DNA of 64,000 nucleotides from Chloroflexota bacterium. Its GTDB lineage: Bacteria; Chloroflexota; Dehalococcoidia; Lucifugimonadales; Lucifugimonadaceae. The translations under genes and the position numbers were made by a program. How positions within the stretch are numbered: the first letter of the stretch is position 1; each line of letters starts with the position of its first letter. Shown in pieces: positions 1 to 64,000 of the stretch. The stretch lies in assembly GCA_018650845.1 (NCBI GenBank), contig JABIFF010000003.1, positions 1 to 64,000 of the forward strand. Reading direction: 5' to 3'. A model generated the notes under the pieces. It was not told where the DNA came from, searched no databases, and was given only the letters and a program-made list of their open reading frames with translations.

Positions 1-72
1 ATTTGCAACGGCAACCTCGACTTGCCTGAGTTTGGCAAGAACTTGCTCCGGGCTATGTCCTTTTCTTGGCAT
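1..72 (-). CDS. IS3-family transposase OrfA, N-terminal 24 residues (partial)
   Basis: Minus-strand reading from ATG at 72 gives MPRKGHSPEQVLAKLRQVEV and continues open to the window edge. This is the typical beginning of the HTH_Tnp_1-type OrfA of IS3 elements (MPRK..HSPEQ..AKLRQVEV), which binds the terminal repeats and is fused to the integrase OrfB by programmed frameshifting. A strong AGGGAGG ribosome site lies 5 bases upstream. It is too short for the ORF track. The match is by eye to the well-known family start, so the family is fairly sure but the subgroup is not. Confidence 0.75.
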   Translation of the reverse strand, partial: MPRKGHSPEQVLAKLRQVEVAVAN

Positions 73-139
73 TTCTGCCTCCCTTCGATATGTCCAGTAT
101 CTGATCTTTCAACTGGACTCGTTTGAGGGGGGCAGGTCA
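1..139 (-). mobile_element. IS3-family insertion sequence, 5' end only
   Basis: The first 139 bases are the left end of an IS3-type element running off the window. It carries the start of an orfA-type transposase gene on the minus strand. Its outer edge appears to be TGACCTGCCCCCCTCAAAC read on the minus strand (ending at base 139), which resembles the terminal inverted repeats of several IS3 subgroups. The element abuts the in-frame remainder of a membrane protein gene, so the insertion probably split that gene. The exact terminus and target duplication cannot be confirmed because the other end is outside the window. Confidence 0.7.
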
Positions 140-147
140 CTACCCGA

Positions 148-855
148 ATGCTCGGTGGTGTTACCGACGCTATCGGAACAACCGTGAGTGACGCACTAGG
201 CAAGGTTGATAGAAGGTCGCTTGGTTCACTGGAGCCGTACTTCAGGCGCTTAGAAGTACGAGTTCGTTCGGGTATTACACCTGACCGATGCTGGGATCAC
301 CTCATCAAAGAATCTGGTTCAGAGTTGATGGAACGAACCATCAATATTTTCTGGGACGCTCTTACGATCGGTGGTAACCCACTAATCACAGGAAAAACAG
401 CAGCATTCTTCTCGGCAGAAATTTCTCTGCTTCGAGAAAAACGTGCTCTTGTTGCGCAAACATTCGGTTACCTAACCGTTCCGCTTCACGCGGCGATGGT
501 TGGCCTGCTGATCTTCATTGTGAACGTCATGCAATTGTTCGCAGAAAGCATGCTGTCCGATACCGAGTCAGCTGACCCAAGTGCCTCAGGCGCTCCGATT
601 CCCGACATTGCCGATTCAAGCGGATTTAATACGTTCGCAAACGTAAATTTCGAGTTCTTGAACATAATCATCACTATGGTAGTGGTAGTTTTTACCATCG
701 CGAATGCAGTGGCTCCATGGGCAGCGAGTGGGGGACACCGCATGCGTGCCGGTTACCAGATCGGTGTGATGATGGTTGTATCAGGTATTTGTATGACAAT
801 CATTCCTCCACTTTCAAGGATGATTTTCACAACAATTTCAGCCCCGGCAAACTGA
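148..855 (+). pseudogene. 3' remnant of archaellum/Tad-type assembly membrane protein (FlaJ/TadC, T2SS-F domain)
   Basis: The ORF gives 235 residues with three or four hydrophobic segments near 105-128, 172-192 and 205-230. It contains a type II secretion F-like stretch (SGITPDRCWDHL, GSELMERTINIF, GGNPLITGKTAAFF, PLHAAMVGLL) as in the C-terminal half of archaeal FlaJ/TadC-like proteins, which are the polytopic cores that assemble pili or archaella. Full family members are usually 500-600 residues with two such domains, so the N-terminal half is missing. The reading frame continues upstream of the ATG only to a TGA at 124-126 inside the IS end, which supports disruption by that element. It may still be expressed as a fragment, but function is doubtful. 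Confidence 0.7.
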
Positions 856-901
856 CCGAACGGTAGCGACCGAACGGACAGGCGAGAAAGGCGAGTTCGC
901 T

Positions 902-1087
902 ATGGTCCCTCCAGATGGTGGAGATGATGGTGGTGTAGATCTCTTAGATGATATTTTCGCTGATGAAGAAAGCGAAGACTCTGCGAGATTAGCCGCGTTT
1001 GCCGACCTTGAACAACTCACGATGATTGAAGTTGCAGCCGAAACCGAAGCCGTGCTCGAAGAACTCAAGATTAGGCAGGGCGGTTAA
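902..1087 (+). CDS. Small acidic protein of unknown function, coupled to the kinase gene
   Basis: The product is 61 residues, very acidic in the first half (DGGDDGGVDLLDDIFADEESED) and predicted helical in the second half (LAAFADLEQLTMIEVAAETEAVLEELK). Its stop codon overlaps the kinase start as TAATG, a sign of translational coupling, and it lies 46 bases after the membrane-protein remnant. I do not recognise a family. The overlap and the non-random composition argue that it is real. A role as an accessory or adaptor to the pilus/archaellum machinery or to the downstream kinase is only a guess from position. Confidence 0.55.
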   Translation: MVPPDGGDDGGVDLLDDIFADEESEDSARLAAFADLEQLTMIEVAAETEAVLEELKIRQGG

Positions 1088-2739
1088 TGGCTCCAGCTAC
1101 GAGCTCAAAGACCCGCAAGACAAAGAAGCAACGGAACAACAAATTGTCCGTTGTGAAGTCGCGTACTAAGACGAATTCGCCCAAGAACCTTATGCAGGCT
1201 CTTACTTCATCGATTCCGCAGGCGATGGCCGCTCTCGATGGCCGACGACGAATCATGTTCACCAACGCCGCGTTCGATCGAATGTTCGGCGTAAGCTCGA
1301 CAGGCGATAGACTCGCCGATTATTTCAACCCTGAAGGCCTGAAAGATGTCTTCAAACAGTGCGCTCTGACATCACGCTCGATCGAAAAGCGTGAACTCAT
1401 CGATATTCCTTCTAGTGAATCCGATCCAGAAGTCAGCTACAGCGTGACGGTCACTCCGCACTCCGATGCTAAACTCAAGTCGAAATTTCTTCTTCTTATA
1501 GATGACACAACTGAGGGTTCTGACCGCGAAGACCGAATGATCGCCAACAGCCGATTGGTTTCAGTTGGTGAAATGGCTGCCGGAGTTGCTCACGAACTGA
1601 ACAACCCGCTTACGGCTGTTCTTGGTTTCTCGCAGCTCGCTATGCGTCAGGCAACCGACGACACGCTCAAGCGTGACCTCGAATCAATTGCTGATGAAGC
1701 TGAACGTGCAGGCCGCATTGTCGACAACCTACTCACGTTTGCACGATCATCCGATACATTCCCTAACTCTCAAACACTAAATATCACTGACTCTCTTCAG
1801 AAGATCCTCGATCTCCGCGAATACGAATGCAGAGTCAACAACGTTGAAGTAGTCACCTACTTCGGCGATGAAACTCCTCTCACCCTTGCAGATGCTCACC
1901 GTATGGAGCAGGTTTTCATGAACCTGATCGGTAACAGCATCCATGCAATTGGTGAAAGCGTTGGTCATGGCACGATCACAGTTGGTGTCGTGCACGATGA
2001 AGGCCGAATTAGAGTCAGCATCACCGACGATGGACCCGGAATTTCTCCAACGAACCAGAAAAAGATATTTGAACCCTTCTTCACAACAAAGCCAATTGGC
2101 AAAGGCACAGGCCTAGGTCTCTCAATCTGTAAAGGCATCGTGGAAGACCACGGTGGCGCCATACGAGTTGAGAGTGCGGCTGGCCGTGGAACAACATTCG
2201 TAGTCGAAATTCCGATTATCGAAGTTCCTGAAGAAGTTGATGCTCCATCACCGAGCACCCCAGCACAGCCAAACAGCTACACCAAGCTGAAGATTCTGGC
2301 TGTCGACGACGAACGATCAGTAACCATGCTGCTCAACCGAGCACTGGTTGCACAAGGTCACGACGTTGATGTTGCTCACGATGGGGCTGAAGCACTCAGA
2401 ACCATCTTCCTAAACGAATACGACGCCATTCTTCTCGATGTCCGGATGCCGGGTCTCGGAGGAGCAGAAGTCTTCCGAAGTATCGAGGTATTACGCCCCG
2501 ATCTGGCGGGCCGTGTGATGTTTATCACCGGTGACACTGTTTCGCCTGACACGCGCACCTTCTTGGAGCAGACACGCGTTGATGTTCTACATAAACCGTT
2601 CAGCCTAGAAGAGCTTAGGCACAGCATGGACAAATTTGCCGTTCTGAAGGAGCAGCGACCTACAGAAGCAGAATTGTCAGGAAGACCTGATTTATCGGCC
2701 GGTCTGACAAGAATGAAATCGGCAAGAAAAGCTAGCTAA
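1087..2739 (+). CDS. Hybrid sensor histidine kinase with PAS and receiver domains
   Basis: This is a 550-residue cytoplasmic two-component kinase without membrane segments. In order it shows a basic N-terminus, a PAS-like sensor domain at about 35-145, and a HisKA dimerisation domain with the phospho-acceptor histidine at about 169 (AAGVAHELNNPLTAV). A HATPase_c domain follows with the N box (NSIHAIG), G1 (DDGPGIS) and G2 (GKGTGLGLSI), then a C-terminal receiver with the phospho-acceptor Asp at about 451 (ILLDVRMPG). Such proteins autophosphorylate and pass phosphate to the fused receiver and onward to partners. Two response regulators follow on the same strand and are likely partners. The location beside an archaellum/pilus gene suggests, but does not prove, control of surface appendages. 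Confidence 0.93.
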   Translation: MAPATSSKTRKTKKQRNNKLSVVKSRTKTNSPKNLMQALTSSIPQAMAALDGRRRIMFTNAAFDRMFGVSSTGDRLADYFNPEGLKDVFKQCALTSRSIEKRELIDIPSSESDPEVSYSVTVTPHSDAKLKSKFLLLIDDTTEGSDREDRMIANSRLVSVGEMAAGVAHELNNPLTAVLGFSQLAMRQATDDTLKRDLESIADEAERAGRIVDNLLTFARSSDTFPNSQTLNITDSLQKILDLREYECRVNNVEVVTYFGDETPLTLADAHRMEQVFMNLIGNSIHAIGESVGHGTITVGVVHDEGRIRVSITDDGPGISPTNQKKIFEPFFTTKPIGKGTGLGLSICKGIVEDHGGAIRVESAAGRGTTFVVEIPIIEVPEEVDAPSPSTPAQPNSYTKLKILAVDDERSVTMLLNRALVAQGHDVDVAHDGAEALRTIFLNEYDAILLDVRMPGLGGAEVFRSIEVLRPDLAGRVMFITGDTVSPDTRTFLEQTRVDVLHKPFSLEELRHSMDKFAVLKEQRPTEAELSGRPDLSAGLTRMKSARKAS

Positions 2740-2805
2740 CAGCTGACACAGAGTCAGCAATACTCTGATCGTAACCACCACCCAATACCAGAGCAGAAAA
2801 TAGCC

Positions 2806-3486
2806 ATGTACCAACACGACTACTCAGTCGCAGACACTCCACAGGAATCATCACAGCCAATCAAGGTCTTCCTCATCGAAGACCACATGGTTGTGCGTGA
2901 AGGCACCCGACGATTGCTCGAGCTTGATGGCCAAGCAGCGATCATCGGTGAAGCCAGCAGTGGCGAAGACGCCATCAACGATCCAGCTCTCGGGCTGGCA
3001 GACGTTGTGATGTGCGACGTAATGCTTCCAGGTATGGATGGAATTGAGACCACCAAGGGCGTTATGGAGAAGTATCCGCACGTACGTGTGGTGATGCTCA
3101 GCTCGTTCGGTGACACTCACCTCGGCCCTGCTCTCGAAGCTGGCGCCGCAGGATATTTGCTAAAGAGAGCTTCTCAGGAAGAACTCGTACGTGCTGTGAA
3201 AGATGCTGCTCGTGGTGGATCACCATTATCACCAGCACTCAATGCGCTGCTGGTAGATCGATACCGACAGATTCAGAACCAGACAACCGACAATCAGAAC
3301 TTAACTGAACGCCAGTCGAAGGTTCTGCAGATGGTCGCAGCCGGCGAGACTACTAAAGCCATTGCCGACAACCTGTTCCTAAGCCCCGCCACCGTAAAAC
3401 GTGAGCTACGGCACGTGTTCGACGTTATGGGAGTGAGCAACCGTGCTCACGCGGTTTCCGAAGCTCAGCGTCGCGGTCTTATCTAA
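2806..3486 (+). CDS. NarL/FixJ-type response regulator (REC + LuxR HTH)
   Basis: The protein has 226 residues. The receiver domain at about 18-140 has the acidic pair (LIEDH), phospho-acceptor Asp at about 71 (MCDVMLPGMDG), the switch residue region (VVMLSSF) and the conserved Lys (GYLLKRA). A LuxR-type helix-turn-helix at about 160-226 follows (LTERQSKVLQMVAAGETTKAIADNLFLSPATVKREL). It is therefore a phosphorylation-controlled DNA-binding transcription factor. It lies 66 bases after the hybrid kinase and is followed by an intrinsic terminator, so it is probably the last gene of that unit. No strong ribosome site precedes the ATG. Confidence 0.93.
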   Translation: MYQHDYSVADTPQESSQPIKVFLIEDHMVVREGTRRLLELDGQAAIIGEASSGEDAINDPALGLADVVMCDVMLPGMDGIETTKGVMEKYPHVRVVMLSSFGDTHLGPALEAGAAGYLLKRASQEELVRAVKDAARGGSPLSPALNALLVDRYRQIQNQTTDNQNLTERQSKVLQMVAAGETTKAIADNLFLSPATVKRELRHVFDVMGVSNRAHAVSEAQRRGLI

Positions 3487-3530
3487 CCCGCACTTTCGAA
3501 ATAACGAAACGGCTAGTAAAAAGAAGTCCG

Positions 3531-3556
3531 TACCCGCTCTGGGTGCGGGCTTTTTT
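3531..3556 (+). terminator. Intrinsic terminator after the first response regulator
   Basis: CCCGC TCTGGGT GCGGG forms a 5-bp GC stem followed directly by C and TTTTTT. It closes the kinase-regulator unit. Confidence 0.75.
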
Positions 3557-3722
3557 GCATATTGCGGTTTCTACCTAGTGACACGCGTCAGTTGATTCCG
3601 AAATACCTTTGAGCCGCACGGCTCAGCCGCGTGACCCCAGAGCATTCGCGCCGCGCCGACAGCAAGCCTAACGTTGATACCACGGTAATAAACAAGGTTT
3701 CTACGGCAAGGAATCAGACTAT

Positions 3723-4424
3723 ATGGATCACGACCAGTTCGACTTCAGCGATGAGTCAACACTGACACCGATCAACGTTCTTGTATGCGACAACGAATCT
3801 CTATTCAGAGAGATACTCGTGGCCGCACTCGACAAAGAACCTATGATCAACATTGTTGGAGCTACAGCTTCAGGAATAGAAGCTGCAGAGCTGTCTAAAC
3901 AGACGAGACCCGATGTCGTTCTAATGGACATCGAATTGGGCGAAGGCCCGAACGGCATCGTCGTTGCTAGCGACATCAAAGACGCCTTCCCGGATACGGG
4001 CATCGTTGTGCTTTCTGCACATCGAGATAAAGAGTTCCTATCAAGCTTCCTTGAAAACGGAACAGCAGGATGGTCATTCCTCCTCAAGCAAAGCATTGCT
4101 GATATCAAATCACTTGCTCGTGCAATCGAATCGGCCGCCGCAGGTCAAGTCACGATGGACCCAACAGTTATGAACGATCTGTTCCCACGCCAGCGCTCAA
4201 TCCTTGAACGCTTGACTCATGACCAGATGGAAGCCCTTATGTTCATCTCTTCCGGATACGCAGATTCTGCCATCTCAGCAGAACTTGAAATAGATGAAAA
4301 CCTTGTTGAGCCACTGCTCCAGACTATCTACGACGATCTCCACATCGACGAGAGTGAATCAGTCGACCAGCGTGTTCAGGCAACATTGCTCTACCTACAG
4401 GAAACCGCTCAGGTCTCTCAGTAG
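3723..4424 (+). CDS. Response regulator with receiver and degenerate LuxR-like C-terminus
   Basis: The 233-residue protein starts with an intact receiver domain (INVLVCDNE, phospho-acceptor Asp at about 69 in VVLMDIELG, VVLSAH, and Lys in FLLKQS). The C-terminal part (about 160-215) follows the four-helix layout of a LuxR HTH (LTHDQMEALMFISSGYADSAISAELEIDENLVEPLLQTI). It lacks the usual TxREx..L and S..TVK..l signatures, so DNA binding is less certain. It is transcribed separately from the preceding regulator, since a terminator lies between. It may be a second output of the neighbouring hybrid kinase. Confidence 0.85.
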   Translation: MDHDQFDFSDESTLTPINVLVCDNESLFREILVAALDKEPMINIVGATASGIEAAELSKQTRPDVVLMDIELGEGPNGIVVASDIKDAFPDTGIVVLSAHRDKEFLSSFLENGTAGWSFLLKQSIADIKSLARAIESAAAGQVTMDPTVMNDLFPRQRSILERLTHDQMEALMFISSGYADSAISAELEIDENLVEPLLQTIYDDLHIDESESVDQRVQATLLYLQETAQVSQ

Positions 4425-4445
4425 TATTTATTAGAACTGGTCTTC

Positions 4446-4484
4446 TAACGAAACGCCTCGGCTTATGCTGGGGCGTTTCTCGTT
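4446..4484 (+). terminator. Probable terminator hairpin after the second response regulator
   Basis: An interrupted inverted repeat AACGAAACGCC...GGCGTTTCTCGTT with 7+4 paired bases lies 22 bases after the stop. The T tract is weak, so termination efficiency is uncertain. Confidence 0.5.
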
Positions 4485-4512
4485 AACTTCACCCTGTTCG
4501 AACCCAATCGGT

Positions 4513-4923
4513 ATGCTTCGGAGCATGCCTGAACTGCCGACCATTAAGAATCTTCCTGAACAACCCGACGTAATCGCACCCGACGGTTCCGAGATACGGT
4601 TTCTCGAATCGCCTAGCGATGAATCGAGCATGGTGCACGCCCGACTCCACCCCGGAACGACTACGTACGCAGTTCACCATCTAACAGTCGAAGAAAGTTG
4701 GGTTTGTGTGGGCGGAGAAGGCGAAGTGTGGCGTAAAGATTCCGAAAGCGAGTCGATTCTCAAACTTCAAAGCGGTATCGAATGCGAAATACCACTAGGA
4801 ACCACATTCCAGTTCCGAGCCAAGGGCGAACAACCGCTTGAAATCGTGATCACAACCAGCCCCCCATGGCCCGGAGATCACGAAGCAGTACGAGTCGAAG
4901 GCAAGTGGGAACCGAGCGTTTAG
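4513..4923 (+). CDS. Cupin-domain protein
   Basis: The ORF track starts at 4465, but those first codons lie inside the terminator hairpin of the previous gene. Starts at 4513 or 4525 are more likely, giving about 133-137 residues. The core resembles a small single-domain cupin: VHARLHPGTTTYAVHHLTVEESWVCVGGEGEVW (motif 1 region) and LQSGIECEIPLGTTFQFRAKGEQPLEIVITTSPPW (motif 2 region), with the beta-strand pattern expected of a jelly roll. The usual HxH metal ligands of motif 1 are only partly present, so catalytic activity is uncertain. Such proteins bind sugars, metals or small acids. The substrate is unknown and no clear ribosome site decides the start. Confidence 0.7.
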   Translation: MLRSMPELPTIKNLPEQPDVIAPDGSEIRFLESPSDESSMVHARLHPGTTTYAVHHLTVEESWVCVGGEGEVWRKDSESESILKLQSGIECEIPLGTTFQFRAKGEQPLEIVITTSPPWPGDHEAVRVEGKWEPSV

Positions 4924-5040
4924 TCAGGCACTCACTCCAGCGCCAACCTTCCTCAACTGTCACCCCGATGAATATCGGGGTCAAACGCCCAAACTCCGCA
5001 CCTAACAACCCAGCCAACAACTAGCCAACAACACCCAAAT

Positions 5041-5065
5041 GTCATCCTGAATTCATTTCAGGATC
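5041..5065 (+). repeat. Dispersed palindrome, family A copy 1
   Basis: GTCATCCTGAATTCATTTCAGGATC is an imperfect palindrome found in many variants across this window. Confidence 0.8.
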
Positions 5066-5117
5066 TTTCTCCCCCCTTGCAGCGATGCTGACGACCGGAA
5101 CCAGCGAGCACGCGCGT

Positions 5118-5169
5118 CCCCACACCAGATCCCTCGACTCCGCCGACTGCGCTCGGGACGAGATCGCCC
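5118..5169 (+). repeat. Dispersed repeat, family F copy 1
   Basis: Contains CACCAGATCCCTCGACTCC then CGCTCGGGACGAGATCGCCC, the two halves of a palindromic element also seen at 38643, 46787 and 52478. Confidence 0.65.
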
Positions 5170-5296
5170 GTTCCACTCCCCGGAAAACACCTAAACATTT
5201 CCTTCACATTTTCTGAACAGCTTCCACATATTCATTTTCTAATGTTGTTTGCAGGCAACCACCCCCGTCGGCGATTCCGACATGAGGTTTTAGAAA

Positions 5297-5980
5297 ATGT
5301 TCAAACGAAAAATCACACTCGGCGTTACTGCAGGACTACTCGGAGCTTTTGCTCTAGCTGGAGCAGCATTTGCTCAAGAAGGTCCAGTCGACGGCGAACA
5401 CCCACGAGACTCGATCAAAGACCGCGTCGCCGAGATTCTAGGCATCGACCGTGAAGATCTCGATTCTGCAATGAGCACAGCTCGTGACGAGCACCGCGAA
5501 GAAAAACAAGACGAACGGCTCGCCGCTCTTGTTGAAGCTGGAACTATCACTCAGGAACAGGCCGACGAGATCGACGCATGGGAAGACGCAAAGCCCGAGA
5601 TCATGGACGATCTCAAGAAGCTCGCTCGTGAGTACGGCGGAGTCAAAGGCGATCTAGCTGCCACTCTTGCAACTCTCGTAGAGCAGGAAGTAATTACTCA
5701 GGCTGAAGCCGACGAAATCACCGCTTGGACCGACGCCAAGCCAGACTATCTAGACGATCTCCGAGAAGAGATGCGCCCTGCCAGAGATAACGACCGTGAC
5801 GGAGATGGCGAACGTGATGGTCGACGTGGTCGACGTGGTCACGGACGACATCACCGTGGCGGACCTGAAGGCCGTGAACACGGTCGAGGACCCGGTGGTC
5901 CTGGCTATCAGCAGCAATCTCCTGAAGGCGGCACTGGTACATCGTTCACTCTCCCGAACGGCTCAGAACTAAACATCTAA
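5297..5980 (+). CDS. Exported protein with two helical repeats and an Arg/His/Gly-rich tail
   Basis: The 227-residue product has a clean signal peptide (MFKRKITLGVTAGLLGAFALAGAAFA, cleavage after AFA). A short acidic helix follows (VAEILGIDREDLDSAM), then two related 38-residue units: LAALVEAGTITQEQADEIDAWEDAKPEIMDDLKKL and LATLVEQEVITQAEADEITAWTDAKPDYLDDLREEM. The tail is rich in Arg, His, Gly and Asp (RRGRRGHGRHHRGG). The ITQEQADEI unit resembles exported YckD/DUF2680-like proteins of unknown role. The His-rich tail could bind metal; that is inference. The gene stands alone between an AT-rich leader and a strong terminator. Confidence 0.85.
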   Translation: MFKRKITLGVTAGLLGAFALAGAAFAQEGPVDGEHPRDSIKDRVAEILGIDREDLDSAMSTARDEHREEKQDERLAALVEAGTITQEQADEIDAWEDAKPEIMDDLKKLAREYGGVKGDLAATLATLVEQEVITQAEADEITAWTDAKPDYLDDLREEMRPARDNDRDGDGERDGRRGRRGHGRHHRGGPEGREHGRGPGGPGYQQQSPEGGTGTSFTLPNGSELNI

Positions 5981-6008
5981 GCACCCACAGCCACTAGCCT
6001 CCAACCCG

Positions 6009-6040
6009 AAACGCCCCTCATCCACCTGAGGGGCGTTTTC
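6009..6040 (+). terminator. Strong intrinsic terminator
   Basis: AAACGCCCCTCA and TGAGGGGCGTTT form a perfect 12-bp stem with a 6-base loop, followed by TTTTC. Confidence 0.9.
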
Positions 6041-6203
6041 GCGCCTGTGATTCGACATCGCTAGGCTTCAGTACCGAAAGTAATCACTACTGCCAGATAC
6101 AAACCACAAAAATAAAAAGGTTTCTGGCAAACTGTTCGTGAATCTCATCGTTAGAATCGTCGAATCAAATTCGCACCTGTCATCCGGTTCAGGAACATCG
6201 CAC

Positions 6204-6890
6204 ATGGCTCAGCCTTCGAACAACAAAACTCAACGACTCCAACAGTGGTTCGATGAACGACCTCGCTGGGATCACGCCTCGTACGGCGAGTTCATGCACA
6301 TTGGTGCGAACCAGACCATTTTCCGCATTGCTCTAGAAGAGCAGGAAATTACATCTGAAACGAAGGTTCTCGACACCGCTTGTGCAGTTGGCGGTAACGC
6401 ACGTTGGATGGCTTCACTATTCGGATGTCAGGTCTACGGCAACGACATCGACGAAGATGCCCTTGCGGTAGCTCGTGATCTCGCAGAAATTGAAAACATT
6501 TCCGAACTGTGCACGTTCGTCGAAGCTCCAGTCGAAAAATTACCGTTTGAAGACGGCATGTTCGACATTGTCGTAACCACCGATATATTCGACGCCGCAG
6601 AGGTTAAGCGAGTACTTAAACCCGGCGGAAGCTTCATCGCTATTTCGCTGTTTGAAGATCCAAAGGTCACCCCGCTTCAACTAGCTGAAGCATGGGGGCT
6701 CGAACTCGAAACATCGCTCGACGTTACTGATCTAGCTTTCGCATTCAACCGTGCGAAAGAAACAGAAGCTCGCCTTCTTCACGAATCCGACCTTATCGCA
6801 GCTCGCGAACTTATCGAAATCATGAACAAGAGCATCGCCCCGTACACCCGCGGCGGCCGTCACTACATCATGCGACTCAGGAAAAAGTAG
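6204..6890 (+). CDS. Class I SAM-dependent methyltransferase
   Basis: The ORF track begins at 6138, but the conserved part and a start beginning MAQPSNNKTQRLQ point to ATG at 6204, giving 228 residues. The Rossmann methyltransferase core is visible: motif I VLDTACAVGGNARWMA, acidic end of beta-2 VYGNDID, motif post-I, then CTFVEAPVEKLPFEDGMFDIVVTTD and VLKPGGSFIAISLF. The DTACAVGG motif is a variant of the usual DxGCGxG. The substrate is unknown. It ends 10 bases before a DHDPS-family gene and may be the first gene of that operon. Confidence 0.85.
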   Translation: MAQPSNNKTQRLQQWFDERPRWDHASYGEFMHIGANQTIFRIALEEQEITSETKVLDTACAVGGNARWMASLFGCQVYGNDIDEDALAVARDLAEIENISELCTFVEAPVEKLPFEDGMFDIVVTTDIFDAAEVKRVLKPGGSFIAISLFEDPKVTPLQLAEAWGLELETSLDVTDLAFAFNRAKETEARLLHESDLIAARELIEIMNKSIAPYTRGGRHYIMRLRKK

Positions 6891-6900
6891 CCACCACCCT

Positions 6901-7821
6901 ATGACAAATAATTCAGCTGAGCCATATCGCGGCATATACGGAATTCCAGCCATCCCGTTCAACGAAGACGAATCGCTCGACACCCGTTCGCTCGAAAGCG
7001 TTCTAGAGTTTTCAGTCGACAACGGCTGCCACGGCATCGTAATGCCTGTAATGGCGAGCGAGTATCAAGCGCTAACCGATACTGAACGGCGCACCGTGTT
7101 CGATATCACTACGAAAGTCGTGAACAATCGCATACCGACGGTAGCCGGTGTATCCGGCATCTCGAATATTCATTCGATAGAACTCGCAAAATACGCTGAA
7201 GGCGCAGGATTCGATTCTGTAATTGCTATGCCGCCCTTCAACATTTCACGGCCATCTACCGGCGAAGTTTTAAACTTTTTCGAAAAGCTCAGCGATGCCG
7301 TAAATATTCCTATTTGGATTCAGAACCACTCGCTCGGTGCGCCTCTCAGCGCAAAGCAGCTCGCCGATCTCTGCGACAACATCGAGAACGTTTCTTACAT
7401 CAAAGAAGAAACAGTATTTGCCGCACAGCTAACCACCGAACTGTTCGAACACGCTGGCGATTCGGTCAAAGGCGTGATGGGTGGAATGGGCTGTAAATTC
7501 CTAATTTCCGAGTTCAATCGGGGTATGGCAGGCAACATGCCCGCTTCTCACTTCGGCGATATCCACTCGAAGATGTGGGATCTGCTTGAAGCCGGCGATG
7601 AAGCTGGCGCTCGTGAAATCCACACTCGGATGGCGCCATTGAACAACTACGAAAGCCTCTACGGCATGAGAGCGTTCAAGGAAATTCTCTACCGTCGTGG
7701 AGTAATCACTTCGACAACCACCCGCTCACCCGGCAAAAAAGATCTCGATAAGTACGATCTGGCCGAATACGACACCCTACTGGCATCGATCGACGATCTG
7801 ATGACCTGGAAAGCCTCCTAA
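6901..7821 (+). CDS. Dihydrodipicolinate synthase/N-acetylneuraminate lyase family aldolase
   Basis: The protein has 306 residues with the (beta/alpha)8 layout of the DapA/NanA family (GIYGIPAIPFNEDESLD, GIVMPVMASEYQALTDTER, TVAGVSG). The Schiff-base lysine is at about 168 (VSYIKEE). These enzymes make or break C-C bonds of pyruvate with an aldehyde. The tyrosine normally found in the LYNxP motif is replaced by Gln141 (WIQNHSLG), and the GTTGE motif is absent. It is therefore probably not a true DapA but an aldolase or dehydratase for another keto acid. The next gene, 4 bases on, is a mandelate-racemase-family enzyme, which suggests an acid-sugar breakdown pair. Confidence 0.88.
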   Translation: MTNNSAEPYRGIYGIPAIPFNEDESLDTRSLESVLEFSVDNGCHGIVMPVMASEYQALTDTERRTVFDITTKVVNNRIPTVAGVSGISNIHSIELAKYAEGAGFDSVIAMPPFNISRPSTGEVLNFFEKLSDAVNIPIWIQNHSLGAPLSAKQLADLCDNIENVSYIKEETVFAAQLTTELFEHAGDSVKGVMGGMGCKFLISEFNRGMAGNMPASHFGDIHSKMWDLLEAGDEAGAREIHTRMAPLNNYESLYGMRAFKEILYRRGVITSTTTRSPGKKDLDKYDLAEYDTLLASIDDLMTWKAS

Positions 7822-7825
7822 AACC

Positions 7826-9019
7826 TTGAAAATCGAAGCTATTGATCTCTTTTACGTCGCGCTCCCGAAAATTGAACGAGCAGCCGACGGTACGCAAGAT
7901 TCACTCGTAGTTCGAGTTCGAACCGACAACGGACTCGAAGGCTGGGGCGAATGCGATGCATCGCCACTAGTGTCGATGGCGGCATACGTGATGCCGATGT
8001 CACACTCGAACGTCATCAACATTCGAGAAGCACTACTTGGTGAAACTATCGATTCGCCAGAAGACGTTATTCGCCTTCGAAACAAAGCCGGCGAATACGG
8101 CCTAGATATTCAACAGCTCGACCACGCAGTAGCCGGTGCCGACATCGCTCTTTGGGACGTTTTAGGAAAACATCTCGGAGAGCCAGTTTGGAAGCTGATC
8201 GGCCACGACGCTTCGTATAAAAAACTTCCGTACGCCAGCGTTTTATTTGGTGATGATCCCGCTGAAACTCGTGCTGTTGCCGATTCCATAGTCGAACGTG
8301 ACTTTCGAGCCGCAAAATTCGGATGGGGACCTATGGGACGTGGATCACTTGCTGACGATATCGCTTTAGTACAAGCCGCTCGTGATGGACTTGGCCCCGA
8401 CGCGAAGCTAATGGTCGACGCCGGAGTTATCTGGGGCGACAACGTCGATGCAGCCTACGAACGCGCCGTCGCATTCGCAGATCTTGGCGTTACTTGGCTC
8501 GAAGAACCTCTTCGCACTGAAGAAGTGGGTGCATACAAGGAACTCAGCGACAGGGTTCGTGCCACCAACGTAAAAATTGGTGTTGCCGGTGGTGAAGGAG
8601 CCGACTTCTTCCGAGCGGCCGACGACATGATGGAGAACGCCGGACTAGACTTCGTCCAGATCGATGTCGGGCGCATCGGTGGCATCACCGAAGCCAAGCG
8701 AGTCGCCGACAAGGCGCACGAACTCGGCATCCAGTATGTGAACCACACGTTCAAGAGCCACCTATCAGTAGCGGCTTCGATTCACGTGTTCGCTGGATAC
8801 GAAGAGTTTGATCTGACCGAATACCCTGCCGGCGATTCAGCACTGATTCTTGGTCTCACCGCCCCCACTGGTATCTTCCGTGATTCAGACGGCTTCGTGC
8901 GAGCCGGTGATGAGCCGGGATTAGGCGTGGAAGTAAACCTCGACACCATTAACGAATTCCAACGCAACGTGAAAATCGAGATCGACGGCGAAGTGCTGTT
9001 CGAATCTGATCGTCCGTAG
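7826..9019 (+). CDS. Mandelate racemase/muconate lactonizing (enolase superfamily) enzyme
   Basis: The 397-residue protein starts at a TTG 4 bases after the previous stop. It has the N-terminal capping domain (about 1-125) and the TIM barrel with catalytic residues in order: Lys164 (AAKFGWG), metal ligands Asp198 (LMVDAG), Glu226 (WLEEPL) and Glu257 (VAGGEG), Asp280 (QIDVGRIGG) and His307 (YVNHTF). The Asp-His dyad puts it in the mandelate racemase subgroup, which contains acid-sugar dehydratases and racemases acting by Mg-assisted alpha-proton abstraction. Substrate unknown. Paired with the DHDPS-family gene it could form a dehydratase plus aldolase route for a sugar acid (inference). Confidence 0.92.
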   Translation: MKIEAIDLFYVALPKIERAADGTQDSLVVRVRTDNGLEGWGECDASPLVSMAAYVMPMSHSNVINIREALLGETIDSPEDVIRLRNKAGEYGLDIQQLDHAVAGADIALWDVLGKHLGEPVWKLIGHDASYKKLPYASVLFGDDPAETRAVADSIVERDFRAAKFGWGPMGRGSLADDIALVQAARDGLGPDAKLMVDAGVIWGDNVDAAYERAVAFADLGVTWLEEPLRTEEVGAYKELSDRVRATNVKIGVAGGEGADFFRAADDMMENAGLDFVQIDVGRIGGITEAKRVADKAHELGIQYVNHTFKSHLSVAASIHVFAGYEEFDLTEYPAGDSALILGLTAPTGIFRDSDGFVRAGDEPGLGVEVNLDTINEFQRNVKIEIDGEVLFESDRP

Positions 9020-9330
9020 TTCAGAACCAGCGATCCGGTCTGCGCCTGCCTCAATATTTCTGTGGCAACATCCACCCTCGTCTGACCCCTTCGCCTCACA
9101 ACCAATCTCCGCTCGTCCCGCGAACCAACCGACATCCATAGTTGACGCACCCCCTCCGCGTTCATAGAATTCGTTGGCTAGCACTCTAAGCCCGCGACTG
9201 CTAACAGTCGGCAAGGTCGAGTGCTAATCATGAAATCGGCGATATTTGAACTCAAAACAGTGTGTCCGCATTGTTCCAACATGTTCGATCAATCCGTTTT
9301 AGCGCGTGACAACTAAGGAGAAAAAACTCA
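9020..9330. other. Upstream region of groESL
   Basis: No gene is supported. The first 150 bases show nothing clear. The distal half carries the double CIRCE-like operator and the groES leader with its ribosome site (AAGGAG at about 9316). Confidence 0.7.
9178..9227 (+). promoter_or_regulatory. Two overlapping CIRCE-like heat-shock operators
   Basis: CIRCE, the HrcA binding site, is TTAGCACTC-N9-GAGTGCTAA. Here CTAGCACTC-N9-GACTGCTAA (9178-9204) is followed by CTAACAGTC-N9-GAGTGCTAA (9201-9227), sharing the central CTAA. The outermost half-sites are the best matches (one mismatch and zero), while the inner ones have one and three mismatches. The position about 100 bases upstream of groES fits HrcA repression of the chaperonin operon. 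Confidence 0.85.
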
Positions 9331-9627
9331 GTGGCACTGAACCTCACACCGCTTGGTGACAGGGTAATCATCGAGCCTGCCGACGCAGAGGCACCAGCCT
9401 CAACTGGCGGAATCATCATTCCTGACACAGCAAAAGAAAAGCCCCAACAGGGCTCTGTCGTAGCAGCCGGCGCAGGCCGAACTACCGACGACGGCACTGT
9501 CGTAGACATGCCAGTTTCAGTCGGTCAGACCGTCATCTACTCGAAGTACGCAGGTACCGAGTACTCAGAAGGCGGAGTTGACTACCTCATCGTTCGAGAG
9601 AGCGACATCCTCGCAATCGTTGGATAG
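9331..9627 (+). CDS. groES: Co-chaperonin GroES
   Basis: The 98-residue 10-kDa chaperonin forms the heptameric lid of GroEL and starts at GTG with AAGGAG 9 bases upstream. It shows the family hallmarks LTPLGDRVIIEPADAE, the mobile loop ASTGGIIIPDTAKEKPQQG, GTVVDMPVSVGQTVIYSKYAGTEY and the end YLIVRESDILAI. It is the first gene of the groESL operon, 43 bases before groEL, under the overlapping CIRCE-like operators. Confidence 0.98.
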   Translation: MALNLTPLGDRVIIEPADAEAPASTGGIIIPDTAKEKPQQGSVVAAGAGRTTDDGTVVDMPVSVGQTVIYSKYAGTEYSEGGVDYLIVRESDILAIVG

Positions 9628-9670
9628 TTCAATCTCGAACTACCCGTCTCATTTTGGAGATATATAAGTA

Positions 9671-11305
9671 ATGGCAGCAAAAGACCTAAAGTTCAGCGAT
9701 GACGCTCGATCCCGTCTAAAAGAGGGAATCGACGTTCTAGCTGATGTATTGAAGTCGACACTCGGCCCACGCGGTCGAAACGTTATCGTCGACAAGAAAT
9801 TCGGACCTCCTCAAGTCAACTCTGACGGTGTAACCATCGCCAAAGAGATCGACCTAGAAGATCCGTTTGCAAACATGGGCGCACAGCTTCTCAAGGAAGT
9901 CTCAAAGAAGACTAACGACGACGCTGGTGATGGCACGACCACTTCAACTGTTCTCGCTCAGGCAATCATTGCTGAAGGCTTCAAGAACGTTGCAGCTGGC
10001 GCCGACCCAATGGCACTCAAGCGCGGTATGGAAATCGCAATGGCTTCGGTTCGAGAGTCGATTGCTAGCCAATCGACTCCTGTCGAAGGCTCCACTGAAA
10101 AAATCGCGAGCGTAGCGGTACTTTCATCTCACGACGATGAAATGGGCCAGCTGATTGCAAACGTAATGGAGTCAGTTGGTAAAGACGGCGTTATCACCGT
10201 TGACGAGTCAAAGTCTCTTTCATACGAGACCGAGTTCGTTGAAGGAATGCAGATCGACCGTGGTTTCCTATCTCCTTACTTTGTAACTAATCCAGAACAG
10301 CAGGAATCGGTTCTTAACGATCCTTACATTCTGATCACTTCGCAGAAGATTTCTGCAATTTCCGACCTTCTCCCAGTTCTTGAGAAGGTTCTGCAGACCA
10401 ACAAGAACATTCTTGTTGTCGCAGAAGACGTTGAGGGCGAAGCACTCGCTACTCTCGTTGTGAACAAGCTTCGTGGCACATTGAACGTCGCAGCCGTAAA
10501 GGCTCCTGGCTTCGGTGACCGCCGAAAGGCAATGCTCGAAGACATCGCCATCCTCACCGGTGGCACGGTTATCTCAGAAGAAATCGGTCGCACTATGGAC
10601 TCGGTTACTCTTGATGACCTCGGCAAGTGCAAGTCGGTCGTCGTTTCTAAGGACGAGACTACGTTTGTCGACGGTGAAGGCTCACTCGACGCTCTCGCAG
10701 GTCGTAAGGCAGAGATTGAGACACAGATCGCCGACACCTCATCTGACTACGACCGTGAGAAGCTCCAGGAGCGTCTTGCTAAGTTGTCCGGTGGTGTTGC
10801 AATCCTCAAGGTCGGTGCAGCCACCGAAATTGAAATGAAAGAGAAAAAACAGCGCATGGAAGACGCCCTATCGGCTACTCGTGCTGCTGTTGAAGAAGGA
10901 ATCGTTCCCGGCGGTGGAACAGTTCTAATCCGAGCTGCTGCTGGACTCGCTTCAGTCAAGTCAGACAACTCTGACGAGCAGACCGGTATCAACGTTCTAC
11001 GAGGCGCTCTCGTTGCTCCTATCAAGGTCATTGCTGCTAACTCCGGTTACGAAGGCGCAGTAATTCTTGAGAAGGTTGCCGATAACCCAGACAAGAACTT
11101 TGGTTTCGACGCTCACAAGGGCGAGTACGGCGACATGGTCAAAATGGGCATCATTGACCCTGCCAAGGTAACTCGTGCAGCAGTTGAAAACGCTGTTTCC
11201 GTAGCTGGAATGATCCTCACAACTGAGTCTCTGATCAGCGAGAAGGACGAGCCAATGCCAGCAATGCCGGCAGGTGGACCTCCTGGTGGAGACATGGGCT
11301 TCTAA
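9671..11305 (+). CDS. groEL: Chaperonin GroEL
   Basis: The 544-residue 60-kDa chaperonin has all diagnostic segments: [32 protein letters not shown], the ATP-binding [17 protein letters not shown], the apical domain, and [16 protein letters not shown]. The C-terminal tail is short and Gly/Met-rich ([15 protein letters not shown]). It folds cytosolic proteins in ATP-driven cycles with GroES. A GGAG ribosome site lies upstream of the ATG. The unit ends in a strong terminator. Only one groEL is present in this window. Confidence 0.99.
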
Positions 11306-11335
11306 ATAGCCTTTGCTTTACAAAGCAATTTGAGA

Positions 11336-11368
11336 AGAGCCGTTCCAATTTGGAGCGGCTCTTTTTTT
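11336..11368 (+). terminator. Terminator of groESL
   Basis: AGAGCCGTTCC and GGAGCGGCTCT form an 11-position stem with one mismatch, a 5-base loop and a run of seven T. Confidence 0.92.
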
Positions 11369-11382
11369 GTGCCGTAAACGAA

Positions 11383-11420
11383 CTCCTTCTCCCAGCGGGA
11401 GAGGGTTGGGATGAGGGAGA
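11383..11420 (+). repeat. Dispersed repeat, family E copy 1
   Basis: TCCTTCTCCCAGCGGGAGAG followed by GGTTGGGATGAGGGAGA. The second half recurs inverted at 51259. Confidence 0.6.
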
Positions 11421-11451
11421 ATCGCCCGACTGCCAGCAGTACTCAACCCAT

Positions 11452-11477
11452 GTCATCCTGAATTCATTTTCAGGATC
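11452..11477 (+). repeat. Dispersed palindrome, family A copy 2
   Basis: GTCATCCTGAATTCATTTTC then AGGATC; same element as at 5041. Confidence 0.8.
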
Positions 11478-11549
11478 TATCGCTTACCTGAAACCACTGG
11501 CAATTCAACCAACCGCTTCCTACACCTACGATCACTCCTCTGAACGTAA

Positions 11550-11573
11550 TACCGAATCAAGTTCAGCATGACA
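11550..11573 (-). repeat. Dispersed palindrome, family A copy 3 (degenerate)
   Basis: TACCGAATCAAGTTCAGCAT then GAC matches the inverted consensus with several changes. Confidence 0.5.
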
Positions 11574-11621
11574 CCCGTGTACGATGTGACCATCTACCAG
11601 CAAAAGAACACAGGAGCCACT

Positions 11622-11831
11622 ATGGAACAGCGATCGTACTCGTGCGACAAGTGCAGCGGCACCACGTACAAAACCGGCGAAATCCGAACCACAGGATCAG
11701 GACTCAGCAGGTTCCTGAACGTCCAAAACCAGAAATACCAAACTGTCTCCTGCGAAAAGTGCGGATTCACCGAACTATTCCGACTCGATGGCTCAGGCTT
11801 CGGAAACGTAGTCGACTTCTTCACGAACTAA
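11622..11831 (+). CDS. Zn-ribbon nucleic-acid-binding-type small protein
   Basis: The track starts at 11568, but an AGGAG site 7 bases before ATG 11622 sets the start and gives 69 residues beginning MEQRSYSCDKC. Two Cys pairs (CDKC near residue 8 and CEKC near 46) bracket a basic, polar stretch, and the end is FTELFRLDGSGFGNVVDFFTN. This matches small predicted zinc-ribbon proteins of the DUF2082 type, whose role is unknown. It is a monocistronic gene followed by an unrelated methyltransferase. Confidence 0.8.
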   Translation: MEQRSYSCDKCSGTTYKTGEIRTTGSGLSRFLNVQNQKYQTVSCEKCGFTELFRLDGSGFGNVVDFFTN

Positions 11832-11884
11832 CGCCGACATTAATAGTCATTTCGTTCTCGAACCAACTGAACTAACCTCTCAGC

Positions 11885-12580
11885 ATGTTCACCAAAACCG
11901 CAAAGCAATACGACGCCGTCTACTCGTACAAGGACTACGAGAGCGAAAGCGAGCTCATTACGAAACTGATTCGTGAACGAGTGCCGGACGCCGATACCCT
12001 TCTCGACGTCGCCTGCGGAACCGGAAAACATCTCGAATACCTGAGCGAGTCTTTCACAAGCCAGGGCGTCGATCTCGACACTGAAATGCTCAAAATCGCC
12101 GAAGAACGGGTGCCAGATGTCACCCTCCACAACGGCGATATGTGCGAGTTCAACCTGAACTCAAAGTTCGATGTGGCATTGTGCCTATTTTCGTCAATCG
12201 GCTACACAAAAACCGTCGAGCGTATGGAGCAAGCCGTTGCAAACATGGCAAATCACCTGAACCCCGGCGGAATGCTTCTTGTCGAGCCGTGGCTTTCGCC
12301 TGAGGCATGGCTCGAAGGAAAAATCCATACAAACACGTACGAAACCGAGGAATTCATTGTCACCCGTATGATGGTCGCCGAGCCCATCGAACGAGGGCGG
12401 CTCGTACTCGAATACATGATCGGCGACTCCTCAGGTATATCTCACGTAACCGAAACCCACGAAATGGGCTGGTTCACCAACGACGAGTACTCAAACGCCT
12501 TCACCAAAGCCGGTCTCGAACTTGAACACCTCGAAGAAGGCCTCACAGGAAGAGGCATCTACATCGGTATAAAGCGGTAA
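11885..12580 (+). CDS. Class I SAM-dependent methyltransferase
   Basis: The 231-residue protein has a full set of Rossmann methyltransferase motifs: motif I LLDVACGTGKHLEYL, acidic beta-2 GVDLDTEML, motif II region VTLHNGDMCEFNLNSKFDVALCLFSSIGY, and LNPGGMLLVEPWLSPEAW. The SSIGY and EPW segments resemble sugar N,N-dimethyltransferases of the DesVI/TylM1 type, but this similarity alone does not fix the substrate. There is no pathway context: neighbours are a Zn-ribbon protein and a DNA-repair pair. Confidence 0.88.
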   Translation: MFTKTAKQYDAVYSYKDYESESELITKLIRERVPDADTLLDVACGTGKHLEYLSESFTSQGVDLDTEMLKIAEERVPDVTLHNGDMCEFNLNSKFDVALCLFSSIGYTKTVERMEQAVANMANHLNPGGMLLVEPWLSPEAWLEGKIHTNTYETEEFIVTRMMVAEPIERGRLVLEYMIGDSSGISHVTETHEMGWFTNDEYSNAFTKAGLELEHLEEGLTGRGIYIGIKR

Positions 12581-12796
12581 GTAGTCCTAAGAACGCGCCA
12601 AACTACGTTACCAACGGTTCTGTACTCGCGTGGTCACCCCCACGTAACTTGTAGGTGACAGCCCTCTCCTACTCATAGCTCTGAACAAGCTAAACTGCAG
12701 TAAGTGACAGGCTGATCTTGCATTCAGCGGGGAACTTAACCCGCTGACCACCACCCAAATGCACGAACCGGCCTATCAGTGAGTTAGCGCAACGAT

Positions 12797-14056
12797 ATGG
12801 ATTCTTTCCGCTTTGTACACGCGGCAGATCTTCACATCGATTCACCCTTTGCGGGTGTCGGTGACGCCGATAATCGAGTAGCGACCCGTCTTCGAGAGGC
12901 AACTTATGAAGCCTTTCAGAACCTGGTCGATCTTTGCATTAACCAAAATGCCGATTTCCTTGTAATCGCTGGTGACGTTTACGATGGAGCCGATCGTTCA
13001 GTTCGAGCGCAGTTGCGATTCCGTAACGGACTCGAAAAGTTGGCTCAAGCCGGTATCCAATCATTCGTAGTTCACGGCAACCACGATCCACTCGATGGAT
13101 GGCAGTCGTCGATATCGTGGCCAGAAGGTGTTCACATCTTCGGCGCAACTCCCGAATGGAAGAATTTTGAAAAGAACGGCGAAGTCGTTGCTGCCGTTCA
13201 GGGCATGAGCTACCCAACACGCGAAGTTACCGACAACCTCGCAACCCAGTTCGCCCCGCCTGAATCAGGCAACCTATTTGCAATCGGGCTCCTGCACGCT
13301 AACGTCGGAGCCAACGCAGCGCACCCCAACTACGCACCTTGCACAGTTGAAGACCTCTCAGCATCAGGAATCGATTACTGGGCGCTGGGTCACGTGCACA
13401 CACGCCAAACTCTCAAACGTGCTGCACCTGTAATTGCCTACCCTGGCAACACACAAGGTCGGCACCCCAACGAAACTGGAGCACGAGGTGCACTGGTAGT
13501 TGATGTTGATCCTTCAGGAGCTTCACGAAGCGATTTCGTTGCTCTCGACGTTGTTCGATGGGAACGAAGCGACGTAGATATTTCTAACCTAGAGACAATT
13601 GACAGTCTCGATTCTGCGATCAGGCAGGCCACCGACAATCTCAGTGTTCAAGCTGAAGATCGTGATGTTGTGTGTCGCTTGAACATCGTTGGCAGAGGTC
13701 CTTTGCACGAACAACTCGCAGCCGATGGCGCAGTTGAGGATCTTCTCGATTCAGTTCGAAACGCCTGGAACGCTAGCGGTTCGCCGTGGGTGTGGGTTGA
13801 GAGAATTACCGACTCAACCCGACCAGCAATCGATATCGAATCTCGTGCAAAACAAGATGATTTCTTGGGAGCCACTCTAAAACGTGCTCTACTTTCATCG
13901 ATCGAATCAGATGAAATCGAACGACTAACCGAAGTCGTATCAGACGTCTACACAGGTCGACGCAACGGCCTCGATAAGCCAAGCGATGAGCAGGTTTCAG
14001 CATGGGCAGAAGAAGCCCGCTGGTACTTGGCAGAACTGTTGGAGCAGAGCAAATAG
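12797..14056 (+). CDS. YhaO/SbcD-like metallophosphoesterase (DNA repair nuclease)
   Basis: The 419-residue protein belongs to the calcineurin-like nuclease family of SbcD/Mre11 and is closest in layout to YhaO. Metal-binding motifs are visible: FVHAADLHID (DxH), LVIAGDVYDGADRS (GDxxD), VVHGNHDPLDG (GNHD), LLHANVG and WALGHVHTRQ (GHxH). The C-terminal 150 residues form the partner-binding region. It is followed after one base by its ATPase partner, so the two probably form a complex that processes DNA ends or hairpins. The product is cytoplasmic. Confidence 0.9.
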   Translation: MDSFRFVHAADLHIDSPFAGVGDADNRVATRLREATYEAFQNLVDLCINQNADFLVIAGDVYDGADRSVRAQLRFRNGLEKLAQAGIQSFVVHGNHDPLDGWQSSISWPEGVHIFGATPEWKNFEKNGEVVAAVQGMSYPTREVTDNLATQFAPPESGNLFAIGLLHANVGANAAHPNYAPCTVEDLSASGIDYWALGHVHTRQTLKRAAPVIAYPGNTQGRHPNETGARGALVVDVDPSGASRSDFVALDVVRWERSDVDISNLETIDSLDSAIRQATDNLSVQAEDRDVVCRLNIVGRGPLHEQLAADGAVEDLLDSVRNAWNASGSPWVWVERITDSTRPAIDIESRAKQDDFLGATLKRALLSSIESDEIERLTEVVSDVYTGRRNGLDKPSDEQVSAWAEEARWYLAELLEQSK

Positions 14057-14057
14057 C

Positions 14058-17000
14058 ATGCGCCTAACAGGAATAAACATAGAAAACTTTGGCCCGTTCG
14101 CCGGACGTGAATTCGACGATATGTCGAATCGTCTCACGCTTCTACACGGTCCAAACGAAGCTGGTAAATCGGCTCTTCGTGCGTTCTTACGCTCGACACT
14201 GTTCGGCTACGTAACGAAAGCCGATCGCGCATCGTTACGCGATCTCTTCTTCTATAACCACTTCAAGCCAGAACCTGGCTCGGGTGAAATCTCACTCGTC
14301 ACATCGTCGGACACTAATTTCAACATTCACCGACGTGATGGCAAGAAGCGTGGTGAAGTAAGCATTACCGGTGATGCAACCGGTAGCGACGATCTGCTTC
14401 GAACTTTGCTCGGCGGAATCGACGCTGAGCTGTACACGAACGTGTTCTCAATCTCGCTGAGCGAACTTCAGGTAATCGAAACCCTGAACACTGATGAGAT
14501 TCGAGACAAGATTTACTCGGTTGGACTCGGACTCGCAAACGTCTCTTTGACAGACGCGAGAAACGAACTCGATGCTGAAGTAAAGAAGCTTCGCAGCACT
14601 ACCGGTCGCGCCGGCAGAATGTCGAAGAATCAAAAATATCTCACCGAACTTCGAACCAAACTCGAGGAAACTCGAAGCGGTAGCGACGAATACGCCGCAC
14701 TATCGAACAATCTCGAACAGCTAGTCGAAAATATCGATTCGCAAACTGCCGAGCTCGAAGATATGCGCTCTGGCATCGAACGTCAGAAGACGCTCGTCAA
14801 CATTCGAAAACCGTGGGATCGCAAGACTGAGATCGATCGACAGATTTCAGAACTCCCCGATAACGACACCATTCCTGAAGATGGACAGCAGCAACTCGAC
14901 AGCTTAGTCGAGCAAAAGACTGCACTCCAATCTCAAATGGACGATGGCGATCTTCGACAGCAAGAACGAAAGACTGAATCAGAAGCAGTCGGCGTTGTTG
15001 AAGCATTTACTGATGAGCAGCACGGCGAAGAAATTCGCAAATTGCTGATGGAAACCGCCTACTACACGAAGGCAGTCACTGATCTGCCTGTAATTGAGCA
15101 GGAGCTTGAAAAAGAACAGGCTCAACTCGATCGTGATCTTGCAGAACTCGGGTGGTCGGAACAAGCAGTAAGCAAGTTCGAAACTCCGATGGATCTCCAG
15201 TCGAACCTGGAATCTGCAGGTCGTGAACTAACGACAGCTCGACGCACATATCAAGAATCTGAACTAACAGTTCAAACTCGACAAGAAGACCGCGAGACAA
15301 TGGCCGACGAGGCATTAAAACTCGCCGGTGCTCGTGATGCTCTAACTGATGTACCAACTGAAATATCTGCCGATCTCGAGAAAAAGCGAGATAGGCTCTC
15401 ACGTCTCCGTGCTGCAATAGCAGACGCTGGTTCGATTCGTTCTGAGATGAATGAAGGTCAAAAGAACCTCGCCGATGCACTTGCCCAAACCGAGACTGAA
15501 GACATTGGTGGTTTCGTAGGATCAATCCTGCTTCCGATCACTGTCATCATCGTCGGTATTGCTTCGATGGCGTGGAGCTACATGCAGGCCGAGCTCTCTG
15601 GTGGACTTGCGGGTCTACTCGGTCTCTTCGCCGGCTTCATGCTAATCTCTCGTGCTCGTGCTGCTGGTGGATTCAAAATCACCATTCGCAAGCCAGCAAT
15701 CAGTGAAGCAAAAGATGTTGCAAACGTTCAAGTTGAAGAAATTCAAGAACGACTCGACGCTGTAACCAAAGAAATTTCAGAAATCGCTAAAGAGTTCAGC
15801 ATCAGCGACACACCGAACATTCGTGACGTTGAAGAGAAGGCTGGCGAACTCGATCGCTCGCTAGATCTTCGTCGACGATTTGAATCTGTATCTCGTGAAT
15901 TCGAGACTGCTGCTGCGCGACTCGCAACTATCGACACTCGCTTAACGGAAGCGCACAGCGGGCTAGCTCTCGGAGCAAACACGCTCGCCGATGTTCAAAA
16001 TCGTTGGCAGCTGCTGCTCGAACGATCTGAGCTACGAATCGACCTCGATCCATCTCAGGCTGCAAACGTTATGGCGAGCATCCGAACGCTCAAGAGCCAG
16101 CAACGCACAACTGCAAGTCTTCGCATGCGTGTTTCACAAATGTCTGACACCGCTGGTGAAATCGACTTCCGATTATCTGAAATTCTAGAAGCTGCGAGCT
16201 TGCCAGAAGCCCCTGCACAGGCAGGAACAGAGGCACTGAAAGATCTCGCCATGCGGCTGAAGGCCCACGACGAAGCTCTTGTTCGACAATCTCAAATTGC
16301 TGCTGAAATGGAAAACTGGACTGCTGAATTCGAGACTCTCGAAACTCGGATGTCAGAATTCGACGCCAAGATAGGTTCACTCCTAGAAAAGGGTGAAACC
16401 TTCGATCATGAAGAGTTCAAGGCAACCGCTATTCAAGTTCAGGAACGACGCGAACTCGAACGAAAGCTTTCCGAGCTTCTTGAGAACACACCACTTCTGA
16501 GCAGCGATGACGGCCAGTCGTACCGCGACGATCTTGTCGGAACACCGCACGAAGAAGCTGTCGCACGTCTGCAGCAGCTTCAAGACGAAGAGAAGCGTAT
16601 GCGCTCGGTAGTCGATGGCTTACACGTCGAACAGGGCAACCTACTTCGACAGCGAAGTGAATTTGAAAAATCAGGACAGGCACTAGAACTTCACTCGAAG
16701 ATCAACATGCTTGAAGAGAAGATCGCCCGAGACGCTCAGCGCTGGGCGGTTCTGACTATCGCCCGTGACGTATTCGAGCGAACTCGTGAAGAATTCCAGC
16801 AGGAACGACAGCCAGCGCTCATGCGTTCGGCATCCAAGTACCTGTCTGATCTCACGCTCGGTCGCTACACAAGCGTCAGAGCCGTGATTGGTGAGAAAGA
16901 CCAAGACCTCGAAGTAGTCGAGGGCGAAGGCCACACCAAGCGGGCGAACGAGCTGAGCCGAGGTACTGCCGAGCAGTTATTCCTCGCTATGCGATTTGCA

Positions 17001-17279
17001 CTGATCGAGGAATACGCCAAGAACGCCGAGCCAATGCCGGTCGTGCTCGACGATATCCTCGTAAACTTCGACCCTGAGCGTGCGAAGGCAGCTTGCAAGG
17101 TCATCATGGATCTCTCGGAGCGATTCCAGGTCATCTTCCTAACGTGTCACCCCGAGACTGAAGCTATGTTCAAGTCTGTGGCACCGACCGGCAAGAAAGC
17201 TCGCTCAGAAGCAATGAGCGTCATCGAGCTAACGAGCACGGCAGCTGCCGAACGGCTCACACTCGTCGAACCTGCGTAG
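14058..17279 (+). CDS. YhaN/SbcC-like AAA ATPase with central membrane hairpin
   Basis: ATG 14058, just after the yhaO-like stop and behind a GGAG, is the start (the ORF track begins upstream in error). This gives 1073 residues. The N-terminus has Walker A (LLHGPNEAGKSALRAFL). The C-terminus has the ABC signature LSRGTAEQLFLAMRFA and Walker B PVVLDDILVNFD. Between lie long coiled coils, interrupted near residues 480-530 by two hydrophobic helices (FVGSILLPITVIIVGIASMAW and GGLAGLLGLFAGFMLI). This is the YhaN layout, an SMC-like ATPase working with the YhaO nuclease. The hydrophobic pair could anchor it to the membrane (inference). Confidence 0.9.
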   Translation: MRLTGINIENFGPFAGREFDDMSNRLTLLHGPNEAGKSALRAFLRSTLFGYVTKADRASLRDLFFYNHFKPEPGSGEISLVTSSDTNFNIHRRDGKKRGEVSITGDATGSDDLLRTLLGGIDAELYTNVFSISLSELQVIETLNTDEIRDKIYSVGLGLANVSLTDARNELDAEVKKLRSTTGRAGRMSKNQKYLTELRTKLEETRSGSDEYAALSNNLEQLVENIDSQTAELEDMRSGIERQKTLVNIRKPWDRKTEIDRQISELPDNDTIPEDGQQQLDSLVEQKTALQSQMDDGDLRQQERKTESEAVGVVEAFTDEQHGEEIRKLLMETAYYTKAVTDLPVIEQELEKEQAQLDRDLAELGWSEQAVSKFETPMDLQSNLESAGRELTTARRTYQESELTVQTRQEDRETMADEALKLAGARDALTDVPTEISADLEKKRDRLSRLRAAIADAGSIRSEMNEGQKNLADALAQTETEDIGGFVGSILLPITVIIVGIASMAWSYMQAELSGGLAGLLGLFAGFMLISRARAAGGFKITIRKPAISEAKDVANVQVEEIQERLDAVTKEISEIAKEFSISDTPNIRDVEEKAGELDRSLDLRRRFESVSREFETAAARLATIDTRLTEAHSGLALGANTLADVQNRWQLLLERSELRIDLDPSQAANVMASIRTLKSQQRTTASLRMRVSQMSDTAGEIDFRLSEILEAASLPEAPAQAGTEALKDLAMRLKAHDEALVRQSQIAAEMENWTAEFETLETRMSEFDAKIGSLLEKGETFDHEEFKATAIQVQERRELERKLSELLENTPLLSSDDGQSYRDDLVGTPHEEAVARLQQLQDEEKRMRSVVDGLHVEQGNLLRQRSEFEKSGQALELHSKINMLEEKIARDAQRWAVLTIARDVFERTREEFQQERQPALMRSASKYLSDLTLGRYTSVRAVIGEKDQDLEVVEGEGHTKRANELSRGTAEQLFLAMRFALIEEYAKNAEPMPVVLDDILVNFDPERAKAACKVIMDLSERFQVIFLTCHPETEAMFKSVAPTGKKARSEAMSVIELTSTAAAERLTLVEPA

Positions 17280-17284
17280 TTATC

Positions 17285-17833
17285 GTGCTTCGTCGAGACA
17301 TCCAGCTGCTTGACGTCGAGATAGTCACCGAGCGCCTAATTCTTCGTCCTATCGACCTGATCGATCTTAAGCCGATCGCTCGCGAATTCGACGAAGAGAT
17401 AACGCGCTACATGTACCCACCACCAGCGCGATCGTCGATGGACGTTGCACCGTTTATTGCGGACTCGATTGAGGGCCTGAGCAACAACACAAACCTTCAG
17501 CTCGCCGCAGTGCTCAAAGAAAATCGCAAAAAGTTTGTGGGCTGTTTAGGTCTTCACAAGCTAGCTACCGCCACGCCAGAACTCGGCATATGGATCGCCA
17601 AAGGTTTCCATAGGCAAAGGCTCGGACTGGAAGCGATCGAGGGTTTGTGCGAATGGGCAGCCGACGAAATCGAGTGCGATTATTTGCGATATCCGGTCGA
17701 CCGAGAAAACCTGCCAAGCCGCAGAATTCCTGAAACACTCGGCGGCGAAATCGAAGACGAGTACGACCGAATTACGCCCGACGGCAGGACGCTAAATATC
17801 GTCGAATATAGGATTTATCCTGAGACGATATAG
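17285..17833 (+). CDS. GNAT-family acetyltransferase (RimJ/RimL-like)
   Basis: The 182-residue protein starts at a GTG 5 bases after the ATPase gene. It has a GNAT_3-type layout: IVTERLILRPIDLIDL at the start, KFVGCLGLHKLATATPELGIWIAKGFHRQRLGLEAIEGLCEWA in the acetyl-CoA binding region (the RQRLGLEA segment stands for the Q/RxxGxG/A loop), and a C-terminal EYRIYPE. It likely transfers an acetyl group to an amine on a protein N-terminus or small molecule. The tight spacing suggests co-transcription with the repair pair, but a functional link is not evident. Confidence 0.85.
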   Translation: MLRRDIQLLDVEIVTERLILRPIDLIDLKPIAREFDEEITRYMYPPPARSSMDVAPFIADSIEGLSNNTNLQLAAVLKENRKKFVGCLGLHKLATATPELGIWIAKGFHRQRLGLEAIEGLCEWAADEIECDYLRYPVDRENLPSRRIPETLGGEIEDEYDRITPDGRTLNIVEYRIYPETI

Positions 17834-17866
17834 GTGCCATTATTCAGGGTGAATAGAAGCCTGAAA

Positions 17867-18607
17867 TTACGCTTCGTCGACGGCGCCATCGCGGTCGCCC
17901 GGGGTGACAGATAGACCCTCATAGAGCCGGGTCATTCCCTCAAGCCATTTGGCCTGAACCGCTGGGTCCCAAGCCGGATCAAAGTCAGGATATTTTGCGA
18001 GAATTCTGTCAGCCAATTCGAGCTTCACTGAGCCCGCTGGAACAACGATTTTTGAAGGCTCGGGAGCGACAACTTTTTCCGGGGGAATAGCGGCCGGAGC
18101 AGCCACTCGCTGGCGAGTCGGAGCAGCCGAAGTGCGCCCCTTGCTTGAGCCATGTCGGCCAACAAGAATTCGTTTTGAAAGCTCGATTCCCGCGGCCTGT
18201 GCAGCCCTAATAAAGAAGGCTTCACATTTCGTTAGCACCCCCTCTTTTGTGCCGAACGACCGGAACGCCTCATGGAACTGTCCCTTGCTCGCTCGTCCTA
18301 AATCTAGCTCGAACACCGGCACATAGAACCGTTCAAGAATTCGCCTTAGCAACGCACGTCTGTCATCGCCTTCCGCATGGACCAATTCTTCCAATTCGTC
18401 AGAGGGGTGACCGTCGGCATCGACAAGAGTAAGCACCTTCAAAGCGGTCATTAATTGGGTCCCAGAGCTACCCGAGAACCTCGGACCCCAAACAGTTTTA
18501 TCGATACGTCCTGGAATGCCTTCGTCTAGAAGGAATTCCAAAAAAGTTTGGAATGTCCGGTAGGGGACATATGGGGGAACTGTGGATGTTTGATCTTGAA
18601 GGGTCAT
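17867..18607 (-). CDS. DUF5343-family protein
   Basis: The product has 246 residues. The N-terminal 150 fit the DUF5343 pattern (PPYVPYRTFQTFLEFLLDEGIPGRIDKTVW, SGSSGTQLMTALKVLTLVD, LLRRILERFYVPVF). The family's role is unknown, but members are often in accessory or mobile regions. A Pro/Ala/Val-rich linker (150-195) leads to a short C-terminal segment, LELADRILAKYPDFDPAWDPAVQAKWLEGM, that resembles a helical interaction tail. It lies tail-to-tail with the acetyltransferase and head-to-head with a ParB-like gene across a region of iterated TTTGGAAT motifs, two of which lie in its own first codons. Autoregulation is a reasonable guess. Confidence 0.8.
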   Translation of the reverse strand: MTLQDQTSTVPPYVPYRTFQTFLEFLLDEGIPGRIDKTVWGPRFSGSSGTQLMTALKVLTLVDADGHPSDELEELVHAEGDDRRALLRRILERFYVPVFELDLGRASKGQFHEAFRSFGTKEGVLTKCEAFFIRAAQAAGIELSKRILVGRHGSSKGRTSAAPTRQRVAAPAAIPPEKVVAPEPSKIVVPAGSVKLELADRILAKYPDFDPAWDPAVQAKWLEGMTRLYEGLSVTPGDRDGAVDEA

Positions 18608-18764
18608 TTGAACTGGGAAACGGTCATTCCAAGCCGGGGCTTAGCTCACAGTATCTCCCAGCAATTCCAAAGTCAAATGTTATTTGGAATGAAGATTTCC
18701 CCGCGGGGACAGTTTATGAAACTACTTTTTGGAACGCGGAGAATACTCACATCGATTTGGAATG
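18535..18764 (+). promoter_or_regulatory. Iterated TTTGGAAT / ATTCCAAA motifs
   Basis: Exact or near-exact copies occur at 18535 (ATTCCAAA), 18547 (TTTGGAAT), 18625 (CATTCCAA), 18664 (ATTCCAAA), 18683 (TTTGGAAT), 18727 (TTTGGAAC) and 18756 (TTTGGAAT). Two pairs form perfect inverted repeats with spacers of 4 and 11 bases. The clustering upstream of a ParB-like DNA-binding protein suggests operators or iterons. Confidence 0.6.
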
Positions 18765-18783
18765 CCATGTGCAGCTAGTTTAG
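18571..18783 (+). CDS. Possible small protein of 70 residues
   Basis: From ATG 18571, with GGGGAC 5 bases upstream, the frame reads MGELWMFDLEGSFELGNGHS and ends IDLECHVQLV. It has a balanced, protein-like composition and no repeats. It would overlap the 5' end of the divergent DUF5343 gene by 37 bases, which is unusual, and it lies inside the motif cluster. It may be a real small gene, or chance. No family is recognised. Confidence 0.3.
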   Translation: MGELWMFDLEGSFELGNGHSKPGLSSQYLPAIPKSNVIWNEDFPAGTVYETTFWNAENTHIDLECHVQLV

Positions 18784-18847
18784 TTCCTACTGCTCATTCC
18801 GATTCCATAGGTATGTGAATTCGAATCCCGGCTAGCCCCGGGAATAT

Positions 18848-19768
18848 ATGAGGAAAAGCAAGTTGAAGATTCCGATAGATCAGATCTTTCCGGACCCCGA
18901 TCTGCCTCGCACAAAGCGAGCCAACGGTCGTCGTGAGAATACGCGTTCCGTGCGCTCAAAACGCGATCCGGTCGTCCTGACTACGGACAACGGTTACCTC
19001 CTTTTAGCGGGCGAGCGAAAGCTTACCGCCGCTAAAGAAGCCGGTGAAACAGCGGTCGAATGTACCGTCAAGGAAGAGGTCACTCCGCAGGAGCGTTGGG
19101 AGCTTTCTCTCGCCGAGCAGTACCACTCTTCTTTGGTGCCAGCGATGGAGCTTGGGCGCGCATTCATGGAGTACCGAGACAGTCATGAAGTGACCCAGCA
19201 AGAGCTTGCTCGAAGGACCGGAATTACCCCCGGAACTATCCACCATTACGAAAGCCTAATTCGCACCCTAGACCCGGCTCTAGGAGAGAAAGTAAACAGC
19301 GGAGAACTCACCTTTAAAGAGGCACGTTCTATCGCCGATATTGAGGACCATGTACGGCAGCGAGAAATCGCTCAGCCGTTCATCGATGGACGCCTTTCTA
19401 GCGTGCACGTTGAGCGCATTGTTGGACGCGCAAAAACGTCTGCAACTTTGTCGATAGAGGACATCATCGAAGAGGTTGTAAACGGCAAGCGAGCGCCAGA
19501 ACGCGAACCAGAACCAGCACCAGTAATTCAGCCAGCAATTCCCGTTGAAGCCGACACAGCTTTGATCGAAAATGCCGTGCTAAAAATCGCTGGCGAGCTC
19601 GACGCAATGCAGCTACAGGTGATCCCAGAATACCGACGACTAAAGCTCATCAGCAGTCTTCGAATTCTCGACAGCCGGCTCAAGTCGGCGCTAGCAAACC
19701 TTAACGGAGGTGTCGCAATAAGGCAGCCTGTTCCAAAACAGTACGCCCCAAGCAAAGTTCCGGTTTAG
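18848..19768 (+). CDS. ParB/Spo0J-like DNA-binding protein (orphan)
   Basis: The 306-residue product has a ParB-type N-terminal domain (IPIDQIFPDPDLPRTK, then GYLLLAGERKLTAAKEAGETAVECTV, equivalent to the GERRxRAA CTP/nuclease motif). A helix-turn-helix follows at about 115-145 (VTQQELARRTGITPGTIHHYESLI), and the C-terminus is helical. No ParA ATPase is adjacent, so this is more likely an accessory-region regulator or nuclease-like KorB/Noc relative than the chromosomal ParB. The upstream TTTGGAAT cluster may contain its binding sites. It is followed by a structured, terminator-bearing tail. Confidence 0.85.
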   Translation: MRKSKLKIPIDQIFPDPDLPRTKRANGRRENTRSVRSKRDPVVLTTDNGYLLLAGERKLTAAKEAGETAVECTVKEEVTPQERWELSLAEQYHSSLVPAMELGRAFMEYRDSHEVTQQELARRTGITPGTIHHYESLIRTLDPALGEKVNSGELTFKEARSIADIEDHVRQREIAQPFIDGRLSSVHVERIVGRAKTSATLSIEDIIEEVVNGKRAPEREPEPAPVIQPAIPVEADTALIENAVLKIAGELDAMQLQVIPEYRRLKLISSLRILDSRLKSALANLNGGVAIRQPVPKQYAPSKVPV

Positions 19769-19780
19769 ACAGCCGGAGAA

Positions 19781-20008
19781 GATCTGGAGCGCCCAACTAA
19801 CGACGGGCGCGTGACATCCAGATCGGTGTGCCACAGGCACATAAAACTGAATATCGCGTAGAGACAACAAGACGAAAAGCTGACGTTTGTGCGGACACAC
19901 AAACGTCACGCCGCTGGCATACTTCCCGGGCTCTGAAGTCGCTAGCACAGTCTCCGCTGCGAGCCCATGTGCCCCTCCAATTACGCCTCCGGAGGGGCGC
20001 ATTTTTTT
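19781..20008 (+). ncRNA. Structured tail downstream of the ParB-like gene, possible ncRNA
   Basis: In 228 bases there are three strong hairpins followed by a terminator. One is GATCTGGA...TCCAGATC (19781-19824) enclosing GCGCCC/GGGCGC. One is GTGCCacaGGCAC. One is TGACGTTTGTG-CGGA-CACACAAACGTCA (19881-19908, one bulge). The last is GCCCCTCC...GGAGGGGC with a T run. No protein frame is convincing. It could be a long structured 3' UTR or an independent RNA; I recognise no known RNA class. Confidence 0.35.
19971..20008 (+). terminator. Intrinsic terminator
   Basis: GCCCCTCC and GGAGGGGC pair across a 12-base loop, followed by GCA and seven T. Confidence 0.85.
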
Positions 20009-20142
20009 AAAGGACATGCGGGCTTATGCACTGACCGTAACAGCTTTGGGCATTTCCGAGAACCCCCCTGCTACATCTGAACCATGCAACGAGCTCTATC
20101 CGGTAACGGGTTAGTTTTCAGATCACAGACACACCATCACTA

Positions 20143-20166
20143 TCATTCTGAACTTGATTCAGAATC
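20143..20166 (+). repeat. Dispersed palindrome, family A copy 4
   Basis: TCATTCTGAACTTGATTCAG then AATC. It forms an inverted pair with the copy at 20241. Confidence 0.8.
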
Positions 20167-20240
20167 ACGAACAACTGGCATTATCGAGCGACTCAGCCAC
20201 CGAACGACCAACAAACTGAATTCGTTTCCAGCCCCGGCTT

Positions 20241-20264
20241 ATTCTGAATCGAGTTCAGAATGAC
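20241..20264 (-). repeat. Dispersed palindrome, family A copy 5
   Basis: ATTCTGAATCGAGTTCAGAA then TGAC, opposite orientation to the copy at 20143. Confidence 0.8.
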
Positions 20265-20306
20265 TTGCCTAGACTGCAGCAAGCAAGATGGAAATCGCTC
20301 AGGTAC

Positions 20307-21146
20307 CTAAAGTCCCAAAATCCCCGCTGCGTTGTCGTGCAGAATCAGCGGACGAGCTTCATCACGAATCTCTAGTTCCTCAAACTGTTCCATCCATGTC
20401 ACCGGCGAGATGTACGGGTAGTCAGAGCCGAACAAAACCTTCTTACGCAATCGACCGCCAGCCTCAGCGATCAATTCCTTAGGAATGTAGCGAGGTGCCC
20501 AGCCAGATAAATCGATAAATACGTTCGGCTTGTGCAAAGCAACTGCAACTTGCTCCTGAATCCACGGCCATGCCGGGTGAGCCATGATGATCGTCAGATC
20601 AGGATGTCGTGCCGCAAGCGAATCGAACCCCGGAATAGGTCGAGAATATGCCAGCTCGAATCCACCACCACCAGGAGTATTCGCGCCTGCAGCTGCGTAG
20701 CCCGAATGCATGAGTACAGGGATTCCCAATTCTGCTGCCTTCGCAAACAATGGCGTAAATTCGGGATCGTCAGGAAAGAACGCCTGGTGAATCGGGTGAA
20801 GTTTCAATCCTCGTAGCCCCAACTCGGTAACTGCCCGCTCAAGCTCTTCAACCGCAGCCTGACCTTTACGTGGGTCGACCGAAGCAAACCCAAGCAAGAC
20901 GTCCGGGTGTGCAGCGACAGTCTCAGCTACATAATCGTTCGGATCAGGCAGATCGCCCGTTTCAGTTTCAGCGTCTACCGAGAAGATCACTGCCATCGTG
21001 TCGATTGCTCGATACGTTTCCACCATCTTCGCCACATCGTCGGGCTCGTCGTTCATTCGGAACATCCGACGTAGTCCAGGCTCGATGCCGTACTCAGGAA
21101 TCCCCGGCATTCGAGGAATATGTGCGTGAATGTCGATGGCTTTCAT
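20307..21146 (-). CDS. Amidohydrolase-2 family metal-dependent hydrolase/decarboxylase
   Basis: The 279-residue TIM-barrel protein has the ACMSD/resorcylate decarboxylase-like layout. The metal-binding DIHAH motif is at the N-terminus, followed by LRGLKLHPIHQAF, VLMHSGYA, IIMAHPAWPW and the catalytic Asp in VLFGSDYPYISP. These enzymes use one Zn or Mn to hydrolyse or decarboxylate small acids; the substrate is unknown here. It stands alone on the minus strand between the repeat-rich gap and a divergent response regulator. Confidence 0.88.
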   Translation of the reverse strand: MKAIDIHAHIPRMPGIPEYGIEPGLRRMFRMNDEPDDVAKMVETYRAIDTMAVIFSVDAETETGDLPDPNDYVAETVAAHPDVLLGFASVDPRKGQAAVEELERAVTELGLRGLKLHPIHQAFFPDDPEFTPLFAKAAELGIPVLMHSGYAAAGANTPGGGGFELAYSRPIPGFDSLAARHPDLTIIMAHPAWPWIQEQVAVALHKPNVFIDLSGWAPRYIPKELIAEAGGRLRKKVLFGSDYPYISPVTWMEQFEELEIRDEARPLILHDNAAGILGL

Positions 21147-21364
21147 TGGGCAGTCCTATTTCGACGAAACGGATCGTCGGTTCGATAGCTGAAAAAATAC
21201 GTTGGTAATCGTACGTTGTTTCGAATGGGCAAGAAGCGCATGCCCCAACTCATTAATCGCACGACACTCTTCTATTTCCGGTAATTCGCTATTGAAACTG
21301 ATATCTTTTCACCAAACATCGAAGTGGCTGTGATTGAAGTGATCCGACGAGGATATTTGCTCAA

Positions 21365-22054
21365 TTGGAAATAGTTATTTGCGACGACGATCCGAACCAG
21401 CGCGATTCAATTCGTGTGTGCTTCGAGATCGCTGCTGCCAAAAACAATTTTGCTGAGTTTGAACTTGGATCCGACGCGCTCGACTACCTCAAACAAAACA
21501 CGGCCGACCTGATATTCCTCGATATGGGACTTCCCGACATGGCAGGTCTCGATGTTTTGAAGAAGCTGCGAATCCATTCTGATTCTCCTGTGATCGTTGT
21601 CAGTGGCAACGACACCACGGAATCAGTAGCTCAAGCGCTTACCATCGGTGCCGACGACTACATCACCAAACCGTTTGAACCTATCGAGCTCATGGCGAGA
21701 GTCGAAGCGGTGACACGCAGAACGTCGGATAAAAAAGTAGAGCGATCCACGTTCTCGATAAACAACGTGATGTTCGACTTCAATCGTCGACAAGCGTCTG
21801 TCAAAGGCGAACATGTTGAACTGAATCTCACTGAGTGGGATGTACTGAAAACGCTGCTCGCAGAGCCGGGAGTGGTCGTCGATTACCAAGTTCTAAAGGA
21901 ACAAGCCTGGGGCACAAGCCAAGTTTCAGACGCAGCCGTTCATATGGCAATTCGACGGCTTCGCCAAAAGCTAAAACAGGAATCTTCAGATCAAGATGGC
22001 GAAGGCCTAATTCGGGCTCACCGCGGTATCGGATACTCGATCAGCAGCGAGTAG
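21365..22054 (+). CDS. OmpR/PhoB-type response regulator (orphan)
   Basis: The 229-residue protein starts at TTG with GAGGA about 12 bases upstream. The receiver domain (acidic cluster ICDDDP, phospho-acceptor Asp53 in IFLDMGLPDM, VVSGND, and Lys in DYITKPFEPIEL) is followed by a winged-helix output domain (ELNLTEWDVLKTLL, HMAIRRLRQKLKQE, IRAHRGIGYSI). It binds direct-repeat operators when phosphorylated. No histidine kinase gene adjoins it; the kinase at 31838 is a candidate by proximity only. A perfect hairpin TAGTTCAC-TTG-GTGAACTA begins at its stop codon. Confidence 0.93.
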   Translation: MEIVICDDDPNQRDSIRVCFEIAAAKNNFAEFELGSDALDYLKQNTADLIFLDMGLPDMAGLDVLKKLRIHSDSPVIVVSGNDTTESVAQALTIGADDYITKPFEPIELMARVEAVTRRTSDKKVERSTFSINNVMFDFNRRQASVKGEHVELNLTEWDVLKTLLAEPGVVVDYQVLKEQAWGTSQVSDAAVHMAIRRLRQKLKQESSDQDGEGLIRAHRGIGYSISSE

Positions 22055-22107
22055 TTCACTTGGTGAACTAGGAATTAGCCCTACCGCGGAACCAATCGAT
22101 ACTTGCG

Positions 22108-23418
22108 TTAAGCCTTTATCTTCATCGGCAGTATTAGCGATAGTGCTGCGCCTACTGCAGCGATTATTCCGGCGAAAATAATTACGCCGTGGAATCCGTT
22201 TTCCTGATTGATGAACCCTGCGGCGATCGGCGTTAGTGAGCCAATTACCGCACCACCTGAGAACATCAGAGCAGTTCCAGAACCTTCCGATCCTTTATCG
22301 ATCATGTCCATCGCAGCCGCGTTGATGATCGGCATTACCGAGAAGAAGAACAGACCTAGAACTGCTATCAAAGCTGTCATCGCCAATCCCGAATCGAACT
22401 GTAGGAACAGGAATATCAGGATCGTCATCGAGCTCATGGCAAACGATATAACCGGCCTTCGACCAATACGATCCGAAAGGTTGCCCATGATCGGCGTCGA
22501 AATTATTCCCGCCATCGTAATAAGAGCAACGTGCAATCCGACGAACGTATCCGAGTAGTCGAGTTCTTCACGCATGTATATAACGAGGAACACCTGGAAC
22601 GAGTTGTGAATTGCCCCTCTGAGCGCGCCCAACAGAGCCATTCCGAGTACGCCACGATTACTCAACAGCTTTTTCGCTGAACCGAAATACTCTCGAAGGC
22701 TCACATCACCTTTTGATTCAGCACCCGCAGTTTTGAACTTTGCAATTACTGCAAGACCCGTCAGGAACATCGGGATCGAAATAATTACCGCAAGCCAGCG
22801 CCAGTCGATCCCATTGAACACGACCCACGAACCGATCGTTCCCGCCAAGAGGAAACCGATGATCAACGGTGAAGTGGTATTACCAATCTGTGCGCCCGTT
22901 AAATGAGCAGCCATCGCGAAACCACGTCGTTTCGGATATCTCGCAGCCAACGTTCCAAACGCCGGTGCATGCCACAGCGAAGTTCCAAAACCTACGATCG
23001 ATACTCCGATGAGCAACGTCCAGTAGACGGGCGATGCTCCGATGATGATGTAGCCGGTCCCGACGAGCAGCATCGATACGAGAAGGATCCAAGCGATCTT
23101 CTTGCGGAACATATCGGTGAGGATGCCAGCTGGAATGTTGGCGATTCCAGATGAGATCGACTGCGCTGACGACATTCCACCAATAGCAACGTCACCAAGA
23201 CCGAGAGTTGCTCGGATGCTTGGGATCATCACCAATAAGGCGCCCTGCCCAAAGTGTTTTATACCGTGCCCAGCGGAGAGGCCGTACATGAGACCCAGAC
23301 CGGGGGGCTTCGCTTCAGAATCCGAGTCGCTATCGCTTTCAGCGTCATCCTGAACTTGATTCAGGCTCTCGTCGGAAGGGCGGGGTTGGGATGTGTCGTT
23401 GTTATCTGTATTTGGCAA
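22108..23418 (-). CDS. MFS transporter
   Basis: The product has up to 436 residues and twelve hydrophobic segments typical of the major facilitator superfamily. Signature loop motifs are GMSSAQSISSGIANIPAGILTDMFRKK and GNLSDRIGRRPVISF. The start is uncertain. The TTG at 23418 lies at the edge of a terminator hairpin, and the first 40 residues (SLNQVQDDAESDSDSDSE) are partly encoded by a family A repeat. ATG 23289 (MYGLSAGHGIKHFGQ) is a plausible alternative. Substrate unknown. The order suggests independence from the upstream lipoprotein gene. Confidence 0.88.
   Translation of the reverse strand: MPNTDNNDTSQPRPSDESLNQVQDDAESDSDSDSEAKPPGLGLMYGLSAGHGIKHFGQGALLVMIPSIRATLGLGDVAIGGMSSAQSISSGIANIPAGILTDMFRKKIAWILLVSMLLVGTGYIIIGASPVYWTLLIGVSIVGFGTSLWHAPAFGTLAARYPKRRGFAMAAHLTGAQIGNTTSPLIIGFLLAGTIGSWVVFNGIDWRWLAVIISIPMFLTGLAVIAKFKTAGAESKGDVSLREYFGSAKKLLSNRGVLGMALLGALRGAIHNSFQVFLVIYMREELDYSDTFVGLHVALITMAGIISTPIMGNLSDRIGRRPVISFAMSSMTILIFLFLQFDSGLAMTALIAVLGLFFFSVMPIINAAAMDMIDKGSEGSGTALMFSGGAVIGSLTPIAAGFINQENGFHGVIIFAGIIAAVGAALSLILPMKIKA
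23344..23368 (+). repeat. Dispersed palindrome, family A copy 6, inside a coding frame
   Basis: GTCATCCTGAACTTGATTCA then GGCTC. On the minus strand it encodes LNQVQDD in the N-terminal extension of the MFS ORF. Confidence 0.75.
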
Positions 23419-23447
23419 ATCGAGGGCAGTGTACGCCTGCCCTCGAT
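23417..23447 (-). terminator. Hairpin terminator of the lipoprotein gene
   Basis: ATCGAGGGCAG and CTGCCCTCGAT form a perfect 11-bp stem with a 7-base loop, followed on the minus strand by TTTG. It separates the lipoprotein from the MFS gene. Confidence 0.65.
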
Positions 23448-23458
23448 GCTATGTGTGA

Positions 23459-24367
23459 TTACGAACCTATTCGCTCGAGCGTGCTGTGAGCAATTTCGAG
23501 CATCCACTGAGCGTTCCACGCCTTTTGATCACTTGTCGGGCCGTTGTGAACACTAACCAAATTCGCACCAATTCGAAGAACTACCATTTCGCCAATTCCA
23601 CCCTGATCAATCTTGGCAGTAAGCCAATCCTGGTCACCGCTGCGTTCCTCATCGAACTTGATTCCACCCTGATCGAACTCACTTTGGAGTAGTTCGTAGT
23701 GGGCTATCGAAGCTTCATCACCGTTCATTGCGATTAGCGCAATTGAAACCGAGTGTTCGTGAATATCGCTTGAGTACCAAGCGGTGCACATCGTGTTCAA
23801 GTTCGGGTTGTCGGCTTTTGCAGGATCTGTTGCTGAATGAGTTTTGAGTTCAAACGGCTCTGCAGGGTGAGCCAAAACGTTTTCGCAAGAGTCGGGATTG
23901 ATCACACCGTCGGCAAGAGGTAAACCATCGGAAACTTCGATATCTACAGAGTCGCTAGGATCCCTCTGAGGCTCGACTTCCAGTTCAGGAAGCTCGTGAA
24001 TCACATCTGTATCCAGCGGATCGGCGCCACCACGTGATTCGCCGTTCGGGAACAGCTCGTCATCGTTCAAGCGAGTGCCATCTGCAGGATCCATCGCCCC
24101 GTCAAGCACGACGATCATGTCGTTGTCCAAATCCCCGTCCGGAACAGCCATACCGATCGATCCCGAAGTTCCAGGATCGGTTGGCTCGATAGTCGTTGGC
24201 GAATGATCGTCCTGCGCAGCGACCTTGCCGGCAGCATCGTCACCATCGGCTACGTGCTCTATTCCACCGGGCGATTTGTTGTCAGATCCGCAAGCCGAAG
24301 CCGCAACGAGAGCTAGTGCCATGACTGACATGGCGAAGAGAGTTATAAATCGATTTTTAGTAAGCAT
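23459..24367 (-). CDS. Predicted lipoprotein, paralogue of the one at 31126
   Basis: Starting at ATG 24367 (residue 14 of the track ORF) gives a standard lipoprotein signal, MLTKNRFITLFAMSVMALALVAASAC. A long acidic linker with Asp-rich spacing follows (DGDLDNDMIVVLDGAMDPADG, ELFPNGESRGGADPLDTD), which could bind calcium. The C-terminal 140 residues form a globular domain with two Cys (CENVL and MCTAWY) and SIAHYELLQSEFDQGG...DQGGIGEMVVLRIGANLVSVHNGP. The same pattern occurs in the gene at 31126, so these are paralogues. Surface-anchored; function unknown. Confidence 0.82.
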   Translation of the reverse strand: MLTKNRFITLFAMSVMALALVAASACGSDNKSPGGIEHVADGDDAAGKVAAQDDHSPTTIEPTDPGTSGSIGMAVPDGDLDNDMIVVLDGAMDPADGTRLNDDELFPNGESRGGADPLDTDVIHELPELEVEPQRDPSDSVDIEVSDGLPLADGVINPDSCENVLAHPAEPFELKTHSATDPAKADNPNLNTMCTAWYSSDIHEHSVSIALIAMNGDEASIAHYELLQSEFDQGGIKFDEERSGDQDWLTAKIDQGGIGEMVVLRIGANLVSVHNGPTSDQKAWNAQWMLEIAHSTLERIGS

Positions 24368-24443
24368 TTTTGCAATCCTAACGAGTTTAGAAACTAGGTC
24401 TTGCAAGGTATGACGTACGGGAATCGAGATTTGTTCCGTTAGT

Positions 24444-24513
24444 CGCGCTCGTCATCGAACGACTCGACTCCGCGTCGCAGTCTCCCCCTCTAGCTCCCCC
24501 TGTCTGGGGGAGG
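24444..24513 (+). repeat. Two-hairpin element, family C/D copy 1
   Basis: A 70-base element: 5' hairpin TCGTcatcgaACGA, then ACTCG, GTCGCAGTCTCC and a 3' hairpin CTCCCCCTGTCTGGGGGAG. Related copies are at 25279, 30717, 31754 and 53907. Confidence 0.7.
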
Positions 24514-24659
24514 ATCGGTTACTAGCTCTGTGCACCATCAAATGGCTTGGGCGCTGAATAACCCTCGGCTATACTCGCGGTTCATTCCACGGCTTGCTTA
24601 GCGAAAGAGCTATGACACGCCATTCAGGGTTGGAATATTTTTTATTATCGAGGTCAGTC

Positions 24660-24950
24660 ATGCCCAAGTACGTCACACTATTTAACTTCACTGCACAGGG
24701 AATAACAGAGGTAAAAACCTCCCCAGGCCGAATGGAAGCCGCTAAAGCTGGTATCGAAGCACTCGGTGGAACATTGACCGAATTCTTGGTCACCATGGGT
24801 CGATACGACGGTGTTGTAACTTACGAACTTCCCGACGACGAAACCGCTGCAATGTTTCTACTAAAAACCGGAGCACTCGGATTCGTATCGACCGAAACGA
24901 TGCGAGCGTTCGACGTTGACGGCTTCTCAGCAATCACCGACAAGCTCTAG
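24660..24950 (+). CDS. GYD-domain protein
   Basis: ATG 24660, preceded by GAGG, is the likely start (the track ORF begins 66 bases upstream). The 96-residue product reads MPKYVTLFNFTAQGITEVKTSPGRMEAAKAGIEALGG and continues with VTMGRYDGVVTYELPDDETAAMFLLKTGALGFVSTETMRAF. This matches the GYD family (DUF3303-like ferredoxin-fold proteins), named for the GxYD motif seen here as GRYDG. Members are probably dimeric alpha/beta barrels; no activity is established. The gene is monocistronic with a strong terminator. Confidence 0.88.
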   Translation: MPKYVTLFNFTAQGITEVKTSPGRMEAAKAGIEALGGTLTEFLVTMGRYDGVVTYELPDDETAAMFLLKTGALGFVSTETMRAFDVDGFSAITDKL

Positions 24951-24988
24951 TCGCTAGAGTTCGTTCGCTAGTTTCTAAAAGAAAAATA

Positions 24989-25025
24989 AAACACCCCGCA
25001 AGCTCAATGCTTCGGGGTGTTTTTG
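24989..25025 (+). terminator. Terminator after the GYD gene, probably bidirectional
   Basis: AAACACCCCG and CGGGGTGTTT pair with an inner AAGC/GCTT, followed by TTTTTG. It sits between convergent genes. Confidence 0.88.
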
Positions 25026-25039
25026 TGTTTGCGCCCTCG

Positions 25040-25255
25040 CTAGCCGCCGTGACTAATCACGGTCGCTGCATCGGGGTCAGGCAACGCTATCGCCGCCACA
25101 ACCAACGCAGCTGCTACAACTGCTACTACCAGCAAGAACAGTCCGTACCTCTTAAGGCGATCGTTTCGTACTGCGCTCGATCGTGCCTTCACGTTTGCGC
25201 GGTTGCGCTCTTTGCGTCGTGCTCGTTTTGTGTTTGTTGCCACTTCTATCGTCAT
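25040..25255 (-). CDS. Small basic single-pass membrane protein
   Basis: From ATG 25255 the product is 71 residues. A strongly basic N-terminal segment (TKRARRKERNRANVKARSSAVRNDRLKR) is followed by one hydrophobic helix (YGLFLLVVAVVAAALVVAAIAL) and a short acidic tail. This topology implies an N-in membrane anchor with a cytoplasmic basic arm that could touch nucleic acid or lipid. No family is recognised. It ends at the terminator shared with the GYD gene, which supports it as a real gene. Confidence 0.6.
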   Translation of the reverse strand: MTIEVATNTKRARRKERNRANVKARSSAVRNDRLKRYGLFLLVVAVVAAALVVAAIALPDPDAATVISHGG

Positions 25256-25278
25256 CCCACATCTGGCTAGCACTATTC

Positions 25279-25347
25279 GCGCTCGTCGTCGGACAACTCG
25301 GCTCTACGGCCCAAGTCTCCTACCCCAGCCCTTCCGTCCGGAAGGGA
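25279..25347 (+). repeat. Two-hairpin element, family C/D copy 2
   Basis: GCGCTCGTCGTCGGACAACT, then CGGCTC..AAGTCTCCTACCCC and a 3' hairpin CCCTTCCGTCCGGAAGGG. Confidence 0.65.
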
Positions 25348-25552
25348 ATCACCGCGCCACACACCAGCCACTAAGTCCCTCTAGTTCATCCGCGCTTCTG
25401 TTTTGATGCAGGGAGTAGGAGGAAGGGCGCAACTGCTCGACATCCCGACCTTGCTGGAGGGATCTTCGGTGGTGAGAGGTGGCAGGGTGAGAACTGTCGG
25501 CAGGTACACTTCCCCGATCGTTGCCAACACTCTCAAACAGGAGCCCCCCACC

Positions 25553-26344
25553 ATGAACTTAGGTATCACAGGCCGCATCGCTGTCGTCACCGGCGGTAGC
25601 GAAGGTATCGGCAAAGCAGCAGCGACGATACTCGCCGAAGAAGGTGCGAACGTTGTGATCTTGGCACGAACTCAAAGCAAGCTCGACGCAGCGGTCGCCG
25701 AGATTAGTCAGACGGCAGTTGGGTCGATTCAGGCGATTGCGTGCGATGTGAGCGACGCTGGTTCGGTCGAACTGGCGTTTGATGCGATCTTGAGTGAGCA
25801 TGGCAAGATCGACATCCTTGTTAACAACGCTGGACAGGGCAATGCGAACACGTTCGACTCTTTGACTCAGGAAATCGTCGACGCCGACTACGCACTGAAG
25901 GTCCACGGAGCTATGTTCTGCTCCAAGGCTGCGCTGCCGAGCATGCAGGCGAACAAGTGGGGACGCATCATCAACATCACCACCGCTGCGGGCAAGGCGG
26001 CGGGCTACTCGACTCTGCCGACAGCGATGTCGCGGGCTGCTGGTATCGCCATGACCAAATCGATGTCGAAGGAATACGGTGTCGACAATATTTTGGTGAA
26101 CACCGTTTGTATTGGCTCGATCCGATCTGCGCAGAACATGAAGCGAGCCGAAGAAGCAGTAGCCTCGGGAGCGGTTGCCACTACTGAGGACTACTACACC
26201 GAGCGCTGCAAGGACGTCCCCGTCCTGCGAGTAGGCGAGGCTCGTGAAGCTGGTGACCTAATCGCCTATTTGGCGAGTGACCGCGCCTCCTACATCTCCG
26301 GCACAGCCATCAACATGGATGGTGGTGCTGCGCCGGTGGTTTGA
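25553..26344 (+). CDS. Short-chain dehydrogenase/reductase fold protein with altered active site
   Basis: ATG 25553 follows CAGGAGCCC, so the first 50 codons of the track ORF are dropped, leaving 263 residues. The Rossmann NAD(P) motif VVTGGSEGIG and the structural NNAG are intact. The catalytic YxxxK segment reads LPTAMSRAAG: Thr157 takes the place of Tyr, and Arg161 that of Lys. The Ser position is Thr (INITT). Canonical oxidoreduction is therefore unlikely. Some SDR subfamilies share this loss and act as non-redox or unknown enzymes. The gene stands alone. Confidence 0.88.
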   Translation: MNLGITGRIAVVTGGSEGIGKAAATILAEEGANVVILARTQSKLDAAVAEISQTAVGSIQAIACDVSDAGSVELAFDAILSEHGKIDILVNNAGQGNANTFDSLTQEIVDADYALKVHGAMFCSKAALPSMQANKWGRIINITTAAGKAAGYSTLPTAMSRAAGIAMTKSMSKEYGVDNILVNTVCIGSIRSAQNMKRAEEAVASGAVATTEDYYTERCKDVPVLRVGEAREAGDLIAYLASDRASYISGTAINMDGGAAPVV

Positions 26345-26421
26345 GGGGGGCCAGATTGTTGTCTGGGTTGAGGGTTAGCAGGTTTGGGTGAGCGGTGAAT
26401 GGCGGCAATGAGTTGAATATC

Positions 26422-27111
26422 TCATGCGCAGCCAGACAGTTCCATAAACTGGCCAAGCCCGTAGTAATAATTACTCATTGAGTAAGGGTTCATTGTTTTA
26501 GTTCGTACAACTGTTTTCAATGAGCCCGACTCCGTATCGTAGGACGACAACCCAATGTTGAATCGCGCGTACACGCCTAGTACTTTGGATCGGGGGGGAA
26601 GAGATTGCGCTGGCATCACTACCGTGACTCTTTGAGCGGATGAACGATATCGTATCGCTTGGTACAGGGCCCGCTTCCAATCAGTCAATTTGAATTCCAC
26701 GGCCCAAAGTGCTCTTGATCGTAGATTCGACTCTTCGCTCAACATGTATTTATCTGATTTTCGGCGTACGACCCCGATCTCAGATAGCTCACACAATATT
26801 CTCGCCATTTCAGCCTGACGGATCCCAAGTGTTTCGCTCAAATAATCGCCTTCGGTGAATCTCCTAAATGACAGGTTTCCAATAACTGACGAATATTTCG
26901 GCTTTCGCAGGAGTTGACCAAGATCGACACACTTGGCGTGATCGCCATGCTGATCGGATGTTTTTCCTAATACGAGATCGGGGCGCCCTTGGGACATAGG
27001 AACCTCAAGTGCGTATGAGCCGAAAAAGTCACTATGACTTGCGTGAAACGGCGCTGAGTAGCCCTCTAAGAAACCTTCAACAAGGTCGAGTTCTGAAATC
27101 CCAATATTCAC
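26422..27111 (-). CDS. Winged-helix plus PD-(D/E)XK nuclease-like protein (third gene of kinase cassette)
   Basis: The 229-residue product starts at GTG overlapping the previous stop as TAGTG, so it is translationally coupled. Asp45 lies in GRPDLVLG. A winged-helix-like segment follows at about 82-125 (RRFTEGDYLSETLGIRQAEMARILCELSEIGVVRRKSDKYML). Then comes LWAVEFKLTDWKRALYQAIRYRSSAQRVTVVMP, whose E-x-K and following Q-x-x-x-Y helix look like the PD-(D/E)XK nuclease core. The nuclease reading is by motif only; the wide gap between Asp45 and the ExK is unusual. It ends the three-gene cassette with a Ser/Thr kinase. It may be the effector of a defence system (inference). Confidence 0.65.
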   Translation of the reverse strand: MNIGISELDLVEGFLEGYSAPFHASHSDFFGSYALEVPMSQGRPDLVLGKTSDQHGDHAKCVDLGQLLRKPKYSSVIGNLSFRRFTEGDYLSETLGIRQAEMARILCELSEIGVVRRKSDKYMLSEESNLRSRALWAVEFKLTDWKRALYQAIRYRSSAQRVTVVMPAQSLPPRSKVLGVYARFNIGLSSYDTESGSLKTVVRTKTMNPYSMSNYYYGLGQFMELSGCA

Positions 27112-28298
27112 TAAATAAGATCCTCAAAATCTTCGAGAGATTCTGACATTGTGTTTAATTCTCTTCTTCCTGATTCTGCGCGGAACGTGACACCTGCCGC
27201 ATCAGCATCGTCGTATATATCGAGCGCAAGTTCAACTTTATTCTTGAGCAGGTCTATCCGATTTTGCAGGACGCCCGCGGCGACGATGTCGCTATGCAGA
27301 GCCTGTAAAACCTCCCAATGATGGAGTTGAGACTGTTGTTCGGTCCATACAACAGAACTTCCCCGCGACGCCACAAAATCTCCATCTCGAGAAGTACCTG
27401 AGATCACCCGAGTGTGCATGTTTGCATCGAACAGAGCGTCCATTTCGGGTGAAACTAAAACAGAGTTAATCAATGGCCCTGAGGAATACCTCGGATTTGC
27501 GGGACTTCCACCTGTGCTAATTTGCCAACGACGCATCGTGAATTGACGAAGTGTGTGATACCACCCTGTCGCCATAGATTGCCCTCCAACAGCCACCAGA
27601 GCCAATCCAATGAAATCAGAATAACCACAGATAACGCGATACTCATTCAACTCACTGAGTGAATAAACGAGGAAAAGAAGGTTGGTCAAAGCCACTGAAT
27701 CCGTTGCTGCAGGATAGACCATTCCGTCCCTACGGATGACTATATAAAATCCTGCAACATCCAGAGATGTTAACTCGTCTAGAAAGTTCTCGACCGCGTT
27801 AAGATCACGAAGGCATGACTCATCGATCGCAATGGTTATCAGGAGATCTTTGTTGAAGCCCCTGACCGAATGGTAGGCTGCAGATTCGCTCGCGAACGTC
27901 ATCGCTATGCGATGCCATCTGTCTGACAGCGAGTCCGTCATTATGGACGGCGATATCAGAGCTTTAACCGGCCGGAGCATCTGATAGTCGAGAGTTCTCT
28001 CTACATGAGGCCTGACGCCTGATGCATTCGATAGCTGCCCTCTTCGTAAGGGTCGCGATGGAAAATACGGATATTGGTCAAGCTTCCCGATTTTTCTGTT
28101 GTCGAAAACTGTGGCATAGAACTGCGGGTCGAAATAAATATCAGCTTGGGGATAGTCGATCGCTAGTTGGCGCATATAAGTTTCAAGCGAACCTAGCCCC
28201 ATGTCTTTTGGACTGACTACTACCCCTCCCACAGTGCCTTCGGTCAGCCCGGTTTCTATTCGATTAGTTTTCGCCCAGCCATGTTGTGCAAGAATCAT
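27111..28298 (-). CDS. Unknown 395-residue protein between kinase and nuclease-like genes
   Basis: I do not recognise a family. The first 260 residues alternate hydrophobic strands and helices in a way that suggests a TIM-barrel-like fold: MILAQHGWAKT, GGVVVSPKDMG, ADIYFDPQFYATV, KALISPSIMTD, DLLITIAIDES, GFYIVIRRDGM, EYRVICGYSDFIGLALVAVGG and ATGWYHTLRQFTMRRWQ. The C-terminal 90 residues are helical and charged (NRIDLLKNKVELALDIYDDAD, SESLEDFEDLI). It lies 42 bases after the kinase and overlaps the nuclease-like gene by one base. Its conserved pairing would make it the sensor or substrate-handling part of the cassette; this is inference. Confidence 0.75.
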   Translation of the reverse strand: MILAQHGWAKTNRIETGLTEGTVGGVVVSPKDMGLGSLETYMRQLAIDYPQADIYFDPQFYATVFDNRKIGKLDQYPYFPSRPLRRGQLSNASGVRPHVERTLDYQMLRPVKALISPSIMTDSLSDRWHRIAMTFASESAAYHSVRGFNKDLLITIAIDESCLRDLNAVENFLDELTSLDVAGFYIVIRRDGMVYPAATDSVALTNLLFLVYSLSELNEYRVICGYSDFIGLALVAVGGQSMATGWYHTLRQFTMRRWQISTGGSPANPRYSSGPLINSVLVSPEMDALFDANMHTRVISGTSRDGDFVASRGSSVVWTEQQSQLHHWEVLQALHSDIVAAGVLQNRIDLLKNKVELALDIYDDADAAGVTFRAESGRRELNTMSESLEDFEDLI

Positions 28299-28340
28299 CA
28301 GTCACCTCTAAATGTAGTGTGTGCGCCTCGTGAAAATGAG

Positions 28341-29249
28341 CTAAATGTTCGCCTTGATGGCTTCGAGTTCGGCCTCGAGTTGCGAACAAGTTCTGAATCT
28401 CCGATGGGGGCGGTGTTGTAGCAACCGATTGACCAGTCGTTCTACTTCGTTTGGGACATTTGCCACGATTGATGACGGAGCAACTGGCATTTCGCCGTTT
28501 ACTATTTTTGTCACAACTTCCTTCTGACTGGAACCTTGAGTGGCAAACGGGTGACTTCCCGTAAGAGATTCATACATAACTGTGCCAAGAGCGTAAGAAT
28601 CTGAACGAAAATCCAGTGCACGGTTCGGTCGCAGAATCAATTGGTCAGGTGAGTAGTAGATCGGGGTCCCGACGTATATCCCGGAAGGTGTAATTGACTT
28701 ATCTCCCAAGTCAAAGGCTAGACCCATGTCTAACAAAACATGTTCACCTCCTGGGGAGCGCCTTACTATGTTTCCAGGTTTAATATCCCGATGAACAATT
28801 GACCTGTCCCAAAGCGAACAGATTGCGCTTGTAACGGACAGCGCCATTTCAAGAACCTGTTCAACAGGTAGGGGGCCCTGATCGGCAATTTCTTCGTTAA
28901 GAGCTCTCCCAGATAGCCATTCCTCGGAGAAAATCACGATCCGTTGACCTTGATGCTCGACAACCTGAAATGGAACCGGTCCTAGGGAGACTAGATGAGG
29001 ACTATCGATTCCACCTAAAATTTCGACTTCGCGCTCGGCCCGAGCGATAGCTTCATCATCCGAGTAGTCGTTGCCTGGAACCGAACCCAGCGCCTCCGCA
29101 CTGATCAAAATTGCTTTTACCGCACATTTTTCGCCTGAATAATTGGCCTCAAAAACGAGCTTTTGACCACCATTCAGTGGAGAACCAATCACCGACACTC
29201 CAGGGACGAGACTTTCGAGATCGGACGGTTCAAGTACAGGAAGCCTCAT
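28341..29249 (-). CDS. Hanks-type Ser/Thr protein kinase (first gene of cassette)
   Basis: The 302-residue kinase domain is complete without membrane or sensor regions. It has a glycine-loop region (IGSPLNGGQKLVFEANYSG), ATP Lys45 (CAVKAI), Glu73 in the C helix, the catalytic loop HRDIKPGN (Asp155, Asn160), Asp174 in DMGLA (in place of DFG), the activation end GTPIYYSPDQL and the Asp of FRSDSYALGTVMYESLTGSHPF. It is thus likely active and cytoplasmic. Unlike housekeeping PknB proteins it lacks a transmembrane PASTA part. It heads an operon with an unknown protein and a nuclease-like protein. GGAGGT lies only one base from the ATG, so the start is slightly uncertain. Confidence 0.93.
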   Translation of the reverse strand: MRLPVLEPSDLESLVPGVSVIGSPLNGGQKLVFEANYSGEKCAVKAILISAEALGSVPGNDYSDDEAIARAEREVEILGGIDSPHLVSLGPVPFQVVEHQGQRIVIFSEEWLSGRALNEEIADQGPLPVEQVLEMALSVTSAICSLWDRSIVHRDIKPGNIVRRSPGGEHVLLDMGLAFDLGDKSITPSGIYVGTPIYYSPDQLILRPNRALDFRSDSYALGTVMYESLTGSHPFATQGSSQKEVVTKIVNGEMPVAPSSIVANVPNEVERLVNRLLQHRPHRRFRTCSQLEAELEAIKANI

Positions 29250-29325
29250 ACCTCCATCCCGTCGACAAGAACTCTGCTACCAAACGGTCGATTCTCGCAA
29301 GCGGGTAAACGGAGCATACTTACTT

Positions 29326-30705
29326 TCAGATAACCCCCAACCGCTCCTCAACTGCGCCTAGGGCTTCGTCGATGATTGTGGTTAGGGTGTCGGTTTCGTC
29401 GGCTGTGATTGTTAGTGGTGGGGCTAGTGGGAGGATGTAGGCGGGGACTCGGATCCAGACGCCTCGTTTTCGGAGTTCTTCTGTCAGCATCGCATTTACG
29501 CCCACGGAAGCGTCGAAGTGCTCCTTGGTCTTGCGATCTTTGACGAATTCGATTCCTTGAATTAGTCCCACTCCACGCACGTCGCCGATAATAGCATGCT
29601 TTTCCTGCATTTCTACAAGCGACTCTGAAATTTGCTCACCACGCACTCTAGCGTTTTCGACCAAATTCTCTCGTTCCACAATAGCCAAATTGGCGAATGC
29701 GGCTGCGGCACCGCCGGGGTGGGCTGAGTAGGTGTACATGTGCGACCAGACCTTTTCGGGTCCTCCAGCAAAGGCGTCGGCGATCTTCTGGGTCGAGATC
29801 GATCCGCCAACCGGGAAGTAACCCGAAGTGATGCCCTTCGCGAACGACATGATGTCGGGAGTGACTCCAACGAAATCGGCACCGAACCACTCGCCAAGAC
29901 GTCCGAATCCAGTAATAACCTCATCGAAAATCAGCAGCACGCCGTACTTATCGCAAATCTCGCGAACCATAGGCCAGTAGTTGGAAGGCGGCACAACTCC
30001 GCCCAGAGGCTGCGAAACCGGTTCGCCGATAACTGCCGAAACGGACTCGGGTCCTTCGAACAAAATCGCCTTTTCGATCTCCAAAGCCGCCCGTTCACCG
30101 TTTTCTTCCGCCGACGAAGCACCGTAGGTGTCGTGGTAGTAGTGGGGCTGTCCGACCGTAACAACGTTAGCTGGCTTGGGCTGGTAATCGGTCCTTGGGA
30201 AGCCGGGATGTCCGCCGAGCCACATGGTTCCGTAGGTGCTGCCGTGGTACGAGCCCTCTCGTGAAATGACCTTGTAGCGTCCTTTGTCGCCCCTGCGCAC
30301 GTGGTACGCCTGCGCCATTTTGAGCGACGATTCGTTGGCTTCGGATCCGCCCTGGCAGAAGAACGTTCGTGAAAGATCGCCGGGAGCGATTTCAGCGAGT
30401 TTGGCTGCGAGCTGAATAGTTTTTGGAGTTGCGCCTGAGTAGACGTTCATGCTGATGGAGGTCAGCTGATCGTAGATGGCTTTTGCAATTTCCTCTCGTC
30501 CATGACCAGCGTTGCGGAAGTACATGCCGCTGATGCCGTCGATGAACTTGTTGCCCTCGACGTCGGTTACATAGATGCCTTCGGCGGACTCCATGAGAAG
30601 AGGTCCGCCCTCTTCGGCGAGGAGCGTGTGGTTCGTCATGCCCACATGCATGTGGTCGAGGACGGCTTGTCGTAGGGCTTTGGGATCGTTAGCTGCTGGG
30701 ATCAT
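29326..30705 (-). CDS. Class III aminotransferase (omega-amino acid:pyruvate type)
   Basis: The 459-residue PLP-dependent enzyme has the class III signature. Segments include YVTDVEGNKFIDGISGMYFRNAGHGREEIAKAI, FCQGGSEANESSLKMA, YHGSTYGTMWLGG, the Asp of LIFDEVITGFGRLGEWFG, and the PLP-lysine in MSFAKGITSGYFPVGG. These enzymes move an amino group from omega-amino acids such as beta-alanine or from diamines to pyruvate. The exact donor is not determined by sequence. It stands alone, downstream of the kinase cassette promoter region and upstream of repeats. No clear ribosome site precedes the ATG. Confidence 0.93.
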   Translation of the reverse strand: MIPAANDPKALRQAVLDHMHVGMTNHTLLAEEGGPLLMESAEGIYVTDVEGNKFIDGISGMYFRNAGHGREEIAKAIYDQLTSISMNVYSGATPKTIQLAAKLAEIAPGDLSRTFFCQGGSEANESSLKMAQAYHVRRGDKGRYKVISREGSYHGSTYGTMWLGGHPGFPRTDYQPKPANVVTVGQPHYYHDTYGASSAEENGERAALEIEKAILFEGPESVSAVIGEPVSQPLGGVVPPSNYWPMVREICDKYGVLLIFDEVITGFGRLGEWFGADFVGVTPDIMSFAKGITSGYFPVGGSISTQKIADAFAGGPEKVWSHMYTYSAHPGGAAAAFANLAIVERENLVENARVRGEQISESLVEMQEKHAIIGDVRGVGLIQGIEFVKDRKTKEHFDASVGVNAMLTEELRKRGVWIRVPAYILPLAPPLTITADETDTLTTIIDEALGAVEERLGVI

Positions 30706-30716
30706 GTTCGTTACTC

Positions 30717-30782
30717 GCGTTCGTTACTTTGTAACTCGGCTCGGGAGTCTCCTATCCCTAACCCTTTCCGTCCGGAAAGGGG
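30717..30782 (+). repeat. Two-hairpin element, family C/D copy 3
   Basis: 5' hairpin GTTACtttGTAAC, then CTCGGCTCGGGAGTCTCC and a 3' hairpin CCCTTTCCGTCCGGAAAGGG. Confidence 0.75.
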
Positions 30783-30814
30783 ACAGTTGGTGGCTGGGGT
30801 GAGTTGCACTTCGT

Positions 30815-30840
30815 GGCCCTTCGACGGGGCTCAGGATGAT
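30815..30840 (+). repeat. Dispersed repeat, family B copy 1
   Basis: GGCCCTTCGACGGGGCTCAG then GATGAT; recurs at 42340 and, altered, at 51171. Confidence 0.7.
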
Positions 30841-30895
30841 GCGTTGCTGATTTTCTGCTGTTTGATGTGAGCGATGGTAGCTGATGATTGGTTGG

Positions 30896-30920
30896 TTCTG
30901 AAGGATGAATTCAGGATGAC
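30896..30920 (-). repeat. Dispersed palindrome, family A copy 7
   Basis: TTCTGAAGGATGAATTCAGG then ATGAC. Confidence 0.75.
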
Positions 30921-31125
30921 ATTTGGCTGTTGTTGGCTTTTTACATTCTGCGTTTACTATCGGTTTTACTAAGATCCGATCTACATTGCGCAGGATGTGT
31001 TTTCAACGGCCGACGTGGATCGATGCAGTTTGGGGCTTTCGGATGGAACAATTGTCGATGCTAGTTCGTTGTGCTGTTAGGCGAGCGTAGAATTCGTGCG
31101 TATTTATTTAAGGTAGGGGCATGGC

Positions 31126-31737
31126 ATGTTTCGATTAGTTGGATTAGTGGCACTCGTAGCTTTGACTGCGGTGTTTGTGGCTTGCAGCAGTTCGGGCGAG
31201 GCGTCGGAGCCTGTTGTGAGTGCGATAAACCCGACTTCTGAGGCGGGTTCAGCAGCGATTTCTTCGGCTGAGATTGATCCTGCTTCATGTGCAGGGGTGC
31301 TGACTGATATGGAGGCTGAGGACGAGGGTGATATCTCGTTGTTCAGGGATTCGCTTACGGATTCAGTGAAATCTTCACAGCCGCAGATCGTATCGATGTG
31401 TTCGGCGATGTACGACACCAGTATGCCGGGTCGTGAGTTCTTGGCAGTGGTGCTAATGCAGTTCAAGTCGGATGATTCGGCGGTGGATCATTATGAGTTG
31501 ATGAAGAGTGCTTACACCGAAACTGGCGATGCGCTTTCAGAGATAAACAACGCTGACGAAGGTTTGACCGACATACTTTCGGTGTTGATCGATCAGGATG
31601 GTATTGGTCGAACGATAGTGATGCGTCAGCGGGAGTGGATGGTTACGGTGTCGGCGGGACCTAGTATGGCTGCGTCGCCGTGGAAGGTTGGCGATATCGA
31701 GGCAATCGGTCGAAGCGTGCTGGATCGGGTGAAGTAG
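31126..31737 (+). CDS. Predicted lipoprotein, paralogue of 23459-24367
   Basis: The 203-residue product has a lipoprotein signal (MFRLVGLVALVALTAVFVAC), a short Ser/Glu/Ala linker, then a domain homologous to the C-terminal part of the lipoprotein at 23459. The first conserved Cys lies in DPASCAGVL, the second in MCSAMY. DDSAVDHYELMKSAY aligns with EASIAHYELLQSEF, and DQDGIGRTIVMRQREWMVTVSAGP with DQGGIGEMVVLRIGANLVSVHNGP. Two Cys at equal places suggest a disulfide. Function is unknown; it is exported and membrane-anchored. Confidence 0.82.
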   Translation: MFRLVGLVALVALTAVFVACSSSGEASEPVVSAINPTSEAGSAAISSAEIDPASCAGVLTDMEAEDEGDISLFRDSLTDSVKSSQPQIVSMCSAMYDTSMPGREFLAVVLMQFKSDDSAVDHYELMKSAYTETGDALSEINNADEGLTDILSVLIDQDGIGRTIVMRQREWMVTVSAGPSMAASPWKVGDIEAIGRSVLDRVK

Positions 31738-31753
31738 GGGGCGTTTTAGCTCC

Positions 31754-31820
31754 GGGCGTCGTAGAACGACTTGGTCGCACGTCGCAGTCTCCCCCTCTAG
31801 CTCCCCCTATCCGGGGGAGG
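31754..31820 (+). repeat. Two-hairpin element, family C/D copy 4
   Basis: 5' hairpin GTCGTagaACGAC, then TTGGTCGCACGTCGCAGTCT and a 3' hairpin CTCCCCCTATCCGGGGGAG. Confidence 0.75.
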
Positions 31821-31837
31821 ACCGATCTGGTTCGCGG

Positions 31838-32992
31838 CTAGGAAGCGATAACCGCGGGAATCGTGAATGTGACGGTGGTTCCGGAGTCTTTTTCACTTTC
31901 GATGTAGACCTGACCGTCGTGTAGTTCAATTATCGATTTCACGATTGTTAGGCCGAGTCCAGCTCCCGGAACTGCTCGCACATCCGCGCTGTCGACTCTG
32001 AAGAATGGCGTGAATACTTTCGAAATGTCTTCGCGAGATATTCCGGCGCCGTGGTCAGTTACTTTTACGATGAATTTATCGCCTTCGAGTCCACAAAACG
32101 CGTGAAGTGTGGATCCTGGCCAAGAATATTTCGAGGCGTTCGATAGTAGGTTCGTGACTACTTGAGCGATTCGAACTGAATCGGCGATTGCTCGATAGTT
32201 CGAACTCTCTGGAATATCGATATCAGTAACCAGCTCCTGATCGAGAGTGCGCACGTGGTGGGCGTAATCACTGGCAGTGTCGGCGACTACCTGAGGAATA
32301 TCGACGCTGGTCAGGTTTAGCTTAAAACTGTCGGTTTCAGATCCTGAAGCATCGAATAGATCGTTGATCAGAACTTCCAGTCGGCGTGCACTTCTGCCAA
32401 TAACTTCCGAATGGGCTTGAATCCGTTCTCTAGAGAGAGTTTCGGATTTTCCGTCGAGGATGTGAGCGAACGTAGTCAGACTCGTGAGTGGTGTGCGTAA
32501 TTCGTGCGAAATTTGCCCTAGGAAACTACTTCTCGCCTCGGCAGATCGCATTAACTGCACGTTGGTATCTTGAACCCTTCGACGTCTGACTTGTTCGAAC
32601 AAAATCGCCTGACGTGTCGCACGTCGTCGCACACTTATTGCATAGATGGCGAAGCTGCCCGCTCCAAGAATCACAAATATTGCGAGAGTTCTATTGGCGA
32701 GCACTTTCCACTGCTCGCCGCCGTCAGGCGACATCATTAGGCCGAAAATCGTAAGTGATGCAGTAACGACGGTGGTTACCGCAATGAAGCGAATACGCGC
32801 AGTTCGCATTGAAGCCATTACGGCAACCGCGTACGGCACGCCGGCTGCTACTCCGAGCGGAAGTGAGAGATCGAGGATGAAGAATCCGATTACGAGGATT
32901 CCTGTCCATGCGTACGCGGCTGGCCTGCCTAGAAGTCTGGACATGAGCCGCTGCCGTACCGGTTTATCTTTAGTTGTCGAATTAATCTGCAT
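31838..32992 (-). CDS. Membrane sensor histidine kinase
   Basis: The 384-residue product has four or five hydrophobic helices in the first 120 residues without a large periplasmic loop, a basic stretch, then HisKA with His163 (GQISHELRTPLTSL). The HATPase_c domain shows the N box (VVTNLLSNASKYSW), G1 (VTDHGAGIS) and G2 (GAGLGLTIVKSI). It resembles kinases that sense signals within or at the membrane. No regulator is adjacent on the same strand; the orphan PhoB-type regulator at 21365 could be a partner, but that is only proximity. Confidence 0.93.
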   Translation of the reverse strand: MQINSTTKDKPVRQRLMSRLLGRPAAYAWTGILVIGFFILDLSLPLGVAAGVPYAVAVMASMRTARIRFIAVTTVVTASLTIFGLMMSPDGGEQWKVLANRTLAIFVILGAGSFAIYAISVRRRATRQAILFEQVRRRRVQDTNVQLMRSAEARSSFLGQISHELRTPLTSLTTFAHILDGKSETLSRERIQAHSEVIGRSARRLEVLINDLFDASGSETDSFKLNLTSVDIPQVVADTASDYAHHVRTLDQELVTDIDIPESSNYRAIADSVRIAQVVTNLLSNASKYSWPGSTLHAFCGLEGDKFIVKVTDHGAGISREDISKVFTPFFRVDSADVRAVPGAGLGLTIVKSIIELHDGQVYIESEKDSGTTVTFTIPAVIAS

Positions 32993-33405
32993 TCAGTTCA
33001 CAAGCGCGGATACATACGCACGAACGATATTCAGAGATTCTCCGAAGTGTTCGAGTTCAGCCCTAGGTGCTATTTACAGCACTTTGTCTTGTAATTTTCG
33101 CGCCGCGCAACTTGCTACAGGTTCGCGTAATCACACATTGAGTTTGCGTCTTCACTCAAGCGAAAAGATACGCACATACCAATCGTTACTATCATGATGT
33201 ACGTATAACGCGAATGTGAGATGTGTGAGGAAACATCACACGTCATACTGGCGTTTTGCCGAAACGCGCTAAGTCCTACAAATGCTTGAGTTTCTGGTGA
33301 AGGTTATTAGTTGCTCACTCGATCGAAGCGTTACTCGATTGGAAAACGAGCCGACTAATAATTCGAAGTGCACGTATTGAGAATTGGCAGTAGTGTTGAA
33401 TAACG
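32993..33405. other. 413-base AT-richer intergenic stretch
   Basis: It separates the divergent kinase and small membrane protein genes. I see no gene, no repeat of the listed families and no strong hairpin. It should contain the promoters of both genes, but no clear boxes could be picked out by eye. Confidence 0.5.
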
Positions 33406-33723
33406 ATGTTTAGATTTATTGGAAATAGACGCCCCGCAGTTGCCGGAATGATTCTCGGAACTGCTCTGGGCCTGATGATTGCAGTTGGCTACGGAGCCAC
33501 AAGTTCGTGGCTGTGTTCGGGTATCAGTAAATGCCCCGGAAGCTGGGAACCATTCGTTATCGTTTCATCGATAATTTTCTTCTTCGTACTCGTCGCAACC
33601 ATCATCGTGGCAATCATTGGAGCCAGGTTGTACAAAATCTTCGATACTTCTATCGGCGGCGAGAGGGCTTACGAGCCAAGTATCGGCACAGATATGACCG
33701 ATTCGGACGGCGAAGCGGTTTAA
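33406..33723 (+). CDS. Small two-helix membrane protein
   Basis: The 105-residue product has two hydrophobic helices (AGMILGTALGLMIAVGYGA and FVIVSSIIFFFVLVATIIVAIIGARL) flanking a short loop with two Cys (WLCSGISKCPGSW), plus an acidic C-terminal tail (PSIGTDMTDSDGEAV). The loop cysteines could form a disulfide outside the membrane. No family is recognised. It is convergent with the DUF3179 gene. Confidence 0.65.
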   Translation: MFRFIGNRRPAVAGMILGTALGLMIAVGYGATSSWLCSGISKCPGSWEPFVIVSSIIFFFVLVATIIVAIIGARLYKIFDTSIGGERAYEPSIGTDMTDSDGEAV

Positions 33724-33809
33724 TCTAACCGTCCCGGCGAGGCCTATACTCGCTCTAAATTGTCCGCATAGTTTCGCAGTTAGAGCAGTTCACACAAGAA
33801 CGTCGCGAA

Positions 33810-35336
33810 CTATTTTCCGTGTGTTATCTCCGGGCCAACTACGGCAGCCCAATCGGACGGCGTTCCGTATATCGCTGTTGTGGGGTGATATTCGGCCCAT
33901 CCATACCATTCTGTCGTGATTGAAGGTACGAATTCGAGTTGAGTTCCTTCGAGAGGCCCATCAATGGCGAGACCGGTCGAAGTCCAGAGGGTTCCGGTTT
34001 CTTGATCGGCGTAAATGTTGATCGAAGATATTTCTATTTCGAACGTAAGCGTTTGATCGCCGACAACTCGTGAATATGCTAGCCCCGAATCTCCAGTAGG
34101 CGTGTGAAATACGGCGATTGGCGCATCGGCGAGTGTGTCATTGATGACGCTTCCGTCACGATCGATCAACTGGTGCGGATACGACTTGAATTGGTCATTT
34201 ACTTCAACACCGATCATCAGTGCGTTTACTGGCAAGCGAGTGTCGTTGAAATCGCTGTCGTTACCGACGCTAGCCCCCGGGGTTATGGCTCGATATTGAG
34301 ATTGGAATCCAGTATTCCAGTCGAGCACAGTGGTGTGCGGATAGAGCCGCTGCCACTCTTCCCAAGTGGTGATCTGCATCGGCAGAAACTTTAGTCTTTC
34401 GCCGAGCAATGGACCCGAGAGCGAAAGTCCGTCTAGATGCGTCCAAAGCGTTCCTGTTTCACGATCGGTCATCGAGAAGACGCCATCGATCAGCGCCACG
34501 ACTTCGAAGTTGAGCAACTGACCGTTCACTATGGGATCGAACCCGACCCCTGAATGACAGAGAATTCAGTAGGTGACCAGCCACGGTTCACCGCCCACGG
34601 TGTCGTTGGCGATGTGGTGATACCACATCATATCGAGCGGATAGGCGCGGGCTTCGCCGTTGTTGGCTATGCCCAGAACGTAGGAAGCACTAGTTATGTT
34701 CTGCGAGGCCTCGTCGCGAGTGACGTATGCGGGTTCATCGAGTGGGATGAACTGAGTTTGGCGTGAGATAGGGCCGGGGGTAGGTCGTGGGGTTGGTGCG
34801 AGGGGCGCTATTTCTGTGGCGGTAGGTTCTGGCGTGGGTGTTGGCTCAGCTGCGGGCGCAATTGTTGGCGGTGCGATGGTTGGGCTTGACGCAACTGGGG
34901 ATAGCGGCGTCGGGGCTACCGTAGGTGATCCGGACGGAGTGGGATCGGGTTTGTGATCGGCTGGAACGGTGTTCGGTGTATCAGAGTTGGAAATCGGATT
35001 TGGCGTAGCTATCTCAGGTTCCTGCACTCCGCTATCGCTTCGGCCGGGAAGAGGGGTGACTGAGTTTGATTCTGCTTCGATAGGCGTGAGCGTTGCTGCT
35101 GGACCAAGAGTGGGTTCGACAGTGTCAATTGAACTCGAGTCTTGCGAGGAATTGGCAGTAACCGGCGTTGCCTCGGTAGTAGTGGGCGGCAATTGCCTTG
35201 CCTGTTCAACTACGGCGGTGAGCTCGGAATCGGTTGCTTGGGCGCACGATGTGATCACTGAGATTGCGAACGCGAAAATAACGAGACCTGCGACAGGTCT
35301 AAATGTGTTCTGGATATTTGAGATTTGGTATCTCAT
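33810..35336 (-). CDS. DUF3179 lipoprotein with in-frame TGA, candidate selenoprotein
   Basis: The track splits this gene into 34566-35360 and 33810-34529, but the two halves are in one frame separated only by TGA (34568-34566). Read through, it is a 508-residue protein. It has a lipoprotein signal (LVIFAFAISVITSC), a Pro/Thr-rich linker, then two DUF3179-type repeats. The first (GEARAYPLDMMWYHHIANDTVGGEPWLVTY-U-ILCHSG) has the UGA where DUF3179 proteins have the first Cys of Y-C-x-L-C, giving a U-x-x-C redox motif. The second repeat has HTPTGDSG there and lacks both residues. A hairpin with a GG loop at 34533-34550 fits a bacterial SECIS. A plain nonsense mutation is the alternative. Start ATG 35336 is chosen to fit the signal peptide. 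Confidence 0.78.
34533..34550 (-). promoter_or_regulatory. Candidate bacterial SECIS hairpin
   Basis: On the minus strand, GGGGUC-GGGUUC-GAUCCC forms a 6-bp stem with a 6-base loop starting GG. The loop begins 21 bases after the UGA. This agrees with the general bacterial SECIS rules: loop 16-37 bases after UGA, and G in the first two loop positions. Confidence 0.6.
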
Positions 35337-35651
35337 ATCTACAGAATCGAATCCCCTCACGACACTTCTACTTCTTCGTTACGTTCAGTCTTGCAGTTTG
35401 GGCGTGCCATGCGCATTGGGGCTTGCCCGTGTTTTAGCAGCGTGTTGGAGTAGGTGAGACTAGATTATTTGTTACTCGATCAAAAATTTTCCCGTTTCGC
35501 CAGTTGATTACTACGCCGTTCCTCCTCGCAGTGACAATTTGGTCGTTTTACAGCAAATCGCACGTATAATCGGGCGGTTGAATTTGCAGGTTTAGGGTCA
35601 TTACGAGCTATGGCTTGATTGATCCACCCCAGAAGAGAAAAGAATTTTCGA

Positions 35652-37061
35652 ATGGCAGAAACTAGTTTCGATCTTGTTGTTATTGGTGCGGGACCCGGCG
35701 GCTACCACGCTGCGATTAGGGGCGCTCAGCTAGGCCTAAGCGTTGCGGTTGTTGAAAAAGACGATGGCACAGGCACCGGCGGACTCGGTGGAGTTTGCTT
35801 GAACTGGGGCTGTATTCCTTCAAAGTCGCTTTTGAAGAACGCCGAAGTGGTGAATCACCTTTCGCATGCCGACGAATGGGGCATCGAGGTTGGCGAGTGG
35901 TCGGCAAGCATGTCGAAGGCCGTCGATCGTTCACGCAAGGTTTCGAAGGCTCTCACCAACGGAATCGGATTCCTGTTCAAGAAGAACAAGATCACTCTCG
36001 TTCAGGGCAAGGCGACTTTGAAGTCGTCGACTCAGATCGATGTTGAGGGCGGCGAGACGCTAACTGCCAAGAATATTGTTATCGCAACGGGTGCACGAGC
36101 CCGCAGCTTGCCGGGTCTTGAGATCGACGGCGAGAACATCATCACAGCTCGGCACGCACTCGAACTTCGAGAACAGCCAGAAGCTGTCGCCATCATTGGT
36201 GCATCGGCTATCGGTTGTGAGTTCGCTTACTACTTCAACTCGTACGGCGTGAACGTCAAAATGTTCGAAATGCTCGGTCACCTCGTTCCACGCGAAGACG
36301 AAGAGGTTTCGGTTGAGCTTGAACGTCAGTTCGGTCGACAGGGAATCGAGTTTGCTACTTCTGCCAGCGTTTCAGGCGTTGAGAAGAAGGACGGTCGGCT
36401 CGCTGTTCAGTACGAAGTAGACGGCGAGAAGCAAGAATTCATCTGCGACAAGGTGCTTTTGGGTGTTGGTGTTCAGCCAAACACCGATGGCATTGGTCTT
36501 GAGAACGTTGGTATTACAACCGCAGGTCCTGGCTTCATCGAGGTCGACGGCAACATGCGAACGAACGTCAGCGGTGTTTACGCAGTTGGTGATGTGAACG
36601 GCAAGTTGATGCTTGCTCACGTTGCGTTTGACCAAGGCGTAGTGGCTGCGGAGACGATTGCGGGTCACGATGTTGAGCCTATTGAGGATTATGTAAACGT
36701 TCCTCGTTGTACTTATGCTCAGCCGCAGATCGCTTCTATCGGTCTTACTGAGGCACAGGCTCGTGAGAACGGTATTAATTTGAAGGTTGGCAAGGTGCCG
36801 TTTGCGGTTGCTGGTAAGTCGGTTGCGATCGGCGAGCCTCAAGGCTTCGTGAAGGTGCTGACGGACGATGATTCAGGTGAGGTCGTTGGGGCGCACATTA
36901 TTGGCCCTGAAGCTACCGAGTTGATCGCTGAGATTGGCATGCTGCAGATGCTTGAGGGTACGAACCTCGAGCTGCACAAGATGACTCACGCTCACCCGAC
37001 GTTGTCGGAGGCTGTGAAGGAAGCTGGAGCAGCAGTAACAAACGAAGCCATTCACTTCTAA
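35652..37061 (+). CDS. lpd: Dihydrolipoamide dehydrogenase (E3)
   Basis: ATG 35652 gives 469 residues and begins MAETSFDLVVIGAGPGGYHAAI. It has the FAD GxGxxG motif, the redox disulfide GGVCLNWGCIPSKSLLK, an NAD-binding IIGASAIGCEFAYYFNSYG and the C-terminal active-site HKMTHAHPTLSEAVKEA. It re-oxidises dihydrolipoyl groups of 2-oxo acid dehydrogenase or glycine cleavage complexes using NAD. No E1 or E2 gene is nearby, so it may serve several complexes. Only a weak purine-rich leader precedes the ATG. It ends with a strong terminator. Confidence 0.95.
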   Translation: MAETSFDLVVIGAGPGGYHAAIRGAQLGLSVAVVEKDDGTGTGGLGGVCLNWGCIPSKSLLKNAEVVNHLSHADEWGIEVGEWSASMSKAVDRSRKVSKALTNGIGFLFKKNKITLVQGKATLKSSTQIDVEGGETLTAKNIVIATGARARSLPGLEIDGENIITARHALELREQPEAVAIIGASAIGCEFAYYFNSYGVNVKMFEMLGHLVPREDEEVSVELERQFGRQGIEFATSASVSGVEKKDGRLAVQYEVDGEKQEFICDKVLLGVGVQPNTDGIGLENVGITTAGPGFIEVDGNMRTNVSGVYAVGDVNGKLMLAHVAFDQGVVAAETIAGHDVEPIEDYVNVPRCTYAQPQIASIGLTEAQARENGINLKVGKVPFAVAGKSVAIGEPQGFVKVLTDDDSGEVVGAHIIGPEATELIAEIGMLQMLEGTNLELHKMTHAHPTLSEAVKEAGAAVTNEAIHF

Positions 37062-37150
37062 GTGACTGTGGTCACGTTTTCTGCGGCATGGGTGATGTTG
37101 GCACAGTCGTTGGCATCGTGCCGCAGAGAAATGGATTGATAAATAAGAAG

Positions 37151-37182
37151 AAGCCTGAGTCGAAAGATTCAGGCTTTTTTGT
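37151..37182 (+). terminator. Terminator of lpd
   Basis: AAGCCTGA and TCAGGCTT pair across a 10-base loop followed by a T run. A second 8-bp inverted repeat, CTGCGGCA/TGCCGCAG, lies upstream at 37081-37126. Confidence 0.88.
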
Positions 37183-37263
37183 TTTGGTGGATTTACAAAC
37201 TGCTTCCAAAGGGGTTTGATACGTTGTGTTTCTACGTTTCTTGTGGGTTCGCGAAGGTTGGTT

Positions 37264-38196
37264 ATGGCTAAATGTGAGAAGTGTGACCAGGACAATGCTG
37301 CAGATGCCAGTTTCTGCACATGGTGTGGGACGCCCTTGGTTCCAATGGTCGACCAAAACGTCATCCCATATCGCGATCTTGGACAGCTAATTAACCAAAC
37401 TTTTCACTTATACGGAAAGAATTTTTGGCAATTCATTCTTATCGGTCTTCCACCTCAGATATTGGGATTCCTTGCATTGCTCCTGATTCCCGATCAACCG
37501 CAAGGATTTACGTACATTTTCGAGTCTGAAGCAACGCGTGAAGCAGCATTCGAAGATTGGGCAGAAGTTGCACCACAAATGTTCTTTATCGGGATCTTAA
37601 GTGCAGTAGCAACTGTGGTTGTGCTCGGCGCTACGATCCATGCCGTAGGGAAGCAATACCTAGGTCAAACTATCGATGTGATGGCAAGTCTTCGTAAGGG
37701 TTTGTCAAAAATAATCATCCTGATAGCTGCCATGATTCTGATCTTCGTGACATTTATGATCACTGCTCCGTTCATGGTTTTCCTCATCGGAATTCCAATC
37801 GCAATTTTCTTGGTGATTTCTTGGTCGTTTGTGTTCCAGGCGATCATGATTGAAGGTAAGGGACCGATCGCCGCTCTGGGAGCCAGTTACAGCCTGGTGA
37901 AGGGGAGCAGATGGCGGATTCTGGGCATCGGAATCGTATTTTTCTTGATCAACTTTGGGACTCAGGTTCTGATCAGCATCGCAACGGGAATCGTCGACGA
38001 CTTTAGCCAGCCTCTCGCTACGGTAATTTCATCAGTCGCCTTGGCTTTGCTGGCGCCCGTAATGTTCATCAGCCTAACGGTTGTTTACTTCGACCTTCGA
38101 TCTCGAGGTGGGTGGCTGACGCTGGATTCGTTGGCGATGGATATGGGTGAAAGAGTTACTGGTTCGACAGGTTCAGAAGACTTGCGAGATATGTAG
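37264..38196 (+). CDS. Zinc-ribbon membrane protein with about six helices
   Basis: ATG 37264 with GAAGG upstream gives 310 residues. A zinc ribbon at the N-terminus (CEKCDQDNAADASFCTWCGTPL) is followed by a region with about six hydrophobic segments (QFILIGLPPQILGFLALLLI, MFFIGILSAVATVVVLGATI, IIILIAAMILIFVTFMITAPFMVFLIGIPIAIFLVISWSFVFQ, ILGIGIVFFLINFG, VISSVALALLAPVMFI). This layout matches poorly characterised zinc-ribbon plus glycerophosphodiester-phosphodiesterase-like membrane-domain proteins. It is probably an integral membrane protein with a cytoplasmic metal-binding head. Function unknown. Confidence 0.78.
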   Translation: MAKCEKCDQDNAADASFCTWCGTPLVPMVDQNVIPYRDLGQLINQTFHLYGKNFWQFILIGLPPQILGFLALLLIPDQPQGFTYIFESEATREAAFEDWAEVAPQMFFIGILSAVATVVVLGATIHAVGKQYLGQTIDVMASLRKGLSKIIILIAAMILIFVTFMITAPFMVFLIGIPIAIFLVISWSFVFQAIMIEGKGPIAALGASYSLVKGSRWRILGIGIVFFLINFGTQVLISIATGIVDDFSQPLATVISSVALALLAPVMFISLTVVYFDLRSRGGWLTLDSLAMDMGERVTGSTGSEDLRDM

Positions 38197-38238
38197 GTTT
38201 TGTTGAGTGCTGTGCGGGCTTTTGGAGAAGCTTGAAAA

Positions 38239-38616
38239 ATGACTAAAAAGACGAAGATTACTCGGTTGTATACGGGCGATGATGCGCAGTCTCATTTCGA
38301 GAATATTGAGATAGCGATGGAAGACAATATCGTTGGTCACATCTCAAAAACTTACGGTGCAAACGGTATTGTTTTTCGAGAGACTAGCGAATCGTATGAC
38401 TACGATTTTCACGTTGCACCTGCCCGTCAGTACGTAGTGAATCTCGAAGGGGCGGTGGAGATCACCGTTGGCTCGGGCGAGAAGCGTGTTTTCGAGGCGG
38501 GTGAAGTGTTTATCTGCGAGGACACTACGGGACAGGGTCACATTTCGCGTGCGGTTAACGGTCAGGTTCGAAGGTCGTTGTTCATAACGCTGGGTGAGAT
38601 AGAAATAGCGCGCTAG
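38239..38616 (+). CDS. Cupin-like small protein
   Basis: The 125-residue product has a jelly-roll-like pattern: ENIEIAMEDNIVGHISKTYGANGIVFRETSESYDYDFHVAPARQYVVNLEGAVEITVGSGEKRVFEAGEVFICEDTTGQGHISRAVNG. The DFHVAPARQYVVNLEG and GEVFICEDTTGQGH segments correspond to cupin motifs 1 and 2, with metal-ligand His candidates in DFH and GQGH. Relatives bind metals and small organic acids, but no activity can be named. It lies 42 bases after the membrane protein gene. Confidence 0.75.
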   Translation: MTKKTKITRLYTGDDAQSHFENIEIAMEDNIVGHISKTYGANGIVFRETSESYDYDFHVAPARQYVVNLEGAVEITVGSGEKRVFEAGEVFICEDTTGQGHISRAVNGQVRRSLFITLGEIEIAR

Positions 38617-38642
38617 CGCACCCAACACCACCCTTCTTCCGA

Positions 38643-38678
38643 AGATCCCTCCACTTCGCTATCGCTACGGTCGGGATG
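38643..38678 (+). repeat. Dispersed repeat, family F copy 2
   Basis: AGATCCCTCCACTTCGCTAT then CGCTACGGTCGGGATG. Confidence 0.65.
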
Positions 38679-38739
38679 TTGGATTTCGGGTGTAGAGTGC
38701 ACGCGTACATTTACTATTCCTGCATTCTGTGCAAGAAAA

Positions 38740-40242
38740 ATGCACAGTGACTCAATGACCACCAGCCAGACGCAAACACCAGAATCCCCCAATACTCCTC
38801 GAAATCCTTGGGTTCCGTTTAGCGCGCTCGCCATTCAGATAGTGACCGGCGTGGCGAGCCAGACGATGGTGTTCGTTGCTCTTGCCGAGATGGCAGGAGA
38901 CTTCGGTGTAACCCTTCGAACCATCTCATGGGTAGTGATCGTTCAGGGCCTTACTATCAGCGCAGTGATGATGCCGATGGGCAGGCTTGGCGACATCATC
39001 GGCAGGCGCAGGGTGTACCTGCTGGGACTGGTGATATTCGGACTCGGGATGGCGTCAACTGCGGCATCGCCAGTGTTCGGAATTTTGATAGGCGCACGCA
39101 TCGTGAGTGCTATCGGGAACTCGATGGTTCAATCGGTTTCAACTGCGATGACCGTTTCTTTGTTTCCTGAGAACGAACGAGGAAAAGCACTCGGGCTGCA
39201 AGCAACATTGGTGGCGACCGGGCTTGCTACAGGACCCGTTGCGGCTGGAATTTTGCTTCAGTTCTTCAGTTGGGAATCGATCTTCATAATGATCTTGGTT
39301 CCAACTGCAATTTCATTTGCACTTGGATATTTTTTACTCACCGAGAAACTGGTCAGTTCGAGTGCCCCCTCAAGCCGTCCTCCGTTCGATTGGACGGGTG
39401 CCGTTGTATCGGCGCTGATCATCGTCGTCGGCGTGGTGCTGATCAACAACCCGTTCAAGGTCTCGGCTATATCGCCAATAATGCTGGGCGGCGCAGTCGG
39501 CGTTGTTGCTCTAGTAATTTTCTTCATCAAGTGGGAGTTACGAACAGAAGCGCCGATGCTGCAGTTGAGATTGTTCAAGAATCGGCAACTTAGTCTCGGT
39601 GTGTCAGTTCGATATTTAGGCTTTCTTGGACAGACGGCTCCAACACTGCTGATGCCGATCTACCTGATCGGTGTCAGAGATCTCGAAGAAGCCGCCGCGG
39701 GTGGATTGTTGTTCCTAACCTCTATCGGCATGGGATCGGCTGCGCAGTTATCCGGGCGTTTGGGCGATCGATTCGGCGAGAGAATGTTCCAAGTATTCGG
39801 GTTCGCCATTCTCACGATTGTCGCAATTACTTACTCGACGTTCACTGCTGATACGCCGATCGGACTCGTGATGGCGATTCTTGCGCTGAACGGATTCGGA
39901 TTGGGCTCGTGGGCGGTATCGAACAACAGCGTTGTGGTCGGATCGGCTCCTCGAAACGCATTGGGTGTTGTCGGAGCATTGACGAACCTGACCAGAAATG
40001 TTGGCTCGGTCACTGGTCAGGCAGTTGCAACAACGATTGTCGCTGGTGCAATGGCGAGTCGAGGTTTCGATATTCCACTCGATGAAGTGAGTGGCAACGC
40101 CGGGGCTATTTCTACGTTTATGGCAGGCTGGCGATACGCCTATTTGACCGTCGCAGGATTTGCGATCACAAGCATGATTCTTGCCACTCTCGCAGGGTCG
40201 GTTCCTAAAGCTGATGAAGCCGAGGTTTCTAAACCTGGCTAA
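38740..40242 (+). CDS. MFS drug/metabolite exporter, DHA2 (EmrB/QacA) type
   Basis: The 500-residue product has fourteen predicted helices, the number typical of the DHA2 family. Family motifs include WVVIVQGLTISAVMMPMGRLGDIIGRRRVYLLGLVIFGLGMASTAASP (motif A and following), RIVSAIGNSMVQSVSTAMTVSLFPENERGKALGLQATLVATGLATGPVAAGILLQFFSWESIF (motifs B and C) and GRLGDRFGER. Such transporters export toxic or waste compounds with proton coupling. ATG 38755 is an alternative start. Its 3' end overlaps the convergent esterase gene by 14 bases. Confidence 0.93.
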   Translation: MHSDSMTTSQTQTPESPNTPRNPWVPFSALAIQIVTGVASQTMVFVALAEMAGDFGVTLRTISWVVIVQGLTISAVMMPMGRLGDIIGRRRVYLLGLVIFGLGMASTAASPVFGILIGARIVSAIGNSMVQSVSTAMTVSLFPENERGKALGLQATLVATGLATGPVAAGILLQFFSWESIFIMILVPTAISFALGYFLLTEKLVSSSAPSSRPPFDWTGAVVSALIIVVGVVLINNPFKVSAISPIMLGGAVGVVALVIFFIKWELRTEAPMLQLRLFKNRQLSLGVSVRYLGFLGQTAPTLLMPIYLIGVRDLEEAAAGGLLFLTSIGMGSAAQLSGRLGDRFGERMFQVFGFAILTIVAITYSTFTADTPIGLVMAILALNGFGLGSWAVSNNSVVVGSAPRNALGVVGALTNLTRNVGSVTGQAVATTIVAGAMASRGFDIPLDEVSGNAGAISTFMAGWRYAYLTVAGFAITSMILATLAGSVPKADEAEVSKPG

Positions 40243-41125
40243 CCAAAAACTCGATCGCTTTTTCGAAGGCGGCAGTTACTTCCGGGGTTTCGGCTGATTC
40301 AGGGTTGTGATCGAAGCCGTGGGGACCGTTTTCTATTGTGATGAAATCGTGCTCGACTCCGGCGGCTTTGAGCTTGGATGCCATGAGTACGGATTGCTCG
40401 TAAGGAACATCGGTGTCGTTGTTGCCGTGGAGTAGCAGCGTTGGCGGAAAATTTTCGCCTGCATTTTCTTCTGGACTGTAGGGCGAGAACCATTCAGCTT
40501 CGGAAATTGGGTTGTAGCCGCCAACTTTTTCAGCCCAATAGCCGTTTTGTCGGCACCAGAGATAGAAATCTCTTCTTCTACCATCCTGTGACCCGTCCGT
40601 AACTTCTTGGTCGCCGTTGCCTACGGCTGCATGCGCTTGTTCTTCGGTGAAGAGGTCAAATTCGTTGCGGTAGAACGGGTCGGGTTGGCTGTACCAATCG
40701 CCAACTAGGTTTCCATAGCCGTAGTAAGAAATGAGAGCTTTGGGGGCTGGTGAGATGCGGTGGCCGGTGGTGAGGGTGAGGTAACCGCCTGCGGAATGAC
40801 CGATTACGGCGAGTCGGGCTGGATCGAGATTGAATTCGACTGAGCCGGTCGTTCGCACCCACTCGATAGCGTCTTCTACATCTTCGAGTATTGCGGGGAG
40901 TTTGGTTTCGGGGGCGAGGCGATAGTCGATAGATACGACTACGAATCCGGCGTCTGTGTAGCCATCGAGGTGGGTTTCAAGGATTCGATCCCGGCTTCCC
41001 ATGATGAGGGCACCGCCGTGAATCCAGACGATTACTGGTTTTAGCGTTTCACTATTCGGTTCGGCACCGTAGACGTCGAGGTTTAGGTCGATGGTGGCGG
41101 TGGTTTTGTAGGTGCGGGTTTGCAT
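40229..41125 (-). CDS. Alpha/beta hydrolase, HSL-type esterase
   Basis: The 298-residue product has the oxyanion-hole motif WIHGGALIMGSR, the nucleophile elbow GHSAGGYLT, the acid residue near NDTDVPYEQS and the His in GPHGFDHNPES. This is the hormone-sensitive-lipase or carboxylesterase layout. The missing signal peptide implies a cytoplasmic enzyme. It probably hydrolyses small esters or lactones; substrate unknown. It lies 13 bases after the DUF1501 gene on the same strand and may be co-transcribed with it. Confidence 0.9.
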   Translation of the reverse strand: MQTRTYKTTATIDLNLDVYGAEPNSETLKPVIVWIHGGALIMGSRDRILETHLDGYTDAGFVVVSIDYRLAPETKLPAILEDVEDAIEWVRTTGSVEFNLDPARLAVIGHSAGGYLTLTTGHRISPAPKALISYYGYGNLVGDWYSQPDPFYRNEFDLFTEEQAHAAVGNGDQEVTDGSQDGRRRDFYLWCRQNGYWAEKVGGYNPISEAEWFSPYSPEENAGENFPPTLLLHGNNDTDVPYEQSVLMASKLKAAGVEHDFITIENGPHGFDHNPESAETPEVTAAFEKAIEFLVSQV

Positions 41126-41138
41126 GTGGCGATTTTAG

Positions 41139-42284
41139 CTACATAGCGAACGGTTTTATCTTTTCGTAGGTGCCGTTGACGATTGGTTTGGCTTCTACGT
41201 GGAGCCAGTCTTCGAGGATGTCGGTGTAGAGACCTCGGAAGTCGTTGTTGAATGCAAGGTCGCCTTGCACCCAGTCTGAGGGATCGATCGACGGGTATTC
41301 GGCGTAGTGTCCGCCTGCAACTTGGTTTCCAACTACGAACGCAACTCCACCTGAGCCGTGATCGGTTCCGGTTCCGTTGTCGAGTACACGGCGGCCAAAT
41401 TCGCTGAACATCAAAACCGTTACTTCATCGCCGAGTCCATGCTCTTCTAGATCGTCAAAGAACGAGATTAGCGAGCTGGAGACGTGGCTCCAAAGATTCG
41501 ACTGAAGAGCGACTTCATCGGTGTGTGTATCGAACGAACCGTACTGAGTGTAGAAGACACGCGTACCTAGATCGGCAAAGTGAACCTGAGCGACGCCCTT
41601 AAGACTTTTGGCGAAAGGGTTATCTGGATATTCGACGTTCGACTTGTACTTGAGCGGAGCCTCTTTGAGGATGTCTGCCCCTCGCATCGCATCGAGCCCG
41701 GTCTGGCCTAGATAGTCCATAACGGTGTCGGAGCCGAGCAACGGCGTGTACATGCGACTGAAGGCGTTCAGAGCTTGCTCGCGCTGGTCGGTGCCGGCTA
41801 CTCCGGTGAGCAGTCCGTAGTTTTCGAGATCGCCTACTGAAGCAACTGGCACGCCTGGTGCTGCAAGCGCACGAGGAAGTCCGTTGCCGAAGTTGACGGC
41901 TGTAACTGGGTTGCTGCCTTCGGGGTCGAGATCTTTGATCGCTTGCCCAAGCCAGCCTTTCGAGCCGACCGTTGTTGGCTCGGCGGTGTGCCAGATATCC
42001 ATAGATCGGAAGTGAGATCGGTTAGGCGTTGGGTAGCCGATGCCGTGAACGATGGCGACTTTGCCTTGGTCGTAGAGGGTTTTCATCGGGCCCATGCCGG
42101 GGTTGAGTCCGTAGCCGCGGTCGAGCGGAATGACCTGATCGTCGGTGATGCGAATGTTGGGGCGAGAGTCTTTGTAGAAGCCGTCCTGATAGGGGACGAT
42201 GCAGTTGAGGTAGTCGTTACCGCCCGAGAGCTGTATTACTACGAGGACTTTTTCACGTTTTGCTGTAGTGGGTGGCATTGCCAC
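41139..42284 (-). CDS. DUF1501-family protein
   Basis: The 381-residue product has DUF1501 (sulfatase-like fold) features: EKVLVVIQLSGGNDYLNCIVPY, GYGLNPGMGPMKTLYDQGKVAIVHGIGYPTPNRSHFRSMDIWHTA, TQYGSFDTHTDEVALQSNLWSHVSSSLISFFDDLEEHGLGDEVTVLMFSEFGRRV and TDHGSGGVAFVVG. The family is widespread in environmental bacteria and nearly always next to DUF1800 genes, as here. A secretion or surface role is suspected but not proven. No signal peptide is evident at this start. Confidence 0.9.
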   Translation of the reverse strand: MAMPPTTAKREKVLVVIQLSGGNDYLNCIVPYQDGFYKDSRPNIRITDDQVIPLDRGYGLNPGMGPMKTLYDQGKVAIVHGIGYPTPNRSHFRSMDIWHTAEPTTVGSKGWLGQAIKDLDPEGSNPVTAVNFGNGLPRALAAPGVPVASVGDLENYGLLTGVAGTDQREQALNAFSRMYTPLLGSDTVMDYLGQTGLDAMRGADILKEAPLKYKSNVEYPDNPFAKSLKGVAQVHFADLGTRVFYTQYGSFDTHTDEVALQSNLWSHVSSSLISFFDDLEEHGLGDEVTVLMFSEFGRRVLDNGTGTDHGSGGVAFVVGNQVAGGHYAEYPSIDPSDWVQGDLAFNNDFRGLYTDILEDWLHVEAKPIVNGTYEKIKPFAM

Positions 42285-42339
42285 TTTTCCTTCGGTGTTT
42301 GCGATGTTGGCAGGGTTGGTTGTTGTTGGTGTGTTGTTC

Positions 42340-42366
42340 GTGCCCTTCGACGGGGCTCAGGATGAT
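42340..42366 (+). repeat. Dispersed repeat, family B copy 2
   Basis: GTGCCCTTCGACGGGGCTCA then GGATGAT. Confidence 0.7.
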
Positions 42367-42458
42367 GTGTCGGCGGTTAGTTGGCGTGGCTGCGTTGAGG
42401 AGTTGCTGGCGCTTGGTGGTTTGATCCCGAATTTCATCGGGGTGACAGTTCCTTGAAA

Positions 42459-43472
42459 CTACTCTGTTACTCGTTGGTAGATTTGGAGGCGGTGTCTTAG
42501 AGAGTCGGTGATTATTAGCCGACCTTCGGGGTCGATTTCTATTGCTGTGGGGTCCCACAGGTAGGCTTCAATTCGGGACGATGCTTCATGCGGATCGTCG
42601 GTATCAACTTCGATGAACGGGTTGAATCTCGATCGTGCTTCAGCTTCATCGGCGTTGGCGTTCATGTATTCCTGCGCCCACGGCGAGACCGTAGCTTCGC
42701 CTCGTACTGACTGGACGAAATTCCAGTTGGAATCGAACATCTGAACGCGCTGATTGCCCCAGTCGGCGACGTATATGTATCCGTCTTGATCAACTGCGAC
42801 GTCTGAGGGTCGGTCGAACTTGCCTTCGCCTCGTCCCGACGATCCATACATATCGATGAAAACGCCGTCATTTGTGAACCGTTGGATTCGGTCGTTCCGC
42901 CAATCGGCAATGTAGATATTGTCTTGGGGGTCGGTATCGATGCCCCACGGCAAGTTGAACTCGCCGTCGCCGGTTCCTGCCGTCCCAAAGTGCGAAATGT
43001 ATTCGCCATTAGGAGTCATTCGCTGAATGCGATTGTTGAGATGATCGACCACGAGTAGGTCGCCGTTTGAAGTGAACTTTAATCCTGAGGGGCCGCTTAT
43101 CTGTCCGGGCTCGCTGCCCTGCTCACCCCATTTTGAGATGAATTCGCCATCGGGATCGTAAACAGAGATTCGGTTCAGTTCTTCGTCGGCGATGTAGACC
43201 CTGTCATCGGGTCCGTGGGTAATTGCGGTTGGGCCTGTGAACTGGCCATCGCCAGTACCGTCGCTGCCGAACTCGTGATACCAACCGTGGTTCACGTCGC
43301 AGATGCCGACACGGATGCCGAGTCGGTGCATTGGGCTGCGGTTTACGGCGAATATCCGGCCATCAGGTCTGATCGATAGATCAACGGGAATATGGAAACC
43401 TCGGCCTCCAACATCGGCTCCGAAGCCAACGGTATCGACGTAGTTAATTTTAGTTTTGGTTTGGGTAGTCAT
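42459..43472 (-). CDS. NHL-repeat beta-propeller protein
   Basis: The 337-residue product is built of six or so NHL repeats, e.g. GTGDGQFTGPTAITHGPDDRVYIADEELNRISVYDPDGEFISKWG, GTGDGEFNLPWGIDTDPQDNIYIADWRNDRIQRF and GRGEGKFDRPSDVAVDQDGYIYVADWGNQRVQMF. It should form a beta-propeller used for binding protein or ligand, or as a peptidyl-hydroxyglycine lyase-like fold. It has no signal peptide. It sits between the DUF1800 and DUF1501 genes (6 bases from the former), so it likely works with them. Confidence 0.92.
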   Translation of the reverse strand: MTTQTKTKINYVDTVGFGADVGGRGFHIPVDLSIRPDGRIFAVNRSPMHRLGIRVGICDVNHGWYHEFGSDGTGDGQFTGPTAITHGPDDRVYIADEELNRISVYDPDGEFISKWGEQGSEPGQISGPSGLKFTSNGDLLVVDHLNNRIQRMTPNGEYISHFGTAGTGDGEFNLPWGIDTDPQDNIYIADWRNDRIQRFTNDGVFIDMYGSSGRGEGKFDRPSDVAVDQDGYIYVADWGNQRVQMFDSNWNFVQSVRGEATVSPWAQEYMNANADEAEARSRFNPFIEVDTDDPHEASSRIEAYLWDPTAIEIDPEGRLIITDSLRHRLQIYQRVTE

Positions 43473-43478
43473 GATGAT

Positions 43479-44909
43479 CTAGACGAATTGGTACTCACGG
43501 GTGGCGACGATGAGTTGGAGCAACGAGGCGATGGCTTCGTTTGAAGGACTGCTAGCATCGACGTTGTTAGAAGTGAACTCTTCAAGTCCGTTTCGAGTGT
43601 CATCAGCAACTTGCAAGTTACCTAGATTTTCTAGAGATGCACTAACGATTGATTTAGCAGTTGCAGAGCTACCGGCATCGACCCGGATACGATCGATCAG
43701 ATCAATAACGCCCTTTCGTGAAATATCTCCGATGATTCCACCGGCGAAATTCACTCGCATGACCATCGACCCTGTGGATATCCAATCGGCGCCGCCCATC
43801 CAGCCTTCGACGCTTGGCGGGGCGTAAATGTCTTGCCCCATAAAGCCGCTTGCAGCGATGTGATCGTAAACATCATGGGTTGGACCGTCGTAACCGCCGG
43901 AGAGTCGCAGTGTTCCTACCACGAGTTCAATCGGGCTTTTTACTCGTGCATTCCAACTTGCTTGCGATTTGAACGCATCAGACAGGAACAACGCTCGGAG
44001 CATGGCTTTGATGCTGTAGCCGGAATCGAAGTAAGCATCGGACATTACTTTGATCGCTTCAGGGTCCTTTGGCGGGAAGTGCGGCCACTGCGGAACCGGG
44101 AATTCGTCGGCTAGGAAGTAGTGATACAAGTGGCGAGCGATGAATCCAGCAGTTGCAGGATTCTTACAAATGAGATCGATGATGTCTTCGCCGTTAAAGT
44201 TTCCGGTTTCGCCCAAGAAGGTCTTTTCACCTTCGTCGTGGTCGTCCGGGTCGTACTTGAACTGCCAATTGATGTAGCCATACGGTCGCATCGTGTTGTT
44301 GCGCATTTTGAGCGCCATGTAGTCGGTATTTTCGACCGTCCAACCGGTGAAGGCTCGTGAGCACTCTTTAATATCTTCTTCGGTGTAATTTCCAACACCC
44401 ATCGAGAACAATTCGAGGATTTCACGACCGTAATTCTCGTTGATCTCGCCCTTGTGGTTGTCCTGGTTATCGAGCCACAGGATCATCGCCGGATCTTTAG
44501 AAAGCTTTAATAGGAGTTCGTCGAAACTGCCTAGACCGTACTTGCGAAACATGTCGAGCTGGGTCGACATAGCCTTGCCCTGAATGAGCTTGGTTTGGCC
44601 GGTAGCGAACACTCGATGCCAGAAAAGATTCACCTTCTCGACGAACGGTGCATCTGTGTTGACCATTTGGTAGAGCCAGTTGCCTGAGCTAGATGGTCGG
44701 GTGCGCAGATCGGACATATCGATGTGATATCGACGAATGATGTCCTGCGGCATAGACGTTGAATCTATGGCGTCGAGCAGTTGGTCGACTGCCTGCTCAT
44801 AATCAAGCTGCGCAAGATGGCTAAGCTCGGCTGAAGTGCCGCCGAAACCCGCTCGTCGCAGCAGGTGCGCAACAAGCAATTCGTCGGTACGTGATTCGGT
44901 CGTGGTCAT
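43479..44909 (-). CDS. DUF1800-family protein
   Basis: The 476-residue product shows typical DUF1800 segments: VAHLLRRAGFGGTSAELSHLAQLDYEQAVDQLLD, FVEKVNLFWHRVFATGQTKL, LLLKLSKDPAMILWLDNQDNHKGEINENYGREILELFSMGVGNYTEEDIKECSRAFTGW, LGETGNFNGEDIIDLICKNPATAGFIARHLYHYFLAD and PPSVEGWMGG. The family is of unknown function and is usually paired with DUF1501. It is the first gene of a three-gene operon, DUF1800-NHL-DUF1501. Confidence 0.92.
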   Translation of the reverse strand: MTTTESRTDELLVAHLLRRAGFGGTSAELSHLAQLDYEQAVDQLLDAIDSTSMPQDIIRRYHIDMSDLRTRPSSSGNWLYQMVNTDAPFVEKVNLFWHRVFATGQTKLIQGKAMSTQLDMFRKYGLGSFDELLLKLSKDPAMILWLDNQDNHKGEINENYGREILELFSMGVGNYTEEDIKECSRAFTGWTVENTDYMALKMRNNTMRPYGYINWQFKYDPDDHDEGEKTFLGETGNFNGEDIIDLICKNPATAGFIARHLYHYFLADEFPVPQWPHFPPKDPEAIKVMSDAYFDSGYSIKAMLRALFLSDAFKSQASWNARVKSPIELVVGTLRLSGGYDGPTHDVYDHIAASGFMGQDIYAPPSVEGWMGGADWISTGSMVMRVNFAGGIIGDISRKGVIDLIDRIRVDAGSSATAKSIVSASLENLGNLQVADDTRNGLEEFTSNNVDASSPSNEAIASLLQLIVATREYQFV

Positions 44910-45005
44910 TTAGGTGAATCCTCACTAAGTCTCGATGGGCGAGAGTTTAGCGGAAGATTTCACGTGCGCAAGTTGTGGCATCAGAACACAACATTCAGAC
45001 TAAAT

Positions 45006-45030
45006 GTCATTCTGAACTTGATTCAGAATC
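45006..45030 (+). repeat. Dispersed palindrome, family A copy 8
   Basis: GTCATTCTGAACTTGATTCA then GAATC. Inverted partner at 45109. Confidence 0.8.
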
Positions 45031-45108
45031 ACGTTCGTTCGAATGCATATGTCTTGAGAAGGTGTGTTCGAGACGGGCAGAACAGTACGTTTATGCCAGT
45101 TGATCACT

Positions 45109-45133
45109 GATTCTGAATCAAGTTCAGAATGAC
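45109..45133 (-). repeat. Dispersed palindrome, family A copy 9
   Basis: GATTCTGAATCAAGTTCAGA then ATGAC. Forms a 128-base inverted pair with the copy at 45006. Confidence 0.8.
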
Positions 45134-45184
45134 AAGGCTCAATGGCTTGCGAATTACTTAGCCGACTACTGATTATTGATTTGC

Positions 45185-46252
45185 CTACGCGTTGGCGAAC
45201 ACAGCAACTATTTCGTCGTTTGATTGGCGCAGGATGCTGGGGTTCACGTGGAGTAGCGGTACGGACCATTCACTATTGGGCCATGTGACTACGATTTTGT
45301 TCTTACGCAAGTTGGCGACAAACTGATTTGTGTCGATTACATCATCGAGTACCAGTTCGAAGATATTTGAGCCGTTTTCGAACGTTTTTATCGAAACGTT
45401 AGGCAGCTTATTAATCTCTTCAAATAGCGATGTTGCTTTTGCGAAAGACTCAGCGAATTTTTCTTCGAAACCTTCGAAACCGTCAAGCGAAAGTCCTGCT
45501 GCTAGGTATCCAAACGGTATTCCCCCTCCAAACATTCGCCTGTCGTTGAACATTCCTTCGATGAAATCTTTTGTACCCGCAAGAATGCCGCCAAACGGTG
45601 CGCCAAAGTACTTGTAGCTGGACACATAGACGCTATCGAAGAGACTTGTGTAGTCCTTGATACTAATTCCAGTGGCGGCCGACATCATGTAGAGCCTCGC
45701 ACCGTCCAGATGAACCGGGATGCCCTCGCTGCGGCAGAGATCGGTGACAGCTTTCATTTCGTCCCAAGGCATTATCTGGCCAGCCTGCCGACGAACTGGG
45801 GTTTCGATAGAAACTGCGCCTACGGGATTCAGTACTCGACCTGTTACTGAGACTTGCAGGAGTTCTTTGAGCTCGTCGACGGTGAAATAAGGCCTGTTGG
45901 GAGCGAGCGGAGTGGCATTGATGCCGCACAGCCTTGCCAGGGCGTCTCCTTCGTCCTGATAGATGTGGCTTTGCTCTTGGAGGGCTATGCGAGCGTTCAT
46001 GCCGCAATGCTTACGAAGTCCCAGAATGTTCGCCATCGTTCCGGTCGGCATCCAGATGGCAGCTTCTTTGCCAAGTTCGGCAGCCATGCGAGTTTCGAGC
46101 TCTTCTACAGTTCCGCCGAGTGAATATTTGTCAGGCTGAAGCTTTCCTTCAGCTAGCAACTGGTTCAGACGCTCGATAGTCGATTCAGGCGTGTGCGGTT
46201 CGCCGTCACCTGAAAACACGACTGCGGTTGGGTCGGCGGCGGGGTTAGTCAT
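45185..46252 (-). CDS. Threonine aldolase family PLP enzyme
   Basis: The 355-residue fold-type I PLP enzyme belongs to the beta-eliminating lyase/threonine aldolase family (FSGDGEPHTPESTIERL, AIWMPTGTMANILGLRKH, EQSHIYQDEGDALARLCG, IPVHLDGARLYMMSAATG). The PLP-lysine region is VSSYKYFGAPFGG; canonical aldolases have SKGLGAP, so specificity may differ. It should cleave L-threonine or related beta-hydroxy amino acids to glycine and an aldehyde. It overlaps the upstream TPR gene by 8 bases, indicating one operon. Confidence 0.85.
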   Translation of the reverse strand: MTNPAADPTAVVFSGDGEPHTPESTIERLNQLLAEGKLQPDKYSLGGTVEELETRMAAELGKEAAIWMPTGTMANILGLRKHCGMNARIALQEQSHIYQDEGDALARLCGINATPLAPNRPYFTVDELKELLQVSVTGRVLNPVGAVSIETPVRRQAGQIMPWDEMKAVTDLCRSEGIPVHLDGARLYMMSAATGISIKDYTSLFDSVYVSSYKYFGAPFGGILAGTKDFIEGMFNDRRMFGGGIPFGYLAAGLSLDGFEGFEEKFAESFAKATSLFEEINKLPNVSIKTFENGSNIFELVLDDVIDTNQFVANLRKNKIVVTWPNSEWSVPLLHVNPSILRQSNDEIVAVFANA

Positions 46253-46781
46253 TGGCTTCGTTTCTGGCAGCTTGGAGCATTGCGGTTAGTTGAGTTTCGT
46301 TTACGCCAAGGGTTTTGGCGTTGGCGGCATCGGTTTCTGATTCTTCGGTGTTTCCTAGCTCGGCGTTAATGACGGCTCGATTGGCGTGAGCTTCGCCCCA
46401 GTCGGGTTTTAGCCTGATGGCTTCTGAAAAATCTTTGAGAGCGCTTTCGTACTGATTCAGCTGATAGTGCGAGTTGCCTCGGTCAAGATAGGTATCGGGA
46501 TAGGAGGGATTTAGCCGAACTGCGGTGTCGTAGTCGACTATCGCTTTGTCGAATTCGCCGTTCATGGCGTAGGCATCGGCTCGGTAGTGGTGGAGTTTTG
46601 CCGATTGCGACGATCGTGAGATTGCTTCAGTGAAGTGTTTTATGGCTTTTTCGGGGTGGCCTTCATCGACTTCACGTACGCCGTTTTTGAAGATGTTTAA
46701 AGTGCGCTCGGGCGTAGTGAGTTTGCTCTGCCGGTAGCGAGTTTTGAGATTGGCTATGAGGTTTGAGAGCGGGTTTGGCAT
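46245..46781 (-). CDS. TPR-repeat protein
   Basis: The 178-residue product consists of four tetratricopeptide repeats at about 25-165 (EVDEGHPEKAIKHFTEAISRSSQSAKLHHYRADAYAMNGEFDKAIVDYDTAVRLNPSYPDTYLDRGNSHYQLNQYESALKDFSEAIRLKPDWGEAHANRAVINAELGNTEE). It is a helical protein-protein interaction scaffold, with no signal peptide and so probably cytoplasmic. It is the first gene of a pair with the threonine aldolase. Partner unknown. Confidence 0.92.
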   Translation of the reverse strand: MPNPLSNLIANLKTRYRQSKLTTPERTLNIFKNGVREVDEGHPEKAIKHFTEAISRSSQSAKLHHYRADAYAMNGEFDKAIVDYDTAVRLNPSYPDTYLDRGNSHYQLNQYESALKDFSEAIRLKPDWGEAHANRAVINAELGNTEESETDAANAKTLGVNETQLTAMLQAARNEAND

Positions 46782-46786
46782 AGGGG

Positions 46787-46829
46787 GGCGATCACGCGTC
46801 CCGAGCGGAAGCCGAGGGATCTGGTGGGG
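46787..46829 (-). repeat. Dispersed repeat, family F copy 3
   Basis: ACGCGTCCCGAGCGGAAGCC then GAGGGATCTGGTGGGG, inverted relative to the copy at 5118. Confidence 0.65.
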
Positions 46830-46985
46830 ATGAGTTCTGAATGGAACACATTATCAATATTGAGTTACTCGAGAGCTTTCTTGATCGATATTTGTTCGTT
46901 GTCGCTCTACCGTCGTAGGCTTCCAAGAAAGGTTTCACATCTCCGCCCCAGGTCTCTCCGCCTTGGTCGAGACGCGAGAAAACCC

Positions 46986-47468
46986 CTAGTTGTGCGTTGA
47001 ACCTTCGGGTTTGGGGTCTCGGGAGATCATTTCTAGCCAGTTGCCGTCGGGGTCTTGGAAGTAGATGGCATGGCGTGCCCACGGGTATTCGAGATCACGT
47101 TCGTAGGTTGGGCCGTAGGTTTCGATTCCTCGTGCTTCGAGCAGTTTTCGCCATTCAGGGACGCTGTCGACGACCATTGCGGCATGCGCGGAACCGGGTC
47201 GGTTGCGATCGTGCTGATCAGATCGTTTTTCGCCACGGGGTCGCATGTATTCGATGAGTTCAATCGAATGCCCATCCCCAACTCCAACGTATGCCTGGCG
47301 CATTTTTACGTTCTCGTAGCCAACAACTTCGGATATCCAGGGAGTTTCGGATATTGCCGGATCCCGCTCGATCTTGAATCCTAGGAAATCGACGTAGAAC
47401 TCGAGAGCTTTGTCGAGGTTTTCGACGATGAATCCGGTGTGGTAGATGGTTTGGATTTGAGGAGCCAA
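46986..47468 (-). CDS. Glyoxalase/VOC-family protein
   Basis: The track ORF runs to 47540 (GTG overlapping the previous stop as TAGTG). An AAGGA placed 8 bases before TTG 47468 favours a shorter 160-residue protein beginning LAPQIQTIYHTGFIVENLDKALEFYVDFLGF. VOC motifs are clear: the paired beta-alpha-beta-beta-beta units, metal-ligand candidates His in YHTGF, Glu in SIELIEYM, His in SAHAAMVV and Glu in NWLEMISRD. These enzymes use a divalent metal for isomerase, lyase or dioxygenase reactions. It lies after an alpha/beta hydrolase and an amidohydrolase, hinting at a small catabolic operon. Confidence 0.85.
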   Translation of the reverse strand: MAPQIQTIYHTGFIVENLDKALEFYVDFLGFKIERDPAISETPWISEVVGYENVKMRQAYVGVGDGHSIELIEYMRPRGEKRSDQHDRNRPGSAHAAMVVDSVPEWRKLLEARGIETYGPTYERDLEYPWARHAIYFQDPDGNWLEMISRDPKPEGSTHN

Positions 47469-47539
47469 CGGCACTTTCCTTCTTGATCCTGCGGTAATTT
47501 GTGGATTGGCTGAATGGTCAGCTAACGATACTGATTTCA

Positions 47540-48394
47540 CTAGATAAGCGAATTTAGGATTTCTCTCGCTCTTGTGAACATGATGAAGTGCCCTTCATCC
47601 TCGTAGAAGATGGCTTTGGCACCGGGAATGGCGTCTCGGTAGTACTCGCCCATCTGTATTGGCACGTTTTTATCAGCGGTGCCGTAGAAAAGCGAGACTG
47701 GTATTTGAATCTCAGAACAATCGAATCCCCATTTATTCATGAATACTCGAGCATCCCAGTAAGCTCCTTTTGAACCGTTTTTCGTCATCTCGCCAAGACC
47801 TTCGAAGAATCCTTCAAAACGCGGTGAATCTAGCAGGGCCAATTCAGCATCGGGCAACTGCGACCCAACCATCTTTCTGCTGAACCCCGGGCTTTTTATC
47901 ATCTTTGACATCAGTGCCACATACGGCCGAAGTAGCTGTGGTGCGAATCCGCCGACCCAGAGAATGAATCGCACCATCGACATCATGCCTTTGGTTGCGC
48001 CTTTGAAAGAAAGAGGCGAGATTCCTGCAACGATGGAGGCCGAGGTAATCCTGTCACCAAGTTCTTTTGCACAAGCAGCGACGAATGGTCCGCCAAACGA
48101 GTGTCCACAGACAGCAAACCGTTCGAACCCTAGTTCATCTGCCAGTTCGGCGATATCACGAGTCCAGCCAAGGAGCGTACGACCACGCTGAAAGTCGGAT
48201 GCACCACAGCCAGGCCTATCGACAGAAATCACGCGCACGCCTAGTTCTGTTGCGATTTCGCTATTCGGTGCGAAATCAAGTCGTGATCCTAACCAACCAT
48301 GAAAAAAAAAGACTGGCTTCCCATCTGGATCACCGTACTCTTGAAATCCGATTTGCCTTCCTTCGGAAAGTTGAACGTAGCTTGCTTGTGTCAT
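47540..48394 (-). CDS. Alpha/beta hydrolase
   Basis: The 284-residue product has FFFHGWLGSRLDF (oxyanion loop), the nucleophile elbow VCGHSFGGPFV, the acid in FYGTADKNVPIQMG and the His in EDEGHFIMF. This is the classic alpha/beta hydrolase catalytic set. The absence of a signal suggests a cytoplasmic enzyme; esters, lactones or C-C bonded diketones are possible substrates. It lies 10 bases after the amidohydrolase gene and directly precedes the VOC gene. Confidence 0.9.
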   Translation of the reverse strand: MTQASYVQLSEGRQIGFQEYGDPDGKPVFFFHGWLGSRLDFAPNSEIATELGVRVISVDRPGCGASDFQRGRTLLGWTRDIAELADELGFERFAVCGHSFGGPFVAACAKELGDRITSASIVAGISPLSFKGATKGMMSMVRFILWVGGFAPQLLRPYVALMSKMIKSPGFSRKMVGSQLPDAELALLDSPRFEGFFEGLGEMTKNGSKGAYWDARVFMNKWGFDCSEIQIPVSLFYGTADKNVPIQMGEYYRDAIPGAKAIFYEDEGHFIMFTRAREILNSLI

Positions 48395-48404
48395 GTTGTT
48401 CGAT

Positions 48405-49310
48405 CTAGATACGGTAGTACTTTTCAGCGTTGGTTCTGAAGAGTTTGGCTCGTTCTTCTTCAGTGAAATCCGAAGTGATTTCGTCGTAGGCGTTCCAGAC
48501 GGTTGCGTAGTCGCTAAATAGGCTGTCGACAGGGAAGTTTGAAGCGAACATGCAGCGGTCGACGCCGAGAATGTCGATCATATCGAGTACAAACGGTGCG
48601 ATCGACTCGGTGGTCCAGTTTTGATCGAGCATGCCTAGTGCGGAAATTTTTCCAGAGATGTTCTGGGCGGTTCCTAGTGCTTCGAGTCCTTTTCGCCATT
48701 CACGTAGATCGCCGGGCGTGCGGCCGATCGGCATTGCGGCGTGACCGAGCACGATTTGCACTTCGGGAATATTGTTGGCGAGTTTGGCTGCTTGCTGCAG
48801 TTGCCACGGCCAGATTTGAACTTCAAACGATCCGTTGAATTTTTCAAGTAGCTTGAACCCGGAGAGCCATTGAGGATCGCTCATAAGGTTTCCAGCTTCG
48901 GCAAAGCGGAAATTCGGCTTATCGTCGGACCAGTTGAGCATGTGGCGGATACCGCGCCAGTTGGCGTGTTCGGCATGCCTTGCCAGCGTTGCTTCTACGT
49001 TGGGATCGGAGAGATTTGCGTAGGCGATGATGGCATTTGGCATGCCTTTTGAGTTTGGATCATCGGCAACCGACTGCAGCCACGCGGTTTCGCCGACGGG
49101 ATCGGCGTTGTGGTCCCATTCAGCCTGAACGTGAACAGATTTCACCAGCGGAATGTCTTTTGCGCCTTCGTGAAGATCGCCAATTAGCCACGATTTTCGT
49201 ATTGCCGAGTAGTCGCCAACGAAGTGGTCGATGGGTTCCATGAGCCATGGGTAGGGATTGTTTTCGAGGTCCCACAGGTGGTGGTGAGTATCGATAAATG
49301 GCGGTAGCAA
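48405..49310 (-). CDS. Amidohydrolase-2 family metal-dependent hydrolase
   Basis: The 301-residue TIM-barrel protein begins MLPPFIDTHHHLWDLENNPYPWL, with the DTHxH metal motif. It continues with VKSVHVQAEWDH, GIRHMLNW, VQIVLGHAAMP and the catalytic Asp region VDRCMFASNFPVDSLFSDY. This is the COG3618 layout of sugar-lactonases such as L-rhamnono- or L-fucono-lactonase. The FASNFPVD segment replaces the usual GSDWPV. It is the first gene of the hydrolase-hydrolase-VOC operon. Confidence 0.9.
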   Translation of the reverse strand: MLPPFIDTHHHLWDLENNPYPWLMEPIDHFVGDYSAIRKSWLIGDLHEGAKDIPLVKSVHVQAEWDHNADPVGETAWLQSVADDPNSKGMPNAIIAYANLSDPNVEATLARHAEHANWRGIRHMLNWSDDKPNFRFAEAGNLMSDPQWLSGFKLLEKFNGSFEVQIWPWQLQQAAKLANNIPEVQIVLGHAAMPIGRTPGDLREWRKGLEALGTAQNISGKISALGMLDQNWTTESIAPFVLDMIDILGVDRCMFASNFPVDSLFSDYATVWNAYDEITSDFTEEERAKLFRTNAEKYYRI

Positions 49311-49450
49311 CGTGTTGCGCTTTCTGAGAGATCGATTGTGGTTGGCTGAATCGCTAGTGCGTTCTTCGGTTGGTTCTTACTTGCGGCACAGTTTAGACAG
49401 TTGTGAGATATCTTGTTGGTCTGGCTACGTCAGTTATCGAAGGGCTTGAA

Positions 49451-50038
49451 TTGAAAATCTCGGTGTACATTGCGACCAGCTTGGACGGGTTTATTGCTCG
49501 TTCAAACGGGAATTTGGATTGGCTTGCGGGCAGTTCGAGTGATGTGGCTGAGACGCCAGTTTCAAATACGTCTGATTCTTCATCGTCCGGCGCACCAGAA
49601 GATTACGGTTTTTGGGAGTTTTTCAACTCGATCGACACGATGGTGATGGGTCGTGGGACGTTTGAATTCGTGGCAAGCACCGGACAGTGGGTTTACGAAG
49701 GCAAGCGGGTGATTGTGCTGAGTTCGACCATGAGTTCGCACGACGTTCCGTCGAACTTGGTTGGCAAGGTTGAAATTTTGTCGATGGAGCCTGCTGATCT
49801 AGCGGAGAAACTAGCCGATGAGGGTGCGGAGCACGTTTACGTCGATGGTGGGATTACGATTCAGCGGTTTCTGCATGCAGGGCTGATCGATGAGCTAACT
49901 CTCACCCGTGCTCCAGTGCTACTCGGCACAGGAATTCCGCTGTTTGGCGAATTGGACGCTGACGTCCATCTGCGGCATGTCGAAACGAAGAGCTTCGAAA
50001 GCGGCTTCCTGCAGTCGACTTACGTAGTCGAGCGGTAG
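49451..50038 (+). CDS. Dihydrofolate reductase/RibD C-terminal-like reductase
   Basis: TTG 49451 behind GAAGGG is the likely start (the track ORF begins 48 bases upstream), giving 195 residues. The fold is seen in ISVYIATSLDGFIARSNGNLDWLAG, FNSIDTMVMGRGTFEFV, YEGKRVIVLSSTM, HVYVDGGITIQRFLHAGLIDELTLTRAPVLLGTGIPLFGEL. This is the RibD C-terminal/YyaP type, an NADPH-dependent reductase family related to DHFR. Substrate unknown. A Ser-rich insertion (SNTSDSSSSGAPED) follows the first helix. Confidence 0.9.
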   Translation: MKISVYIATSLDGFIARSNGNLDWLAGSSSDVAETPVSNTSDSSSSGAPEDYGFWEFFNSIDTMVMGRGTFEFVASTGQWVYEGKRVIVLSSTMSSHDVPSNLVGKVEILSMEPADLAEKLADEGAEHVYVDGGITIQRFLHAGLIDELTLTRAPVLLGTGIPLFGELDADVHLRHVETKSFESGFLQSTYVVER

Positions 50039-50052
50039 TTGGGCGCTCGAAC

Positions 50053-50862
50053 TCAGCGTGCTACAGCTAAGCCACGTTCAGGTTTGAAGTCGTGGTAGTG
50101 CCGAACATGGACCATCTGGCTGTGCCGAAGCCCCGTATCGTCGGTGATGTCGACTGATCGAAACTCATCGTAAATGTCCCACTGAGAGTCTAGAACGGTA
50201 GTCACTACCCAGTAGGTTTCTTGATCGACCAACACAGTCATGGTACGAGTTTGCAATACGTAATCGCCGTTCCAGTTCTGTTCGATCTGCTGTGTCGCTG
50301 CTAGTCGAAAGACATTCCGACCACTAGCGGTTACTTCATTCGCGGATATGAGTTCGAGACCGTCCTGATCGAGGTAGTAAGCAGGTTCCGAGTTACTTGA
50401 ATCCTCGCTTATGTTGTTTGGCCAAGAAATCGATGAATTGCTGCGCGCTTCATAACCAAATGGTGATATCTCAGAATTGTCACCGTATCGAGAGACGGTA
50501 GCTCCACAACCTTTATATGACCTAGGCCCAACCATCAATGTTCGAGCTCGAGCGATGATCTTATGAACGGAGGTTCTTGCGTGAGTACCTGATTCACTTG
50601 CTGCCACATCAGTCTCTAGCTGACCGGTGTCCGAAGCCTTTGGAGCGACAGTGCCATCTTCAGGAAATAACCCGTGAAACCCCGACGAACAATCGGTGAG
50701 AGTGAGGGCATTCACCACTGGAATTCCGGATTCTGCGAATGCTGCACTTTCGCCGTCGCGTGGTCCTATTGCTTCAGGCGCGCTACAAGCTGCGAGAGCG
50801 ACGATGAAAATCGCTGCAAACACTAGCAGTTTTGATACTCGGTTAGCTTTGCGCATAACCAA
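50053..50862 (-). CDS. Predicted lipoprotein of unknown function
   Basis: The 269-residue product has a lipoprotein signal (SKLLVFAAIFIVALAAC). The mature part includes two Cys (TLTDCSSGFHG and YKGCGATVSRYG) and a C-terminal beta-rich region: YYLDQDGLELISANEVTASGRNVFRLAATQQIEQNWNGDYVLQTRTMTVLVDQETYWVVTTVLDSQWDIYDEFRSVDI. That region resembles outer-surface lipoprotein-sorting or LolA-like strands. No family is firmly recognised. ATG 50856 is an alternative start. Confidence 0.75.
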   Translation of the reverse strand: MVMRKANRVSKLLVFAAIFIVALAACSAPEAIGPRDGESAAFAESGIPVVNALTLTDCSSGFHGLFPEDGTVAPKASDTGQLETDVAASESGTHARTSVHKIIARARTLMVGPRSYKGCGATVSRYGDNSEISPFGYEARSNSSISWPNNISEDSSNSEPAYYLDQDGLELISANEVTASGRNVFRLAATQQIEQNWNGDYVLQTRTMTVLVDQETYWVVTTVLDSQWDIYDEFRSVDITDDTGLRHSQMVHVRHYHDFKPERGLAVAR

Positions 50863-51159
50863 AGTATTCCACTAAGGCATAACCAATCGCATGTGGGACA
50901 ACCGGCGTCACAGCGGCATATAGCCAGAGCTGAACTAGAACGGTAGAACTAGGAGCTGTTGCTGAGCTTGGTATGTGACTGCCATCAAAGTCAGAATTAC
51001 CAGAATTCCGAATATTGCCGACATGGTTCTGAGCATATACATCCCTCCAGACTTTCATATCGGAGAGATGCAGGGCATCAGTGATTGCACGGGGGTGAGT
51101 TTCGGGAATTGCCGGTGTTGAGTAGGGGTTGGACGTCGAATTGTTCAGGTAGAACGTTT

Positions 51160-51210
51160 GATCCTGAACTCGTTCGACGTAGCTCAGGGCAGGCTTGAAT
51201 TCAGGATGAC
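51160..51210 (-). repeat. Nested repeat: family B-like segment inside a family A palindrome
   Basis: GATCCTGAACT (51160-51170) and TTGAATTCAGGATGAC (51195-51210) are the two halves of a family A unit. They are separated by CGTTCGACGTAGCTCAGGGC, which resembles family B. Confidence 0.55.
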
Positions 51211-51258
51211 ATTCGAACGAGGTCGTTCAGGTCGAGTCTTGGGTGAGGAAGACGGTAT

Positions 51259-51280
51259 CTCCCTCACCCCAACCCTCTTC
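51259..51280 (-). repeat. Dispersed repeat, family E copy 2 (partial)
   Basis: CTCCCTCACCCCAACCCTCT matches the inverted second half of the copy at 11383. Confidence 0.55.
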
Positions 51281-51367
51281 GCTTTCACCGGGCGTCATCG
51301 GATGACTTGGGTGCGTCGCCCGCCCCCCCCCTCTCGCAACGTAGGCTTTCGAGCGACTACCTACGTA

Positions 51368-52117
51368 CTACGGCGCTCTAAACATGTAGATCGCCCAGCC
51401 TACGGTGTCTCTTCCGTGTTTTAGGTAGGTGTCGTGTTCGCCACGTTGCTTTTCGAGTATTTCGATGGCGTCGGGGTCATCAGGATTCTCTTCAGCAAAG
51501 AGTTCAGCGGCTCTTAGGCGCAGGCCTTCGTAGCGATCCCAGTCGTTGTGATCGCTGGCAATTGCGTAGAGAAGTTTTAAGCCCGCGTTTTGGGCTATTT
51601 CTACGTTTTCCGCGTGAGTGACCATGCTGGGGGCGAAATCAGGTTCTGCCTCAATGTAACCGGGTTCAGGCTCTTTGAGCTTGTACGGTTCGCCGAGAAC
51701 CATTAACCCGCCGGGCTTCACTAGTTTCTTCAGTGCTTCGATCGTTCCAAGATGGCCGCCCCAAACCCAACTTGCACCGAGGCACATCGCTAGGTCGAAC
51801 GAACTCGGTTCGAAATCCTGTTTTGCACCGTCGCCTTCGATGAATTCGACTTTGTTTTGCAAGCCTCGTTCGGCTGCTCGTTTAGTCGATGCTTCAACTT
51901 CGTAGGGTGAGATATCGATGCCAACGCCGGTTGCGTCGTACTTTTCGATAATTCTGAGTAGCTGTTCGCCTTTTCCTGACGCGATATCAAGGACGCGGGC
52001 GTTGGGCGTGTTTTTCAGGGGCAAAAGGCTGATGAATTCATCGGTCTTCGCTTCTGAAGTGGGGTTCATTACCAGGTGGTCGGCATGAGTTACGCCGTAA
52101 TACTTCCAAATGTTCAT
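51368..52117 (-). CDS. Class I SAM-dependent methyltransferase
   Basis: ATG 52117 (MNIWKYYGVTHADH) is preferred over 52141, giving 249 residues. Motifs: RVLDIASGKGEQLLRII (motif I), GVGIDISPYEVEAS (acidic beta-2), VEFIEGDGAKQDFEPSSFDLAMCLGASWVWGG, LVKPGGLMVLGEPY. The C-terminal part (EENPDDPDAIEILEKQRGEHDTYLKHGRDTVGWAIYMFRAP) resembles small-molecule methyltransferases. The start MNIWKYYGVTHADHLVMNP with H..H is shared by a family of unknown substrate. The gene is single and flanked by repeats. Confidence 0.88.
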   Translation of the reverse strand: MNIWKYYGVTHADHLVMNPTSEAKTDEFISLLPLKNTPNARVLDIASGKGEQLLRIIEKYDATGVGIDISPYEVEASTKRAAERGLQNKVEFIEGDGAKQDFEPSSFDLAMCLGASWVWGGHLGTIEALKKLVKPGGLMVLGEPYKLKEPEPGYIEAEPDFAPSMVTHAENVEIAQNAGLKLLYAIASDHNDWDRYEGLRLRAAELFAEENPDDPDAIEILEKQRGEHDTYLKHGRDTVGWAIYMFRAP

Positions 52118-52141
52118 TGTCTTGATGATGCCTTGCGGCAT

Positions 52142-52523
52142 CTTGTACTTCTGTGCAGTGCACGTTTAGCACGCGTTTTCATCGATACGAACTAGGTTAG
52201 CCGTTCGTGTTTCGAACGATTCTAATTCGCCTTGAATCGAGATTGCTGTGCTTTGAATTGCGGAGTCGACTTAAAAAGTTGGTCGACAGGGTCGGTAATT
52301 AGTTGATTACCGAGCGCGACGTGCACCGTGAGTTTGAAGTACTGAACATGTGGCTCAGTTTATCGATGAATTTGCGGGGTTGGTACTGGCTAGAAGTTGT
52401 TATTTTTCGCCGTATTACGATCAGTTGGGGTGGTTAGTGATCTCTGGCTGGGTTGCCGAACAAGGGGGCATGAGACGCGATCCCTCCACTACGTCGGGAA
52501 GAGGGGGGAGAACATTGCCAACC
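52142..52523. other. 382-base intergenic stretch
   Basis: No gene is supported; the ORF at 52350-52547 is partly made of a family F repeat. The rest is AT-rich, with nothing recognised. Confidence 0.5.
52478..52505 (+). repeat. Dispersed repeat, family F copy 4
   Basis: GCGATCCCTCCACTACGTCG then GGAAGAGG. Confidence 0.6.
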
Positions 52524-53735
52524 CTAGAGCTTGCGCAGGTCTTTTGAGGTGAGGATCAGGCCGAAGTTGAGGATGGCGTATATTGCCGTGCCAATAAGCA
52601 TCATTTCAGCGTTTCCTATGATGGTTCCGATCCAAGCACCCAAGAACCAGCCGAACATCATCGCTTGAAGCGAGAGACTGAACACTGACATAACTCTGCC
52701 AATCATTTTAGGATCGGATTGAGTTTGAAGCAGGGTGATTACTGCAGAAGCCCAGATTGGAATTGCTGCTCCGAGTAGCGCAAGTGAAAGCAGCGATAGT
52801 ATGTAGTTCGTGGATAACGCGAATACAACTGAGGCGATGATGAACATGAACGTGCTGACCAAGATCGCCGGCGACTTACGTTCAGAGTTCTTTTTCAGTG
52901 TTATCCAAAGTGCCGAAACTCCCTGCCCAACAGCCCATGCGGCGAGCATGGTGGCGAATCCGGTTTCTCCAACATCGAATCTGTCACGCGCATAAACAGG
53001 GATGATTGGCACAAGAGTTGCGTTGAAGATGATGGAGAACGCGAGAATCACGAGTCGCAGTAGTACCGGGTTAGATTTTATGTATTTGAGACCGTCTTTT
53101 ATCTCTTGAAGTGCAGAGGTATCTTTCGCTGGTTTTGGCTCTGATTTCGGCAGTCGGAACGAGAAGTACAGACTGACTATGTAGAGAGCTATTAGCGCGA
53201 CGAACGGCGATCCCAAGCCGTAAGCAGCTATCAGGAACCCACCGGTTAGCGGGCCGATTGCGCGAGCCAAACTGCCAGCTAGAGTTCCCATCGAGTTGCC
53301 AGCTTGCAACGATTCTTTCGGCACGTAGTTCATCACGAGCGATTGCATTGCCGGCATTCCCATTGCCAACACAGCGCTCGAAACCACCGACAAAACCACG
53401 ATCTGCCACAGCGTTACTGTGCCAGATACGACTACTACTGCAGTTAGAACTGCTAGCAACAGCAGAATCGCTCTCTCCCAGATCAAAATCACTCGTCCGC
53501 CGAGCCGATCGACCATCACTCCGGCGTATAGGCCGATGATGATTGCGGGAACTACTCGAAGCCCGGTTGCAGCTCCGACCCAGATTTGTGATGCACCGAG
53601 TTCAAGAATTAGCCACGATTGCGCCATGATGCGCAGTTCGACCCCGTTAAGGTTGGCGAAGTTGCTGAGTAAGAGCGCACGGAAAGGTTGGTTCGACAGC
53701 AGTTTTACTGCCGGAATTTGGCGGAAGTTGGTCAA
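52524..53735 (-). CDS. MFS transporter (enterobactin exporter-like MFS_3 type)
   Basis: The 403-residue protein has twelve helices. Features include FRALLLSNFANLNGVELRIMAQSWLILELGASQIWVGAATGLRVVPAIIIGLYAGVMVDRLGGRVILIWERA, QAGNSMGTLAGSLARAIGPLTGGFLIAAYGLGSPFVALI and QTQSDPKMIGRVMSVFSLSLQAMMFGWFLGAWIGT. This is the MFS_3 layout of many bacterial exporters. Substrate unknown. It is the single gene between two repeat-rich gaps. Confidence 0.92.
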   Translation of the reverse strand: MTNFRQIPAVKLLSNQPFRALLLSNFANLNGVELRIMAQSWLILELGASQIWVGAATGLRVVPAIIIGLYAGVMVDRLGGRVILIWERAILLLLAVLTAVVVVSGTVTLWQIVVLSVVSSAVLAMGMPAMQSLVMNYVPKESLQAGNSMGTLAGSLARAIGPLTGGFLIAAYGLGSPFVALIALYIVSLYFSFRLPKSEPKPAKDTSALQEIKDGLKYIKSNPVLLRLVILAFSIIFNATLVPIIPVYARDRFDVGETGFATMLAAWAVGQGVSALWITLKKNSERKSPAILVSTFMFIIASVVFALSTNYILSLLSLALLGAAIPIWASAVITLLQTQSDPKMIGRVMSVFSLSLQAMMFGWFLGAWIGTIIGNAEMMLIGTAIYAILNFGLILTSKDLRKL

Positions 53736-53795
53736 ATGGTTTTAAGGTCAGCCTGCAGTTACTTACGAAACACAGACGCTGCAATGGGGGAGAAA

Positions 53796-53820
53796 GATCC
53801 TGAAACTAGTTCAGGATGAC
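53796..53820 (-). repeat. Dispersed palindrome, family A copy 10
   Basis: GATCCTGAAACTAGTTCAGG then ATGAC. Confidence 0.75.
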
Positions 53821-53858
53821 ATTGTTGGGAATCAGATTATCGGTTGATATAACTATTT

Positions 53859-53897
53859 TCTGCGAGCCAATAGCGACCCAATGATTTGTGGGGCTGC
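53859..53897 (-). repeat. 39-bp direct repeat, downstream copy of the UGSC gene 3' end
   Basis: Perfect duplicate of 53991-54029. Read on the minus strand it would end the UGSC protein as ARRK-stop, probably the ancestral end. Confidence 0.85.
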
Positions 53898-53906
53898 CGT
53901 TTCTCC

Positions 53907-53977
53907 GGGCGTGCTATCGCACTTGGTCGATCGTCGCATTTCACCTTCCCTTAGTCCCTTCCATCTAGGAAGGGAGG
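53907..53977 (+). repeat. Two-hairpin element, family C/D copy 5, between 39-bp repeats
   Basis: 5' hairpin GTGCtatcGCAC, then TTGGTCGATCGTCGCA and a 3' hairpin CCCTTCCATCTAGGAAGGG. It lies within the 93 bases separating the perfect 39-bp direct repeats. Confidence 0.75.
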
Positions 53978-53981
53978 ATGT

Positions 53982-54539
53982 TTAGTCTGCTCTGCGAGCC
54001 AATAGCGACCCAATGATTTGTGGGGCTGCTTCGATTGCTCGTTCTCGGATTTGTTCTGGGGTTAGGCTGCCGATTGGGTGCTGGATTAGCGCGAATGGGT
54101 AGTCGGGAATTCCGCCTAGATTCGCCATTGCCTGTGCGCCCGATTCGAACGGTTCAGTGCAAATTGCGATAGCCGGAACGCCGAGAGCTTCGAGCTTGAG
54201 TGAGTCGTACACACTGGACGACGAGCAACTTCCTCAGTCGCCGTTGGCTAGTAGCGCCACATCGACTTCTTGAGAAAAATCGCTCAGGAAATCTGGCTCG
54301 GCAGGTCGAGAGGCATCGCCCTTGTTTACTCGGTGCGCACTAGCGACTTCGAATCGCTCTGCAAGCACGTCGTAAACAGCATCGAGAAGATTTGCTGCGT
54401 TGAGCTTGTCGTTAGTCAAAAGACCAATTCTTTTGCCGGCTAACGATTCTGGTCGATCAGCCATTCCATCGGTCGCAATCGACTGCGGCGCAGTTGGATC
54501 GAGTACTCGAATCGTGTTTTTGCTCATATCAGTCGCCAT
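53982..54539 (-). CDS. UGSC-family selenoprotein with in-frame TGA
   Basis: The track shows two ORFs (54234-54539 and 53982-54212), but they are one frame interrupted by TGA at 54236-54234. Read-through gives VDVALLANGD-U-GSCSSSSVYDSLKLEALGVPAIAICTEPF, the exact U-G-S-C motif of the UGSC selenoprotein family, with Sec at residue 102 of 185. The rest matches the family: IRVLDPTAPQ at the start, LAGKRIGLLTNDKLNA, DYPFALIQHPIGSLTPEQIRERA near the end. Function is not established; the Sec-x-x-Cys suggests redox chemistry. A 5-bp stem with a 9-base loop (54204-54222) starts 11 bases after the UGA. It lies 43 bases after a conserved-looking partner gene. Confidence 0.9.
53991..54029 (-). repeat. 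39-bp direct repeat, copy in the UGSC gene end
   Basis: TCTGCGAGCCAATAGCGACC...GGGGCTGC, identical to 53859-53897. Here the frame runs on past the repeat to end ARRAD-stop. Confidence 0.85.
54204..54222 (-). promoter_or_regulatory. Possible SECIS hairpin of the UGSC gene
   Basis: GUCGU-CCAGUGUGU-ACGAC on the minus strand; the loop starts 16 bases after the UGA. The stem is short, so this is tentative. Confidence 0.35.
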
Positions 54540-54582
54540 CTAAAGCCCCCGTATTTCTTCTGTATGACTGGGTGGCGTCATA

Positions 54583-55671
54583 TTACTCTTTTGAATCGAT
54601 TATTCGGGTAACAATCTTGGATCGTGAACCAAGTGACCACGGTGGAATCACTGCGCTCCATGCACCACCAGCGCCACCTACTACGATAGGAATTGCCGAT
54701 TCTGGGCTGTCTAGAACGCTGATTAGTTCGTCGCCGTTATCAGGATCGAGCTTTGCGTTATTGTCTTTTTGTGCCCCACTCGGAAGCCCCATAGCGATCC
54801 ACTCTGAAGCAGGTTTTCGAGCGTTTTCGTAGAGGTATTTTCCAACTTGCTCTTTTTGCCATCCGGCTTCGGTGAAGTGAGCTGCGTGTTCAGGACAGAT
54901 GACCAATATGACTTGTTTTACTCCGGGACCCATCGGATAGAGCCGCTGCGCGAACGCATCGAGAATTCCTTCGGGAGTGCTAGCTTCGTGTTCGCCAAAT
55001 TGCGTTCCGCTAAGACCTGAAACGACCGTTACAGCGCTTTCACCGGCTGCGATGCCACGTGTTTCGTGCAGCGGTTCCCACGGGAGTACGGCTTCATTCT
55101 CGGCGACACACCACGTGTACTTTCCGGGGTGGCCTAGCGTTGCTTTATCGAGGCCATCGTTGCTATTCGTACCAACCACGTTTTGAACTATTAGCCTGAC
55201 TGCTCGACCGATGGTGGCGTTGGAACGATGACCGGGACCAAACGCTGAAACACCAGAGTTGATCTCGATTTCTTCAGTGATAGGTCCGTTTACGATCAGC
55301 ATGATCGCCGCGCCCATTGTTGAAACAGTAATGCCGTGAAGGTTGAACTCTGGCTGCATTATCGCTTCTACGGCCGCTACAACAACCGGCATGTATTCCG
55401 GCTTGCACCCTGCCATCACAGCGTTAATCGCAGCCTTCTCAGCAGTGATTACTGCACCTTTGACCGGTTCGATGCCGAGTATGGCGTCGGGGGCTAGCTT
55501 TGCGCCTTCGAGCATTGCAGAAACCGCTTCAGGCGTTGGTGGCACTACGGGTAGTCCGTCGGACCAACCGTTTTCGAAGTAGGTTTCGATGGCTTCAAGT
55601 GCGCCAGGCAGTTCGAGGGAGTCGGAAGTGAGGCGAGTTGAACTCGTCATGCGGGACAGCTGCTTTCTCAA
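54583..55671 (-). CDS. Unknown protein, partner of the UGSC selenoprotein
   Basis: The 362-residue product is of no family I can name. Visible features: ALEAIETYFENGWSDGLPVVPPTPEAVSAML, AAINAVMAGCKPEYMPVVVAAVEAIMQPEFNLHGITVSTMGAAIMLIVNGPI, HRSNATIGRAVRLIVQNVVGTN, LDKATLGHPGKYTWCVAENEAVLPWEPLHETRG and VKQVILVICPEHAAHFTEAGWQKEQVGKYLYE. Gly-rich loops and a soluble alpha/beta pattern suggest an enzyme; three Cys are spread through it. Its place just upstream of the UGSC gene implies a shared reaction. A likely start after the poorly conserved MRKQLSRM is possible. Confidence 0.75.
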   Translation of the reverse strand: MRKQLSRMTSSTRLTSDSLELPGALEAIETYFENGWSDGLPVVPPTPEAVSAMLEGAKLAPDAILGIEPVKGAVITAEKAAINAVMAGCKPEYMPVVVAAVEAIMQPEFNLHGITVSTMGAAIMLIVNGPITEEIEINSGVSAFGPGHRSNATIGRAVRLIVQNVVGTNSNDGLDKATLGHPGKYTWCVAENEAVLPWEPLHETRGIAAGESAVTVVSGLSGTQFGEHEASTPEGILDAFAQRLYPMGPGVKQVILVICPEHAAHFTEAGWQKEQVGKYLYENARKPASEWIAMGLPSGAQKDNNAKLDPDNGDELISVLDSPESAIPIVVGGAGGAWSAVIPPWSLGSRSKIVTRIIDSKE

Positions 55672-55734
55672 TTGATACTTGCAGCAGAACTTAGCAGAAA
55701 ACGCCCGTACGAACGTCGTGGAGGAGGAGAAGAA

Positions 55735-58158
55735 TTACTTCTTCTTTCCCCCCTTGCCACGCTTCTTTTTAGAAGATGATTCCTCTTCGTCAGAGTCATC
55801 ACTGATTACGGGTTCTTCAGGAGCTGAGTCGGTGACCACTGGCTCGTCTGAACTTGAGTCGTTATTGGACGACTTCTTGTCACGTTTCTTCGAGCTCTTC
55901 TTCTTCTTTGAAGTAGGCTCTTCAGCTACAGGCTCAGTAACGACTGGCTCTACTACTACAGGGGCCACCACTACCGGTTCGTCCACTACAGGAGCATCGA
56001 CAACCGGTGCAGGTGCGTCGTTAGTCGGAGTGACAGGAGCAGGAGGCGCTGGTGGCGTGGTTTCTTCAGAACCATCGTCGCCTTCATCGCCACTATCGTC
56101 ATGGTCGCCTGAACTGTCGTCGCCTGAGTCCTGCTCAGAAGGAGTGTCTTCAACTGCCGGAGCTTCTGGCACATCTTCAACAACAGGCTCTACAGCTTTC
56201 GGTTCTTCAACTACTGGGGGCGCAGTTGGAGTCGAGTTGCTGTTGCTAGTTGAACCAGAGTTGCCAGAGTTGCCGTTATTCGACTTCTCAGATTTGTCGT
56301 CGTCAGAATCATCGGAATCCGACTTGTCAGATTTATTTCCGCTGTTGCCGTTTTCAGACTGATCATCAGATCCGTTATCGTCATTTTCGTCAGCCTGGTC
56401 GTCAGAACTGTCGTCGCCTGAGTCCTGCTCAGAAGGTGTGTCTTCAACTACTGGAGCTTCTGGAACATCTTCTACAACAGGCTCTACAACTATCGGCTCT
56501 TCAACTACAGGTGGTGCAGGTGGAGGCGTGTTGCCATTGCTGTTGCCGTTGCCGTTGCCAGAGTTCGAGTTACCGGACTTGCCGTTGTTCGACTTATCAG
56601 ACTTGTCTTCTTCAGAGTCATCGGAATCCGACTTGTCAGATTCAGGAGCCGAAACTGGCTCGCCGCTCTTCGAATCGTTCTTATCTGATTTCTTGTCGTC
56701 GTCGTCAGACTTAGGAGCAGGCTTGTTGCTCTTAGCTGGCTTCTCGTCAGATTTAGGCGTTTCTTCATCTGAGTCCTGCTCAGAAGGAGAATCTTCGACA
56801 ACAGGCTCTACTGGTGCTGGAGGCGTTGATTCATCGGACGGAGGTGGTGTCGACGAAGACGAGTTATCGCTTCCGCCGTTGCCCTTGCCATTGCCGTTGT
56901 TTCCTGAGTTCGACTTGTCGCCAGACTTAGGATCGCCCTTATCTGAGTTCTTATCGTCGTCAGATTTAGGAGCAGGCTTGTTGCTCTTAGAATCGTTCTT
57001 GCCTGAGTTCTTATCGTCGTCGTCTGATTTAGGAGCAGGCTTGTCGTTCTTTGAATCGTTCTTGCCTGAGTTCTTATCGTCGTCGTCTGAATCCTGGTCA
57101 GATTCTTCGTTCTTAGAATCGTCTTTGGAATTCTTGCCCTTATTGTCGTTTTTCGCACCAGGCTTATTGGCATTCGGACCATGGCCATCGGCAAAGTTAG
57201 TGGCGACTATGATGATTTCATCGTCATCTGAACCATCATCCTGACCATCGTCAGTTGATTCGTCATTGTCGTCATCTGAAGATTTATTGCCGCTGTCTGA
57301 AGATCGGCCACGGGAATTATCCTGAGATTTTCCGTTCTTAGAATCGTCTTCGTCTAAATCTGATTCGTCCACAGCATCAGAATCGTCCTCGTCATCCTGA
57401 TCCTGATCGTCAGATGAATCTTCTTCAGACTCGTTGGAGATGGCCTCAGGCGTGGGTGGTGCATGAGACACGGGTGGAGTGTCAGTGTTGCTGCCAGAGT
57501 TGCTTGAACCCTGTCCTGACGCAAAATCGTCTGACTGAGATGAGTCGTTATCGCCTGAACCAGCGGAGTCATCTGTAGTCGAGCCGGAAGAGAATCCAGA
57601 GCCGAAGCCGCCGGTTGAACCGCCCGACCTGCCTGAATTAGATGCTTCACCTGAGGCTGACGCCAATGCGCTGATTCCATTGGCGGAACCAGTAGATGCT
57701 GTAGCGATCAGATTAGCGATAGAAGATGCAAGACCCTGTTGTTCGTCAGTTTCTGCGCTTCCGATGCTCACACCAGATTTTTCGGTGTTGAGCGTAATTC
57801 GCTGGTCATCCATGTTGGACGCCCGAATAACTTCCGTGATGACGGAAGCCAGATCGGCACCACCGACGCTAAGTTCCGGGCCAGTGCCAAACTTCGAATT
57901 CAGTGCATTTGAGTTCTCTTCGAACGATGCAATGAGCTGAGAGTTGTAGCTAGATCCGGTTTCGGAACGTACTGCGCTGTCACCGGCGATCCGCAATATA
58001 GGAGAGCAGGCGGTGAGAATAGCGAGAAACACGATTGCCAAAGACGCAAGACTGAGCTTTGACAGTTTCGATGTAGGTTGAACAGCAGATTCGAACGACA
58101 TCAGAGTGTTACTGATGGCCGCTCCGCCGTTTATCTGAGTTGTATTACGTATACCCAT
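55735..58158 (-). CDS. Very acidic, repeat-rich lipoprotein
   Basis: The product has 807 residues. An N-terminal helix ending FLAILTACSPIL gives a lipobox. A globular part at about 60-165 follows (SFEENSNALNSKFGTGPELSVGGADLASVITEVIRASN). The remaining 600 residues are low-complexity Ser/Asp/Asn/Lys/Pro. They contain repeated units such as KPAPKSDDDDKNSGKNDSK (four variants), VVEDTPSEQDSGDDSSDDQ and VVEEPIVVEPVVEDVPEAP. The tail is strongly basic (SSKKKRGKGGKKK). It is likely a long surface stalk, possibly ion binding. The large plus-strand ORFs inside (e.g. 56438-57244) are shadows. Confidence 0.82.
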   Translation of the reverse strand: MGIRNTTQINGGAAISNTLMSFESAVQPTSKLSKLSLASLAIVFLAILTACSPILRIAGDSAVRSETGSSYNSQLIASFEENSNALNSKFGTGPELSVGGADLASVITEVIRASNMDDQRITLNTEKSGVSIGSAETDEQQGLASSIANLIATASTGSANGISALASASGEASNSGRSGGSTGGFGSGFSSGSTTDDSAGSGDNDSSQSDDFASGQGSSNSGSNTDTPPVSHAPPTPEAISNESEEDSSDDQDQDDEDDSDAVDESDLDEDDSKNGKSQDNSRGRSSDSGNKSSDDDNDESTDDGQDDGSDDDEIIIVATNFADGHGPNANKPGAKNDNKGKNSKDDSKNEESDQDSDDDDKNSGKNDSKNDKPAPKSDDDDKNSGKNDSKSNKPAPKSDDDKNSDKGDPKSGDKSNSGNNGNGKGNGGSDNSSSSTPPPSDESTPPAPVEPVVEDSPSEQDSDEETPKSDEKPAKSNKPAPKSDDDDKKSDKNDSKSGEPVSAPESDKSDSDDSEEDKSDKSNNGKSGNSNSGNGNGNSNGNTPPPAPPVVEEPIVVEPVVEDVPEAPVVEDTPSEQDSGDDSSDDQADENDDNGSDDQSENGNSGNKSDKSDSDDSDDDKSEKSNNGNSGNSGSTSNSNSTPTAPPVVEEPKAVEPVVEDVPEAPAVEDTPSEQDSGDDSSGDHDDSGDEGDDGSEETTPPAPPAPVTPTNDAPAPVVDAPVVDEPVVVAPVVVEPVVTEPVAEEPTSKKKKSSKKRDKKSSNNDSSSDEPVVTDSAPEEPVISDDSDEEESSSKKKRGKGGKKK

Positions 58159-58637
58159 AACTTAATTCGCACTGAAGATCTTGCCGTAGATCGTGCCGAG
58201 GTGTTTGGTGGCCCTCGACCTGTGCTGTAATCAACAATGCACCGCTGCTACCCCCGTAAAACCCCCAAGCGAAAGTCAAAATCACGTCGCGAATGGCTCA
58301 TTCGGCGATACTTACGGCTCGCGCTAAGTGAGTGCTAGCACGCACATGCGCTCTGGTAATTGCCCAGTTGGTTTGGGCAAGGTGTGGGCCAGGTGGGTGG
58401 AAAAAAGCTGTTTTTTTCAGGCGCGGGTTGTGGGGGAAGATTTGCAAAGGTGTGCGCAGGGATTGCGACGCAAATCTTTTCATCAATTAGCAGTTCAACT
58501 TCAGTACGAATTAGGACTTTTTACCAGTTAAAACCGCAATTAAGACAAAATACCTTCCGCACACTTTGGGCACAGGAAAGGTTGCAATCGAACACCGTAC
58601 TAAGGTGACTCAGGCGTATGAAGAAGAGCTATAGAGG
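58159..58637. other. 479-base intergenic stretch without a recognised feature
   Basis: It separates the giant lipoprotein gene (promoter at its start) from the mutarotase gene. ORFs here are short and unconvincing, and no listed repeat family was found. Confidence 0.5.
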
Positions 58638-58961
58638 CTAGTCGGCGTGGAAAACTTCTCGCCATTGGATCATGTTTTGATCGGGGTGAGCGCCATCGGG
58701 TAGTTGGAAGAATGGCGACATATCGTCTTGCCACTTCTGGTTTACGTCTTCTTTTGCCATTCCTGCGATTGATGCCTCGTGGGACTCGTCGCATTCAACA
58801 TAGCCAAAGAGCGTGCCGTCTTCTCGGAAGAAGATCGTGTAGTTGCGCCAGCCGGTTCGAACTAAAGCTTCCGACATTTCTGGCCAGATGTCGTCGTGTC
58901 GTTGTTTGTACTCTTCGACCATTTCGGGGTGAATTTTCATCTCGAATCCAACTCGTTGCAT
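58638..58961 (-). CDS. L-rhamnose mutarotase (RhaM/DUF718 family)
   Basis: The 107-residue product shows RhaM family segments: RVGFEMKIHPEMVEEYKQRHDDIWPEM, LVRTGWRNYTIFFREDGTLFGYVEC and NQKWQDDMSPFF. The family has a ferredoxin-like dimeric alpha/beta barrel and interconverts anomers of L-rhamnose, with His21-equivalent catalysis (QRHDDIWPE). A second family member is divergently encoded 100 bases away, and L-rhamnose or L-fucose use seems likely (inference). No other rhamnose genes are in this window. Confidence 0.88.
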   Translation of the reverse strand: MQRVGFEMKIHPEMVEEYKQRHDDIWPEMSEALVRTGWRNYTIFFREDGTLFGYVECDESHEASIAGMAKEDVNQKWQDDMSPFFQLPDGAHPDQNMIQWREVFHAD

Positions 58962-59076
58962 GTCGCTGCTCCTCGTATTTATGAATTTTTAGATGCCGCA
59001 GAGTGTAGGCTATGCGCCCATCTAGCGCAGCCCGCCACGCCCGATAAAGGGTAATTTTCAGTTGGAGAGAGCACGA

Positions 59077-59415
59077 ATGTCGAAGTCGATTGCACAGGTT
59101 TTGGATCTAGTAGACGATCCAAAGATCATCGCCGAGTACGAGGAGTACCACCGTAATGTGTGGCCCGAGGTTCTCGAAGCCCTTAAAGGAATTGGAATTG
59201 AACGAATGGAGATTTTCCGCAGTGGAAATCACCTATTCATGTACTGCACGGTTCCTGACGATTTCGACCCTCGACGTGACTTTCAAAGCTATACGGCTTC
59301 GAAGCGTGCTGAGGAGTGGAATGATCTGATGTCGACGTATCAGCAGAAGGTTCCGCAGGCCGCTGAGGACGACTGGTGGTACCCGATGTCGTTAGCGTTT
59401 GATTCGGAGTGGTAG
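59077..59415 (+). CDS. DUF718/RhaM-like mutarotase family protein
   Basis: ATG 59077, with GGAGAG about 10 bases upstream, gives 112 residues. AQVLDLVDDPKIIAEYEEYHRNVWPEVLEALKGIGIERMEIFRSGNHLFMYCTVP shows the family layout (EYHRNVWPEV equals the catalytic RHDDIWPEM of the divergent gene). The continuation YTASKRAEEWNDLMSTYQQKVP is the typical C-terminal helix. It most resembles L-fucose mutarotase-type members. The two mutarotase genes share an intergenic promoter region. Confidence 0.87.
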   Translation: MSKSIAQVLDLVDDPKIIAEYEEYHRNVWPEVLEALKGIGIERMEIFRSGNHLFMYCTVPDDFDPRRDFQSYTASKRAEEWNDLMSTYQQKVPQAAEDDWWYPMSLAFDSEW

Positions 59416-59462
59416 GAGTGAGGATGGATCCTGAAGTGACGATTGCAGGTAGTCGCCTATTT

Positions 59463-59487
59463 GATCCTGAAAATGAATTCAGGATGA
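59463..59487 (-). repeat. Dispersed palindrome, family A copy 11
   Basis: GATCCTGAAAATGAATTCAG then GATGAC; same element as at 53796. Confidence 0.8.
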
Positions 59488-59524
59488 CATTGATTGATTT
59501 CGTCGACTTTGGTTGAATCTAGCT

Positions 59525-59941
59525 ATGAAATTATTCGATCGAGCGTGGGTTTGGGCCGTTCTTGCCATCGCCTGGATGGGCTTGATCTACGCGCTTTCTG
59601 ATCGACCGGGCGGTGACTACAAGGGCGCTGCTGAAGCGACTTCGTGGTTACCTTTCGCTACTACGGTCGCCCACATTGGCCTCTATTTCATCCTTAGTTT
59701 GTTCGTTCTACGCACTTTCGTGCTGCTACGCCCGGTTACAACCCCGCTCATTGCCTACTCGACAATCTTCGTGGCGCTCATCTACGGAATACTCGACGAA
59801 ATTCACCAGTCGAACGTAGAAGGCAGGGCAAGTGAGGTCATCGACGTCGTTGCAGATGTTTTCGGAGCGGTGCTTGTAGTGGTATTTTGGTTTCTATTAC
59901 GTACATATCGAGCGAAATCTAATCCCGATTCGAACGATTAG
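59525..59941 (+). CDS. VanZ-like membrane protein
   Basis: ATG 59525 (MKLFDRAWVWAVLAIAWMGLIY) is preferred over the track's upstream TTG at 59513, giving 138 residues. Four hydrophobic helices and the VanZ signature IYALSDRPG, VAHIGLYFILSLFVLRTF, IYGILDEIHQSNVEGRASEVIDVVADVFGAVLVVVFWFLL are visible. The GxxDExHQ...R..s..D...D..G core is characteristic. VanZ proteins are membrane proteins of unclear activity, linked to glycopeptide tolerance in some species. It precedes a small gene and ybeY. Confidence 0.92.
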   Translation: MKLFDRAWVWAVLAIAWMGLIYALSDRPGGDYKGAAEATSWLPFATTVAHIGLYFILSLFVLRTFVLLRPVTTPLIAYSTIFVALIYGILDEIHQSNVEGRASEVIDVVADVFGAVLVVVFWFLLRTYRAKSNPDSND

Positions 59942-59958
59942 TTGGGCAAGTAGGAAAC

Positions 59959-60291
59959 ATGCCAATTAAGGAAGCAGAAGATCTCTGGCCTACAGGCCCT
60001 GAGGTTCTAGCCACTCTCGAAGAAGCCGTCCAGATGGCTGAAGAGATCGCCGCGCCCCCTGCCGAACGCTGGGTCGCCCGCACTATCAGCGACAAGTTGA
60101 TCCCAAGCCTCTACAACGCTCGAACTTATCTCGAAGTAGGACAACTGCAGTCGCCAGAAATTCGACTAGGCATTTTGAACGCTAGGCTAGAAGCCGGTGA
60201 ACTAGCGAATTCCGACTCTCGATACGCCCCGCTCTACTCGAAAATTCGAGTGCTCGCAGAAGAAGCCGAGATCGCCACAAAAATGAGCTAA
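59959..60291 (+). CDS. Small helical protein of unknown function
   Basis: The 110-residue soluble, acidic, almost entirely helical product reads EAEDLWPTGPEVLATLEEAVQMAEEIAAPPAERWVARTISDKLIPSLYNARTYLEVGQL and AEIATKMS at the end. I recognise no family. It begins 17 bases after the vanZ-like stop and ends 68 bases before ybeY, so it probably belongs to the same operon as the dnaX group. Confidence 0.65.
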   Translation: MPIKEAEDLWPTGPEVLATLEEAVQMAEEIAAPPAERWVARTISDKLIPSLYNARTYLEVGQLQSPEIRLGILNARLEAGELANSDSRYAPLYSKIRVLAEEAEIATKMS

Positions 60292-60359
60292 CGATTGCCC
60301 GTTCTTTGGGTAACGTCGGTGCTCGAATTGGCATTTGAACATGCTAGGATGGGGGCACT

Positions 60360-60887
60360 TTGAAGTCCCCTACCGACACCGATTCGTTTTTATCTGAAGA
60401 TGGCCGTGTTGAGGTCGTTTTTGATCTCGATGAACTGGCCGATTCGAACATTGAGCTCGTGATGAAATCTGCTGTTGCAGGTTTAGATTCTGAGCAGTTT
60501 GAAGGTCCTGATCACATCACGGTGATGATCACCGGCGACGAACGAATCAGAGAGTTGAATCGGGATTTTAAGGGTGAGGACGAGATAACCGATGTTCTGT
60601 CGTTTAATGTAGAAGACGACGAGAACGATTCTGGTGATGACGAGTGGCCCGAAATGGGCGATTCATCTGAATCGGAAGAAGAGCCAAATAGGCTCGGTGA
60701 CATCGCAATTTCGCTTCCTCAGGTGGTTCGACAGGCAGCTGAGAACGGTAAATCGGCGGATCGAGAGCTTGCGATGCTTACGATACACGGAGTTCTTCAT
60801 CTTCTCGGGTACGATCATGCCGAGATTGACGAAGAAAAGGTAATGTTTGGCAAGACCGACGTGGTTTTGGCGAAACTTAACTTGTAA
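60360..60887 (+). CDS. ybeY: Endoribonuclease YbeY (16S rRNA maturation)
   Basis: The 175-residue product starts at TTG with AGGATGGGGG upstream. The metal-binding signature HGVLHLLGYDHAEID (HGxLHLxGYDH) is complete, with ITVMITGDERIRELNRDFKGEDEITDVLSFNVEDDE and LGDIAISLPQVVRQA ahead of it. The Zn-dependent RNase acts in 16S rRNA 3' end maturation and ribosome quality control. An acidic insert (DDENDSGDDEWPEMGDSSESEEE) lengthens it to 175. It overlaps no other gene and stands 13 bases before dnaX. Confidence 0.97.
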   Translation: MKSPTDTDSFLSEDGRVEVVFDLDELADSNIELVMKSAVAGLDSEQFEGPDHITVMITGDERIRELNRDFKGEDEITDVLSFNVEDDENDSGDDEWPEMGDSSESEEEPNRLGDIAISLPQVVRQAAENGKSADRELAMLTIHGVLHLLGYDHAEIDEEKVMFGKTDVVLAKLNL

Positions 60888-60900
60888 GACTGGTACTGAA

Positions 60901-62553
60901 GTGACGAATAGCCAGGTTTTTTATAGGAAATGGCGCCCTACTCGTTTCGACGAAGTGGCTGGGCAGCAACACGTCACAAATACACTCAAACGAGCGATTA
61001 CGACCGACCACGTTTCACACGCATATTTGTTCACAGGTCCACGTGGCGTCGGTAAAACCTCTACCGCCAGAATTCTTGCCAAGGCACTGAATTCCGAAAT
61101 TACTCCCGACGGCGAGCCAGTTACCGATTCTGAGGTTTCAATAGCGATCGACGAAGGTCGCTACATGGATCTCATCGAGATCGACGGTGCCTCGAATCGT
61201 GGAATTAACGACATTCGTGACCTTCGCGACAACGTCCAGTTCCTACCTGCCGATGGCAAGTACAAGGTCTACATCATCGACGAAGTGCACATGCTCACTT
61301 CTGCCGCGTTCAATGCACTTTTGAAGACTCTCGAAGAGCCGCCACCTCGCATTGTGATGATTCTGGCGACTACCGAAGCTTCCGCACTTCCTGCAACGAT
61401 TATTAGTCGTTGCCAACGATTTGATTTCAAGCGACTTTCGAACGACGACGTTATCGAACGGTTGATCGAGGTTTGCGAGGCAGAAGAGATCGAAGCAGAG
61501 CCTGCGGTTCTCGAAATGATCGCACGGACTGCCTGGGGTTCGCTTCGTGATGCCGAAAACCTGCTCGAACAGCTATTTGTTTCGTACGGTCAAGCCGATG
61601 AAGACGGAGTTCCTTCTGAGATAACCGAATCTCAGGCACGAGAACTATTGGGACTTGGCGACACCGCGACAGCCACTGAGCTGGCTACGGCATTGCTTGG
61701 CAAGGATGCAGCAGCGGCTTTGACGGTGATCAATCGAGAGGCACAACGTGGTGCCGATCTTCGAGCGTTACGTTCCGGTGCGGTCGACGCACTGCGCGTG
61801 GCATTGCTGATGAAGGCCGGTGTTGAGGATTCGATTACACAAGGTTCTGAGTTCGCTGAAACGATGTCGGCAGCGGCTCGACCGGCACGACTCAACACGA
61901 TTCTGCACATACTGACAGCATTGGGTCAGGCCGACATGAAGGCCAACTCATCGTCACCACTGCCGCTTGAGCTTGCTGTTTTGAAGGCGACTACGAAGCC
62001 TGTTGCAGCGGTTGCGGCTTCAACGGCACCAGCGTCTTCCGGTGCTGCTCCTGCCCGTCCTGCGGCTGCACCGCAAGCACAGCAGGCTTCCGAACCTGAT
62101 CGTCCTGAAGATGCACCTCCTGCCCCTCGCAAGGATCTTTCACCTGCCGAGGCGAAGTGGGACAAGGTGATGTGGGCGATGCGGCGTACTAAGAACCGCA
62201 AGTACGTTGTGGGTCCTATTCTTCGAAACGTCGAAGTGCCCGAGCCTGAGGGTGGAAAAATTTCGCTTCGCTTCAAGAGCAACGCCTTGAAGAAGAATTT
62301 CATGGAAGAGATGGGCGATAAGCGTTCGCGAGAAGCCCTGAAGACTGCGATTACCGATGCGTACGGTTCTGAGCTTGAACTGGAAGTTCGCTCACCGCAC
62401 GAGGTTGCCGAGGATGAAGCAAAGGCAAACGGTGGCAACGGCGGTAGCCAGCCAACTTCCACTGCCCAAGAGAGCGCAATGGTGCGAGCAGCTATGGCCA
62501 TGGGCGCCAAAGTAGTGGTCGAAGACGCTGCCGATGGCGATTCGCAGGACTAG
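60901..62553 (+). CDS. dnaX: DNA polymerase III tau/gamma subunit
   Basis: The start is GTG 60901 (VTNSQVFYRKWRPTRFDEVAGQQHV), not the track's upstream ATG, giving 550 residues. The clamp-loader AAA+ core is clear: Walker A FTGPRGVGKTSTARILAKALN, DNVQFLPADGKYKVYIIDEVHMLTSAAFNALLKTLEEPP, ATTEASALPATIISRCQRFDFKRL (SRC motif). A Pro/Ala-rich linker and a C-terminal tau-like domain follow. The four zinc-binding cysteines usual between LN and IDGASN are absent (Ser65, Val74, Ser77, Ser80). It loads the sliding clamp. It is followed by ebfC and recR, the classic order. Confidence 0.97.
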   Translation: MTNSQVFYRKWRPTRFDEVAGQQHVTNTLKRAITTDHVSHAYLFTGPRGVGKTSTARILAKALNSEITPDGEPVTDSEVSIAIDEGRYMDLIEIDGASNRGINDIRDLRDNVQFLPADGKYKVYIIDEVHMLTSAAFNALLKTLEEPPPRIVMILATTEASALPATIISRCQRFDFKRLSNDDVIERLIEVCEAEEIEAEPAVLEMIARTAWGSLRDAENLLEQLFVSYGQADEDGVPSEITESQARELLGLGDTATATELATALLGKDAAAALTVINREAQRGADLRALRSGAVDALRVALLMKAGVEDSITQGSEFAETMSAAARPARLNTILHILTALGQADMKANSSSPLPLELAVLKATTKPVAAVAASTAPASSGAAPARPAAAPQAQQASEPDRPEDAPPAPRKDLSPAEAKWDKVMWAMRRTKNRKYVVGPILRNVEVPEPEGGKISLRFKSNALKKNFMEEMGDKRSREALKTAITDAYGSELELEVRSPHEVAEDEAKANGGNGGSQPTSTAQESAMVRAAMAMGAKVVVEDAADGDSQD

Positions 62554-62695
62554 GGCGATACTCTTCGTCATCCCGGGTTCTCGAACACGCTGGTAACCCC
62601 GTATCATTGTCGGATTCAAATTTCTTCGCTCTGCTCTTGGCCAAAATAATCTACGGTCGAGAACTAGGCGATCTGGATAATCAGGATTCAATTCG

Positions 62696-63004
62696 ATGAT
62701 GAACAAGAACATGCTCAAGCAGGCTCAGCAGATGCAGGCCCGACTTGCGGCAGTACAGGAAGAAATCGCCGTAGCCCGAACTGAAGCTTCAGTTGGTGGC
62801 GGAATGGTTAGCGTGTCGGTTATCGGCGGCTCAAAGGTCGAATCGATCACTATCGATCCAGAAGTAGTCGACCCAGAAGACGTTGAAATGCTTCAGGATC
62901 TGATTCTCGCTGCTGTAAACGAAGCCATGGACACAGCTCAGAAGCTTGCAAACGACAAGATGGGCGAAATCACCGGCGGCATGAACATTCCGGGTCTGAT
63001 GTAA
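62696..63004 (+). CDS. Nucleoid-associated protein YbaB/EbfC
   Basis: The 102-residue product begins MMNKNMLKQAQQMQARLAAVQEEIAVARTEASVGGGMVSVSVIGGSKVESITIDPEVVDPEDVEMLQDLILAAVNEAMDTAQKLANDKMGEITGGMNIPGLM. This is the complete YbaB/EbfC fold, a dimeric DNA-binding protein of the nucleoid. Its place between dnaX and recR is the normal bacterial arrangement. The start could equally be the second Met. Confidence 0.97.
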   Translation: MMNKNMLKQAQQMQARLAAVQEEIAVARTEASVGGGMVSVSVIGGSKVESITIDPEVVDPEDVEMLQDLILAAVNEAMDTAQKLANDKMGEITGGMNIPGLM

Positions 63005-63075
63005 CCAGTCTCTTAGCCGGAGTCGTTTCCAAAACCAACGAATCTGAATTTCTAGGAAATTCTCGAAAAGAGCCT

Positions 63076-63720
63076 ATGGCCCCATCCGAAATCGCACCTT
63101 CTGCCGCGCCGCCAGTCGCCCGACTGATCGAGGCGTTTCACAGGTTGCCCGGCATTGGGCCTAAAAGCGCCCAGCGACTCACGTATCACCTGATTCGCAT
63201 GCCTCTGGAAGAGGCTGAAGAATTCGCAGCTGCAATTCTCGGGATCAAAGAGCGAGTCGTTCTTTGTGACACATGTGCAAACATCGCTGAGGCGGCGGAG
63301 TGCACGATTTGCGGCGATCTGCAACGCGACGACTCCAGAATTTGTGTGGTTGAAGAACCGCTCGATGTAGTAGCTGTTGAACGTGCACGCGTCTACTCCG
63401 GCAAGTACCACGTGCTTCACGGTGTCATATCGCCAGTGAACGGAATTGGGCCTAACGACCTCAAATTACGCGAGCTACTTGAGCGCTTGCGTGATGGAAC
63501 GGTTACTGAAGTGATCGTTGCCACGAATCCGAATCTTGAGGGCGAAGCGACTGCGATGTACATACAGCAGTTGATAGGGCCGCTTGGCGTGAAGGTCACT
63601 CGGTTGGCTCGTGGATTACCTAGCGGATCAGACATCGAGTACGCCGACGATTCGACGCTTGCTCATGCGCTCGAGAGTCGCGCTGAAATTCCTCAGCGTA
63701 AGACCGACTCGCAAGAGTAG
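63076..63720 (+). CDS. recR: Recombination protein RecR
   Basis: The 214-residue product has the N-terminal helix-hairpin-helix (LIEAFHRLPGIGPKSAQRLTYHLI), the four-Cys zinc finger (LCDTCANIAEAAECTICGD), the Toprim domain (ICVVEEPLDVVAVERA, YHVLHGVISPVNGIGPNDL, EVIVATNPNLEGEATAMYI) and RLARGLPSGSDIEYADDSTLAHALESR. It acts with RecO and RecF in recombinational repair of gaps. It is the last gene of the dnaX-ebfC-recR cluster. Confidence 0.98.
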   Translation: MAPSEIAPSAAPPVARLIEAFHRLPGIGPKSAQRLTYHLIRMPLEEAEEFAAAILGIKERVVLCDTCANIAEAAECTICGDLQRDDSRICVVEEPLDVVAVERARVYSGKYHVLHGVISPVNGIGPNDLKLRELLERLRDGTVTEVIVATNPNLEGEATAMYIQQLIGPLGVKVTRLARGLPSGSDIEYADDSTLAHALESRAEIPQRKTDSQE

Positions 63721-63741
63721 GGCTCGCGCGTAGACGTGCTA

Positions 63742-63849
63742 GCTACACGGAAGCTACACGGTAACGAAGCCGGTTTATCTCCGTTGCGTATCGCATATAC
63801 CTACACGGTTACAGCGGTTCTGATGGATCCGTTTGAGTTTGCTACACGG
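63742..63849 (+). repeat. Four direct copies of CTACACGG
   Basis: CTACACGG starts at 63743, 63754, 63801 and 63842, followed by the inverted copy CCGTGTAG at 63867 in the terminator. The spacing is 11, 47 and 41 bases. Confidence 0.7.
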
Positions 63850-63881
63850 TAGCCGGTACACCGTTTCCGTGTAGCTTTTTT
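63841..63881 (+). terminator. Intrinsic terminator after recR
   Basis: GCTACACGG (63841-63849) and CCGTGTAGC (63867-63875) form a perfect 9-bp stem, with CGG/CCG pairing possible inside the loop, followed by TTTTTT. Confidence 0.88.
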
Positions 63882-64000
63882 GATTCCTTGCACACCCGCT
63901 ATCCCGACTATCAGCGGAGGGATTCGGGACAGGATAGCCAGGCTGATCTCACCAGAGTTCGCCCACGTAGCGAGTGCCCAATGACAAAGCTGGGGTTGGC

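Follow-up and report, generated by a model that had tools for sequence, protein, structure and literature searches.

The 64,000-nucleotide stretch of DNA analysed here (the window) almost certainly carries a genuine selenoprotein gene of the UGSC family, in which sequence comparisons assign an in-frame TGA to selenocysteine (Sec, U). The family itself is already known, and the window gene adds one member to it, in the SAR202 clade. The gene and its immediate surroundings comprise the following features.

54583..55671, minus strand: partner gene 'Unknown_1', 362 amino acids, ending 43 nt upstream of the UGSC start
53982..54539, minus strand: UGSC-family selenoprotein gene, 185 amino acids with U102, from PF24696 and NF041046 matches and translation
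54234..54236, minus strand: in-frame TGA assigned to selenocysteine, motif D-U-G-S-C, from its conservation in homologues and Cys in plasmid homologues
54204..54222, minus strand: predicted bacterial SECIS hairpin GUCGUCCA-GUG-UGUACGAC, from synonymous-site freezing, pair counts and fit to the bSECIS model
52524..53735, minus strand: MFS transporter gene, downstream of UGSC and on the same strand

Read on the minus strand from 54539 to 53982, the frame runs ...VDVALLANGD-U-GSCSSSSVYDSLKL..., in which codon 102 is the only internal TGA and a normal stop closes the frame; it thus contains the UGSC motif with Sec encoded by an in-frame UGA. The protein joined across the TGA matches the Pfam UGSC model (PF24696) over model positions 1–170 of 172 (E = 1.8e-53; 181.6 bits against a cut-off of 25) and passes the NCBIfam model NF041046, 'UGSC family (seleno)protein', with 136.4 bits against a cut-off of 125. 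By these profile scores, the match of the joined frames to the family lies far beyond chance. The initial annotation had proposed two open reading frames (ORFs) joining through TGA into a UGSC selenoprotein motif; the full-length matches to both models confirm this reading. Its coordinates, 53982–54539, were right, the strand that it left unstated is minus, and the alignment to the family that it had suggested as a check finds the UGSC profile matched end to end.

Under translation table 11, the gene splits into ORFs of 101 and 76 amino acids. Standard annotation truncates genes of this type, as had been anticipated: on an Acidovorax plasmid, the annotated CDS of a homologue has the TGA as its end point and carries the product name 'hypothetical protein'. 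At the 3′ end of the window gene, a perfect 39-nt direct repeat (53859–53897 and 53991–54029) places a copy of the last UGSC codons in the non-coding sequence 132 nt further downstream; a small tandem duplication may have left this scar.

The two separate ORFs under table 11 are what would be expected if the TGA were a real stop, left by a pseudogene, a frameshift or a sequencing error and yielding two fragments. This is very improbable. Each of the 56 UGSC genes inspected closely, across many genera, has TGA at the site, and conservation after the TGA is at least equal to that before it, mean identity to 35 relatives being 64% and 50%, respectively. Sec machinery and a conserved SECIS, described below, are also present. 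Across the order, every match listed contains exactly one TGA, in a listing that left out weaker matches. A phylum-wide sample contained two TGA-less full-length matches, both very divergent and carrying Thr and Met at the site (L109, on G323:C21, and L110, on G322:C145). We rejected them as a Cys form within Chloroflexota, given these residues and their appearance as degenerate copies; the replacement of Sec suggests a loss of catalysis. In G323, the TGA-less copy lies ~4 kb from a Sec copy.

Homologues with Cys at the site were found only outside Chloroflexota, on plasmids. Those of Arthrobacter, Roseovarius, Embleya and haloarchaea carry Cys exactly at the Sec position, never Trp, and the Acidovorax plasmid homologue has TGA there. 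This classical alternation of Sec and Cys effectively excludes a recoding of TGA as Trp in the lineage (similar to codes 4 and 25), a reading that the occurrence of an in-frame TGA might invite but that is also contradicted by the restriction to one TGA per gene at one site, by a UCA-anticodon tRNA that is tRNA-Sec, by the fit of SelD U18 to Sec and by the SECIS.

Comparison of homologues places a SECIS hairpin directly downstream of the UGA. It is 19 nt long, starts 11 nt after the UGA and consists of an 8-bp stem closed by the 3-nt loop GUG, which begins with a G located 19 nt from the UGA; in the window copy, the sixth pair is a C/U mismatch. The bSECIS model combines a loop of 3–9 nt, a stem of 4–16 bp, a G within the first two loop positions and a spacing of 16–37 nt (PMC13188914), and the window hairpin fits it with its one stem mismatch. 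Identity at synonymous codons +6 to +10 reaches 98% among 18 close homologues, versus ~43% elsewhere in the gene. The 14 distinct hairpins (from 56 genes) form 102 of 112 pairs, compared with 63.5 ± 5.2 under a codon-preserving null generated by synonymous resampling (maximum 82 in 3000 resamplings). In a separate 11-row alignment, two pairs carried changes in both partners, and pairing held in 94% of cells versus at most 55% with slid partners. The signal was seen only by the comparative, codon-preserving test and not by single-sequence folding, in which the window copy after the TGA reached an energy no better than that of codon-shuffled versions.

The window's genome encodes selA, selB, selD and tRNA-Sec: a SelB frame scored 350 bits against a cut-off of 242, SelA was found at E = 1.7e-128, and SelD, found at E = 2.2e-110, itself carries Sec (U18, motif CAGUAGK). 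The tRNA-Sec, with anticodon UCA, gave hits of equal score on two contigs (C3 and C17), both at contig ends, which may be one gene split by assembly. Within the window, an Rfam scan gave no match and a tRNA gene search found none. The initial annotation had taken the gene as support for Sec use in this organism, and SelA, SelB, SelD, tRNA-Sec(UCA), TGA conservation and SECIS all support that claim. The two situations that it had named as damaging do not apply: the genome is not one devoid of selenocysteine genes, with SelB, SelA, SelD and tRNA-Sec present, and close relatives, rather than having Cys or Trp with no SECIS, keep the TGA, with the SECIS present.

The nearest named relatives are SAR202/Dehalococcoidia genomes, among them that of the cultured Ca. 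Lucifugimonas marina JH1073, in which the locus is syntenic. UGSC is present in 79 of the 147 genomes of the order, and tRNA-Sec exceeds the Rfam cut-off in 136 of 147, an upper figure, since the model also catches some tRNA-Ser at lower scores. In many SAR202 genomes, the tRNA-Sec gene lies ~100 to a few thousand bases from the UGSC gene, as if the two travelled together (for example, G102:C23 80827–81541, G117:C1 858098–858814 and G079:C44 72015–73357). Genomes of one SAR202 family (f41; G094, G138 and others) have 8–9 UGSC matches each, and one genome from another family of the phylum (G282) has 11. These multiple copies indicate a paralogue expansion of the selenoprotein.

The partner gene, Unknown_1, gave no family match in Pfam or NCBIfam. 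Its product is 35% identical to the C-terminal part of a UGSC fusion protein from contig C6 of the window's genome, where the gene has a UGTC motif and a length of 546–581 amino acids depending on the start. Unknown_1 contains conserved Cys residues (C81 and C180 in the numbering used here). A UGSC/Unknown_1 fusion appears in PMC2398784 (Fig. S1A). Owing to the homology with the C-terminal part of the contig C6 fusion, and as far as the description given in that paper allows the two to be equated, the window partner is most likely its 'Unknown_1' domain. The two genes sit side by side at nearly all SAR202 loci and at each of the eight bacterial and archaeal plasmid loci that were inspected; this recurrence indicates that, in both domains, UGSC and Unknown_1 are either fused or paired as a two-gene operon. 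Given their 43-nt spacing and preserved order, we infer that they are cotranscribed; a scan for promoters and terminators returned nothing above chance. An AlphaFold model of Unknown_1 reached a pLDDT of 86.8, and a PDB structure search with this model gave no match at E ≤ 0.001. PDB sequence searches with UGSC and Unknown_1 likewise gave no matches.

Downstream, the MFS transporter gene is kept at the same place in several relatives (L060, L061, L063 and L082). Upstream, an 807-amino-acid Ser/Asp-rich low-complexity protein (55735–58158, minus strand) lies between Unknown_1 and a pair of L-rhamnose mutarotase (rhaM) genes. In the relative L059, rhaM and Unknown_1 are only ~640 nt apart, so this protein could be an insertion restricted to the window's lineage. 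The two rhaM genes (58638–58961, minus strand; 59062–59415, plus strand) face away from each other, and the pair is kept with the UGSC locus in the nearest relatives.

The AlphaFold model of UGSC (pLDDT 89.5, pTM 0.83) consists of alternating strands and helices, with Sec at the N-terminal end of helix 103–118. Its PDB fold matches are weak and generic, of Rossmann/flavodoxin type, with TM values of up to ~0.5 by query length, and none of the 50 top matches listed is a thioredoxin. The fold is therefore predicted to be Rossmann/flavodoxin-like and not a thioredoxin fold. A thioredoxin-like fold had been proposed for UGSC in 2008 (PMC2398784).

Family searches with UGSC yielded PrdB as the sole hint (E = 0.03); the TIGR04483 score stayed at 13.8 bits, below the cut-off of 300, and a Pfam search gave no match of the protein to PF07355. 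SAR202 genomes also carry GrdB/PrdB-type genes (PF07355; loci L083–L097), in which an in-frame TGA, with GTCNRCG-like sequence after it, ends the PF07355 match. Four long GrdB-type loci (L083–L086) each have a nearby ORF of ~410–430 amino acids that is GrdE-like by position and size. Such selenoprotein genes are unexpected in a clade regarded as aerobic. We compared the UGSC alignment by hhalign with 12 of these SAR202 sequences, reading through the TGA, the GrdB alignment being small. The comparison gave a probability of 95.8% and a score of 62.7, with Sec column placed on Sec column; masking both Sec columns left 93.9% and 54.6, and a broader UGSC alignment including Cys forms gave 96.5%. 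Control scores were at most 21.3 for 60 column shuffles, 16.3 for a reversed alignment and 15.6 for the unrelated Unknown_1 alignment. By this profile evidence, UGSC is probably a remote homologue of the Sec domain found in GrdB/PrdB. A limited literature search found no earlier statement of this homology.

Unknown_1 was also considered as a relative of GrdE and rejected: a profile comparison with the GrdE-like ORFs returned a probability of 0.4% and a score within the null. No GrdE/PrdA-type pyruvoyl partner was found beside UGSC. The pyruvoyl half of glycine and proline reductase chemistry is thus unsupported here, because Unknown_1 has neither a detectable relation to GrdE nor a confident PDB fold.

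Taken as a whole, the best explanation, which we consider probable, is that UGSC is a Sec-encoded domain of the GrdB/PrdB type that acts with Unknown_1. The ribosome would read the UGA at 54236–54234 as Sec by means of tRNA-Sec(UCA), SelB and the SECIS hairpin directly downstream. UGSC would then be a stand-alone catalytic domain whose redox site pairs Sec with a Cys three residues on (U-x-x-C), the Sec opening a helix of a Rossmann/flavodoxin-like fold. This site could attack or reduce a small organic substrate held by Unknown_1, and the resulting Se–S bond could be re-reduced by thioredoxin and thioredoxin reductase.

Thioredoxin is the likely electron donor, given the genes of the thioredoxin system next to UGSC on two plasmids: in Roseovarius sp. 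THAF8, the thioredoxin reductase gene trxB (TIGR01292, above cut-off) follows UGSC, and in Arthrobacter sp. ERGS1:01, trxB and trxA (TIGR01068, above cut-off) precede Unknown_1–UGSC. No thioredoxin genes were noted beside the SAR202 copy in the window. Thioredoxin is the reductant of glycine reductase (PMC13188914), whereas a review rules it out for D-proline reductase (PMC10298544); since the donors of these two enzymes differ, that of UGSC is not fixed by homology alone. Whether UGSC and Unknown_1 form a thioredoxin-fed reductase is, in our judgement, evenly balanced. In other organisms, UGSC neighbours include CoA transferases, TRAP transporters, members of the PEP-mutase/isocitrate-lyase family, RraA and phosphosulfolactate synthase, a set that suggests organic-acid catabolism. 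We offer tentatively the further idea that the pair is a so far unrecognised aerobic-world relative of glycine and D-proline reductase, a two-component, thioredoxin-fed Sec enzyme reductively cleaving small organic acids, whose UGSC component some SAR202 lineages have multiplied to as many as nine copies in one genome.

Two other functional readings were weighed. UGSC–Unknown_1 might be a Sec enzyme of organic-acid catabolism that cleaves C–X bonds (C–N, C–S or C–halogen) by glycine/proline reductase chemistry, with Unknown_1 supplying the substrate-binding carbonyl. The alignment of the UGSC Sec with that of GrdB and the catabolic neighbours, including phosphosulfolactate synthase, favour such an enzyme, but Unknown_1 has no sequence relation to the GrdE-like ORFs, and we regard this reading as somewhat unlikely. 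Less likely again is the suggestion of PMC2398784 that UGSC has a thioredoxin-like fold and serves as a thiol-disulfide or peroxide oxidoreductase; Unknown_1 would then be an accessory protein. The U-x-x-C motif would suit it, but the confident UGSC model alternates beta and alpha elements, the top PDB matches are of Rossmann/flavodoxin type, none of the 50 listed being a thioredoxin, and the profile similarity goes to GrdB/PrdB.

UGSC accounts for 8.2% of selenoprotein genes in ocean metagenomes and is among the most abundant there (PMC9402790). The present analysis identifies SAR202, an abundant marine clade that can now be grown in culture, as rich in these proteins. In a limited literature search, no paper naming both SAR202 and selenoproteins was found; by term counts, papers containing both SAR202 and selenocysteine made passing mentions only, and selenium goes unmentioned in the paper on cultured SAR202. 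The tie to the reductive Sec chemistry of GrdB/PrdB provides a first testable idea of UGSC function, and Unknown_1, which is without a Pfam family, is identified as an obligate-looking partner. Further work would best address the GrdB/PrdB link, this partner and the numerous paralogues in SAR202.

With the known UGSC family (PF24696, NF041046; PMC2398784), the window gene shares the full-length match, the U-G-S-C motif, the downstream SECIS and the association with Unknown_1; it differs in residing in a SAR202 (Chloroflexota) genome and in standing as a gene of its own instead of part of a fusion. The motif U-x-x-C-x-x-C, reported for GrdB (PMC13188914), is usual in UGSC and present in many SAR202 paralogues (UGSCSSC), whereas the window copy has Ser in place of the third thiol (UGSCSSSS). 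In relation to the UGSC/Unknown_1 fusion as depicted in PMC2398784, a gene of this kind also exists on contig C6 of the window's genome, whereas in the window the two parts are encoded by adjacent genes and their order is reversed, Unknown_1 preceding UGSC. GrdB/PrdB of glycine, sarcosine, betaine and D-proline reductase (PF07355, TIGR04483) share with UGSC the aligned Sec columns, a hydrophobic strand before Sec, U-x-x-C(-x-x-C), a helix after Sec and an 'E..GIP' motif. In contrast to them, UGSC lacks the large N-terminal part of GrdB, and its partner is unrelated to the GrdE-like ORFs.
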